DNA of 44,809 bases, from positions 1 through 44,809 of the forward strand of contig CAMYIO010000035.1 of the NCBI GenBank assembly GCA_947258515.1. The letters run 5' to 3'. Positions 1 through 44,809 of this stretch are shown one piece after another. The notes under the pieces are model-generated. The model ran no database searches. It worked only from the letters and a program-made list of their open reading frames with translations, and was not told the origin of the DNA. Positions within the stretch are counted from its first letter, which is position 1; each line of letters starts with the position of its first letter. Position numbers and translations under genes: made by a program. The DNA is from an uncultured Ectothiorhodospiraceae bacterium (GTDB lineage Bacteria; Pseudomonadota; Gammaproteobacteria; UBA9214).

Positions 1-267
1 ACCGCCATAATTAAAAATACCATCGTGACCAGATGTTAGAACTTCATATTTTACTGGGTAGAGTTCTTTGTTTTTAATATAATTACCTCCCCACTTGCAT
101 AATCCTTGTTGATACCTTTTTAATTCTCTTAGCAGCCCTTTTGTAAAACAACCTCTTCCTTGCGGCTTCATGAACAACCATAAAATTCCATTCTCATGAT
201 CAAAGTCAACATCCAGTTGTTTAAAGTATCTTGGATCATGAACGTGATCTAATTCAGAATGCCCCAT
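1..267 (-). CDS. RpfF-like enoyl-CoA hydratase / DSF synthase family, N-terminal part (cut by window edge)
   Basis: This is an 89-codon open frame running off the left end of the window; the C-terminal two thirds lie outside. The start is the ATG at 267, with an AGGAGG ribosome site at 278-273. The protein resembles the N-terminus of the crotonase-fold enzyme RpfF, which makes the cis-2-unsaturated fatty acid signal DSF. The GRxCF motif (residues 38-42) is followed by a YQxxL helix (52-56). A strand ending VLTSGHDGIFNYGG (76-89) matches the VLASDSDVFNLGG oxyanion-hole strand of RpfF. The two catalytic glutamates of the family would lie beyond the edge and cannot be checked. The codons are AT-rich, unlike the rest of the window, which suggests transfer. 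Another crotonase is the main alternative. Confidence 0.7.
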   Translation of the reverse strand, partial: MGHSELDHVHDPRYFKQLDVDFDHENGILWLFMKPQGRGCFTKGLLRELKRYQQGLCKWGGNYIKNKELYPVKYEVLTSGHDGIFNYGG

Positions 268-740
268 ACCATCCTCCTGTAGGATATAATTATTATTTTT
301 TTACAGAAACTTAACTTTTAGCCAACTAGTGTAGGTCGCCAAACAATTTGTAACTTATATAAATACTGGAACATTGGCTTATTTATTCTCCAACCCTATG
401 AAATAGGGATAACTGTATGTTTCATTATTTCTGACGACCCACACTAGATAAACGCTGCATAAAATATAAAACTCATTTAATCGCCAGTATGCCCATATAA
501 CCATACCAGTCAAGGTGTTTATATAGATTCGTGCCACCACAAGATGTAGTAAATAAATATACATGCATCCACATGATGTGCTATCCATCGCTTTTTTTAT
601 TGAGATACAGGCCCTCTACACATTCGGCATAGATTCATTTACTGATCACATAATGTACCAACGTGTCAGATTAGATCCACGAGAGACACTCCCTCTAGCT
701 GCTACGTAGACTTTAGAATTGCACTTAATAAAGACCACCC
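268..740. other. AT-rich gene-free stretch
   Basis: These roughly 470 bases lie between the divergent RpfF-like and YcgN genes and are markedly AT-rich compared with the DNA to the right. I see no convincing gene. The one longer frame (588-379, minus) has no ribosome site and resembles no family I know. The upstream signals of both flanking genes must lie here, but I could not assign a promoter with confidence. Confidence 0.6.
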
Positions 741-1193
741 ATGACTTCAGAAGCACAGGAATTTTGGGACACCAAATCACTCAATGAGATGTCACATGAT
801 GAGTGGGAGTCATTGTGTGACGGTTGCGGTCGATGCTGTCTTCATAAACTGGAAGACATCGATACCGGCTTGTATTTTTATACAGATATCGCATGCCGGC
901 TGCTGGACAGCGAGACATGCCGTTGCAGCAACTATCCGCAACGCATATTACTGGTGAAGGATTGCCTGCTACTCTCCCCTACAGACAGCGACCAGTACAA
1001 CTGGCTACCGATCACCTGTGCTTACCGGCGTATCGCTGAAGGCAAAGACCTTGATTGGTGGCATCCACTCATCTCGGGCAATAAGGAAACTGTACACGAA
1101 GCCTGCATCTCGGTTCGGGGACGCACCGTTAAAGAGAACACTGTTTCGGCAGATCAGCTGGAAGACCACATCATCAGCTGGATTGACTTCTAG
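741..1193 (+). CDS. YcgN-family cysteine-cluster protein (UPF0260)
   Basis: This 150-residue protein is close to the usual length of the YcgN/UPF0260 family. The diagnostic cluster [14 protein letters not shown] lies near residues 27-40, followed by a second set of cysteines ([14 protein letters not shown], about 51-64) and later Cys residues in the DC, TC and AC contexts. The pattern suggests a metal or Fe-S site, but the family has no settled function. The start at 741 gives the family N-terminus ([10 protein letters not shown]); the ribosome site before it is poor. Its TAG stop shares the palindrome CTAG (1190-1193) with the stop of the convergent prfC, so the two genes overlap by four bases. 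Confidence 0.9.
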
Positions 1194-2770
1194 TGTTCTC
1201 GTGTGGAATGGAACTCGATCTCGGGCCACTTCTCAATCGCCAGGTCCAGGTTTACTCGTGTCGGTGCGATATAAACCAGTGAACCACTCTGGTCCTCACC
1301 CAGGTTTTCGTAGGCCTTGACGCGGAAACGCTCGATCATGGCGTCGTCCTTGCACTCGATCCAGCGTGCCGTGGCAACAGCAACAGACTCAAACTGACAT
1401 TCCACGCCGTACTCATCCTTGAGCCGGTGCGCTACCACATCGAACTGCAGTATTCCCACCGCACCAAGAATCAGGTCATTATTCTTTAACGGCCTGAATA
1501 ACTGTGTCGCACCTTCCTCGCATAACTGGTCAAGCCCCTTGTGCAGGGCCTTCATGCGCAGTGGATCCTTGAGGATGGCGCGGCGGAAAATCTCCGGTGC
1601 GAAGTTCGGGATACCGGTAAACTTGAGATTCTCGCCCTGGGTAAAAGTATCACCAATACGTATGGTACCGTGGTTATGCAGACCGATGATGTCGCCGGTA
1701 AAGGCCTCGTCGACATGGCCCCTTTCTGATGCCAGAAATGTAACAGCATTGGAGACTTGTATATCACGGCCTATACGGACATGACGCATCTTCATCCCCT
1801 TGCGGTAACTGCCTGAGCAAATTCTGAGAAACGCAATCCGGTCCCGGTGTGCCGGGTCCATATTTGCCTGGATCTTGAATACAAAGCCCGAGAAATTTTC
1901 CTCTGCCGGGTCCACCTCACGACTGGTGGTACTGCGTGGCAGTGGCGAGGGTGCCGTTTTGACAAAGTGCTCCAGTAGCTCATTGACACCGAAGTTATTG
2001 ATCGCAGAACCGAATGTCACCGGTGTCAACTCGCCTCTCAAATAGGCCTGCGCATCAAACTCGTGGCTCGCACCATGCACGAGTTCAACCTCCTCGCGCA
2101 ACTCGTCTGCATGGTCACCAAGGAGCTGGTCCAGCAAGGGATTGTTTATGCCCTCGATGATATTGATATCCTGGCGCTCGCTGTTCTTGCCCGACTCATA
2201 CAGGTGAACGGCATCATTCAATATATGATAGATGCCCTTGAATCGCTTACCCATACCAATCGGCCAGGTAATCGGTGCACACTTGATTTTCAGTATTTCT
2301 TCAATCTCATCCAGCAACTCAATCGGGTCACGTCCTTCCCGGTCAAGTTTATTGATGAAGGTGAATATCGGCGTATCTCGCAGCCGGCAAACATCCATGA
2401 GTTTGATGGTACGCTGCTCTACACCCTTGGCACTGTCAATCACCATTAATGCAGAATCAACAGCCGTCAGTGTGCGGTAGGTATCCTCCGAGAAGTCCTC
2501 GTGCCCGGGCGTATCAAGCAGGTTGATAATGGCATCGCCATAGGGAAACTGCATGACCGATGACGTCACCGAGATACCGCGCTGCTTTTCCAGCTCCATC
2601 CAGTCGGACGTCGCATGCCGCGCGGCCTTGCGGCCCTTCACCGTACCGGCCAGCTGGATTGCACCGCCGAACAACAGCAGTTTTTCTGTCAGCGTGGTCT
2701 TGCCCGCATCCGGGTGGGAAATAATGGCAAAGGTACGGCGTCGCGCAGCCTCGTGTCTGATATCACTCAT
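1190..2770 (-). CDS. prfC: Peptide chain release factor 3 (GTPase)
   Basis: RF3 is a translational GTPase that removes RF1/RF2 from the ribosome after peptide release. The 526-residue length matches the family (about 529). The GTPase motifs are present: G1 SHPDAGKTT (18-26), G3 DTPGHEDF (near 86-93) and G4 NKLD (near 140). They are followed by the family's long linker and the beta-barrel domains. The start ATG at 2770 gives the typical [21 protein letters not shown] opening. It is the last gene of the minus-strand run that begins at ilvB, 84 bp after rimI, so it may also have its own promoter. Confidence 0.97.
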
Positions 2771-2854
2771 ATAAAGCAGGGAAGTTGTAATGCCGAAAGG
2801 CGCGTATTCTACCTGATTAGCAGGTAAAACGTCGTTAAAGAGTCTATCGCACTC

Positions 2855-3319
2855 CTAAAGCACTCGTGCAAGAATCAAGGCATCTTCACGGCTGTCACCG
2901 GCCGGGTAATAATCACGCCGGTTCCCCAGTTCATTAAAGCCCTCGTCCTCATAGAGTGCGCGCGCCGTTGTATTCGAGATGCGGACTTCCAGAAAAATCA
3001 CTTCAGCTTCATGCCTTCGCGCTACAGACACCAGGTGGCGCAGCATTTTCCGGCCAATACCCTGCTGACGGGATTCAGGGCGCACGCAGATATTCAACAG
3101 GTGGGACTCACCGACGGCAACACTGAGAATGCCATAGGCCTCGATAATGCCACGCCGACCGCACACCCAGCAGCTGTAACCGGCTTGCAGGCAATCGCCA
3201 AAAATTATCTGTGTCCAGGGATGCGGGTAACTCTGACGTTCGATTTCAATGACTTGCTGCAGGTCTTCATCCTGCAGTGGTCGTATTTCCAGGGCGGGTT
3301 CTTTTAAAATGGCGCTCAT
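2855..3319 (-). CDS. rimI: Ribosomal protein bS18 alanine N-acetyltransferase
   Basis: This is a GNAT-fold acetyltransferase of 154 residues, the usual RimI size. The N-terminal YPHPW motif is at 31-35, the acetyl-CoA loop RQQGIG at 84-89, and the RimI signature LEVRxSNxxAxxLYxxxGF at 110-128 followed by R134 and the YY pair at 137-138. RimI acetylates the N-terminal alanine of ribosomal protein S18. The gene lies 18 bp after the uracil-DNA glycosylase gene in the same direction. A RimI beside a uracil-DNA glycosylase-like gene is a common gammaproteobacterial arrangement. Confidence 0.93.
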   Translation of the reverse strand: MSAILKEPALEIRPLQDEDLQQVIEIERQSYPHPWTQIIFGDCLQAGYSCWVCGRRGIIEAYGILSVAVGESHLLNICVRPESRQQGIGRKMLRHLVSVARRHEAEVIFLEVRISNTTARALYEDEGFNELGNRRDYYPAGDSREDALILARVL

Positions 3320-3337
3320 AGGTGGTCATTTGCCTGT

Positions 3338-4027
3338 TTATTCAGCAAGCTGCTGCCTGTAGACAGCCTGTGCAAACTGCAGGTCTTTCCACACTTTGCG
3401 CTTTTCCAGGGGCGAGCGCAACAGGTAGGCCGGGTGATAGGTCACGACCAGGGGAATCTGGCTGTCACCGTAGTAATGCACCGTTCCCCGCAGGCGCCCT
3501 AACTGCGTCGTCGTTTGCAGCAGACCATGCGCAGCAATACGGCCAACAGCCAGTATCAGCTTCGGCTGTATCAGTTCAATCTGCCGTTGCAGGTAGGGCT
3601 GGCAGCATTTGATTTCGTCTGCGGATGGGTCACGATTGGCCGGTGGCCGGCACTTCAGAATATTGGCAATGAACACCTCGTCGCGCCGGTATCCGGCTGC
3701 AAACAACATTTCTTCCAGCAGCTTTCCGGCGCGACCGACAAACGGTTCACCCTGTCTATCTTCTTCTGCTCCCGGCGCTTCGCCGATGATCATCCAGTCT
3801 GCGTTTTGATCACCCGTCCCGAACACGGTCCGGGTACGGCCCTCGTGTAATGCACAGCGGGTACAGGTTGCGACCTGTTTTTCAAGTGCCTGCCACGCGG
3901 ACAGACTATCAGCAGGCAACGGTTCTAGCAGTGGCTCGACTTCCGCACCAGCTGCTTCACTGTTGCGTATCACCCATTGCTGGATACCCATCGCCTTGAG
4001 ATATTCATGCTGCAATTCGCTGTTCAT
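3338..4027 (-). CDS. Family 4 uracil-DNA glycosylase (Fe-S)
   Basis: The enzyme removes uracil from DNA at the start of base excision repair. Over 229 residues it shows the family 4 pattern: Cys55 and Cys58 (CTRC), then Cys126 (in LKCRPP) and Cys142 as likely ligands of a 4Fe-4S cluster. The uracil-binding motif GEAPG lies at 82-86 and the second active-site motif HPAYLL at 198-203. About 50 residues precede the first cysteine, as is common in proteobacterial members that were once annotated as phage polymerase-related proteins. It sits 11 bp after leuA and 18 bp before rimI, so cotranscription is likely. Confidence 0.93.
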
Positions 4028-4038
4028 GTTTGCTGTAT

Positions 4039-5589
4039 TCAGACATCGCCCAGTTGCGGGTGGGCGCGGGATTCCGGCTGGATTATCTTGTTAACGGCAT
4101 TGATATAGGCCTTGGCAGATGCAATGACAATATCCGTATCGGCCCCCTGCCCGTTGACAATGCGTCCGTCCAGATTCAGCCGCACCGTCACCTCGCCCTG
4201 TGAGTCCGTGCCGCTGGTGATATTGTTGACGGAATAAAGCTCCAGCTCGGTACCGCTGTTTACCAGCGCTTCAATCGCCTTGAAGGAAGCATCTACCGGT
4301 CCACTGCCCGAACAGGACACCTGCTGCTCCTCGCCGTCCAGCCACAGGGTGACATCGGCATGGGGTGTTTCCCCGGTTTCCGAGCACACCTTGAGAGCAA
4401 CAAGCTTGAGCCATTCATTCCCCGACTCCTGTCCGGATTCGGTCACCAGTGCCTGCAGGTCTTCATCGAAAATCTCGTGCTTCTTGTCAGCCAGGTCCTT
4501 GAAGCGCGAGAAAGCGTTATTGAGTTCTTCTTCAGAATCAAATTCGATCCCCAGATCCTTAAGGCGTGTTCGAAAGGCATTACGGCCGGAATGCTTGCCG
4601 AGCACGATACGGTTTGCCGCCCAGCCGACATCCTGCGCGCGCATGATTTCGTAGGTCTCACGGCTTTTGAGCACACCGTCCTGATGTATCCCCGATTCGT
4701 GTGCGAATGCATTTGCACCGACAATGGCCTTGTTCGGTTGTACGGCGAATCCCGTGATACCCGATACCAGCCGGGAACAGGTCATGATCCGGGTGGTATC
4801 CAGGTCGGTCTTGCAGGGAAAAATATCCTGGCGGGTCTGTACTGACATCACCACCTCTTCAAGTGCGGCATTACCGGCACGCTCACCCAGTCCATTGATG
4901 GTACATTCAACCTGGCGTGCACCATTCAGCACGGCAGACAGGGAATTACCCACTGCAAGCCCGAGGTCATTGTGGCAGTGTACGGAGAAAACCGCCTTGT
5001 CTGAATTGGGTACCCGCTCGATCAGGGTGCGTATCAATTCACCGAACTGGTGCGGCAGGTTGTAGCCCACCGTATCCGGAATGTTGACCGTATTCGCACC
5101 GGCTTCGATGACGGCTTCCAGAACGCGGCACAGGAAGTCGGTTTCAGAACGACCGGCATCCTCCGGTGAGAACTCGACATTATCGGTATATTGCCGTGCC
5201 CGTTTTACCGCCCGTACTGCCTGCTCAATCACCTGTTGCGGCTCCATGCGCAACTTCATCTTCATATGAATGGGCGAGGTGGCAATAAAGGTATGGATGC
5301 GGCCCGAGACGGCTGGCTTCAAGGCCTCGCCGGCGCGATCAATATCCTTGTCGAGTGCGCGCGCGAGCCCGCATACCGTACTGTCCGAAACCGCCCTGGC
5401 AACCGCCTGGACCGCTGCAAAATCACCCGGACTGGCAATCGGGAAACCGGCCTCAATGACATCCACACGCATACGTTCCAGCGCCTTGGCTATACGTACC
5501 TTCTCGTCACGCGTCATTGAGGCGCCTGGACTCTGCTCACCATCACGCAAGGTGGTATCAAAAATTATTAACTTATCCTGGCTGCTCAT
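4039..5589 (-). CDS. leuA: 2-isopropylmalate synthase
   Basis: LeuA condenses acetyl-CoA with 2-ketoisovalerate, the first committed step of leucine synthesis, and is normally feedback-inhibited by leucine. The 516 residues match the long LeuA type. The N-terminal [15 protein letters not shown] begins at residue 11, the metal-binding HCHNDLG lies in the TIM barrel, and [12 protein letters not shown] is in the linker. The C-terminal third is the leucine-binding regulatory domain. The ribosome site GGAG precedes the ATG. The gene is 304 bp downstream of pssA, and that gap holds a predicted leucine-rich leader peptide. Confidence 0.98.
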
Positions 5590-5652
5590 GGTTCAACTCC
5601 GTCGTGGACAGCGACTGCTACCTGCTGACCACCGTTACTCAGTATCGCCTGA

Positions 5653-5691
5653 ATCCAGCATACCAAACCCGCCTTTTGCAGGCTGCTGGAT
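5653..5691 (-). promoter_or_regulatory. Hairpin in the leuA leader
   Basis: Perfect 8-base arms (5653-5660 and 5684-5691, ATCCAGCA/TGCTGGAT) enclose a smaller 5-pair helix with one G-T pair (CCTGC/GCGGG around an AAAAG loop). It lies between the leucine-rich leader ORF and leuA. No run of T follows, so it is not a standard intrinsic terminator. A role in attenuation is only an inference. Confidence 0.35.
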
Positions 5692-5732
5692 CGAATGGTT
5701 TTGAAGTGCGTTTTACCTCGCCAGGCATGAAA

Positions 5733-5837
5733 TTATCTGCCCGAAGGCAGCAGTCGCAGAAGGGGCAACAGCAGAAGCAGACCTGCCAGGGCGGCGGTCG
5801 CCGGAGATACGCGAACAGTGTACATGTAACAACTCAT
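5733..5837 (-). CDS. Predicted leucine-rich leader peptide upstream of leuA
   Basis: This 34-codon ORF lies in the 304-bp gap between pssA and leuA. Residues 17-30 read LAGLLLLLPLLRLL: ten of these 14 are leucine, including a run of five. The density, position and length fit a leader peptide of the LeuL type, whose translation senses charged leucyl-tRNA. It has little in common with E. coli LeuL beyond composition. The ATG at 5837 has no clear ribosome site, and a candidate promoter directly upstream would leave almost no 5' leader. A short hydrophobic exported peptide or a chance ORF are the alternatives. Confidence 0.5.
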   Translation of the reverse strand: MSCYMYTVRVSPATAALAGLLLLLPLLRLLPSGR

Positions 5838-5845
5838 GACTCAAG

Positions 5846-5875
5846 ACTATAGAGCAAATGTTGCCGGATTTCCAA
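5846..5875 (-). promoter_or_regulatory. Candidate promoter before the leuA leader ORF
   Basis: TTGGAA (5875-5870) and TATAGT (5851-5846) are separated by 18 bases, resembling a sigma-70 promoter. The predicted start would fall near 5839, almost at the leader ATG. It lies just after the pssA stop, which would allow leuA expression independent of the ilv-psd-pssA transcript. Confidence 0.35.
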
Positions 5876-5893
5876 CCCCGCGATGTCACATCG

Positions 5894-6676
5894 CTATTCG
5901 CCGCGTTTTCTCGCCTTGCGCCGATTTCGAACAACCACCAGGGTGTAAACAATCCCGAAGACTGTGTAGATCATAAAACCGGAAAACAGAACCTTGGGCG
6001 GGTCGATGGACGCAAAGACATAGACCATCACCACAATCAGGATGGCCACAAAGGGCACCCGGTTCTTGAAGTTGATTTCCTTGAAACTGTGATAGCGTAT
6101 ATTGCTGACCATCAGCAAGCCCATGGAAATCGTCAGCACGAAAGCAACATAAACCAGGCTTTCGCCCTGCCAACCTGTATCGGTTGCTGCCCACACCATG
6201 CCTGCCAGAACACCGGCAGCGGAAGGACTCGGCAAGCCCCTGAAATAGCTCTTCTCTGCGGTTGCCGCCTGGGAATTGAATCGCGCCAGTCGCAATGCAG
6301 CACTGGCGGTATAGATAAAGGCGGCAAGCCAGCCAAGCTTTGCCCAGCCGACACTGAGCATGCTTTTCAGGGACCATTCATACACGACCAGCGCCGGTGC
6401 CAGACCGAAACAGACCATGTCCGAGAGGCTGTCGTATTGCACCCCGAATTCGCTCTGGGTGTTTGTCAGGCGGGCAACGCGGCCATCCAGACCGTCCAGC
6501 ACCATGGCGATAAATATCGCAATGGCAGCTGCTTCAAAACGCCCGTCCATGGATGCCACAATCGCATAAAAGCCCGAAAACATGGCCGCGGTGGTGATCA
6601 TATTGGGCAACAGGTAAATCCCGCGTCGGGATTTCACCTGCTTAGCTTCCTGATTCATACGCTCGGTATCCGGCAT
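5894..6676 (-). CDS. pssA: CDP-diacylglycerol--serine O-phosphatidyltransferase
   Basis: PssA makes phosphatidylserine from CDP-diacylglycerol and serine in the inner membrane, the step before Psd. The 260-residue protein carries the complete CDP-alcohol phosphotransferase signature: Asp64-Gly65, Ala68-Arg69, Gly78, Asp82 and Asp86 with the expected spacing. Several hydrophobic segments surround it. This is the integral-membrane type, not the phospholipase D-like PssA of E. coli. Its ATG overlaps the psd stop by one base (TAATG), indicating translational coupling. The C-terminus is very basic (NRRKARKRGE). Confidence 0.95.
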   Translation of the reverse strand: MPDTERMNQEAKQVKSRRGIYLLPNMITTAAMFSGFYAIVASMDGRFEAAAIAIFIAMVLDGLDGRVARLTNTQSEFGVQYDSLSDMVCFGLAPALVVYEWSLKSMLSVGWAKLGWLAAFIYTASAALRLARFNSQAATAEKSYFRGLPSPSAAGVLAGMVWAATDTGWQGESLVYVAFVLTISMGLLMVSNIRYHSFKEINFKNRVPFVAILIVVMVYVFASIDPPKVLFSGFMIYTVFGIVYTLVVVRNRRKARKRGE

Positions 6677-7275
6677 TATCTGGCATGCACCAGTTTGGCG
6701 ATGATGTCGGAACCGCTATGTACCGTGTCGCCTTCCGCAATGACCATACGGCAGTTTTCCGGCAAATAGACTTCAACCCGACCACCGAGGTGTACGAACC
6801 CGCAGCGCTTGCCCTGCCCGATGCGCTCGCCGATGCGAATATAACAGCGCGGTTCATTTTTCAGCAGTCCCCGTGTCATGACCATGACGACATCATCACC
6901 CTCATCCGACTGCAACCAGACGCCATGCGGAATGTTGCTGGCTTTCTGCATGGCCGGCGATTCGAGCACCTTGCCCTCAATCGGACTGCGCGTCGTAAAT
7001 ACGCCGTAGGGAGGCATTTGTATCACCACGCGGACACTCTGCCTGGGCAAGTAGGGATCGGGCACGGTGCTGATGGATGTGATTTTACCGTCCGCCGGAC
7101 TGACAACGGCCAGCGGCTGCGACGGTATTTCGCGCTCCGGATCACGAAACAGTAAAAGAACCAGCAGCGCAAGTATCCAGAAAACAAGTGATTGCAGCAG
7201 GCCGATAAAATGCAGGACCAGCACACCAGCCAGCACAGCCATCGCCAGTGGAACCATCCCCTCGCGTGCAATCAT
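6676..7275 (-). CDS. psd: Phosphatidylserine decarboxylase, short type
   Basis: Psd converts phosphatidylserine to phosphatidylethanolamine. At 199 residues this is the short, PS-decarboxylase-related type that usually pairs with an integral-membrane PssA, as here. Two hydrophobic segments (about 8-45) are followed by FRDP and SPADGK. Near the C-terminus HSGSDIIAK contains Gly188-Ser189. By analogy with the family this is the self-cleavage site that turns Ser189 into the pyruvoyl group, giving a short alpha chain. The gene overlaps pssA by one base. Confidence 0.93.
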   Translation of the reverse strand: MIAREGMVPLAMAVLAGVLVLHFIGLLQSLVFWILALLVLLLFRDPEREIPSQPLAVVSPADGKITSISTVPDPYLPRQSVRVVIQMPPYGVFTTRSPIEGKVLESPAMQKASNIPHGVWLQSDEGDDVVMVMTRGLLKNEPRCYIRIGERIGQGKRCGFVHLGGRVEVYLPENCRMVIAEGDTVHSGSDIIAKLVHAR

Positions 7276-7337
7276 GGATTACGACTCATGCGCTTACTAT
7301 CAATTTTCAAGGCAGCACGCTATGAGAAAAGACAAAT

Positions 7338-8405
<1,068 letters not shown>

Positions 8406-8420
8406 TTAATAGAATCCGGT

Positions 8421-8912
8421 TTAAATTTTCAGCGAGCGACTACCGCGGGAGATACCGGAAACACCGGAACGCACCACCTCGATGATGACGCCCCGATCAA
8501 GGGCCTGCAGAAAGGCATCCAGCTTGTCGCCGGCACCTGTCAGCTCAATCGTGTAGTTCTCGTCGCTGACATCGATGATGCGACCGCGGAAAATATCCGA
8601 GAGACGTTTCAGCTCAGTGCGCCGTTCGCCCTCGGCCTGTACCTTGACCAGCATCATCTCACGTTCGATGTGGGGGCCTTCCGTCATATCCATCAGCTTG
8701 ACGACATCGATCAGCTTGTTGAGTTGTTTGGTAATCTGCTCAATGATCTCCTCAGTGCCACGGGTGACCAGCGTCATCCGGGACAGCGAAGGGTCTTCAG
8801 TCGGCGCCACGGTCAGCGACTCGATGTTATAGCCGCGCGCGGAAAACAGTCCGGCCACCCGCGACAGGGCACCCGCCTCGTTCTCCATCAGTATGGAAAT
8901 TATATGTCGCAT
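8421..8912 (-). CDS. ilvH: Acetolactate synthase small (regulatory) subunit
   Basis: This is the regulatory partner of IlvB; it increases catalytic activity and confers valine feedback inhibition. The 163 residues have the standard layout: an N-terminal ACT domain (ISILMENEAGALSRVAGLFSARGYNIESL, about 5-33) and a C-terminal domain ending near SRSLKI. The ATG at 8912 gives the usual MRHIIS start, and the ilvB stop lies at 8914-8916, so the genes are virtually contiguous and probably coupled. Confidence 0.97.
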   Translation of the reverse strand: MRHIISILMENEAGALSRVAGLFSARGYNIESLTVAPTEDPSLSRMTLVTRGTEEIIEQITKQLNKLIDVVKLMDMTEGPHIEREMMLVKVQAEGERRTELKRLSDIFRGRIIDVSDENYTIELTGAGDKLDAFLQALDRGVIIEVVRSGVSGISRGSRSLKI

Positions 8913-8913
8913 C

Positions 8914-10608
8914 TTAAACCAGTATCATCTCGTTCTGACCGCCACCGGCCGGGATCATCGGGTACACATTTTCTTCCCTGTCAGTTATGAAATCCATAAA
9001 TACCAGCCGGTCTTTCAGTTTCAACATTTCAACCAGGGCGCCTTCAACATCACCCGGCCTGGTGATTTGCATACCGACATGCCCGTAACTCTCTGCCAGT
9101 TTCACGAAATCCGGCAGGGATTCCATATAGGACATGGCATAGCGTTTCTGATAAAAGAATTCCTGCCACTGGCGCACCATGCCCAGGTAACCGTTATTGA
9201 GGTTAATAATCTTCACTGGCAGTGAGTATTGTGTGCAGGTCGACAGTTCCTGGATACACATCTGGATACTGCCCTCACCGGTCACGCAGGCAACCGTGGC
9301 ATCCGGATGTGCGAACTGCACACCCATTGCGGCAGGCAGTCCAAAGCCCATCGTGCCCAGGCCACCCGAGTTGATCCAGCGCCGCGGTTTGTCGAACTTG
9401 TAGAACTGTGCGGCCCACATTTGATGCTGCCCGACATCGGAGGTGATAAAGGCATCCCCGCCGGTCAGCTTGTACAGGGTTTCTATCACATACTGTGGCT
9501 TGATCGCTTCACTGTCATGATCATATTTCAGGCAGTCCTTCGAGCGCCACTCATCAATCTGTTGCCACCAGTCCTTCAGTGCAACGGCATCTGAATGCAC
9601 GTCGTTGTTTTTGACCTCATTCAGCATCGCCTTGAGCACGTTTTTAACGCACCCCACGATCGGCACATCCACCTTGACGTTCTTGGAAATGCTCGCGGGA
9701 TCGATATCGACGTGCACGATGGTCGCGTGCGGGCAGAATTTCTCGATATGACCGGTGACGCGGTCATCGAAACGCGCACCGATAGCAATCAACACATCAC
9801 AGTGGTGCATCGCCATATTGGCTTCATAGGTGCCGTGCATGCCGAGCATGCCGACAAACTGCGGATCGGTTGCCGGAAAACCGCCCAGCCCCATCAAGGT
9901 GTTGGTGACGGGGAAATTCATGATCTTTGCCAGTTCGGTGAGCGACGCTGACGCATCACCCAGGATCACACCGCCACCGGTATAAAAGATCGGCCGTCTG
10001 GCAGTCTGCATCAACTTCACCGCGCGCTTGATCTGGCCGGTATGCCCGATGTGTACCGGGTTGTAGGAACGCATCTCAACCTTGTCAGGGTAGTGGAATT
10101 CGGCTTTTTCGGCAGTAATATCCTTGGGGATATCCACGACCACCGGACCCGGACGCCCCGTGGTCGCGACATAAAACGCTTTCTTGATCGTCATGGCCAG
10201 ATCGCGGACGTCTTTCACCAGGAAATTGTGTTTTACACAGGGACGCGTAATGCCGATGTTATCCGCCTCCTGGAAGGCATCATTGCCAATCAGGTGCGTC
10301 GGAACCTGGCCGGTGAACACCACCATGGGGATGGAATCCATATACGCCGTGGCAATGCCGGTTACTGCATTGGTGGCACCCGGACCCGAGGTCACCAGCA
10401 CCACGCCGGGCCTGTCACATGAACGGGCATAGCCATCAGCGGCATGCGTGGCGGCCTGCTCGTGACGCACCAGGATATGCTTTATCTTCTGCTGCGCATA
10501 CAGGGCGTCGTAAATGTGCAATACGGCGCCACCGGGGTAACCGAATATAATTTCGACCCCCTCTGCCTCCAGGGAGCGCACAAAGATTTCCGCGCCTGTG
10601 AGTTCCAC
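8914..10608 (-). CDS. ilvB: Acetolactate synthase large (catalytic) subunit
   Basis: This ThDP-dependent enzyme joins two pyruvates, or pyruvate and 2-ketobutyrate, at the branch point of valine/leucine and isoleucine synthesis. The 564 residues contain the N-terminal [14 protein letters not shown], the catalytic glutamate in [13 protein letters not shown] (Glu near residue 49), a central FAD-binding domain, and the ThDP motif beginning GEGS and ending NLNN. It could equally be called ilvI, as the sequence does not separate the isozymes. It is the first gene of the long minus-strand run and is preceded by a terminator-like signal. Confidence 0.97.
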
Positions 10609-10650
10609 CGATCCTTACTCCTGAGGTAAACCGTTTATATTCTGACTGCG

Positions 10651-10674
10651 AAAAAAAAAGCCCGTACACAGGGC
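10651..10674 (-). terminator. Terminator-like hairpin in the ilvB leader (possible attenuator)
   Basis: Read on the minus strand, GCCC (10674-10671), a 7-base loop and GGGC (10663-10660) are followed by nine T (10659-10651). It lies about 40 bases before the ilvB ATG and downstream of a candidate promoter. The neighbour on the other side is divergent, so no minus-strand gene ends here. That favours attenuation of the ilv transcript. The stem is only four pairs, so its strength is uncertain. No branched-chain-rich leader peptide was identified. Confidence 0.42.
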
Positions 10675-10701
10675 GGTTGGGTTGCATTCTTTAAATATGA
10701 G

Positions 10702-10730
10702 AAAGTACTGATATTCAAAGTAAAGGTCAA
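10702..10730 (-). promoter_or_regulatory. Candidate ilvB promoter
   Basis: TTGACC (10730-10725) is separated by 17 bases from TACTTT (10707-10702). The -35 is close to consensus and the -10 is weak. The expected start near 10696 would produce a leader containing the terminator-like hairpin at 10651-10674. Confidence 0.35.
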
Positions 10731-10861
10731 GGGATTCCATCGGCACAGTTCGCCACCCCGTGGCAATGCCGGTCGAACATCCGATGTGTGACGTGATAAC
10801 TTGTCCTGCACCCCTAACAACCTTACTATTAATGCAGATTTCTGACAGGATAGCCGGCTTC

Positions 10862-11359
10862 ATGAACCCAATTTACGCTTACCTCGTGTCTGGCAGGCGG
10901 CTGCAGACAGCTGCCCTCCTGGTCACCGCACTGTTGATGCAATCCACCGTGTTTGCCCAGATTTACAAGTGGGCTGACGACAGCGGTGAAATACACTATA
11001 CCCAGACGCCACCGCCGACCGGCATTGCCTCACAGGTCATTGAAGGGGCATCACCGCCCGCAGTATCACCGGAGACCATACGCCAGGAGCAGCAAAAACT
11101 GCAGCAGCAGGTTGAGGCCATGGAGGAACGTCGCGCAGAACGGGAAAACAAGGAGGCCCTCGAGAGGCAGCGCAAGGAACTCGATGACATCAGTGAGAAA
11201 AACTGCATTACAGCAAAAAACAACCTTGCCAAACTGCATCAAGGGGGTATAAAACGCTACCTGACGCCTGAGGGTGAGGTCATACGCCTCACAGAAGAGG
11301 AACGCCAGCGGCGCATCACCGAGGCACAAAACCAGGTCGACAAATACTGCAGCCACTGA
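10862..11359 (+). CDS. Exported DUF4124-domain protein
   Basis: This 165-residue protein has a signal peptide (MNPIYAYLVSGRRLQTAALLVTALLMQSTVFA, cleavage near residue 32). It is followed by the DUF4124 signature IYKWADDSGEIHYTQTPPP (about 34-52). A long, charged, probably coiled-coil stretch rich in Q, E and R spans about 70-120, and the C-terminal part has two cysteines. The domain is common in envelope proteins of gammaproteobacteria, but its role is unknown. I chose the ATG at 10862 because it gives a proper signal peptide; upstream in-frame starts would put the promoter region inside the gene. It is divergent from ilvB. Confidence 0.85.
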   Translation: MNPIYAYLVSGRRLQTAALLVTALLMQSTVFAQIYKWADDSGEIHYTQTPPPTGIASQVIEGASPPAVSPETIRQEQQKLQQQVEAMEERRAERENKEALERQRKELDDISEKNCITAKNNLAKLHQGGIKRYLTPEGEVIRLTEEERQRRITEAQNQVDKYCSH

Positions 11360-11372
11360 GGACGGTAGCCCC

Positions 11373-11717
11373 ATGCCCTACCTTAAAATCCAGACCAATC
11401 AGAATCTTCCGGTGGAGGGTGCCAAGAACCTCGCCAGAAAGGCCTCGGCACTGGTAGCGAAACAGCTCGGCAAGCCGGAAAGCTATGTCATGACCGCGGT
11501 GGAAACCAACCAGGCCATGACCTTTGCCGGCACTGACGAACCGCTGGCCTTCCTGGAACTCAAGAGTATCGGGCTGTCTGAGTCGATTACCGCTGACGCC
11601 TCGCGCGCCCTCTGTGATCTGGTCTCGACCGAAACCGCCATTGATTCAGCGCGCATCTATATCGAATTTTCCGATGCGGCACGCAAGATGTGGGGCTGGG
11701 ACAAGGGGACATTCTAG
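11373..11717 (+). CDS. MIF-like tautomerase family protein
   Basis: This 114-residue protein resembles macrophage migration inhibitory factor and bacterial phenylpyruvate tautomerases, which act as trimers. The ATG at 11373 leaves Pro2 as the N-terminal catalytic base after methionine removal. The pattern PYLKIQTN, the ESYVMTAVE strand, and the C-terminal RIYIEFSDAARKMWGWDKGTF (the family's NGSTF-like end) support the call. The physiological substrate in bacteria is not known. It lies 13 bp after the DUF4124 gene. Confidence 0.9.
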   Translation: MPYLKIQTNQNLPVEGAKNLARKASALVAKQLGKPESYVMTAVETNQAMTFAGTDEPLAFLELKSIGLSESITADASRALCDLVSTETAIDSARIYIEFSDAARKMWGWDKGTF

Positions 11718-11742
11718 GCCAGTCGCCTCGCCCGCAGTTGCC

Positions 11743-11758
11743 GCCCGACACATCGGGC
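11743..11758 (+). terminator. Short hairpin after the tautomerase gene
   Basis: GCCCGA (11743-11748) and TCGGGC (11753-11758) form a 6-pair stem around a CACA loop, 25 bp after the stop. Only weak T content follows (AAGTTGCTTG), so it is at best a weak terminator. Confidence 0.3.
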
Positions 11759-11794
11759 AAGTTGCTTGCGCTATACGTACACCCGTCCGGCCGC

Positions 11795-11800
11795 TACAAT
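11795..11800 (+). promoter_or_regulatory. Candidate -10 element for proS
   Basis: TACAAT matches the sigma-70 -10 consensus at five of six positions and lies 35 bp before the proS ATG. I find no good -35 hexamer at the right distance, so the call is tentative. Confidence 0.3.
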
Positions 11801-11834
11801 CTGCGCCTCTTGAGGCCAACTTGAATACAGCACC

Positions 11835-13547
11835 ATGCGTCTATCCCGGTACCCGCTCTCTACCCTGAAAGAAACGCCGGCTGATGCCGAAATCATCAGT
11901 CACCAGTTAATGATGCGCGCCGGCATGCTGCGCAAGCAGGCGGCCGGTATCTATAGCTGGTTACCGCTTGGCCTGCGGGTACTGCGCAAGGTTGAGGCCA
12001 TTGTGCGTGAAGAAATGGAACGCGCCGGGGCGCTGGAACTGCTGATGCCGGCGGTACAACCTGCCGAGCTGTGGGAAGAATCCGGCCGCTGGGAGCAATA
12101 CGGCCCTGAACTGCTGCGTTTCCACGACCGTCATCAGCGTGAATTCTGCTTCGGCCCCACACATGAAGAGATTATCACCGACATCGTACGCCGCGAGATC
12201 CGCAGCTATAAGCAATTGCCGGTGAACTACTACCAGATTCAGACAAAGTTTCGTGATGAAATCCGGCCGCGTTTCGGCGTGATGCGCGCACGTGAGTTTC
12301 TCATGAAAGACGCCTACTCCTTCCATATCGACCAGGCGTCGCTGGAACAGACCTACCAGGTGATGTACGAAAGCTATAGCCGTATTTTTACCCGGCTGGG
12401 GCTCGACTTCCGCGCCGTGCAGGCCGACAGCGGCGCCATTGGCGGCAGTGTCTCGCACGAGTTCCATGTGCTGGCAGAGTCCGGGGAAGATGCCATCGCG
12501 TTTTCATCCAGCGGCAAGTATGCCGCCAATGTCGAGCGTGCCGAGGCCATTGCACCCGCGGGCGAGCGCGCAGCGGCGACTGCGGACATGGCTGTTGTGG
12601 ACACACCGGGCCAGCACACGATTGACGAGCTATGTATTTTCCTGAAAGTCCCCGCGGAGCGCTGCCTGAAGACCTTGCTGGTACTTGGCCAGGAAGCTGA
12701 CGTGGTTGCACTGGTTTTACGCGGCGATCATGAACTAAACGTCATCAAGGCAGAGCAGCAACCGGCAGTAGCGGCACCCCTGCAGTTTGCAAGTGACGAA
12801 CAGATCAGACAGGCGCTTGGCTGCGGAACCGGGTCACTGGGTCCGGTCGGCCTGACGGTTCCCGTTATTGTTGACCATGCCGCGGCCCATGTGGCTGACT
12901 TTGTTTGCGGCGCCAATGAAGAGGGTAAACACCTCACCGGGGTCAACTGGGAACGGGATTTACCGATACCCGTATGCACCGACCTGCGCAATGCCGTTGA
13001 CGGCGACCCCAGTCCTGATGGCAACGGCACGCTGAATATCGCGCGCGGTGTCGAGGTCGGGCATATCTTCCAGCTCGGTAAAAAATACAGCGAGGCCATG
13101 AAAGCCAACGTGCTTGACGAGCAGGGCAAGGAACAGGCCATGATCATGGGTTGCTATGGTATCGGGGTATCGCGCATCGTTGCAGCCGCCATCGAGCAGA
13201 ACAACGATGACAAGGGCATGATATGGCCGGATGCAATCGCACCCTTCCAGATCGCCCTGCTGCCGATGAATATGAAAAAATCCCTGCGCGTGCGCGAAGC
13301 CACAGATGCACTCTATGAGGAACTGCTGGCTGCCGGCTTCGAGGTATTGCTGGATGACCGCCCCGTGCGCCCCGGCGTCATGTTCTCCGACATGGAACTG
13401 ATTGGCATCCCGCACCGGATCGTGGTTGGTGAAAAAAACCTCGACCAGGATAAACTGGAATACAAGTCACGTCGTGACACGGAAAGCCGGGATATCCCGC
13501 GTGCTGATATTGTCGATTTCCTTAACACTCAACTGGACGATGGCTGA
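11835..13547 (+). CDS. proS: Prolyl-tRNA synthetase
   Basis: This class II synthetase charges tRNA-Pro. At 570 residues it is the bacterial-type enzyme: N-terminal [19 protein letters not shown], motif 2 region with FGPTHEE and the [20 protein letters not shown] block. An inserted YbaK-like editing domain (about 240-380, with [13 protein letters not shown]) hydrolyses mischarged alanyl-tRNA-Pro. Motif 3 ([18 protein letters not shown]) and the anticodon-binding domain follow. The start at 11835 gives the family N-terminus. Its last codons overlap a possible ATG of the following transglycosylase gene. Confidence 0.98.
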
Positions 13548-14148
13548 ACCGATATATCAGGGTATGGCACTGCACATACCGTACCTGTCAAGGCTCCTGC
13601 TGGCGATCACCCTGCTGCTCAGCCACGGCGTCTGGGCCGCCACACAGGAACGGCCGGATGCCGATATGCGTGCCAGCCTGATTGCAGCCATCAAATCGAG
13701 TAACAGTTTCACTGACCGTTTTGATGCCGAAGTCTGGCTGACTGACATGTCCAACCGCCTGCAAACACGGGTAGAAGATCCGCAGGAACGTCTGCTGATT
13801 CTCAGACAGATCCACTACGAGGCACGCCGCTCAGGGCTTGAACCGGAACTGGTCCTCGCACTGATCAATGTCGAGAGCAACTTTGATCGCTTTGCAATTT
13901 CCAGTGCGGGTGCCCAGGGCCTGATGCAGATCATGCCGTTCTGGCTGGATGAGCTTGGCCGTCCCGATGACAATCTGTTTGACATCAATACCAACCTGCG
14001 ATTCGGTTGTACGATCCTGAATATTTACCTGGATCGCGAAAAGGGCGACATGCGCCGCGCACTGGCGCGTTACAACGGCAGCGTCGGACAGAACTGGTAT
14101 CCGCAGCGTGTCTACAAGGCGTTGCGCAAGACCTGGTATCGTCAGTAA
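13540..14148 (+). CDS. Lytic transglycosylase (SLT domain)
   Basis: This exported protein probably cleaves peptidoglycan with formation of anhydromuramic ends. It has an N-terminal hydrophobic signal segment (about residues 15-33) and then the SLT domain with catalytic Glu112 in [11 protein letters not shown], followed by [15 protein letters not shown] and the C-terminal ARYNGS motif. I use the ATG at 13540, which overlaps the proS stop by eight bases and suggests coupling. The ATG at 13564 ([13 protein letters not shown]) gives a tidier signal peptide and is a real alternative. It is convergent with rlmD, 6 bp apart. Confidence 0.88.
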
Positions 14149-14154
14149 GCAAAC

Positions 14155-15486
14155 CTACCCTGCTTCAAAAAGCGCAATCGACTCGACGTGCGCGGTATGC
14201 GGGAACATGTCCATCACCCCGGCCGACAGCAGGCGATAGCCCTTTTCATGCACCAGTGTGCCGGCATCCCGCGCCAGTGAACCGGGGTGGCAGGAGACAT
14301 ACACAATCCGTTGTGGCCGCAAGTTTCCCAGCACGTCCAGCACCTCGGCCGCACCACTGCGGGGGGGGTCGAGTAATACCTTGTTGCAGGCAGTATCCAC
14401 CCAAGTCGCCCCGGCGGTCGCATCAGCAAGGTTGGCACTGTGAAAGATGGCATTCTCAAGTCCGTTGAGGGCGGCATTGTCGCGCGCGCGGCTGACCAAA
14501 CCGGGCTCACCCTCGACACCGATAACCGTGCCCGCATAACGTGCCATCGGTAAGGTAAAATTACCCAGTCCACAGAACAGGTCCAGCACGGTATCGTCCC
14601 TGTCCAGTGCCAGCAGACCGAGTACGCGCGCGACCATTTGTTCATTAATCGCCGTATTGATCTGGGTAAAATCGGTCGGCTTGAAGCGGATTTCTATGGA
14701 TTCTGCGGGCAATTGATAAGACAGCATGGATTGCTCCGGCCACAACGGCTGCACACTGTCCGGCCCGGCCGGCTGCAGGTAGACATGCAGTTCCCGCTCC
14801 ATCGCGTACTGTTTCAGTGCCTCACGATCACCCTGGCTCAAGGGGTCAAGATGCCTGAATACCAGCGCCGTCGCGGAGCCGGCGACAGCCACCTCAATCT
14901 GAGGTATGCGTGCCCGCGCCTGCAGTTGCCCGATCAACTGCGCCAGCTCATCAAAGCGTTTGCCAATTGAGGGATGCAGCACCTCGCAAGCCACCAGATC
15001 GGCAACATAGGGACTGTGCTTTTCACGGAAGCCCACGAGTACGCGGCCCTTTTTGATGACGTCTTTTACACCCAGTCGCCCCTTGGTACGGTAGCCCCAG
15101 ACCGGTCCCGTGAGTGCAGGCAACACCTCTTCGGGCACAACCTTGCCGATGTGCTTGAGATTATCGAGCAAGGTCCGCTGCTTGGCCTGTATTTGTGCAG
15201 CAGGTTCCAGGTGCTGCAGGCTGCAGCCGCCACACACTCCGAAATGCACGCACCCGGGTTCCACGCGGTCGGGCGAGGCCTGTGTCACCGCAGTGAGCCG
15301 GCCCTCGTCAAAACGCCGACGCGATGCCCGGTATTCAAAACTGACGACCTCACCCGGCAGGGCACCATCGATGAAGACGGCCTTGCCGTCCAGATGCGCG
15401 ACACCGCGTCCGTCGTGGGACAGAGACTCTATGGTGACGCCACTGACGGGATCCGGCAGGCGTTTCCTGCGGCTACGTTTGCCCAT
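14155..15486 (-). CDS. rlmD: 23S rRNA (uracil-1939-C5)-methyltransferase
   Basis: RlmD (RumA) methylates U1939 of 23S rRNA with S-adenosylmethionine. The 443 residues contain an N-terminal TRAM domain and Fe-S ligands Cys79, Cys85 and Cys88 (CVHFGVCGGC), with a further cysteine near 162. The methyltransferase domain has the SAM motif LDLFCGLGNFTLPMA, LDPPRSGA, and the catalytic cysteine in YVSCHPGSLARD. The length is standard. In many gammaproteobacteria rlmD is near cysM and barA; cysM is nearby here. Confidence 0.96.
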   Translation of the reverse strand: MGKRSRRKRLPDPVSGVTIESLSHDGRGVAHLDGKAVFIDGALPGEVVSFEYRASRRRFDEGRLTAVTQASPDRVEPGCVHFGVCGGCSLQHLEPAAQIQAKQRTLLDNLKHIGKVVPEEVLPALTGPVWGYRTKGRLGVKDVIKKGRVLVGFREKHSPYVADLVACEVLHPSIGKRFDELAQLIGQLQARARIPQIEVAVAGSATALVFRHLDPLSQGDREALKQYAMERELHVYLQPAGPDSVQPLWPEQSMLSYQLPAESIEIRFKPTDFTQINTAINEQMVARVLGLLALDRDDTVLDLFCGLGNFTLPMARYAGTVIGVEGEPGLVSRARDNAALNGLENAIFHSANLADATAGATWVDTACNKVLLDPPRSGAAEVLDVLGNLRPQRIVYVSCHPGSLARDAGTLVHEKGYRLLSAGVMDMFPHTAHVESIALFEAG

Positions 15487-15511
15487 ATTGCCGAGTACCA
15501 GTTGTTATTTA

Positions 15512-15589
15512 ATTGCCACGGAAGCACACGGTATTACACGGAAATATTGCTTTTAGGGCAGTTATTCTTCCGTGTGCTTCCGTGGCAAT
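15512..15589. repeat. Palindromic intergenic repeat, 20-base perfect arms
   Basis: The arms ATTGCCACGGAAGCACACGG (15512-15531) and its exact reverse complement (15570-15589) enclose 38 bases. It lies in the 161-bp gap between the exonuclease stop and the rlmD start. Its core units (CCACGGAA, CACACGG) resemble those in the element at 33661-33736, so it looks like a dispersed repeat family. It could form a strong hairpin in RNA and act as a transcript end. Confidence 0.8.
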
Positions 15590-15647
15590 ACTCTTTATTT
15601 TAATCAGGCTGTAAGCGCATCAGGCGTCTGTAGGACACCGGGCCGGT

Positions 15648-16433
15648 CTACTCAGCAACTTGTCCCTGCCAGTTATCCAGGAACTCGGTCAGGTGCGGCT
15701 TGTTGCCTTTCTGCAGTTCCATGCGTAGCTGCTCGCAGACTTGCGCATACTGCGGCGCACTGATGTGTCCGCGGATCAGTTCGAAGCGCTGGTAGACAAG
15801 ATAGGTATTGAGCACATCCGTCTCGCAATAATTACGGATACCCTCGATATCACCGGCCTGGTAGTTTTCCCACACCTTGCTACCGTCCATGCCCATCTTT
15901 CCCGGAAAACCCAGCAGGGTTGCGATCTCGTCGAGGCGCGCAACCGCGCGTGGCTGGTAACCGGCCAGAACATCCATGATATCGGTGTGCCGCTCATGAA
16001 AGCGGCTCAGGTAGTTATTCCATTTGAAGTTCTTGTCATCACTGCCGGTGTCCCAGTAACGCGGCGCGGAGATGCCATGCAACAGGCTGCGGTAATGGAT
16101 CACCGGCAAGTCAAAACCTGAACCATTCCAGGACACCAGCGTTGGCGTAAACCGCTCGATACCATCGAAGAACCGCTGTAACAGTTCCTGCTCCGGTGAA
16201 TCCGGCTCACCCAGCGACCACACCCTGAACTTGTCCGCTGTACGCAACACCACGGAAATGGCGACAATGCGATGCAGGTGGTGGCGCAGAAAATCCGAAC
16301 CACCGGTCTCGGCCGCACGTTTGTGGAACATCACCTTGCCGACGTTGTTGTCATCCAGGTCGTCAATTCCATACAAGCGGCGGCCTGCCTCTACATCGGG
16401 AACCGTCTCGATATCAAAAACAAAAACGTTCAT
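15648..16433 (-). CDS. PolB-like 3'-5' exonuclease (DEDD superfamily)
   Basis: This 261-residue protein belongs to the predicted 3'-5' exonuclease family related to the proofreading domain of family B polymerases. The DEDD motifs are visible: Asp7 and Glu9 in FDIETVPD (Exo I), SWNGSGFDLP near 99-108 (Exo II), and YCETDVLNTYLVYQRFELIRG near 202 (Exo III region). There is no polymerase domain. Its biological role is not established. It follows the YdbL-type gene by 6 bp and may be cotranscribed with it. Confidence 0.9.
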   Translation of the reverse strand: MNVFVFDIETVPDVEAGRRLYGIDDLDDNNVGKVMFHKRAAETGGSDFLRHHLHRIVAISVVLRTADKFRVWSLGEPDSPEQELLQRFFDGIERFTPTLVSWNGSGFDLPVIHYRSLLHGISAPRYWDTGSDDKNFKWNNYLSRFHERHTDIMDVLAGYQPRAVARLDEIATLLGFPGKMGMDGSKVWENYQAGDIEGIRNYCETDVLNTYLVYQRFELIRGHISAPQYAQVCEQLRMELQKGNKPHLTEFLDNWQGQVAE

Positions 16434-16439
16434 GCAAAC

Positions 16440-17034
16440 CTATTTCTGCTTCCAGGCACCCTGCTTGTCCATGTACCACCAGCCAGCCGGGGCATTACTG
16501 ACCCAGCGTTTTGCAAAGGTACTGCGAATATCAGCTTCCCATTCGGGGTGTCCGTTGGCCTTGGCGATTTCCTTGTAGAGGGCACCGCGGTCTGCGTTTT
16601 CTTTTGCGACCAGGCCCTTGACAGCGTTCCTCTCCTGCAGTGGCACCAGTTTCTGGTCACGCATATCAAGCTCACCATCACCCGTCATGCCGATGGCGCC
16701 GGTTTTATAGTAGGGCGCCAGCTGCTTGTGGCGTTGTTCCATACTGGCTTGCAGCTGCTGAATGGCCGGGGTATTGACGGAAAGGTCCGCCTTGGCCTGT
16801 GCCGGACTGATAAACCAGTCCAGCAGGACATTACCTGCAGACAACGACTCGCTGACCGGCAATCGTGATTGCGGTTCGACCGGTTCGACCGCCGCGCCTG
16901 GCTCCGTAAACATCCTGGATGATGCGGTCTGCCGCCTTTACCGCGGCTTCTGCCGGAAAATATACATTTATCGTGACACAGGCTGCGACAAACAGCAGCA
17001 GGGTCAGTGCAACAGGAATCCGTACTAGTTTCAT
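16440..17034 (-). pseudogene. YnbE/YdbL-type lipoprotein (DUF1318), frameshifted
   Basis: Two overlapping frames together make one recognisable protein. The upstream frame (ATG at 17034, ribosome site GAGAGG; stop at 16831) encodes a lipoprotein signal ending LLLFVAAC, then VTINVYFPAEAAVKAADRII. The body, in another frame from about 16913 to 16440, carries the DUF1318 region (PQSRLPVSE, ANGHPEWEADIRSTFAKRW, GWWYMDKQGAWKQK). In relatives as I recall them these form a single chain, so joining needs one skipped base (or two restored) near 16905-16915. E. coli has separate YnbE and YdbL with YdbH, so a natural split is conceivable. The second frame has an ATG at 16913 but no ribosome site. Sequencing error, recent mutation or frameshifting are all possible. 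Confidence 0.7.
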
Positions 17035-17122
17035 CACTCGGCCTCTCTTGTCCATGAAGTTCATAAATCGTTTACTGTCATATCGTCGTTCGCGAAAGGG
17101 TACCACGTACCCTGACAGGGTA

Positions 17123-19207
17123 TCACTCCACGACCACCTCCTGCTGAACAGTAACCGCCATTATCTGGGCAATCAGTGTGTCCCAGTCAACACGGTCGGC
17201 ATAACCGATCACATCCAGCCGTGGCGGAATCAGGCGTCCCTTGACGAGATAATAACCGTTCCTGGCCGGCTCAACGCCACCCATGTCACAGACACCGTTC
17301 GCCAGCCGGCAACGGATGCCGAGGCGATCATACGGGAAGTCTTCAAAAAAGCGCAGAAAGCTGCGCGACAGCGCGCCACCTACCCCGCCACCGCCAATAC
17401 TGGAGATGTTATCCACGGCCTTCTGGCTGATGCGATGGCGCGAGCTATCGTCTTTGGGGGTGGCGAACTCGGCATCGAAGGCCACCGGTCGCCACGATTC
17501 CATATCCAGCCCGTCAATGCGGCCATTCAGGCGACCTTCAATCCTGCCGAACGAGAAGGTTCGGGTAAGCGTCTCAAGATCGATATTATCGGCACGCGCA
17601 TCGACCTGCAGGCGTGGTACCAGACCGAAAGGCCGTTCCAGTGACAGGTTACGCAACGTCACCTGTCCTTCAAACACGCGAATCAGCAGTATACCGCCAA
17701 CCTTGAGATCACCATCGTCATAGCGAACATTCGGTATCACTCCCGACAGTTTGCCTGCCAGTTCCGGCCATCCCAGCGCCAGGCTCAACTGCGACAGGGA
17801 CACCGGCTCAAGCAATCCATTGACCTGCCAGCGCAGCGGCAGGTTTTCACCGTACTCCAGCTGGAAATCGTCGATTCCGAGTGCCCCGTCCAGCACCGGG
17901 ATCTCAACCGGCTCTACCAGCCGCACGGAATCGCGGCTGGCGTCAAAGCTGAAGCGGGACGCACCCAGCGCCACCCGGAAGACACTGCCACTTGCCCAGG
18001 CCAGCTCGGAACGTGCTGTCGTGGTGCTATCATCCCAGCGTACCCGGCCATTCACCGTATCCAGCGCGAAACGGCCCTCGCGGTCATCCACTGACAGGTT
18101 CAGTGGATCAAGGGAAACGTGGCTGAGCTTGCCCTTCTCCCAGTGCAGCGCACCGCTGATTTGCCCGCTCGTGTCCAGATCAGCGAGCATGGTGCCGAAC
18201 AGCCATGGTTTCAGATAGGTGTGATACAGGGATGGAAAGTCTGCCTGCAGGACCTCGACTCGCAGCGCCTGAAGCGGTGCATCAGCCGCCAGGTAGAATT
18301 GACCGTTACCCTCCAGCTGCACGCTGCCGGGGTGCCGATAGGTGAATGATTGCAGTAACAGTTGTTGTTTCGCTGACAGCCAGTCAAAACGTGCGCTGAG
18401 CGTCAGCGGTGGTGACGGCATTTCAAGAAATACCGGCTCAACGTAGAGTGCGCCCTGCCGGCCAACCATATCCAGCACTACCTGCATACCCGCATTGCCC
18501 GGCGTCACGACAGCATGCAAGCTGATATCGAGGTTCTCTGCCGCGATTCCGCCGTCAGCATCGGATAGTTCTGCAGCGCGCAGCTGTATTTCGACATCGG
18601 CTTCAGTTAACTGTGCAGCCACACCGGTGATGCTCGCGGTCACATCCAGCTGACCGTTGCCCTCAACAACCGGCAGTGTAATACCGGCGGCAACCAGCTG
18701 GCGTGTCACGGCAGGCAATGACAGCGCCTCACCGCTGGCGGTAAGCTGCCAGTGCGACTCGGACAGGTTTGCCGTGATGGCCAGTGTGCCGTCATGTACA
18801 CGCACCCCCGACAACCCGGCCTCGATGCGGCCGCTATCAAAGTGGTAACGAAAGCGGGTCTGAATATTTTGTCGTCCCAGAATACTCGAGTGCGCCTTGA
18901 GCGTACCCTGCGCACAGCTTGCTGCGGTTGCCGTCAGCTGCACGCGCGGACATGAGAGTACCACCCCGGACAGCTCACCGAGCGCTTCCGGCAGTTGCAC
19001 ACGCTGCGTGTTTAACAGTAGCCCGGCATGACCATCATCCAGCCAGTTCAGCTGTACACTCACCGCCTCTGCCGACCAGCCCGCGCCTTCAAGCGTACCC
19101 AGTTTCAGACGAACGACATCGACTGCAAAGCCCGGTAGAACGGCAATGAGCAGCAGGCCAGACGCCAGCAATAACACGAAAACAACCCGGCGCCGGGGGA
19201 GCATCAT
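17123..19207 (-). CDS. YdbH-family intermembrane lipid transport protein
   Basis: This 694-residue protein has one N-terminal membrane anchor (about 7-28). The rest is a long region of beta-rich repeats like AsmA-type lipid-transfer proteins. The C-terminal part, with the GVIPNVRYDDGDLKVGG and SIGGGGVGGALSRSFLRFFEDFPYDRLGIRC segments, is typical of YdbH. In E. coli YdbH acts with YnbE and YdbL to move phospholipids between inner and outer membrane. Here the gene follows cysM with no gap (TGA then ATG) and precedes the YnbE/YdbL-type gene, conserving the partnership. Assignment rests on pattern and neighbourhood. Confidence 0.82.
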   Translation of the reverse strand: MMLPRRRVVFVLLLASGLLLIAVLPGFAVDVVRLKLGTLEGAGWSAEAVSVQLNWLDDGHAGLLLNTQRVQLPEALGELSGVVLSCPRVQLTATAASCAQGTLKAHSSILGRQNIQTRFRYHFDSGRIEAGLSGVRVHDGTLAITANLSESHWQLTASGEALSLPAVTRQLVAAGITLPVVEGNGQLDVTASITGVAAQLTEADVEIQLRAAELSDADGGIAAENLDISLHAVVTPGNAGMQVVLDMVGRQGALYVEPVFLEMPSPPLTLSARFDWLSAKQQLLLQSFTYRHPGSVQLEGNGQFYLAADAPLQALRVEVLQADFPSLYHTYLKPWLFGTMLADLDTSGQISGALHWEKGKLSHVSLDPLNLSVDDREGRFALDTVNGRVRWDDSTTTARSELAWASGSVFRVALGASRFSFDASRDSVRLVEPVEIPVLDGALGIDDFQLEYGENLPLRWQVNGLLEPVSLSQLSLALGWPELAGKLSGVIPNVRYDDGDLKVGGILLIRVFEGQVTLRNLSLERPFGLVPRLQVDARADNIDLETLTRTFSFGRIEGRLNGRIDGLDMESWRPVAFDAEFATPKDDSSRHRISQKAVDNISSIGGGGVGGALSRSFLRFFEDFPYDRLGIRCRLANGVCDMGGVEPARNGYYLVKGRLIPPRLDVIGYADRVDWDTLIAQIMAVTVQQEVVVE

Positions 19208-20098
19208 TCAGGCAGGAAAGACCCCGGTTGACAGGTAGCGGTCACCCCGATCACAGATAATGGCAACGATCACCGCATGCTCGACTTGTCGTGAGAGCGT
19301 TAACGCCGCAGCCACTGCACCGCCTGAGGAAATGCCCGCGAAGATACCTTCCCGGGCTGCCAGCTCAAGCGTGGTACGTTCCGCATCGGCCTGGGCAACT
19401 TCAATGGTACGGTCGACGCTGGTGGCATCAAAGATCGAGGGCAGATAGGCTTCAGGCCAGCGACGAATCCCCGGTATCGACGACCCTTCCGAGGGCGTCA
19501 CACCGACGATTTCCACTGCCGGATTCTGTTCTTTCAGGTAGCGCGAGGTGCCCATGATGGTACCGGTGGTCCCCATGGAACTGACGAAATGCGTGACACT
19601 GCCAGCCGTATCACGCCAGATCTCAGGCCCCGTTCCCTGGTAATGTGCCAGCGGGTTATCGGGATTGGAAAACTGGTCCAGCACCTTGCCCTCGCCGCGT
19701 GCTTCCATTTCCTTCGCCAGGTCGCGGGCACCTTCCATGCTGTCCTCCTTGCTGACCAGGATAATCTGCGCCCCGAAGGTCTTCATCACCGCGCGCCGCT
19801 CGACACTCATATGCTCGGGCATGAGCAGCACCATGCGATAACCCTTCATCGCCGCCGCCATCGCCAGTGCAATACCGGTGTTGCCACTGGTCGCCTCTAT
19901 CAGCGTATCACCCGGTTTGATCTCGCCGCGTTCCTCGGCATGTTTGATCATGCAGAGTGCCGGGCGGTCCTTGACCGAACCGGCCGGGTTATTCCCTTCC
20001 AGCTTCACCAGCAATGTGTTGGTGGTATCACCTGCCATGCGTTGCAGGCGCACCAGCGGCGTATTGCCAACTGTCGATTCAAGCGTGGGAAAATCCAT
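19208..20098 (-). CDS. cysM: Cysteine synthase B
   Basis: CysM is a PLP enzyme making cysteine from O-acetylserine and sulfide or thiosulfate. The 296 residues fit CysM. Lys43 in NNPAGSVKDRPA is the Schiff-base lysine, and TSGNTGIALAMAAA binds the substrate carboxylate. GTTGTIMGTSRYLKE and the EGSSIPGIRRWPEAYLP segment are typical of the CysM branch rather than CysK. The start is the ATG at 20098. It is divergent from the Hpt gene and contiguous with the ydbH-like gene. Confidence 0.95.
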   Translation of the reverse strand: MDFPTLESTVGNTPLVRLQRMAGDTTNTLLVKLEGNNPAGSVKDRPALCMIKHAEERGEIKPGDTLIEATSGNTGIALAMAAAMKGYRMVLLMPEHMSVERRAVMKTFGAQIILVSKEDSMEGARDLAKEMEARGEGKVLDQFSNPDNPLAHYQGTGPEIWRDTAGSVTHFVSSMGTTGTIMGTSRYLKEQNPAVEIVGVTPSEGSSIPGIRRWPEAYLPSIFDATSVDRTIEVAQADAERTTLELAAREGIFAGISSGGAVAAALTLSRQVEHAVIVAIICDRGDRYLSTGVFPA

Positions 20099-20285
20099 AG
20101 CGGCTCATCCGTCATTATCACAGGCCCACAGTATACCCAAGAACAGGATTTATCAGACAGCATTTGGCGGGTTTGACTGACAGCAGCCACATAGCCAACC
20201 ACAACCGATTGCTTTAGCATATCGACTTCCCCGGCAAATACAGCCGTGCCGGCCCTGGTGAGCGCTAAAGGGAACATTGACACCG

Positions 20286-20750
20286 ATGCAAGGCAATAAA
20301 GGACCAGAAAAACATCACCCTGCGGGACACTTCAAGCGGATAGCAGAATCCGTACTGCAATTCTTGATGCGTACCCTGACACCGGTCGACAAGCCGCACA
20401 CGCCTGCGTGTGAAGCACCGCCATTAGCCGAAGACGAGCGGCGACCGGAGCGGCGCAAGCAAGTATTTTCCGGTGAACTGTTTGCCGAGTTATTGACTGA
20501 ACTGCCCATGCATCGCCGCCGACTGGCACGCACTCACGAGGGCGGCGACATTGACGCGCTCGGTAATGCTGTCCACCAGTTGCTGGGTGCCGTTGCCTAC
20601 TGTGATACACCGGAGCTTGAGGAAGCGCTGCGTGAACTGCGACTGGCAATAAAAACCCGGGAGCAACACAGCATTGACGTCTACCAGCAGCGCGCCATCA
20701 ATGTGCTTGACAGTACCCTGAGGTACAGCGGCTACCGGGGTCACGGCTAG
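20286..20750 (+). CDS. Orphan Hpt (histidine phosphotransfer) domain protein, BarA-like
   Basis: The C-terminal half of this 154-residue protein is a histidine phosphotransfer domain. LFAELLTELPMHRRRL is followed by VHQLLGAVAYCDTPEL, with His97 as the likely phosphorylation site. The spacing matches the C-terminal Hpt of BarA (IHKLHGSCGYSGVP). No kinase, HAMP or receiver domain is present, and the first 60 residues are charged and unlike BarA. The position beside cysM and divergent from it is where barA occurs in several gammaproteobacteria. It may be a remnant or a specialised phosphorelay protein. The start could also be TTG at 20277, which has a better-placed GGGA. Confidence 0.75.
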   Translation: MQGNKGPEKHHPAGHFKRIAESVLQFLMRTLTPVDKPHTPACEAPPLAEDERRPERRKQVFSGELFAELLTELPMHRRRLARTHEGGDIDALGNAVHQLLGAVAYCDTPELEEALRELRLAIKTREQHSIDVYQQRAINVLDSTLRYSGYRGHG

Positions 20751-20765
20751 TACAGGATTGATAGT

Positions 20766-20791
20766 GCCGGCTGCCGCCATCTCAAGCCGGC
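20766..20791. terminator. Hairpin between convergent hpt and pdxJ
   Basis: GCCGGCT (20766-20772) and AGCCGGC (20785-20791) form a 7-pair GC-rich stem around a 12-base loop in the 53-bp convergent gap. No T-run follows on either strand. It may slow transcription from both sides. Confidence 0.35.
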
Positions 20792-20803
20792 CATATACCG
20801 CGG

Positions 20804-21547
20804 CTAGGGCAAGCATGCCTCATGCATCAGCCGCTTCATATCGGCGACTGCATTTGCCAGTCCGCTGAATATCGCCCTCGCCATAATGGCGTGACCAATA
20901 TTCAACTCACGGATTTCCGCGATGGCGGCGATCGTTTTGACGTTGTGATAGTTCAGACCGTGGCCGGCATGTACTGTCAGCCCGGCAGCAACGCCCTGGT
21001 GCACCGCTTCCACGATGCGCGCCAGCTCTTCACCCTGTTGCCGGGCATCAGCGGCATCGGCAAAGTGGCCGGTGTGGATTTCAATACAGGGAGCACCTGA
21101 TTGCGCCGCTGCCGCAATCTGCCCGGGTTCGGCATCAACAAACAGGGAGACGCGGCTACCGGCTGCCTGCAGGCGCGCGCAGGCCTCGCGTATCCGGGGT
21201 AGCTGGCCGGCGACATCCAGCCCGCCCTCGGTCGTTAATTCTTCACGCCGTTCCGGCACCAGGCAACAATCATCCGGTTGCAGCCGCTCGGCAAAGGCCA
21301 GCATGTCTTCCGTCACTGCCATTTCCAGGTTCATGCGGGTCTGCAGAACATCCTTCAGCATCAATACATCACGCTCCTGGATGTGACGGCGGTCTTCACG
21401 CAGGTGCAGGGTGATGCTGTCCGCACCGGCCTGCTCGGCTTCGATGGCTGCCTGCAACGGATCCGGATAGCGCGTACCCCGGGCCTGGCGCAGGGTCGCA
21501 ACGTGGTCAATATTCACGCCCAGCAACATGTCAGCATGATGTTTCAT
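20804..21547 (-). CDS. pdxJ: Pyridoxine 5'-phosphate synthase
   Basis: PdxJ closes the pyridoxine ring from 3-amino-1-hydroxyacetone phosphate and deoxyxylulose 5-phosphate. The 247 residues match the family. The opening [24 protein letters not shown], the [13 protein letters not shown] and FVDAEPGQI segments, and [12 protein letters not shown] near the C-terminus are conserved. The ATG at 21547 adds six residues before the conserved MLLGVN; an internal ATG at 21529 is the alternative. It is last in the rpoE-lep-rnc-era-recO run. acpS, which follows pdxJ in many relatives, is absent. Confidence 0.96.
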
Positions 21548-21565
21548 TGTTCATCAACCTGTCTT

Positions 21566-22324
21566 TTAATTAGCAACCGTTGCCGCGACACCGCGCTGTC
21601 CGGCACGTGACATGACCGACAACTGCCGCAACACTTCACGGGTACGCAGCGGACGCGCCCCCAGGTACAGCGCCAGTGCCGCACGCATCAGGCGTTTCAC
21701 TTCACGACAGGCCCGTGGCTCCTGTAGTTCCTCACGTTGCAGCGACAGCAGGCTGGCGCCCAGCAGGAAGATACCCTCATGACCTTCCCGTTGCCGTCGC
21801 ACCGGCCCTCTCTCCAGCTGGTATTCGTAAAGCCTGTCGCCCTGCACCGGCGTATCGCTGTCAAACTCGTGATCCAGCAGCAAACCGTACCCCAGTGACT
21901 GTAACAGCCGTTTTTCGAAAACACGCAGCGCCTGTTCCTCGTTGTCGCCCAGTGCCATGAGCGCCTCCCCATAGGCATCGAATAGTTCGGGGTGCGGGTC
22001 ATGACGGGTCATCAAGCGCAGCAATAATTCATTAAGATAACAGGCGCACAACACCTGGCGTCCCGGGATTATGCCGACCGCACCGCGGCTCTCCACGCCC
22101 GTCAGGGTGCCCAGTTCACCACGCAGATTCCATGACAGCGCCACCGGCCGCAACATCTGTAACTGGTTCTGCCAGCGCGAGCGTGCGCAGCGCGCACCAC
22201 GCGCAATCAGCCCGATGCGCCCGTATTCCCTGCTGAACACTTCCAGCAGCAGGCTTGAATCACGGTAGGGGTATTGATGCAGTATCCAGGCGGGTTCGAG
22301 CGAGACTCTTGTTGTATGCGTCAT
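21566..22324 (-). CDS. recO: DNA repair protein RecO
   Basis: RecO acts with RecR to load RecA on SSB-coated single-stranded DNA and can anneal strands. The 252-residue protein has the N-terminal OB fold (EPAWILHQYPYRDSSLLLEVFSREYGRIGLIARGAR) and a helical C-terminal region with LNELLLRLMTRHDPHPELFDAY, as in gammaproteobacterial RecO. It lacks the zinc-finger cysteines of some other lineages, which is usual in this class. It follows era by 18 bp. Confidence 0.95.
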   Translation of the reverse strand: MTHTTRVSLEPAWILHQYPYRDSSLLLEVFSREYGRIGLIARGARCARSRWQNQLQMLRPVALSWNLRGELGTLTGVESRGAVGIIPGRQVLCACYLNELLLRLMTRHDPHPELFDAYGEALMALGDNEEQALRVFEKRLLQSLGYGLLLDHEFDSDTPVQGDRLYEYQLERGPVRRQREGHEGIFLLGASLLSLQREELQEPRACREVKRLMRAALALYLGARPLRTREVLRQLSVMSRAGQRGVAATVAN

Positions 22325-22342
22325 CTCCGGCAGACTCCAGGT

Positions 22343-23242
22343 CTATTCGTCCTGAGTATATCCCAGACTGCGCAGCGCGCGCTCATCATCTGCCCAGCCC
22401 GCCTTGATCTTGACCCACAGTTTCAGGTTAACCTTGCCATCTATCAACGCCTCAATATCCTTGCGCGCCTCCATACCGACCTCCTTGAGTACGCGTCCCT
22501 GCCTGCCGATGACGATGGTCTTCTGGCTCTTGCGTTCGACCCAGATCAGCGCATGAATATGGGTAATACCGGGTTCACTCCTGAACGACTCGATCTCCAC
22601 CGTCAATCCATACGGTAACTCCCTGCCCAGCTTGCGGAACAGTTTTTCCCTAACCAGTTCTGCGGCGAGGAAGCGTACCGAACGATCTGTCACCTGGTCC
22701 TCAGGAAACATGGCTGGTGCCAGCGGCAGCAGGGTTTCAATGGCTGCTTCCAGCGCCATGATGTTATCGCCCTTGGCGGCAGAAATCGGAATGACCTGTT
22801 CGAAGCTGCGCTTCCCGGACAGATCCTGCAGTCGCGGCAGTAGTTCATCGCGGTTGGCCAGCAGGTCGATCTTGTTCACGGCCAGTATCACCGGATATTC
22901 AATAGTGTCGAGTTTTTTCAGAACCAGTTCATCGTCTGCGGTCCATTTAGAACCATCCACCAGGAACACCACCACGTCGACGTCGAGCAGGGCGCTGCTG
23001 GCCGTACGGTTCATGTGCCGGTTCATGGCGCGCCCGCTGTATTCGTGAATACCGGGCGTGTCAACATAGATCAGCTGTGCGCTGTCGCGTGTCTTTATCC
23101 CCAGCACACGGTGGCGAGTGGTTTGCGGGCGGCGCGAGGTAATGCTGATCTTCTGTCCGAGTATGCGATTCAGGAGCGTGGATTTCCCGACGTTGGGCCG
23201 GCCAATCAGCGCAATGTAGCCACAGCGAAAATCATCCCCCAT
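22343..23242 (-). CDS. era: GTPase Era
   Basis: Era binds the 3' end of 16S rRNA and assists 30S subunit maturation. The 299 residues give the normal layout: G1 GRPNVGKST (14-22), G3 DTPG, G4 NKID, and a C-terminal KH domain with [22 protein letters not shown] and the end region [24 protein letters not shown]. It starts 2 bp after the rnc stop, so the two are likely coupled, as in many bacteria. Confidence 0.98.
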
Positions 23243-23244
23243 GA

Positions 23245-23925
23245 TCAGTCGACCTGCAGTTGTGCCAGCATGCGTTCAGCGGCTTGCTGTTCCGCCTGGC
23301 GGCGACTGCCGCCCTCCCCGCTGGTAGCTGGCACCTCGACATCACTGGCGACACACGTCACCTTGAAGAACTGCGCGTGCGCTTCGCCGCTTACCCTGGT
23401 AACCGAATATTCGGGCAGGGCTTTTTGGCGAGACTGAAGGTACTCCTGCAGCCGCGTCTTGGCATCCTTCAAAAAGGCAACCTCCGGCAGCGAGGTCAGC
23501 TTGACCTCGAACAACGCGAGAATGCAGGCCTTGCAAGCAGTAAATCCGCTCTCCAGGTAGATCGCGCCCAGCAGTGCCTCGACAGCATCCGAAAGAATGG
23601 AATCACGACGGTGACCGCCACTGCGGCGTTCACCGATTCCGAGTATCAGGTACTGCCCGATATCCAGTGCATGGGCAATATCAGTCAATGATTCGCGGCG
23701 TACCAGCCTTGAACGCAGGCGGCTCAACTTGCCTTCACTTGCCGCTGGATAGCGGCGGTACAATTCTTCGGCGATGACACCACCGAGGACGGCATCACCG
23801 AGAAATTCCAGACGTTCGTTATTGCGATTACCGGCACTGCGATGTGTGAGTGCCTGCTGCAGCAGCGCCCGGTCAGAAAATTCATGACCGAGCCGCTTCT
23901 CCAGCAAACCGGTTGATTTACTCAA
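23245..23925 (-). CDS. rnc: Ribonuclease III (TTG start)
   Basis: RNase III cuts double-stranded RNA, including the rRNA precursor. The 226 residues carry the catalytic motif [12 protein letters not shown] (Glu37, Glu40, Asp44), the second acidic cluster [16 protein letters not shown], and a C-terminal double-stranded RNA-binding domain from [11 protein letters not shown]. No ATG is available before the conserved core. The start is a TTG at 23925 in TTGA, which overlaps the stop of the preceding DUF4845 gene by four bases. This implies translational coupling. Confidence 0.96.
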
Positions 23926-24290
23926 ACCCGTTTTACTTTCACCTGTTTGTTAAAGTCCATCACCACCGAAATATTATAAAACAGGTGTACGCGTGATTCA
24001 TACTTTGCCAACACCAGCCAGGACTGGCCATAGGGCTTTATGATCAGGTCCTTGGGATTGATGGAGTTGACATAACTGATATCAAAACGCCGCTCCGCTT
24101 TATCCCTGATTTCGCGCGGGCTCTCGAAACCGGAGTCCTTGGTGAGTGTCTCCAGCGTCTGGCTGATCTTGTAGTACTCCATATAGGACGGCAGCATCTT
24201 CAGTGTCAGCAACGTAAAAAAACCGATCAGGCCAAGAATGATCAACCAGCCAATCGCGGTGACCCCTTTCTGTTGATGCAAAGAATGCAT
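23922..24290 (-). CDS. Small membrane protein of the DUF4845 family
   Basis: This 122-residue protein has one hydrophobic segment (GVTAIGWLIILGLIGFFTLLTLKMLPSYMEYYKI, about 9-42) and a soluble C-terminal part with FDISYVN and KQVKVKRV. The pattern and its place between lepB and rnc are typical of DUF4845 proteins in gammaproteobacteria; the function is unknown. I chose the ATG at 24290 because GGAGGGG lies six bases upstream. The ATG at 24305 overlaps that ribosome site. The stop overlaps the TTG start of rnc. Confidence 0.88.
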   Translation of the reverse strand: MHSLHQQKGVTAIGWLIILGLIGFFTLLTLKMLPSYMEYYKISQTLETLTKDSGFESPREIRDKAERRFDISYVNSINPKDLIIKPYGQSWLVLAKYESRVHLFYNISVVMDFNKQVKVKRV

Positions 24291-24313
24291 AGTCTTCCCC
24301 TCCATGTTTTATC

Positions 24314-25141
24314 CTATTGAATTTTCATGCCGACGCGGTCCCAGTCGACACCACCGTTCGCACCGTCCCAGTTCATCCAGACCCGAAACGCCTTGCCCAC
24401 CAGGTTGGCCTCGGGTACCGGCCCCCAGTATCGACTGTCATTGCTGTTGTCGCGATTATCACCCATGACGAAATATTCGTCCTCACCCACAACATACTCG
24501 CCCTCGAGTCCCGGCGTACGCGGCATCACCAGAATATCATGTAACACCTCGCCCAGTTGTTCCTGGCGCTGACTGGCACCTGACATGGAGATACCGGAAC
24601 CCACACCGATGTAGACACCAGCCGGGACCTGCCCGACAGGTTCACCGTTGATGTAGATGATCTTGTTGTAGTAGCCGACCCTGTCACCCGGCAGCCCGAC
24701 AACACGCTTTATATAATCTGTGGAAGGGTCTTTCGGATAACGAAACACCACCACGTCGCCGCGCTCGGCCTCTCCCACTTCCAGAACCTTGGTGTTCAGC
24801 ACCGGCAACCGTATGCCATAGGTGAATTTATTCACCAGGATAAAGTCACCGGTCAGCAACGTTGGCATCATGGAATTCGAAGGGATACGGAACGGTTCCA
24901 CCAGAAACGAGCGCAACAGCAACACGGCAAGAAGCACCGGAAAGAATGACTTGCAGTACTCTACGAATGTGGACTCTTTTAAAGTCGTGATAATCTGGTT
25001 GGAGTCCGGGGCGGCGCCTCGAGTAATCAGTGCCTCGGCCTTGCGACGCCGCTGTCGCGCCAGCAGCAGCGCATCGATGGCCCATGCTAAACCCGTAAAA
25101 AAGGTACCCGCAACCAGTAATGCCGGAAAATCAAGATCCAT
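24314..25141 (-). CDS. lepB: Signal peptidase I
   Basis: LepB cleaves signal peptides from exported proteins at the inner membrane. The 275 residues include two N-terminal membrane segments. Catalytic Ser90 lies in PSNSMMPTLLTGD and the general base Lys145 in TDYIKRVVGLPGD. The C-terminal box MGDNRDNSNDSRYWGPV is the family's box E. The ATG at 25141 leads directly into the first membrane segment. It lies downstream of lepA in the conserved lepA-lepB-rnc-era order. Confidence 0.97.
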   Translation of the reverse strand: MDLDFPALLVAGTFFTGLAWAIDALLLARQRRRKAEALITRGAAPDSNQIITTLKESTFVEYCKSFFPVLLAVLLLRSFLVEPFRIPSNSMMPTLLTGDFILVNKFTYGIRLPVLNTKVLEVGEAERGDVVVFRYPKDPSTDYIKRVVGLPGDRVGYYNKIIYINGEPVGQVPAGVYIGVGSGISMSGASQRQEQLGEVLHDILVMPRTPGLEGEYVVGEDEYFVMGDNRDNSNDSRYWGPVPEANLVGKAFRVWMNWDGANGGVDWDRVGMKIQ

Positions 25142-25209
25142 CGTTCCCTCGTTTGCTTACTCTGATAATGGGTTGCAGCGACCCGCGGCTATTATATTCA
25201 CAGCCATGA

Positions 25210-27009
25210 TCACTCATCCACACGTAACACGGCCAGAAACGCCGCCTGTGGTATCTCTACCTTGCCAAACTGCTTCATGCGTTTCTTGCCCGCCTTCTGC
25301 TTTTCCAGCAACTTGCGCTTGCGGCTGATATCGCCACCGTAACATTTTGCCGTCACATTTTTACGCAATGCCTTGACCGTGGTGCGCGCAATGATCTGCG
25401 CACCAATCGCCGACTGGATGGCGACATCATACATCTGCCGCGGAATCAGTTCCTTCATCTTGCTTGCCAGTGCCCGGCCACGCGACTGCGCGACATCCCG
25501 GTGCACGATCAGCGACAGGGCATCGACCCGTTCGCCGTTAATGAGCACATCCAGCTTGACCAGCGGTGCGATCTGGAAGCGCAGAAAATGGTAGTCGAAC
25601 GAGGCATAGCCCCGGCTTACCGACTTCAGCCGGTCAAAGAAGTCCAGCACGATCTCGCTCAGCGGAATTTCATAATTCAGCGACACCTGGCTGCCCAGGT
25701 ACTGCATGTCTTTCTGCACGCCACGCTTCTCGATACACAAGGTAATCACGTTGCCCAGGTAATCCTGCGGCACCAGGATATTCGCCATGATGATCGGTTC
25801 GCGAATCTCTTCAATTTTATTCACCGGCGGCAGGCTCGCCGGGTTATCGATTCTGATGAGTTCTCCGCTGCTGTCCAGCACTTCGTAGATGACCGTCGGT
25901 GCAGTGGTGATCAGGTCGAGGTCATACTCGCGTTCCAGCCGTTCCTGTACGATTTCCATGTGCAGCATGCCGAGAAAGCCGCAGCGAAAGCCAAAACCAA
26001 GCGCCTCCGAGGTCTCCGGCTCATAATGCAGCGCGGCATCGTTGAGCCGCAGCTTCTGCAGGGCATCGCGCAGGTTTTCGTAATCATCCGAGCTGACCGG
26101 GTAGAGGCCGGCGAATACATTCGGCTGTACCATTTTGAAACCGGGCAGCGCCTCCGCGGCCGGCTCGTTCGCCAGTGTCAGGGTATCACCCACAGGTGCG
26201 CCATCGATGTCCTTGATACCCGCCACCAGAAAACCGACATCGCCGGCGACCAGTTCGTTGCGTTCAACCGGTTTCGGTGTGAACACGCCCAGTTTCTCAA
26301 CCTGAAACTGACGCCCGGTGGACATGACGCGAATCTTGTCACGGCGTGTCAGGCGACCGTCAACCAGACGCACCAGCGACACCACGCCGACATAGTTGTC
26401 AAACCAGGAATCGACAATCAGCACCTTCAGGGGAGCATCCGCATTCCCGCGTGGCGGGGGTATGCGGCGAATGACTTCTTCGAGGATGTCCTGCACGCCC
26501 ACGCCGGTCTTGGCACTCGCCAGCACGGCGTCTTCGGCATCAATGCCGATAATCTGTTCAATTTCATGCCGCACTTTTTCAGGGTCAGCCGCCGACAGGT
26601 CGATCTTGTTCAGCACCGGCACCACTTCGAGATCCAGATCGATCGCGGTATAGCAGTTCGCAACGCTCTGCGCCTCCACACCCTGGGCGGCATCGACAAC
26701 CAGCAGGGCCCCTTCACAGGCAGCCAGCGAACGCGATACCTCGTAGGAAAAATCGACATGCCCCGGGGTATCAATCAGGTTCAGCCGGTAGACCTTGCCG
26801 GAGCGCGACGGGTAGTCCAGGGAGACACTCTGTGCCTTGATGGTGATACCGCGTTCGCGTTCCAGGTCCATGGAATCAAGCACCTGGTTTTCCATCTCGC
26901 GGTCAGTGAGCCCCCCGCACAGCTGGATAAAACGGTCTGCCAGCGTGGACTTGCCGTGATCGATATGCGCAATGATCGAGAAATTGCGGACGTACTGGCT
27001 ATCTGTCAT
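25210..27009 (-). CDS. lepA: Elongation factor 4 (back-translocase)
   Basis: LepA is a translational GTPase that promotes ribosome back-translocation and affects 30S assembly and initiation. The 599 residues are the normal length. G1 AHIDHGKST (about 14-22), [14 protein letters not shown] and NKID are present. The C-terminal LepA-specific domain includes [24 protein letters not shown]. The start at 27009 gives [20 protein letters not shown]. It is followed by lepB on the same strand. Confidence 0.98.
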
Positions 27010-27152
27010 GAAAATAAGCGCGATGGTCCCGAACGCGATGTTCAGGGATGCGGATTACAGTTGGGAAACAAGCGACTTGACTACACCGCCCGGGTTATCG
27101 GTAAGATACTGATTATACAGTAACCCTGCGGCAAGTCACTCATCTCAGCAAA

Positions 27153-27398
27153 TCAGCCGCCCGGGCCCAGATGCGCACGCAGGCGTGCCTCCTCGAGGAA
27201 GTAGTAGCAGATTTCGACCTCCCCGGCAGCCAGCACCGGTACCCGGGTATCGTAACGGCGACGCAGCTCGGGATCGGCATCGATATCGACCTCCAGCAGC
27301 TGAAAGCCGAGTTCAGGGCGCAGGCCTTCCAGCGCCTGCACCATGTCGCTACACAGGTGGCAACCCCGGCGGGTATAGACCGTCAGCTGCTGCGTCAA
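27153..27398 (-). CDS. Glutaredoxin family protein
   Basis: This 81-residue thioredoxin-fold protein has the redox motif Cys13-His-Leu-Cys16 near its N-terminus (TVYTRRGCHLC) and the cis-proline region TRVPVLAAGE. This is the short DUF836-like glutaredoxin type found beside mucD/degQ and lepA in many gammaproteobacteria. It probably reduces or carries disulfides in the cytoplasm, but its partner is unknown. It lies 27 bp after the protease gene and 143 bp before lepA. Confidence 0.88.
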   Translation of the reverse strand: MTQQLTVYTRRGCHLCSDMVQALEGLRPELGFQLLEVDIDADPELRRRYDTRVPVLAAGEVEICYYFLEEARLRAHLGPGG

Positions 27399-27425
27399 GC
27401 AAACGCCCTGTTACGCATGCAGCAA

Positions 27426-28856
27426 TCAGTCTTCTGCCGGCACCTTGATGGCGAGGAATGTCGGGCTGCCGTCGCGCTGCACCAGCAAGGCCACCGACCG
27501 GCCTGCCTTCAGATCCTCGACAATTTCCTCGAACTGCCTGAGATCCGTTACCGCCTTGTTGTCAATCGCCAGAATGATATCGCCCTTGCGTACACCCGCC
27601 TGGGAAGCCGCCCCGGTGATCATGTGGCCGACCACCACTCCGCCTTCAATCTCGAGTTCCTGCTTTCTCTTGTCACTGAGATTAGTGGCACTGAATCCCA
27701 GCCGGTTGGTTTTTTTCTTCTCGGACTTGATATTGGCCTGTGCAACCGCCTCGTCCTCGGGCAATTCACCCAGTTTGACGTTCAGGGTCTTTTCCCGACC
27801 ATTGCGGATTACAACCACCGGCAGCTTCACCCCGACCTTGGAACTGCCGACGATCGGCGGCAGACTCGAGGAATTCATCACAGCCTGCCCGTTGAAGTCG
27901 ACAATGATATCCCCCACAGCGATGCCCGATGCCAGGGCAGGACTGTCCGGGAGTACCTTCGCCACCAGCGCGCCACGCGGGCGTTTCATACCGAATGACT
28001 CGGCCAGATCCAGCGTCACATCCTGTATCAACACACCAAGCCAGCCGCGGCTCACCTTGCCACTGGTCTTTAACTGGTCTGCCACATCCATCGCCACCTC
28101 GATCGGGATGGCAAAAGACAGGCCCATGTAACCACCGGTACGACTGTATATCTGTGAATTCACGCCAACTACTTCACCCGCCTGGTTAAACAGCGGTCCA
28201 CCGGAATTACCCGGATTGATTGCGACATCCGTCTGGATGAAGGGTACGTAATTTTCCCGTGGCAGGCTGCGTCCCTTGGCACTGACGATACCGGCTGTCG
28301 CAGAATGATCAAAGCCGAACGGCGAGCCAATCGCCAGCACCCACTCGCCGACTTGCAGGTCACCCGACTCGCCAATCTTCGCAACCGGCAGGCCGGTGGC
28401 ATCTATCTTCAGCAAGGCAACGTCACTGCGGGGATCCACACCGATGACCTCGGCCTTCAGCTCCCGATGGTCACTGAGGCGGACGATGATTTCATCACCA
28501 CCCTTGACGACATGGTAGTTGGTCATCACGTAACCGTCCTTGGAGATAATAAATCCCGACCCCAGTGACTTCGCATCATGGTAACCGGGATCACCATCCT
28601 CCTCCTGCTCGAAGAAATACTTGAACAGTTCACCAAACGGACTGTCCTCCGGAAACTCCGGCATCTCAAACCCTTCCGGAAGCTCCGGCATGCCGGACTG
28701 GACCTTTTGCGTGGTACTGATATTGACAACGGCACTGCTGGCCTCCTTCACCAGGTCGACAAAGTCGGGAAGATCAGCGGCCCGTGCAATTTGCATACCC
28801 CACAGGTAAACACCCAGGCACACGATAGTCAGTGCAAACTTGCGAACATTCGACAT
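27426..28856 (-). CDS. Do-family periplasmic serine protease (DegQ/MucD type)
   Basis: This is a periplasmic quality-control protease and chaperone in the sigma-E operon. From the ATG at 28856 (ribosome site GGAGAG seven bases upstream) it has 476 residues with a signal peptide (MSNVRKFALTIVCLGVYLWG...ARA, cleavage near 26). The triad is His115 (TNYHVV), Asp145 (SDVALLKID) and Ser218 (NPGNSGGP). Two PDZ domains follow, around 275-365 and 385-475. Position after rseC matches mucD of Pseudomonas. Upstream ATGs at 28862 and 28892 are poorer starts. Confidence 0.95.
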   Translation of the reverse strand: MSNVRKFALTIVCLGVYLWGMQIARAADLPDFVDLVKEASSAVVNISTTQKVQSGMPELPEGFEMPEFPEDSPFGELFKYFFEQEEDGDPGYHDAKSLGSGFIISKDGYVMTNYHVVKGGDEIIVRLSDHRELKAEVIGVDPRSDVALLKIDATGLPVAKIGESGDLQVGEWVLAIGSPFGFDHSATAGIVSAKGRSLPRENYVPFIQTDVAINPGNSGGPLFNQAGEVVGVNSQIYSRTGGYMGLSFAIPIEVAMDVADQLKTSGKVSRGWLGVLIQDVTLDLAESFGMKRPRGALVAKVLPDSPALASGIAVGDIIVDFNGQAVMNSSSLPPIVGSSKVGVKLPVVVIRNGREKTLNVKLGELPEDEAVAQANIKSEKKKTNRLGFSATNLSDKRKQELEIEGGVVVGHMITGAASQAGVRKGDIILAIDNKAVTDLRQFEEIVEDLKAGRSVALLVQRDGSPTFLAIKVPAED

Positions 28857-28903
28857 ACACATACTCTCCATACTGAATTTATCAGCCATCATACGATTTC
28901 AAA

Positions 28904-29392
28904 CTACGTTGTTTTTCCAGCCCATGTCACTGCAGCGCCGGTCTTGACCTGTTGTCGCAGCACCACCGGTTGGTAGTCGGCATCCTTTTCCTTGTGGCGA
29001 CTGAACCGTTTCAGCCAGGCCAGCGCCGCAACAAAACCGGTCACGGCACCGGCGATGGCCAACAGATCAGACGGCATTGCGAACACCGCAGCGCCGAGCA
29101 CCTGGCCAGCCAGTGCGCCGGCAAACAGGCCGAGCAACGGCACGGCATAGACTGCCAGTGAGCCGCGCAACAGACCCGATTCGGCGATGCCGATGACCAC
29201 ATTATCGCCGATGCGCGCATCGATGCGATTCAGCACACGCATGCGCACCCGTCGCTGTCCGAGAACCTTCGCAATTGCCGAGGTGCCGCAGCCCTTGCGT
29301 ACCGTGCAACTGCCGCACGTCGAGCTGCGTTCACTCTCTATCCAGGCAAACTCACCCTGAACATCCACGACCTGTCCCTGTTCCTCGATCAT
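28904..29392 (-). CDS. rseC: RseC/MucC-family positive regulator of sigma E
   Basis: This 162-residue inner-membrane protein has the N-terminal cysteine set CGSCTVRKGCGTSAIAKVLG (about 22-41), likely a metal or Fe-S site, and two hydrophobic segments (about 75-95 and 103-125). The layout is that of RseC/MucC, which modulates sigma-E activity in some bacteria and is linked to SoxR reduction in E. coli. It starts 2 bp after the rseB stop and precedes the protease gene by 47 bp. Confidence 0.92.
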   Translation of the reverse strand: MIEEQGQVVDVQGEFAWIESERSSTCGSCTVRKGCGTSAIAKVLGQRRVRMRVLNRIDARIGDNVVIGIAESGLLRGSLAVYAVPLLGLFAGALAGQVLGAAVFAMPSDLLAIAGAVTGFVAALAWLKRFSRHKEKDADYQPVVLRQQVKTGAAVTWAGKTT

Positions 29393-29394
29393 GT

Positions 29395-30381
29395 CTAGCG
29401 CCTGCCTACCGTGCGGGCCATACTCTGCACGGTTGCCGCCGGCACTTCGCCAACGACAGTAACCTGGTGATCATCAAGCACGGCGCCATAGGCATTCATG
29501 GCACCCATGTTGGAGAGACCGGTAAACGCGGTGCTGTTGTCCAGCATTTTTTCCACATAAACCGACACCGTTGCCAGGCCATCACTGAACACCATGTGTT
29601 CCGCCGGTTCGCCGCCCTGGTGGAGTCGTTTGCGCTGGTAATTCGTCATGACGAACCCTGCCGGTGTCTGCTTTACGGTCCATTCCGGTTGCCCGGGTGC
29701 TGCAGCCGGATTCTCGCCGCCGCCCTGCCGGAACCAGTTATAACCTTCGCCGGTCAGGGACGGCTCAAGGGCCGCGGCGGGAATCCGGTCGCCGACGCGC
29801 AGATCGGTAAACATGACCTGTTCAATAGCCGTGCCATCCACGGCACTCAGCTCGAACTTGAGCAGCATGTAATTCGCGGTATCGATCCAGAAGCGGTAGC
29901 CGTAGCGGTATTTATCTCGTGGCGTGATATCGATGACACGCGTCATCAGACCGGCCACGCGGTCTTCACCAACATCCTGCAACTGGTAGTAGGGTGACAG
30001 GCTGTCGAGGTCTGCGGGAACATCGGGGAAGGGTTGCCGCGGGCGGCTCTGGCCCACCATGACGGATTTCTTGTCGGGCATGATACAGGTCACCGCCTTG
30101 TCATCCCGCAACACTTCACGCGCACTGCCGGTGAGGGACATCAGGCGCTCCTTTTCACCGCCCGCGCTCGCCTGGTGCACGATGCGCATCGCTTCCAGCT
30201 TGCCGTCGTGGTAATAGACAAAGGTGCCGTCATAGTCGAGCGACTGCAACGACCTGGACATGTTGCCAAGCCACTGCCGTGCACTGTCCGGGGGAACATC
30301 AGCCTCTGCCTGCAGGGAAACCGCGGCGGCTGCGGCCAGTAAGGCAGGCAACAGCCATTTCACGATTTTATTGCTTGCCAT
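29395..30381 (-). CDS. rseB: RseB/MucB periplasmic regulator of sigma E
   Basis: RseB binds the periplasmic part of RseA and protects it from proteolysis until envelope stress. The protein has 328 residues and a signal peptide (cleavage near AEA at residue 27). The MucB/RseB N-terminal domain begins at RQWLGNMSRSLQSLDYDGTFVYYHDGKLEAMRI, followed by YRYGYRFWIDTANYMLLKFEL, and the C-terminal domain ends with MARTVGRR. The ATG at 30381 overlaps the end of rseA by 14 bases. A TTG one codon earlier is not needed. Confidence 0.94.
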   Translation of the reverse strand: MASNKIVKWLLPALLAAAAAVSLQAEADVPPDSARQWLGNMSRSLQSLDYDGTFVYYHDGKLEAMRIVHQASAGGEKERLMSLTGSAREVLRDDKAVTCIMPDKKSVMVGQSRPRQPFPDVPADLDSLSPYYQLQDVGEDRVAGLMTRVIDITPRDKYRYGYRFWIDTANYMLLKFELSAVDGTAIEQVMFTDLRVGDRIPAAALEPSLTGEGYNWFRQGGGENPAAAPGQPEWTVKQTPAGFVMTNYQRKRLHQGGEPAEHMVFSDGLATVSVYVEKMLDNSTAFTGLSNMGAMNAYGAVLDDHQVTVVGEVPAATVQSMARTVGRR

Positions 30382-30913
30382 CAACGTTCATTTCATGACC
30401 AACAAGACGCACGTAGGGCAGCATGCCACGATTCACGGCGTACTCGTTATGATTGACCAGGTAGGCATTGAGGCCTTGCGGGGTATGCGGTGAAGCGGCA
30501 GGCGGCGCCTTGATTTCCGCACGCAGGTAGTCTTGCGCAACAGGGGCGCTGGCCACTGCCGGGGTCGATGAGGGGGCTTCAGTACGAATGGATTGCAGTG
30601 ATAACACGGCAACGACTGCAACCGAGGCCGCAACGGCCAACCCCGCAACCGGTTTAACCATCCCGGCAAAGCGGGACGATGCGACATGTATGGCGGGTTC
30701 AGCCTGCAACGCGGCCTGGACACTGTCGTGAAAGCCGATATCAAGCCGCGGCGGTAAATGGTTCTGTAATGCGTCACTGACGAGCTGGTAACGTGCCAGA
30801 CGCTCGCGCAGCAGGGGATCTGCGCCGATTTGCCTGAGCAGTAACGCCTGTTCGGCTGCTTCCAGTTCATCATCAACCAGTGCAGACAGCTGTTCGTGTA
30901 GTTTCTCTTTCAT
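30368..30913 (-). CDS. rseA: Anti-sigma-E factor RseA/MucA
   Basis: RseA is an inner-membrane protein that sequesters sigma E through its cytoplasmic N-terminus and is cleaved under stress. The 181 residues open with the RseA N-terminal domain (KEKLHEQLSALVDDELEAAEQALLLRQI). A membrane segment lies near 86-108 (MVKPVAGLAVAASVAVVAVLSL), and a proline-rich periplasmic tail follows. It lies 19 bp after rpoE and overlaps rseB. The cleavage sites cannot be read from the sequence. Confidence 0.93.
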   Translation of the reverse strand: MKEKLHEQLSALVDDELEAAEQALLLRQIGADPLLRERLARYQLVSDALQNHLPPRLDIGFHDSVQAALQAEPAIHVASSRFAGMVKPVAGLAVAASVAVVAVLSLQSIRTEAPSSTPAVASAPVAQDYLRAEIKAPPAASPHTPQGLNAYLVNHNEYAVNRGMLPYVRLVGHEMNVDGKQ

Positions 30914-30932
30914 AGTGACAAGCCTTGTGTTG

Positions 30933-31508
30933 CTAATCCAGCAAGGGTTTCAAACGTGTATCGATGGCATCCCTTGCCCTGAAGATTCTCGAGCGCACCG
31001 TACCGATGGGGCACTCCATGGTCTGGGCGATCTCTTCGTAACTCAAACCTTCCAGCTCGCGCAATATGATCGCTGTGCGCAAATCATCCGGTAACTCGTC
31101 TATCGCCTTTGCAATCAATGCCTGGATTTCATCCTTTAGCAACAAACGTTCCGGTGTTGCATATTCCTTAAGACCCATGGCACCCTCATATTGTTCCGCA
31201 TCCTGTGCATCTATATCGTTCTTTGGTGGCCGGCGGGCGCTGGCAACCAGGTGGTTCTTGGCAGTATTGATGGCGATCCGGTAAATCCAGGTATAAAACG
31301 CGCTGTCGCCCCGGAATCGGTCAATCGCCTTGTAGGCCTTGATGAAGGCGTCCTGCGCAACATCCCGTGCCTCGTCGGGATCATGCACGTAGCGATAGAT
31401 CAACTGGATGATTTTATTCTGATATTTCAGTACCAGGACATCAAACGCCTGTTTATCACCCTGCTGGACTCTTTCAACCAGTGCCTGATCTATGCCTCGT
31501 TCGCCCAT
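30933..31508 (-). CDS. rpoE: RNA polymerase sigma factor E (RpoE/AlgU)
   Basis: This ECF sigma factor drives the envelope stress response. The 191 residues have region 2 (FDVLVLKYQNKIIQLIYRYVHDPDEARDVAQDAFIKAYKAI, with FYTWIYRIAINTAKNHL) and region 4 (LPDDLRTAIILRELEGLSYEEIAQTMECPIGTVRSRIFRAR), both very like E. coli RpoE. It heads the rpoE-rseA-rseB-rseC-protease operon and is divergent from nadB, the conserved gammaproteobacterial arrangement. A ribosome site AGGGAG precedes the ATG. Confidence 0.98.
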   Translation of the reverse strand: MGERGIDQALVERVQQGDKQAFDVLVLKYQNKIIQLIYRYVHDPDEARDVAQDAFIKAYKAIDRFRGDSAFYTWIYRIAINTAKNHLVASARRPPKNDIDAQDAEQYEGAMGLKEYATPERLLLKDEIQALIAKAIDELPDDLRTAIILRELEGLSYEEIAQTMECPIGTVRSRIFRARDAIDTRLKPLLD

Positions 31509-31541
31509 CCGGGCCGTCTCCCTTCAACCCGTAACCACACA

Positions 31542-31569
31542 GATGGACTTCGTCCGTACCGGATAGTTC
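31542..31569 (-). promoter_or_regulatory. Candidate sigma-E-type promoter of rpoE
   Basis: GAACTA (31569-31564) and TCCATC (31547-31542) are 16 bases apart, resembling the sigma-E pattern GAACTT-N16-TC. The -10 matches only at TC. The place, about 35 bp before the rpoE ATG, fits autoregulation as known for rpoE in related bacteria. Confidence 0.4.
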
Positions 31570-31791
31570 AGTGTTAATGTATAAATATCAGATGCTTCCG
31601 CAGCAACCTCGGCGCTACGTCAACCACCGGACAGTGTCTTTTGCAGCAGACTGTCGGGTGCGCTACGCTTAACCCAACCCAAAACAAATCAAAGTGTTAG
31701 CTTAAGACCGGGGCTGGACACAAACAATGATCCCGGTTCACCAGGGTAAAGATCACAGCATGATCAAGCTCCGCCGTCTGCATAACAAACC

Positions 31792-33420
31792 ATGTTAACT
31801 GACAATAGTTTTGATGTCCTGATTTTTGGCAGCGGTGCCGCCGGACTCACGCTGGCGCTGCATCTGCCCGTGCAGGTACGGGTCGCGGTACTGTCGAAGA
31901 GCGAGCTGAGTGAAAGCTCCACCCTCTACGCCCAGGGCGGCATCTCCGCCGTCACCCAGGCACCGGATACCTTCGAGTCCCATATCGCTGACACACTGGA
32001 TGCCGGTGCCCGCCTCAACAACCCGGAGACGGTGCGTTTTACCATCGAAAACGCGCCGGCGGCGATTCGCTGGCTGGTGGAACTGGGCGTGCCGTTTACC
32101 CGCGATAACGCCACCAGCAACCACGATAACTTTCACCTTACCCGGGAGGGTGGTCACTCCACCCGCCGGGTGTTGCATGCAGCCGATGCCACCGCACGCG
32201 CCATGGAAACCACGCTGCTGGATGCGGCCCGCGCGCGCAGCAACATCACCCTGCTGGAACACCACATCGCCATTGACCTGATCACCGGCCATAAACTGGG
32301 CCTGGCACACAACCGCTGTGTCGGCGCCTATGTGCTGAATCGCGACCGGCAAAGCGTCGAGGCCTTCCGTGCCCGCAACGTGGTCCTCGCCACCGGCGGC
32401 GCCAGCAAGGTGTACCTGTATACCAGCAACCCTGATACCTCCACTGGTGACGGCATCGCCATGGCCTGGCGCGCCGGCTGTCGCGTTGCCAACATGGAAT
32501 TCAACCAGTTTCACCCGACCTGCCTGTACCACCCCAAGGCGAAGTCATTCCTGGTCACCGAAGCCGTGCGTGGTGAAGGCGGGCACCTGCTGCTGCCCGA
32601 CGGCACGCCGTTCATGGAGAACTTCGATGAGCGTGGCAACCTGGCACCGCGCGACATCGTCGCCCGCGCCATTGACCACGAGATGAAGCGCCTCGGCGCC
32701 GAGTATGTGTTACTGGATATCAGCCACAAACCGGCACCGTTCATCAAGGAACACTTCCCGACGGTCTATGCGCGCTGCCGCGAACTCGGTTACGACATGA
32801 CGCTGAAGCCAATCCCGGTGGTCCCGGCTGCCCACTATACCTGCGGCGGCGTGATCACCGATCTGCATGGCCGCACTGACCTTCCCGGTCTGTATGCCAT
32901 CGGTGAAGTCGCCTGTACCGGCATGCACGGCGCCAACCGCATGGCCAGCAACTCACTGCTGGAGTGCCTGGTGTTCGGTATTGCCGCCAGTGAGCACATC
33001 ATCACCACCCTGGATGACACACCACCTCCCCCCGCCGTTCCGCCGTGGGATGAATCGCGGGTGCGCGACTCGGATGAGGAGGTGGTCGTCAGCCACAACT
33101 GGGACGAACTGCGACGCTGCATGTGGAACTACGTGGGAATAGTACGCACTGACAAACGCCTGCAACGTGCGTGGCGACGGGTCGACCTGCTGCAGCAGGA
33201 GATCCAGGAATATTACAGTAACTTCACCGTCTCCAATGACCTGCTGGAACTGCGCAACCTCGCCGAGGTGGCTGCCCTGATCATTCGATCGGCACAAGCA
33301 CGCAAGGAAAGCCGGGGACTGCATTTCACGCTCGACTACCCGGAAATGGACACCAGCAAGCCACCCGCCGATACCATACTCACACCGGAACAGCCGGTGG
33401 ACATCGACCTGGCCGTCTAG
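31792..33420 (+). CDS. nadB: L-aspartate oxidase
   Basis: NadB oxidises aspartate to iminoaspartate, the first step of NAD synthesis. The 542 residues contain the FAD-binding fold ([15 protein letters not shown], about 10-24), [29 protein letters not shown], and the flavin-contacting [17 protein letters not shown]. The C-terminal helical domain ends in [10 protein letters not shown]. The ATG at 31792 has a weak ribosome site. The stop TAG is also the first three bases of the palindromic element that follows. It is divergent from rpoE, as in E. coli. Confidence 0.97.
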
Positions 33421-33610
33421 GAGCCTGTCGGACTTAGGTGATCGTAGCGAGCATGATGGGAGAACGAGTACAAATGGTCACGATTTCGAGGCGCATAGTG
33501 GGCCTACGCAACGCGAGGCGCATAGTGGGCCTACGCAACGAGGAATCGGGGGTATTTGGGCCGTTCTCCCATCAGCGCAGTAGATTAATCCTAAGTCCGA
33601 CAGGCTCCTA
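33418..33610. mobile_element. MITE-like palindromic element after nadB
   Basis: This 193-bp element has perfect 21-base terminal inverted repeats (33418-33438 and 33590-33610; outer part TAGGAGCCTGTCGGACTTAG). A second perfect inverted pair of 13 bases lies inside (TGATGGGAGAACG, 33454-33466, with 33562-33574), and a tandem duplication sits in the centre (33487-33540). It encodes no protein, so any movement would depend on a transposase elsewhere. The left arm begins with the nadB stop codon. No flanking target duplication was obvious. Confidence 0.7.
33487..33540. repeat. Perfect 27-bp tandem duplication inside the palindromic element
   Basis: Units 33487-33513 and 33514-33540 are identical; each begins CGAGGCGCATAGTGGGCC and ends TACGCAACG. 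They lie back to back in the loop region of the element. Confidence 0.9.
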
Positions 33611-33660
33611 GGCAGAGGTCAAGGGGATCTTACAAGCCAGGCGCCAGATTTATTTCCTAA

Positions 33661-33736
33661 TAGCCACGAAAGTACACGAAAGAATTCCCAGGGAAGGTTT
33701 TATTTTTCCGTGGTTTCCGTGGATTCCGTGGCCATT
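33661..33736. repeat. CCACGGAA-type intergenic repeat
   Basis: The left half has GCCACGAAAGTACACGAAAG (33663-33682). The right half holds three 9-base units (TTTCCGTGG twice, then ATTCCGTGG; 33705-33731) ending CGTGGC. The halves are imperfect inverted copies. It lies between the MITE-like element and the acyP stop, and its units match those of the palindrome at 15512-15589. Together with the neighbouring element it fills the 328-bp gap between convergent nadB and acyP. Confidence 0.7.
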
Positions 33737-33748
33737 TCTTTTCTTTAG

Positions 33749-34018
33749 TCAGGCGATCTCGAAGCGGCTGAAACCGGCCTCTTCAGGGCAGGCCGTGCAC
33801 TGCACATCGCTGACTGCCGCCTGACGCGGGCCTTCCCATAACCACTGCCGCAACGCATCGAGTGCTGCCTGCGGACCACAGGCCGTCACCGCGACCCGTC
33901 CGTCCGGAAGATTCCGCACCTCTCCGTTGAGACCCAGTGCCTGCGCCCGATCACATGTTGAAGCCCGGAAAAAGACACCCTGAACGCGACCGGATACCAG
34001 ACAATGAATACAGGGCAT
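33749..34018 (-). CDS. acyP: Acylphosphatase
   Basis: This 89-residue enzyme hydrolyses acyl-phosphates. The ATG at 34018 gives the family start MPCIHCLVSGRVQGVFFRAST, where the arginine of VQGVFFR binds phosphate. The later RNLPDGRVAV supplies the conserved Asn. It ends near GFSRFEIA, as usual. Longer upstream starts would overlap the TlpA-like gene. It lies 10 bp after that gene on the same strand. Confidence 0.93.
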   Translation of the reverse strand: MPCIHCLVSGRVQGVFFRASTCDRAQALGLNGEVRNLPDGRVAVTACGPQAALDALRQWLWEGPRQAAVSDVQCTACPEEAGFSRFEIA

Positions 34019-34028
34019 TCGAACGGTC

Positions 34029-34544
34029 TCAGCGGCTGGAAGGTGCGGGTGTTGTTCCTGCAGAGACCGGGGTAGCCGCCCTGCCCTGTTGCTCCTTGCG
34101 TGCGATATACGCCTCGATTGCTTGCTGCGTGACCGGCCCTTCCTGGCGCGCCATGCGTTCACCCTCTGGAGATATAATATAGGTCGTTGGCAGTCCCATC
34201 ACCGGGCCGAGGCGGGTCACCGGTATCGGGTCCATACGCAGCACCGGGTAGCTCATCATTTGACTCTCGACGAACGCCTTCAGGTAGTCGTTATTCACCT
34301 CTTCATAGTCAATCCCGAGCACCACCAGCTTGTCGCTGTTGTCATCGTGCAGTGACACCAGCTCGGGTATCTCGTCCAGACAGGGCGGGCACCAGGTCGC
34401 CCAGTAATTGACGATGACCCACTTGCCACGGAAGTCCGACAGGGAGACAGGCTTGCCCTCCAGGTCCGGCAACATGAAATCAACAATCTCCGCAACAGCC
34501 GGCGCGGCGGCAAACAATGCCGTGATAAATACCAGTAAACGCAT
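34029..34544 (-). CDS. TlpA-like periplasmic thioredoxin
   Basis: This 171-residue protein has a signal peptide (MRLLVFITALFAAAPAVA, cleavage near 18) and a thioredoxin fold with Cys52-Pro-Pro-Cys55 in NYWATWCPPCLDEIP. The cis-proline region is GLPTTYIIS. It is probably a periplasmic disulfide reductase or resistance protein of the TlpA/ResA group, but its partner is unknown. A strong ribosome site AAGGAG lies six bases before the ATG. It is divergent from the fumarase gene. Confidence 0.92.
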   Translation of the reverse strand: MRLLVFITALFAAAPAVAEIVDFMLPDLEGKPVSLSDFRGKWVIVNYWATWCPPCLDEIPELVSLHDDNSDKLVVLGIDYEEVNNDYLKAFVESQMMSYPVLRMDPIPVTRLGPVMGLPTTYIISPEGERMARQEGPVTQQAIEAYIARKEQQGRAATPVSAGTTPAPSSR

Positions 34545-34678
34545 GGGTAACTCCTTGAATTGTGTAAGGGAGATTATACCCCCATCGCCGCTTGCTGCAG
34601 TCGTATTACCTCGGCCACGTCGAAACAGTTACAATTGTGACTGTCATCAGGTTTTCAGGTTCCCCTGACAAGGTACGC

Positions 34679-36202
34679 ATGAGCACCATCCGCGAAGAAG
34701 ATTTCATCACCAGCATCTGCGACGCACTGCAGTACATCTCCTATTATCATCCACTGGATTTTATCCAGGCGCTGCATGAAGCCTGGCAGCGCGAGCAAGC
34801 GCCGGCCGCGCGCGATGCCATGGCGCAGATACTGATTAACTCGCGCATGTGCGCCGAGGGCCACCGCCCCATCTGCCAGGACACCGGTATCGTCAATATA
34901 TTCCTCAAGGTGGGCATGGATGTTCGCTGGGCCACCGATATCAGCATCGATGACATGGTCAACGAGGCGGTCCGGCATGCCTACCGGAATGCGGACAACC
35001 CGCTGCGCGGCTCCATTGTCAGCGACCCGGCCGGCAAACGCATCAACACCGGCGACAACACCCCGGCCGTCATTCACAAGGACATCGTCCCGGGCGACAA
35101 GGTCGAGGTCATCGTTGCCGCCAAGGGCGGCGGCTCCGAAAACAAGTCGCGTTTCGCCGTCCTCAATCCCAGTGATGACATTGTCGAGTGGGTATTGCAG
35201 CAGGTACCCACCATGGGCGCCGGCTGGTGCCCGCCCGGCATCCTTGGCATCGGTATTGGCGGCACCGCGGAAAAGGCCATGCTGCTGGCCAAGGAAGCCA
35301 TCCTCGAACCCGTCAGCATTCATGAACTGCAGGCACGCACACCGCAAAACCGCCTCGAGGAGCTGCGTCTTGAAATCTTTGAAAAGGTGAATGCCCTCGG
35401 TATCGGCGCGCAGGGTCTTGGCGGCCTGACCACGGTGCTGGATGTAAAACTCAGGGATTATCCGACCCATGCGGCCTCCATGCCGGTCGCCCTGATACCC
35501 AACTGTGCCGCCACCCGGCACGTGCATTTCACGCTCAATGGCAGCGGACCGGTTGACCTGCCACCGCCACGGCTGGAAGACTGGCCAGTCATTACCCGCG
35601 AGGCTGGCAGCAATACTCGCAGGGTACAACTGGACGAGATCGACCCGGCCATTGAACTGGACTGGAAGCCCGGTGATACCCTGCTCATCAGCGGCAAGCT
35701 GCTCACCGGGCGCGATGCCGCGCACAAACGCATCATCGAGTGCCTCAATCGTGGCGAAGCATTGCCCAACGGGCTGGATTTCAGAGGGCGATTTATCTAC
35801 TACGTCGGTCCGGTGGACCCGGTCGGTGACGAGGTGGTCGGCCCCGCGGGCCCGACCACGGCCACACGCATGGACAAGTTCACCGACGAACTGCTTGAAA
35901 AGACCGGCCTGCTCGGCATGATCGGCAAGGCGGAACGTGGCCCCGCGGCCATCGAGTCCATTGCCCGGCACAAGGCCGTGTACCTGATCGCCACGGGCGG
36001 TGCCGCCTACCTCGTTTCCAGGGCGATTCGCGCCGCGCGCGTGGTTGCCTTTCCGGAACTCGGTATGGAAGCCGTGTATGAATTTGAGGTCGAGGACATG
36101 CCGGTTACCGTGGCCGTCGACACCCGCGGGCAGTCCATCCACGAAATCGGCCCACGGGAATGGAAAATGCGCATCGGCAATATCCCGGTCGTCACACGCT
36201 AG
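34679..36202 (+). CDS. Fumarate hydratase, class I (4Fe-4S)
   Basis: This enzyme interconverts fumarate and malate in the citric acid cycle using an oxygen-sensitive 4Fe-4S cluster. From the ATG at 34679 (AAGG six bases upstream) it has 507 residues, with the alpha and beta domains fused. Cysteines in RPICQDTG, GAGWCPPG and IPNCAATRHVHF are the likely cluster ligands, and the beta-domain block YYVGPVDPVGDEVVGPAGPTTATRMD is typical. The end ...GNIPVVTR is normal. A related hydro-lyase such as tartrate or mesaconate-type activity cannot be excluded. Confidence 0.94.
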   Translation: MSTIREEDFITSICDALQYISYYHPLDFIQALHEAWQREQAPAARDAMAQILINSRMCAEGHRPICQDTGIVNIFLKVGMDVRWATDISIDDMVNEAVRHAYRNADNPLRGSIVSDPAGKRINTGDNTPAVIHKDIVPGDKVEVIVAAKGGGSENKSRFAVLNPSDDIVEWVLQQVPTMGAGWCPPGILGIGIGGTAEKAMLLAKEAILEPVSIHELQARTPQNRLEELRLEIFEKVNALGIGAQGLGGLTTVLDVKLRDYPTHAASMPVALIPNCAATRHVHFTLNGSGPVDLPPPRLEDWPVITREAGSNTRRVQLDEIDPAIELDWKPGDTLLISGKLLTGRDAAHKRIIECLNRGEALPNGLDFRGRFIYYVGPVDPVGDEVVGPAGPTTATRMDKFTDELLEKTGLLGMIGKAERGPAAIESIARHKAVYLIATGGAAYLVSRAIRAARVVAFPELGMEAVYEFEVEDMPVTVAVDTRGQSIHEIGPREWKMRIGNIPVVTR

Positions 36203-36229
36203 CGAATGTCTTCACACCGAGAACCAACC

Positions 36230-36583
36230 ATGACCACTGACGTAACGATTTATTTTAACCCGAAGTGCAGCAAGTCCCGTCTGAGCCTCGAGCTACTGGA
36301 AAAGCAGGGCCAGCACGCCGAGGTCATTGAATACCTCGACACCCCACCGGACGCCGGGACACTCGAATCCATCCTCGACATGCTGGGCATGGAACCGCGC
36401 GAGCTGATGCGCACGCATGAAAAGCAATACACCGAGGCCGGACTGGATAACCCCGCACTGTCACGCGAACAGCTGATCAACGCCATGATCGAGCAGCCGC
36501 GACTGATTGAACGGCCGATTGTGATCAAGAACGGCAAGGCAAGACTTGGCAGACCGCCGGAAAAGATACTGGAGATTTTGTAA
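36230..36583 (+). CDS. ArsC-family arsenate reductase (glutaredoxin type)
   Basis: This 117-residue protein of the ArsC family has the catalytic cysteine Cys13 in YFNPKCSKSR and the later segment LIERPIVIKNGKARLGRPPEKI, where an arginine contacts arsenate. With glutaredoxin it would reduce arsenate to arsenite. No ars operon genes (arsB, arsR) are nearby, so a housekeeping role or a YffB-like function is possible. The ATG at 36230 gives the usual start; one at 36206 would add eight residues. Confidence 0.9.
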   Translation: MTTDVTIYFNPKCSKSRLSLELLEKQGQHAEVIEYLDTPPDAGTLESILDMLGMEPRELMRTHEKQYTEAGLDNPALSREQLINAMIEQPRLIERPIVIKNGKARLGRPPEKILEIL

Positions 36584-36676
36584 AATACCACGAAGACATG
36601 CCGGATAGTCAGCTATCGTTCATTGCCGCTTTCTCGAGCACACCCCTTCAATAAAACACTTTTCATCAAGTTATAA

Positions 36677-37285
<609 letters not shown>

Positions 37286-37318
37286 GCCATTACCGCCAGG
37301 CGCCACACACCCATTCCC

Positions 37319-37684
37319 ATGCCAAGCAGCCGCTTCCTCTATGCACTGACCCTGTTCGGTTACTTCGGCACGTTGACGCTGCTGACGCTCTGGTACGGCT
37401 GGCTGGCACCCGCCACCTTGTTCCCGGTAGCGCTGGTGTTACTGGTACTGGTGGTGCCGCTGCTGTTGCCGCTACGCGGCCTGCTGCACGGCCGCAAGTA
37501 CACCTTCGCCTGGAGCTGTTTCCTCGCCCTGCTGTACTTCTCCCACGGTGTCATGGAAGCCTACAGCGACGACGTCAACCGTCCCCTGGCTTTGCTGGAA
37601 GTCACATTCAGCTCACTGTGGTTCCTGGCAGCCATGGCCTACATCAGGACTCACCGCCAGCAGCCAGGCGCATCCAGTGAATAG
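37319..37684 (+). CDS. DUF2069-family membrane protein
   Basis: This 121-residue protein has about four membrane segments (near 8-25, 34-50, 58-78 and 91-110) and short loops. The central RGLLHGRKYTFAWSCFLALLYFSHGVMEAY segment is typical of DUF2069. Its function is unknown. It directly follows wrbA, its common neighbour, and a hairpin that could end the transcript lies just beyond its stop. Confidence 0.88.
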   Translation: MPSSRFLYALTLFGYFGTLTLLTLWYGWLAPATLFPVALVLLVLVVPLLLPLRGLLHGRKYTFAWSCFLALLYFSHGVMEAYSDDVNRPLALLEVTFSSLWFLAAMAYIRTHRQQPGASSE

Positions 37685-37688
37685 ACAA

Positions 37689-37716
37689 CAGCCGCAGACG
37701 ACGGCTGATTATTTAT
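37689..37716 (+). terminator. Likely terminator after the DUF2069 gene
   Basis: CAGCCG (37689-37694) and CGGCTG (37702-37707) form a six-pair stem around a 7-base loop, starting five bases after the stop. AT-rich ATTATTTAT follows, which is weaker than a proper T-run. Confidence 0.45.
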
Positions 37717-37765
37717 AGCTGGCAGATAAACCCTCGCAACCCCGACATAACAAGAGACTCGCAGC

Positions 37766-38474
37766 GTGTACCGACAGTCAGCTTTTGCCCGCCCCCGCAC
37801 TGTACTATTTGCGTTGCTGCTTGCCCTCGTACTGCTCTGTGGCTGTACCGCTCTACGGGGCCTATGCATCCGCGTTTGTTGAAGACGGGCAACGTCAACG
37901 TCGCCTCGCGGACATGTCATACAACTATGCGCACCGTGCGATTTGCCTGACGCACAAGGCCTTCTGCGTCGTCATCGACAAGCCGCTGGCCACCTTCAGG
38001 GAACGCTTGAATGATTTCGATACTGACGACGTCCCCGTGCTGTTCGGCTTCGCATCGGCCTGGGCAACCTGGATCCAGGCGAACAGCGAGGACTGGAATG
38101 CCACCATTCAGCTGCCAAAGGTCGCCGCACTCATGGAGCGCGTCATCGCGCTCGACGAGGGCTACGACCATGGCAACGCCCACGTCTACATGGGGGTGCT
38201 GAGCACGCAATTGCCGGCAGAAGTCGGTGGCAAGCCGGAGGTAGGCAGACAGCATTTTGAACGTGCCAACGAGTTGTCCGCCGGCCGCAACCTGATGGTG
38301 AATGTGCTATTCGCAAAGTACTATGCGCGGCTGGTATTCGACCAGCAATTACATGACAGCCTGCTGAACGCGGTCCTTGCCAGCGACACGGAGGCCCGGG
38401 ATCTGACACTCAGCAACGCACTGGCACAGCAACAGGCAAAAGAGCTACTGGAGGGCAGTAATGATTTTTTCTGA
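37766..38474 (+). pseudogene. TRAP-associated lipoprotein TatT, apparently damaged (internal deletion and frameshift)
   Basis: The N-terminal frame from GTG 37766 encodes a lipoprotein signal with lipobox LCGC (residues 24-27) and stops at TGA 37880-37882. The rest of TatT continues in another frame from about 37850 (LYGAYASAFVEDG) to the stop at 38474. In relatives as I recall them roughly 45-55 residues separate the lipobox cysteine from LYGAYA; here they are missing, so the join looks like an out-of-frame deletion. The body is otherwise intact (about 205 residues, including RAICLTHKAFC and PAEVGGKPEVGRQHFERA). Translation might restart, but no good start is seen. TatT is a periplasmic partner of DctP-type binding proteins. 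Confidence 0.72.
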
Positions 38475-39447
38475 GTGCATGCGTGGGGTTTCCCGACTGC
38501 TGGTCACGCTCACCGCGACACTGCTGTTGACACTGTCGGCAACAGCCGCCGCAACCACACTGAAGATTGCAACACTGGCACCGGATGGCACCTCGTGGAT
38601 GAAGATGATGCGCCAGGGGGCCGGGGAAATCAGTCAACGCACCGGGGGGCGGGTGAAACTGAAGTTCTATCCTGGCGGGGTCATGGGTAACACCGGTAGC
38701 GTATTGCAGAAGATGCGTATCGGCCAGTTGCAGGGTGGCGCATTTACCGGCACCGAACTTTCGACTGTGTATCCCGATGCCCAGCTCTACAGCATGCCGC
38801 TGGTGTTTCGCTCCTATGAGGAGGTCGACTATGTGCGTCAGCGCATGGATGACACCCTGATAAAGGGTCTGGCCGGCCATGACATGGTCGTACTCGGCAT
38901 CAGTAATGGCGGCTTTGCCTACATCATGAGCGAGAAACCATTGCGCACAATCGACGAGCTGAGGCGGCAAAAGGTGTGGATGCCGGAAGGTGACGTCCTG
39001 ACCGGGGCGATGTTTGAATCCCTGGGCGTCTCACCGATACCGTTGCCGGTCGCGGATGTCTATACCGGGCTGCAGACCGGACTGCTGGACACGGTGGCCG
39101 GCATCCCCACCGGTGTCATCGCCTTCCAGTGGTATACCAGCGTGACCTGCCTGACAGACGTTCCGGTCATGTTCCTGACCGGCATGCTGGCGATTGACAG
39201 CAAGGCCTTTGGCCGCATCAAGGCGGACGACCAGGAGATCGTCAGGGAGGTCATGGGGGCTGTCTTCAGAAAACTCGATGCAGTCAACCGGGCCGATAAC
39301 GAGTCGGCCCGCACGGCGTTACTGAACGAGGGCATCGAATTTATAAAGCCGGACACGGCAGCACAGGACAACTGGGAAAACATCGCCAGACAGGGGCATG
39401 AAAAGATGGTCAGACGCGCACGCTTTACGCCGGCACTGGTTCACTAG
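38461..39447 (+). CDS. TRAP transporter substrate-binding protein (DctP)
   Basis: This periplasmic binding protein of 328 residues has a signal peptide (cleavage near TAAA, residue 31). The DctP fold runs from LKIATLAPDGTSWMKMMRQGA through PGGVMGNTGSVLQKMRIGQLQGGAFTGTELS. The conserved substrate-contact region includes KVWMPEGDVLTGAMFESLGVSPIPLP. It is the type paired with TatT (TRAP-T). The ligand cannot be told from sequence. The ATG at 38461 has GGAGGG five bases upstream and overlaps the end of tatT, so coupling was the original arrangement. Confidence 0.93.
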   Translation: MIFSECMRGVSRLLVTLTATLLLTLSATAAATTLKIATLAPDGTSWMKMMRQGAGEISQRTGGRVKLKFYPGGVMGNTGSVLQKMRIGQLQGGAFTGTELSTVYPDAQLYSMPLVFRSYEEVDYVRQRMDDTLIKGLAGHDMVVLGISNGGFAYIMSEKPLRTIDELRRQKVWMPEGDVLTGAMFESLGVSPIPLPVADVYTGLQTGLLDTVAGIPTGVIAFQWYTSVTCLTDVPVMFLTGMLAIDSKAFGRIKADDQEIVREVMGAVFRKLDAVNRADNESARTALLNEGIEFIKPDTAAQDNWENIARQGHEKMVRRARFTPALVH

Positions 39448-39455
39448 CGTTGCGC

Positions 39456-39959
39456 GTGAGTAACCAGGGGGAAAGCGTATCACCGCCAGCAGCGCCATGG
39501 CTGCGCTGGCTGCATAATATAGAAGATGGCCTGCTGGCCCTGATGCTGTTCGCCATGGTGCTGCTGGCGAGCAGCCAGGTCATTATGCGCAACCTTCTTG
39601 ACAGCGGCTTCTCCTGGGGTGATCCCCTGTTGCGGCTGCTGGTGCTATGGCTGGGATTGATGGGCGCCATGGTGGCCACGCGGCTGGACCGGCACATTAC
39701 GGTGGATGCCCTGCTGCGCGTGCTGACACCCGGCCTGCAGCGTGGCGCCCGGATCATGACAAAGCTGGCGACGGCCGCGGTGTGTGCATTACTCGCCTAC
39801 CACTCGGCGCGTCTGGTCGCCATCGATTATGAATACCAAAACCTGCTGTTTGCACAGGTGCCGGCCTGGGCCGGTGACCTGATCCTGCCCTTCGCCTTTT
39901 CCGTGATGACGCTACGCATCGTGTTTCAGGCCGTCATGACGTTCAGGGGGCGCACATGA
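39456..39959 (+). CDS. TRAP transporter small membrane subunit (DctQ)
   Basis: This small integral membrane subunit of 167 residues has four hydrophobic segments (about 25-45, 60-80, 100-120 and 135-155). The motif LRLLVLWLGLMGAMVATRLDRHITVD is typical of DctQ. It links DctP to DctM. I use the GTG at 39456 (MSNQGES); a TTG two codons earlier is equally open, and neither has a strong ribosome site. Its stop overlaps the dctM start by four bases (ATGA). Confidence 0.92.
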   Translation: MSNQGESVSPPAAPWLRWLHNIEDGLLALMLFAMVLLASSQVIMRNLLDSGFSWGDPLLRLLVLWLGLMGAMVATRLDRHITVDALLRVLTPGLQRGARIMTKLATAAVCALLAYHSARLVAIDYEYQNLLFAQVPAWAGDLILPFAFSVMTLRIVFQAVMTFRGRT

Positions 39960-41239
39960 TTGCTTCAAGTCTCGTCCTGATCGGGCTGGCCTTGCTGGGT
40001 ATGCCGCTGTTTGCCGTCATTGCAGCCGGGGCCTTATACGGTTTCCATACCGAGGAGATCGATCTTGCAGCCGTCCCCATCGAAATCATGCGCCTCGCGA
40101 GCATCCCGGTGCTGCTTGCCATCCCGCTGTTTACCTTCGCCGGCTATCTGCTGGGAGAAAGCAATGCGCCGCAGCGGCTGGTACGCGTCACACACGCGTT
40201 TCTGGGCTGGTTCCCCGGCGGGCTCGCCGTGGTCGCCATCATGGCCTGCGCCCTGTTTACCGCCTTTACCGGCGCCTCCGGGGTGACCATTGTGGCACTG
40301 GGTGCGCTGCTCTATCCCGCCCTGAAAGAGGCCCGTTACCCGAACAATTTCAGTCTCGGCCTCATTACGAGTTCCGGCAGCCTCGGCATCTTGTTTGCAC
40401 CCTCGCTGCCGCTCATCCTCTACGCCGTCGTGACACAACAACTGTCACTGCAGCAACCCGTCAGTATTGACGACCTGTTTCTTGCCGGTATCTTCCCCGG
40501 CCTGCTGATGCTCGCGGTGCTCGCGGCATACTCGTTCGTGGTCCACAAGCGCAGTGGCGGCGCAGCGACGAACACACCCTCCAGCGTCAGGGAATGTGGT
40601 CAGGCCGTCAGGGAGGCGATATGGGAGTTGCCCTTCCCGTTCCTGCTACTGGGCAGCATCTACAGCGGCGTACTGGCCGTGTCCGAGGCGGCCGCGCTGA
40701 CCGTGGTTTACGTGTTTATCGTCGAGGTATTCATCTATCGCGAGATCCCGTTGCGCGAGCTGGCACGCATCACCCGCGAGTCCATGGTGATGGTCGGCGG
40801 CATCCTCATCATACTGGGCATGTCACTGGCCTCGACCAACTATATTATCGACATCGAACTGCCGGCGCGGCTGTTCGAAACCATCCGCGAACACATCGAC
40901 AGCCGCTGGGCGTTCCTGGCGTTATTGAACGTCTTTCTACTCGGTGTCGGTATGCTGCTGGATATCTTCTCCGCACTGGTGATACTGGTGCCGCTGCTGC
41001 TCCCGGTTGCCATCAGCTATGGCATCCACCCCGTGCACCTGGGTATCCTGTTCCTGGCAAATATGCAGCTCGGCTACTTCACGCCACCCATAGGCCTGAA
41101 CCTGTTCATCGCCAGCTATCGCTTCGAACGTCCGATCCTGGAGTTGTACCGGGCCACACTGCCGTTCTTCTTTCTGCTACTCGGCACTGTGCTCGTCATC
41201 ACCTACTGGCCCGAACTGAGTCTCTTTTTGGTTCAATAA
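39956..41239 (+). CDS. TRAP transporter large membrane subunit (DctM)
   Basis: This is the channel subunit of the TRAP transporter, driven by a sodium or proton gradient. The 427 residues contain about twelve membrane segments. Family landmarks include GWFPGGLAVVAIMACALFTAFTGASGVTIVALGALLYPAL near 75-115, SLGLITSSGSLGILFAPSLPLILYAVV, and FLANMQLGYFTPPIGLNLFIASYRF near the C-terminus. The ATG overlaps the dctQ stop. No gene for substrate metabolism adjoins the operon, so the substrate remains open. Confidence 0.95.
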   Translation: MIASSLVLIGLALLGMPLFAVIAAGALYGFHTEEIDLAAVPIEIMRLASIPVLLAIPLFTFAGYLLGESNAPQRLVRVTHAFLGWFPGGLAVVAIMACALFTAFTGASGVTIVALGALLYPALKEARYPNNFSLGLITSSGSLGILFAPSLPLILYAVVTQQLSLQQPVSIDDLFLAGIFPGLLMLAVLAAYSFVVHKRSGGAATNTPSSVRECGQAVREAIWELPFPFLLLGSIYSGVLAVSEAAALTVVYVFIVEVFIYREIPLRELARITRESMVMVGGILIILGMSLASTNYIIDIELPARLFETIREHIDSRWAFLALLNVFLLGVGMLLDIFSALVILVPLLLPVAISYGIHPVHLGILFLANMQLGYFTPPIGLNLFIASYRFERPILELYRATLPFFFLLLGTVLVITYWPELSLFLVQ

Positions 41240-41258
41240 GCTGCGGCAGTGTCGCGGC

Positions 41259-41293
41259 TGTTCAGCCTGTATTCAGCGAACATTGCTTATCCT
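41259..41293 (+). promoter_or_regulatory. Candidate PhoP box and -10 of the zipper-PepSY-phoPQ operon
   Basis: TGTTCA (41259-41264), five bases, then TATTCA (41270-41275) resemble the PhoP direct repeat TGTTTA-N5-TGTTTA. Twelve bases later comes TATCCT (41288-41293), a possible -10, the distance seen at PhoP-activated promoters. The start would be near 41300. The match is partial and rests on inspection only. Confidence 0.35.
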
Positions 41294-41312
41294 GACTGTG
41301 AATCATGGAAAA

Positions 41313-41334
41313 CAGGGCATTTTTGGCTGCCCTG
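41313..41334 (+). promoter_or_regulatory. Hairpin in the leader of the zipper gene
   Basis: CAGGGCA (41313-41319) and TGCCCTG (41328-41334) form a perfect 7-pair stem around TTTTTGGC, about 30 bases before the gene start. No T-run follows. It would lie in the 5' leader if transcription starts near 41300. Confidence 0.4.
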
Positions 41335-41364
41335 GAACACGACATCAGCAACAGGAGAAAGACG

Positions 41365-41898
41365 ATGAAACGCATAATGACAGTATTGACAATCGGGTTT
41401 TCGGCGCTGGCATTTTCCGGGGCGGCCGTTTCAGGACACGGGCATGGCTTCATCGGCAAGGCCAGGGTCATCGAGGCCCAGCCGTTGTATGAAACCGTCG
41501 AGGTAGCGATTCCGGTTAACGAATGCTGGACGGAAACGGTCACCCGCAGCAACCGCCGGCCCGGTGCCTATATCGCACCGATCGCCGGGGGTATTGTCGG
41601 CGGTGTGGTCGGCCACCAGTTCGGCGGGGGACGCGGCAAAACCGCACTGACCGTCGCCGGCACACTGCTTGGCGCCTCGGTCGGGCACAATATCGGACAG
41701 TCGCATTACCGCTCGCGACCCACGGTCGAGCGCATCAGACATTGCGAGACTGTCGACCAGTATGAAGAACAGCAACAACTGCTTGGCTATCGTGTAAAAT
41801 ACCGCTATGAGGGACAAACCTATTACACGCAGACCACGGAACACCCGGGTAAATTCATACCGGTGCGTGTCAACGTTCATCCGGCTAACGGCATTTAA
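41365..41898 (+). CDS. Exported glycine-zipper (2TM) protein
   Basis: This 177-residue protein has a signal peptide (cleavage near 24) and a strand region with Cys54 (VEVAIPVNECWTE). A glycine-zipper pair of membrane-type helices follows (IAPIAGGIVGGVVGHQFGGG and TALTVAGTLLGASVGHNIG, about 70-111). A C-terminal domain with Cys127 includes LGYRVKYRYEGQ and PGKFIPVRVNVHP. It resembles outer-membrane glycine-zipper proteins of the Rickettsia 17 kDa antigen type. The ATG at 41365 has AGGAGA seven bases upstream. It heads an apparent operon with the PepSY gene and a PhoPQ-like pair. A paralogue lacking the zipper is at 44318-44704. Confidence 0.88.
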   Translation: MKRIMTVLTIGFSALAFSGAAVSGHGHGFIGKARVIEAQPLYETVEVAIPVNECWTETVTRSNRRPGAYIAPIAGGIVGGVVGHQFGGGRGKTALTVAGTLLGASVGHNIGQSHYRSRPTVERIRHCETVDQYEEQQQLLGYRVKYRYEGQTYYTQTTEHPGKFIPVRVNVHPANGI

Positions 41899-41911
41899 TG
41901 TACGCCAACCC

Positions 41912-42220
41912 ATGATTAACGGACGGCTGATAACCGGCTGCTTGATCCTGCTACTGGCCACCGCGCCGGTAACGGCCGCTCCGTTTCATCACCACCGTCT
42001 GCAAGTCGCACAGCACGATCAGGCCGGCAACGGCGGCATCAGCCTGGACGAGGCGGTTTCGCGGGCGCGACAGCAAAACAATGGCAAGGTACTGTCTGCA
42101 GACACCGTCAATGTCAATGGCCGCAAAGTCCATCAAATCAAGATCCTGACCAAGGACGGGCGCGTCAAGCGCACCCGCATAGATGCCGGTAACGGACGAC
42201 CACAGTCACGCGGACGTTAA
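41912..42220 (+). CDS. Small exported PepSY-domain protein
   Basis: This 102-residue protein has a signal peptide (MINGRLITGCLILLLATAPVTA, cleavage near 22) and a single PepSY domain with ISLDEAVSRARQQNNGKVLSADTVNVNGRKVHQIKILTKDGRVKRTRID. Small PepSY proteins often adjoin two-component genes and may modulate proteases or the sensor in the periplasm, but no mechanism is shown here. The ATG at 41912 is 13 bp after the zipper gene, and the response regulator starts 3 bp after its stop. Confidence 0.88.
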   Translation: MINGRLITGCLILLLATAPVTAAPFHHHRLQVAQHDQAGNGGISLDEAVSRARQQNNGKVLSADTVNVNGRKVHQIKILTKDGRVKRTRIDAGNGRPQSRGR

Positions 42221-42223
42221 GCC

Positions 42224-42907
42224 ATGCATATCCTGGTTGTCGAGGACGAAACCCGCCTGCGAGAGCAACTCAGGGACCAGCTGCGACAAAGTGGCTATGT
42301 CGTTGAAGTCGCGGCCGACGGTGAGGAAGGACTGTACTTCGGTGAACAGTACCCTCTCGACCTGGCGATTATCGATATCGGCCTGCCGAAGTTGTCCGGC
42401 ATCGAACTGATTCGTCGCCTGCGCTCGCATGACAGGCACTTCCCGATCCTGATACTGACGGCCAGGGGCAACTGGCAGGACAAGGTGGAAGGACTGGAAA
42501 CCGGCGCCGACGATTACCTGGTGAAACCGTTTCACTTCGAAGAACTCGAGGCGCGCCTGAATGCCCTGTTGCGCCGTGCCTCCGGCTGGTCGAAACCGGT
42601 GCTGGATTGCGGTCCGATTTCACTGGACACCGGAAAACAGTCCATCATGGTGTCGGGCAATGCCGTGGAGCTTACGGCCTTTGAGTACAAGGTGCTCGAG
42701 TACCTGATGCTGCATGCCGGCGAGGTCATTTCCAAGACAGAGCTGACGGACAATATCTACGAGCAGGATTACGACCGCGACAGCAACGTACTGGAAGTTT
42801 TCATTGGACGCCTGCGTCGCAAGCTGGACCCGGACAATACCCTCACCCCCATCGAAACACTGCGTGGCCGCGGCTACCGGTTCCGGCTGCAAGCGAACGC
42901 CGGCTGA
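42224..42907 (+). CDS. OmpR-family response regulator, PhoP-like
   Basis: This is a DNA-binding response regulator of 227 residues. The receiver domain has acidic residues Glu7-Asp8, phosphorylation site Asp51 (LAIIDIGLPKLSG), Thr79 and Lys101 (LVKPF). A winged-helix domain follows, with LTAFEYKVLEYLMLHAGEVISKTELTDNIYEQDYDRDSNVLEVFIGRLRRKL and RGRGYRF, closely resembling PhoP. The stop overlaps the kinase start by one base (TGATG). It likely controls its own operon if the candidate PhoP box is real. Confidence 0.93.
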   Translation: MHILVVEDETRLREQLRDQLRQSGYVVEVAADGEEGLYFGEQYPLDLAIIDIGLPKLSGIELIRRLRSHDRHFPILILTARGNWQDKVEGLETGADDYLVKPFHFEELEARLNALLRRASGWSKPVLDCGPISLDTGKQSIMVSGNAVELTAFEYKVLEYLMLHAGEVISKTELTDNIYEQDYDRDSNVLEVFIGRLRRKLDPDNTLTPIETLRGRGYRFRLQANAG

Positions 42908-44256
42908 TGCATTCCCTGCACAGCCGACTGCTGCTGACAGCCTCGCTGGTGCTCGCCGGTTTTCTCGGCGCGACCGGCCTGGCGCTCGACAAGGCCTTTC
43001 GCGTCAGTGCCGAGGCCGCCATGCAGGAACGCCTGCAGTCCCATATCTACGCGCTGCTCGCCGCTGCGGACGAAGATGCAGACGGGCGCATGCTGCCACC
43101 GCAGCAACTGCCGGAACCGCGCTTCGCTAAACCGGACTCGGGTCTCTATGCGGTCATCGCCGCTGACGGCGGAGAAACCCTGTGGCACTCCGGCTCGCTG
43201 ACCGGGCACGACATCGATTTAAATGAACGGCAGAACCCCGGTGAGCGCCGCTTCAGCCGGCTTTCCCGTGCCGGCATGCAACTCTATACACTCGCATTTG
43301 GCGTCGCCTGGGAAGACAATGCCGGCGCGGAATCGCTGTACACCTACACGGTTGCGGAAGACACCCTGGTGTTCGAGGCGGAAGTGGACAACTTCCGTTC
43401 CACCCTGTGGCGCTGGCTCGGTGGCATGGCACTGGCATTGCTGCTCGCCCAGGGTTTCATACTGCGCTGGGGCCTGCGGCCGCTGCGCAGCGTCACCGCC
43501 GACCTGCAGCAGGTCGAAAAGGGCCACACAGACCGTCTGCACGGACCCTACCCACGGGAACTCTCCGGCCTGACCTCCAGCCTGAACTCCCTGATCGAGC
43601 ACAGCAAGTCGGTACAGAGCCGCTACCGCAACAGCCTTGATGACCTCGCCCACACCCTGAAAACACCGCTGGCCATTTTGCAGTCCAGTCACGCGGACGG
43701 CAGCGACGCAGACGCCGATCGCGTCCTTGTCAGGGAACAGGTAGAACGCATGGATGAGATCATCAGCCATCAACTGCAACGCGCGGCGGTATCGGGCCGC
43801 GCGACCCTGGCAAAACCGGTTGCGGTCGGCAAGGTCGTGCAACGACTGGTGCGTTCTCTCGACAAGGTGTACCGAGAAAAACAGCCGACGGTCGAGCTGC
43901 GTCTGGACCCGTCAGTCACCTTCACGGGTGACGAGGCCGACCTGATGGAGGTCCTCGGCAACCTGCTGGATAACGCCTACAAGTACTGCAGCAGCGTGAT
44001 CAAGGTAGCTGTGCAGGTGGACAAGCACAGCGATGGCATTGAAATCAGCATCGAAGACGACGGGCCCGGCATCGCGCCGGAACAGGTCGACGGCGTGTTG
44101 CAACGCGGCACACGCATGGATGAAACGATTCCAGGCCAGGGCATCGGCCTGAGCATGGCCAATGAAATCATTACCCTGTATGGCGGGCGACTGGCCTTTG
44201 CCGCCAGCCCCCTGGGCGGTGCCCTGCTGCGGATAAACTTCGGAACCACCGATTAG
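42907..44256 (+). CDS. PhoQ-like sensor histidine kinase
   Basis: This is the membrane sensor kinase of the PhoP-like regulator, with 449 residues. Membrane segments at about 8-28 and 167-187 flank a periplasmic sensor of about 140 residues. It is acidic in places (ADEDADGR, 54-61), as in divalent-cation sensors. After a HAMP-like linker, His249 lies in SLDDLAHTLKTPLAIL. The ATPase has the N box EVLGNLLDNAYKYC, G1 DDGPGIAP and G2 GQGIGLSMANEI. The actual stimulus (Mg, acid, peptide) is not determined. Confidence 0.93.
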   Translation: MHSLHSRLLLTASLVLAGFLGATGLALDKAFRVSAEAAMQERLQSHIYALLAAADEDADGRMLPPQQLPEPRFAKPDSGLYAVIAADGGETLWHSGSLTGHDIDLNERQNPGERRFSRLSRAGMQLYTLAFGVAWEDNAGAESLYTYTVAEDTLVFEAEVDNFRSTLWRWLGGMALALLLAQGFILRWGLRPLRSVTADLQQVEKGHTDRLHGPYPRELSGLTSSLNSLIEHSKSVQSRYRNSLDDLAHTLKTPLAILQSSHADGSDADADRVLVREQVERMDEIISHQLQRAAVSGRATLAKPVAVGKVVQRLVRSLDKVYREKQPTVELRLDPSVTFTGDEADLMEVLGNLLDNAYKYCSSVIKVAVQVDKHSDGIEISIEDDGPGIAPEQVDGVLQRGTRMDETIPGQGIGLSMANEIITLYGGRLAFAASPLGGALLRINFGTTD

Positions 44257-44265
44257 TTGCCGCAT

Positions 44266-44283
44266 CGTCATCCTGGCATGACG
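44266..44283. terminator. Hairpin between the convergent kinase and the small exported gene
   Basis: CGTCAT (44266-44271) and ATGACG (44278-44283) form a six-pair stem around CCTGGC, ten bases after the kinase stop. AATAAATC follows. It is a weak terminator candidate. Confidence 0.3.
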
Positions 44284-44317
44284 AATAAATCAGATGTTCC
44301 TTTGCAGGATTGAGTGG

Positions 44318-44704
44318 TCATTTCATTGGTGACAGGCTGACATTGACCGGCATGCGTTCACCGGGATCGTAAGACATGCGGGTGGAGGCGGTTTCCCCGC
44401 CATAGCGATAGGTTACCCGGTAACCGACGATACTCTCCCTTGCACGCTTTTCGGTGACGGTTTTACAGCTGTGCTGTTGCTGCCAGAGACGCAGCTGGCG
44501 ACGGATATCCTCACCGATGGATGCCGCAACGCTGTTAAATTCGCGTGCCGAGTCGTCCGGTTCGGTGCAGACCTCGCGCCGCACCGGTTCGTAGCGTGTC
44601 TCAATGATCGGTTCCACGTGCAGCACCGGTGCATAGGCCTGGTATTCCACCGCGTTTGCGATGCCGCTCATCAGCCATACAAGCAACAGGGTCTGTATCC
44701 GCAT
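44318..44704 (-). CDS. Small exported protein, zipper-less paralogue of the 41365 gene product
   Basis: This 128-residue protein has a signal peptide (MRIQTLLLVWLMSGIANA, cleavage near 18). Two regions match the zipper protein at 41365-41898: VLHVEPIIETRYEPVRREVC around Cys46, and SCKTVTEKRARESIVGYRVTYRYGGE around Cys80, ending PGERMPVNVSLSP. The glycine zipper between the two cysteines is replaced by a short charged helix (SAREFNSVAASIGEDIRRQLRLWQQQ). The function is unknown. I chose the ATG at 44704 because a start at 44761 would read through the adjacent palindrome. It converges on the PhoQ-like gene. Confidence 0.78.
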   Translation of the reverse strand: MRIQTLLLVWLMSGIANAVEYQAYAPVLHVEPIIETRYEPVRREVCTEPDDSAREFNSVAASIGEDIRRQLRLWQQQHSCKTVTEKRARESIVGYRVTYRYGGETASTRMSYDPGERMPVNVSLSPMK

Positions 44705-44720
44705 TGCGGAAATAATAATG

Positions 44721-44795
44721 CTGTAGGAGCGCCGTCCCCGGCGCGATTGTTGATGTGTCATACTCCGAATCGCGCCAGGGACGGCGCTCCTGCAG
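44721..44795. repeat. Palindromic repeat (GTAGGAGCGCCGTCCC type)
   Basis: Arms of 28 bases (44721-44748 and 44768-44795) are inverted copies with two mismatches, separated by 19 bases. The outer part reads CTGTAGGAGCGCCGTCC. The style matches the REP-like GTAGGAGCG palindromes scattered in Pseudomonas and Xanthomonas genomes. It lies just upstream of the small exported gene. Confidence 0.8.
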
Positions 44796-44809
44796 GCTTG
44801 ATGCCGTTG

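Follow-up and report, generated by a model that had tools for sequence, protein, structure and literature searches.

In an uncultured member of the Ectothiorhodospiraceae, the biosynthetic gene leuA is preceded by a short leucine-rich ORF whose Leu codons probably control leuA by leucine-sensing, ribosome-mediated attenuation, through an RNA switch that would not be of the classical kind. Ribosome-mediated sensing of leucine by the leader is in itself well supported by the sequences compared. Comparison across gammaproteobacterial loci brings out the leader, a promoter that leaves it nearly leaderless, a hairpin at its end (hairpin A), a pseudoknot behind that hairpin (element B), an excess of C over G and the absence of a conserved terminator. 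The window analyzed here is the whole stretch of 44,809 nucleotides, and the features discussed below are as follows.

4039-5589, minus strand: leuA, 2-isopropylmalate synthase, the putatively regulated gene (NF002087, 912 bits against a cut-off of 729; TIGR00973)
5597-5600, minus strand: leuA Shine-Dalgarno (SD) sequence GGAG, 7 nt before the leuA ATG at 5589
5652-5692, minus strand: hairpin C, with an extended -10-like TGnTATGCT (5657-5665) on its 3' side; seen only in the window's GTDB family
5708-5727, minus strand: element B, a predicted H-type pseudoknot supported by covariation; stem TGCCT (5723-5727) with AGGTA (5714-5718), loop GGCG (5719-5722), tail CGC (5708-5710) pairing with the GCG of the loop
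5733-5837, minus strand: leucine leader peptide ORF of 34 codons, MSCYMYTVRVSPATAALAGLLLLLPLLRLLPSGR*, from translation, conservation in relatives and a shuffle test
5737-5750, minus strand: hairpin A, CTGCC-TTCG-GGCAG, overlapping the last leader codons; covariation across 63-66 loci
5748-5789, minus strand: Leu-rich segment, 10 Leu in residues 17-30, carrying the recurrent end Leu-Arg(CGA)-Leu-Leu-Pro, from translation and relatives
5846-5851, minus strand: -10 box TATAGT of the leader promoter, ending 8 nt before the leader ATG
5870-5875, minus strand: -35 box TTGGAA of the leader promoter, with an 18 nt spacer and 9 of 12 consensus matches including the -10 box

The leader sits between pssA and leuA in a minus-strand series that runs acetolactate synthase small subunit, ilvC, psd, pssA, leader, leuA and uracil-DNA glycosylase. 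From size and position, the gene at 8914-10608 is probably ilvB. No short ORF rich in branched-chain amino acids was found upstream of ilvB in the window; at about 10609-10760 (minus strand), GCCCTGTGTACGGGC followed by a run of nine T resembles an intrinsic terminator and lies shortly before ilvB. A first-pass annotation of this DNA had described a 34-codon ORF in the pssA-leuA gap with ten leucines within residues 17-30 and five in a row. Translation bears this out and places the five consecutive leucines at residues 20-24. Among the 421 ORFs of 20-60 amino acids in the window, this one alone reaches 10 Leu in 14 residues, the next best having 7; dinucleotide shuffling of the pssA-leuA intergenic region did not yield such an ORF in any of 2000 trials. 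Given the shuffles and the wide occurrence of Leu-rich ORFs before leuA in Gammaproteobacteria, the leader ORF is not a product of chance.

The annotation had taken the ORF for a leucine leader peptide of leuA and had made this depend on its presence in related species. A Leu-rich ORF does precede leuA in almost all close relatives of the window and is kept there across the class, so that the assignment is strongly supported. Among the many gammaproteobacterial loci with such an ORF are those of Methylophaga, Sedimenticola, Methylococcaceae, Candidatus Muproteobacteria and the Lamellibrachia endosymbiont, and it is also seen in a broad anonymous sample of Gammaproteobacteria. When the 320 nt upstream of leuA were searched for an ORF whose last 18 residues include 7 or more Leu, 89 of 224 loci had one, as opposed to 1 of 224 after shuffling and 2 of 224 on the antisense strand. 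As in ribosome-mediated attenuators, a run of codons for the end product is found in a leader ORF upstream of a biosynthetic gene. The scan showed no leader before leuA in the purple sulfur bacteria Thiorhodococcus, Allochromatium, Lamprobacter and Marichromatium (loci L052, L064, L083 and L100), nor was one seen in a betaproteobacterial comparison, Neisseria leuA. A working set of 142 non-redundant leuA loci with a clear leader was selected on Leu content; Leu statistics on this set are therefore circular, while its promoter and RNA-structure results are unaffected. Across the class the peptide often ends in (L)RLLP, and only the Leu run and this C-terminal motif recur, the N-terminal half not being alignable between families. 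Across loci, the majority of leader Leu codons are the common CTG (56%), a point against attenuation; in its favor, the rare CTA makes up 7.6% of leader Leu codons versus 1.5% in the leuA coding sequence, which is about fivefold. The arginine codon CGA shows a similar ratio (27.5% of Arg codons at the leader end versus 5.8% in the leuA coding sequence, again about fivefold), often within Leu-CGA-Leu-Leu-Pro.

The class-wide leader promoter, typically TTGGCA-17-TATAGT or TATATT, is found in the same place, directly upstream of the leader. Counting ATGs 5-12 nt past the -10 box over the 142 loci gives 86 in the leader frame, compared with 5 and 3 in the remaining frames; the nearly leaderless arrangement is therefore conserved. 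With the start codon 6-9 nt past the -10 box, the 5' UTR would be about 0-3 nt, and the window transcript probably starts near 5839, about 0-3 nt before the leader ATG. The first-pass remark that the leader transcript would be nearly leaderless was correct, since the candidate promoter (5875-5846) ends 8 nt before the ATG. In a minority of loci (e.g., L041, L045, L066 and L074), the leader ATG is instead 27-28 nt from the -10 box.

Class-wide, hairpin A falls where the leader ORF ends and consists of 4-9 bp with a loop of 3-8 nt; in 95 of the 142 loci, this loop contains or touches the stop codon. It takes forms such as CTGCC-CTAG-GGCAG, CTGCC-GTAA-GGCAG, TGCCC-TGAG-GGGCA, TGCCGC-GCTA-GCGGCA and TGCGCC-GCTA-GGCGCA. 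The count alone says little, because 39% of shuffles also reach the lenient detection threshold. Matched arms pair better than GC-matched mismatched arms (t = -12.2, 66 loci), a value which arises partly by construction from arms picked for pairing; the diversity of the arms found at this one position does not. Moreover, the end of the peptide shifts with the arms (RR*, PH* or PR*, as in RLLLRR* and LRLPH*) while the hairpin persists, which indicates that the hairpin and not the peptide end is what is kept. Members of the window's genus often have a stable UNCG-type loop (TTCG or TGCG; UUCG in the window RNA), and their stop codon falls just past the hairpin. Hairpin A also overlaps the regulatory codons, as the hairpin of an attenuator should.

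Element B follows hairpin A after a spacer with a median of 11 nt and, class-wide, has the pattern NCCTGGCGAGGN-(variable N)-ACGC. Its variable third loop was misaligned by MAFFT, as was hairpin C; pairs were therefore counted in an ungapped subset for B and by script for hairpin C. In the ungapped subset of 32 sequences, 98.2% of cells are paired and covariation is 0.207, versus a shuffled mean of 0.069 (0 of 500 shuffles). The outer stem pair occurs as G-C, C-G, T-A, A-T, G-T and T-G. For the pseudoknot helix, pairing holds in 100% of cells of the same subset, as compared with 20-54% when the whole structure is slid to other registers. Between the loop G(G/A)CG and the tail CG(C/T), 70 distinct sequences give G-C 61 times, A-T 5 times, G-T 4 times and A-C never, in a search that left C or T free in the tail. 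As only one of the three pseudoknot pairs varies, the support comes from that pair, in about three independent lineages, and the evidence for loop:tail pairing is good but not overwhelming. In its geometry, B is in keeping with an H-type pseudoknot: the first loop is one nt long, a second loop is absent, and the A-rich third loop spans a stem of 4-5 bp.

A model of B (R1) matches the window at 5706-5728 with 34.5 bits and finds nothing comparable elsewhere in it. The exact pattern occurs at 56 sites in 276 genomes, one of them in the window's genome. We examined 24 loci with such sites, and those with a leader precede leuA, the exception being L255, where the downstream gene was not recognized. 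The idea that B also stands next to other genes was rejected: the remaining examined sites are without a leader and look like chance matches. L255 (genome G099) carries a second copy of the leader end and element B, in addition to that at L249. Many loci with a clear leader, such as L060, L077, L089, L091 and L097, have B altered or absent, and B is therefore not needed for the basic mechanism.

How these parts would act together can be proposed as follows. Transcription from the leader promoter would start within a few bases of the ATG, and translation would accordingly begin on an essentially leaderless RNA. With ample charged Leu-tRNA, the ribosome would pass the Leu codons and be released, allowing hairpin A, whose 5' arm consists of the last Leu codons, and pseudoknot B to form. 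The C-rich, G-poor RNA around and after A and B would then be exposed, and transcription would end before leuA. When leucine is short, the ribosome would stall in the Leu run and cover part of the C-rich segment as well as the 5' arm of A; leuA would then be expressed. Rho is the most likely terminator of leader transcription because there is no U-tract terminator; taken alone, Rho-dependent termination as the output step is a tentative proposal. The leader RNA is indeed rich in C and poor in G over a stretch that begins at the Leu run and extends about 60 nt beyond the stop codon; at 36-66 nt beyond it, C is 0.28 and G 0.17 (t = 11), and further on the bias is gone, a comparison made on leuA leaders only. 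This is weak evidence for a Rho loading region, which it would fit.

The output could also lie in translation. After a completed leader, the Leu run (CUGCU, CUCC) would pair with the leuA SD sequence, often GGAGCAG, and block translation, and a stalled ribosome would free it. Class-wide folding gives a mean pairing probability of 0.52 between the SD sequence and the Leu run, and including the Leu run lowers SD openness from 0.31 in shuffled sequences to 0.19 (t = -4.8), with no fall when it is left out. Some loci even look tuned, with SD GGAGTAG and leader CTACTCC in L047, GAGATAG and CTATCTC in L110, and GGAGAC and GTCTCC in L049. However, nothing points to specific coadaptation: the SD sequences of other genes pair with the Leu run as well as that of leuA does (difference 0.00), GC-matched tests at the leuA SD sequence reach at most t of about -2, and the predicted probability in the window is 0.15. 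A signal that had looked promising in individual loci (permutation p = 0.012) vanished under these GC-matched and other-gene controls. We keep such translational attenuation as a rival, and an unlikely one.

Less likely again is a regulatory role for pseudoknot B outside the switch, as an independent element that operates alongside the leader peptide and either binds a protein or small molecule or makes RNA polymerase pause. The sequence of B is conserved beyond the needs of pairing in the loop G(G/A)CG, the tail ACG(C/T) and the A-rich third loop; moreover, B lies 7-17 nt after hairpin A and is missing at some loci that retain the leader. Against this, the leader and hairpin A lie just upstream of B at the leuA loci sampled, and it is on these grounds that a joint function is argued.

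Classical ribosome-mediated attenuation with an intrinsic terminator, as in E. coli leuLABCD, would account for the layout of a Leu leader peptide, a 5' hairpin over its Leu codons and a second structured element downstream. An alternative pairing of A with B, weakly supported across loci, is even the predicted minimum-energy fold of the window's 58-nt segment. Yet no hairpin in the window is followed by a T-run, a scan there found no intrinsic terminator, and a hairpin with a T-run occurs in 19 of the 142 loci versus 31 in reversed controls. The competing, antiterminator-type pairings of A and B show coadaptation of only t of about -2.2 to -2.5, compared with -8 to -12 in positive controls, and a classical 2:3 antiterminator is thus weakly supported. 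Pairing of the leader CTGCGA with the ACGC tail, as in the window's predicted fold, was rejected, as it is not coadapted (t = -1.1). A search of Rfam 15 gave no match for the leader region, and Leu_leader (RF00512) was found neither at its gathering score nor at an E-value of 10. The classical mechanism is thus very improbable here, and the suggestion of the annotation that the mechanism may differ from it is supported. A conserved short hydrophobic peptide with a function of its own, next to leuA by accident, would fit the hydrophobicity and constant position of the peptide but is scarcely credible, since only its Leu run and C-terminal motif recur and its end changes wherever hairpin A does. 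Taking the terminator, pairing, SD and C/G results together, we therefore favor Rho-dependent attenuation and place control of translation second.

The annotation had placed its hairpin further downstream, at 5653-5691, and had seen no T-run behind it. Both observations stand, as hairpin C is real (-20.9 kcal/mol, z = -3.9, without a T-run), but it is found at the family level only, whereas conservation reaches far outside the window's family for hairpin A and pseudoknot B, neither of which the annotation had noticed. Within that family, the third arm pair of hairpin C is A-T, G-T or G-C, and its 3' side retains TTTGnTATGCT. A -10-like hexamer starts 34-28 nt before leuA in 41 of the 142 loci, all in one 6-nt bin where about 15 would be expected. 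Because of the TGnTATGCT in hairpin C and these hexamers just before leuA in many loci, a second leuA promoter that bypasses the leader is possible.

In E. coli tnaC, the leader peptide controls Rho-dependent termination just past its stop codon; TnaC stalls by sensing free tryptophan and not through codon starvation, and no pseudoknot is involved. The proposed output resembles tnaC (named in PMC1262725) in its leader-controlled Rho termination and differs from it in the signal sensed and in having a pseudoknot. Among described systems, the LEU element that precedes leuA in Actinobacteria comes closest, with a Leu-run leader peptide, a pseudoknot and no typical terminator (Seliverstov et al., 2005; PMC1262725). 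Gene, Leu run, a conserved pseudoknot between leader and leuA, and the missing terminator are all shared, so that the two are alike in outline, with the pseudoknots likened by description and not by sequence. They differ in that the base stem of the LEU element, between Leu codons and the leuA SD sequence, encloses its pseudoknot, a pairing not specifically supported in gammaproteobacteria, and in that the gammaproteobacterial pseudoknot is preceded by stop-codon hairpin A. The Streptomyces leuA leader (leuL1) is transcribed leaderless (PMC8079986), like the leader described here. In Sinorhizobium meliloti trpL, the leader peptide RNA also starts at its ATG, but the amino acid is Trp and not Leu, and the transcription attenuator releases a small RNA (PMC7298713). 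The enterobacterial leu attenuator (RF00512 Leu_leader; Shewanella leuA attenuator, PMC2659441) shares a Leu leader before leuA and a 5' hairpin overlapping it; however, with no terminator/antiterminator pair, no Rfam match and a promoter abutting its ATG, the present leader is not a member of that family. In the open-access literature, outside which many subscription papers lie, we found no published description of this gammaproteobacterial leader; an earlier mention in the survey of proteobacterial attenuators by Vitreschak et al. (2004) is possible.

It is conceivable, if somewhat doubtful, that these leaders form a gammaproteobacterial leuA class that has, in place of a terminator and antiterminator, a leaderless Leu peptide together with a stop-codon hairpin and an H-type pseudoknot, and that has a mechanism, or even an ancestry, in common with the actinobacterial LEU element. 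If true, one pseudoknot-based type of leucine attenuator would exist in two phyla. Amino-acid attenuation is a textbook mechanism built on terminator and antiterminator hairpins. A broad set of Gammaproteobacteria retains its sensing half, the leader peptide, without the textbook output half; what it conserves instead is a hairpin at the stop codon, joined in many lineages by a pseudoknot missing from Rfam 15. These loci supply many natural variants with which to test how a leader peptide functions without a terminator, a question that has stood for actinobacterial leuA leaders since 2005.

Follow-up and report, generated by a model that had tools for sequence, protein, structure and literature searches.

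A gap in a tatT gene of an uncultured gammaproteobacterium is very probably an assembly joint

Results

A tatT gene printed in two frames

The window, the whole 44,809-bp stretch of DNA analyzed, is the complete contig C35 of a 3.59-Mb genome (G000; 269 contigs, completeness 97.93) and holds no N. On its forward strand lies a tatT gene printed in two frames. The first (37766–37882) reads VYRQSAFARPRTVLFALLLALVLLCGC from a GTG at 37766, the probable start, and carries a lipoprotein signal peptide with the lipobox LCGC; the codon of the lipobox Cys occupies 37844–37846, and the frame closes at a TGA (37880–37882). The second frame (37851–38474) begins LYGAYASAFVEDG... at 37851, in the next frame relative to the signal, and stops at 38474. 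It matches the Pfam TAtT profile PF16811 (E 4.7e-62; 210.1 bits, cut-off 26.5) over positions 38–263 of 263, without the N-terminal profile positions. The match confirms the assignment to TatT made in an earlier note on this DNA, and the coordinates agree with that note's observation that lipobox and body stand in separate frames. In the sequence as printed, the lipoprotein signal is not in frame with the body.

Directly downstream of tatT are Pfam matches to PF03480, PF04290, and PF06808, in dctP (38461–39447), dctQ (39450–39959), and dctM (39956–41239), all on the forward strand, and from the order TatT-DctP-DctQ-DctM the operon is read as a TPAT-type TRAP transporter. It shares with the TPAT of Treponema pallidum a tatT placed directly before dctP, dctQ, and dctM, a PF16811 body, and the presence of a lipoprotein signal. 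It differs in that the relatives are gammaproteobacterial and have separate dctQ and dctM, and in that 170 bp of tatT are absent from the assembly of the window. Three TatT subunits of T. pallidum are described as assembling into a complex that has a hydrophobic pore and binds the solute-binding protein (Deka et al. 2012, as told in PMC5812351), and according to the same account TPAT systems also occur in free-living proteobacteria (PMC5812351). The earlier note had taken DctP, DctQ, and DctM to be intact; all three are present, but the 3' end of dctP is 41–45 bp shorter than in the relatives. Because this shortening is terminal and its size depends on the relative compared, it is counted only as a possible second joint.

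Comparison with related loci

The comparison with the closest loci that had been proposed was made with TatT orthologues from two genomes of the same genus, G003 (77% identical) and G004 (76%). In both, the gene is full length, and 58 residues (174 bp) separate the lipobox Cys from an LYxAYASAF motif, which appears as LYGAYAS in the window; here the interval is reduced to 4 bases (37847–37850). The net loss is 170 bp relative to either genome, which is not a multiple of 3, and the segment usual for TatT is absent, as the earlier note had said. A single open frame of at least 298 aa was found in 26 of 27 related TatT-family loci, and the remaining one (272 aa) ends at a contig end; a 28th locus, L029, is cut at a contig start and was left out of this count. 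The window's own genome departs from this pattern in both of its TatT genes. Given one long frame in 26 of the 27 loci, the separation of signal and body is judged to be an assembly error. A scan of named public genomes gave seven TatT loci, the closest (77% identity) in the metagenome-assembled genome Gammaproteobacteria bacterium ALSabin.191. Relocation of the missing piece was considered and rejected: a search of the window's own genome did not find the segment, the best match being the paralogue TatT2 (E 0.088) and the next having E 0.47.

The lineage-specific amino acid changes give no sign of released constraint. Over 207 codons of the TatT body, 15 changes are confined to the window and 19 to G003, and the corresponding counts (window/G003) are 7/10 for dctQ, 11/21 for dctM, and 22/19 for dctP. 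By these counts, the TatT body evolves no faster on the window lineage than on that of its sister, and relaxed selection on the operon was rejected.

Blunt losses in unrelated genes

A sample of the window's own genome (179,309 bases in eight stretches, the window included) was compared with G003 and G004, to which 143,038 and 133,611 bases aligned, respectively. Lesions of the same class as that in tatT recur in four other genes. The second TatT gene, TatT2, which precedes TRAP dctP, dctQ-like, and dctM genes, has lost 165 bp in frame; the gene for HU-beta has a blunt mid-gene loss of 72 bp; and that for RNase HII has lost 142 bp out of frame, all relative to both genomes. The lysyl-tRNA synthetase (LysRS) gene (G000:C13, about 12,900; L082:11901) lacks 83 bp relative to G004 only, since G003 gave no match there; this loss breaks the frame and splits the gene. 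Counting tatT itself, the 179,309 bases compared contain five such blunt losses within genes, about one per 36 kb. Losses relative to a single relative that lie outside long frames (for example, 383 bp at L081:16974) were left out of the count. Decay confined to TatT was rejected, as unrelated genes carry lesions too, and the losses show no preference for lipoproteins.

In the opposite direction, at thresholds of 21 bp and 15 bp for the two comparisons, no blunt mid-gene loss was found in G003 or G004 where the window's own genome has sequence. Sequence that is longer in the window's genome sits at gene ends or between genes except at L152:17606–17704, where G003 is 66 bp shorter and 31 unaligned bases remain, so that the difference is not blunt. 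Extreme base composition was rejected as the cause of the losses: the missing segments, as read in the relatives, have a G+C content of 0.53–0.64, close to the 0.50–0.62 of their flanks. Alignments of the joints, inspected by eye, showed shared sequence of 0–3 bp and no long shared sequence.

Several other features of the compared sequences were also recorded. At L036:7907 and L081:6386, G003 is about 160–170 bp longer directly past a gene end, probably owing to an intergenic repeat in that genome. At L081:9913, the ends of contigs G003:C21 and G003:C161 both lie no more than about 120 bp from the HU segment missing from the window's genome; assembly may be difficult at this site, which adjoins two tRNA-like genes. 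Positions 15506–15590 and 33663–33738 of the window hold intergenic hairpin repeats (CCACGGAAGC.../CCGTGG type) of a REP-like family, with similar intergenic copies in other contigs of the same genome and in G003 and G004.

A frame lesion in a second lipoprotein gene of the window, reported earlier, was also recovered. It most likely corresponds to the DUF1318 (YdbL-like) gene on the reverse strand at 16440–17106, which shows a frame change and, relative to both G003 and G004, a net loss of about 5 bp, a possible further joint.

The only lysyl-tRNA synthetase found is split in the assembly

A search of the window's genome with TIGR00499 found one LysRS gene, split into fragments covering profile positions 3–400 and 426–495, both named lysine--tRNA ligase by NCBIfam. 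The remaining matches are a 339-aa frame and a 609-aa frame, which from their sizes would be EpmA and AspRS. A cell whose only LysRS is broken is not viable. For the organism to live with the gene as printed, the unassembled part of the genome (completeness 97.93) would have to hold an intact copy, or a class I LysRS would have to exist. The occurrence of such losses in the only LysRS found, HU, RNase HII, and TatT2 points to the assembly as their source.

Gap sizing in the assembly

Two N-runs occur in a sample of 289,921 bases of the window's genome. One of them, a run of 34 N, lies inside a gene whose G003 protein resembles CtaG; the window's genome has 36 bases at this point, and G003 and G004 have 82 and 84 bp. 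The assembly thus bridges gaps and undersizes them. Blunt joints (5 in 179,309 bases) are commoner than N-runs (2 in 289,921 bases), an excess that simple N-gap scaffolding does not fully explain.

Discussion

The lesion in tatT is, in our view, very likely an assembly error, in which a contig joint lost about 170 bp of an ordinary gene. Two pieces, one ending just past the TatT lipobox and the other beginning at LYGAYAS, would have been joined end to end by the assembler or a scaffolder, and the roughly 170 bp between them dropped; a gap judged to be zero or negative would produce a joint resembling this lesion. The organism's own tatT is then most likely an ordinary in-frame lipoprotein gene, standing with dctP, dctQ, and dctM in a TPAT-type operon. 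The source reads would be expected to restore the full-length frame, the outcome that the earlier note had itself set against a damaged gene. Several points weigh against an assembly error: the window holds no N, and blunt joints outnumber N-runs; the LysRS loss rests on a single relative, G004, and an intact or class I LysRS may exist elsewhere; and the tatT and dctP lesions share one operon, as real decay might. Spurious pseudogenes arising from assembly are already known, and the case described by Cooley and Wright (2024; PMC11017572) is similar in that, from what is reported there, many frame lesions occur in one assembly and are not shared by close relatives; theirs are frameshifts and internal stops, whereas those found here are blunt losses of 72–170 bp in a draft genome.

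It is unlikely that a real, recent 170-bp deletion destroyed tatT in this strain, leaving a transporter that works without TatT or a cytoplasmic body made from an internal start. Such a deletion is what the printed sequence shows, the bases flanking the joint are otherwise clean, and dctP of the same operon is also short at its end; however, the same class of loss affects the only LysRS found, HU, and RNase HII, the TatT body lacks relaxed constraint, and of the related loci all are full length but one cut by a contig end. With TatT2 added to these losses, a damaged TatT in the organism itself, with a transporter that runs without it, is left unsupported. We consider it very unlikely that the population truly carries frequent blunt gene deletions of about 70–170 bp, the assembly recording true variants of a lineage in which deletions arise in an unusual way. 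Programmed frameshifting in the cell, by which the ribosome would shift +1 ahead of the stop at 37880 and read the two overlapping frames as one short lipoprotein TatT, is scarcely credible, as TatT of G003 and of G004 is encoded in a single frame that is longer by 58 residues, no related locus examined has a split frame, and the other lesions, some of which keep the frame, lie in unrelated genes.

An assembly joint most likely makes the tatT finding an ordinary one, a transporter gene that is whole in the organism and incomplete only in print. By rough extrapolation from five cases, one loss per approximately 36 kb would put the number of false gene lesions in the whole genome at roughly one hundred. 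Any gene loss or pseudogene claimed from this genome, including the lesions in TatT and in the YdbL-like gene, needs support from the reads before it is relied on.
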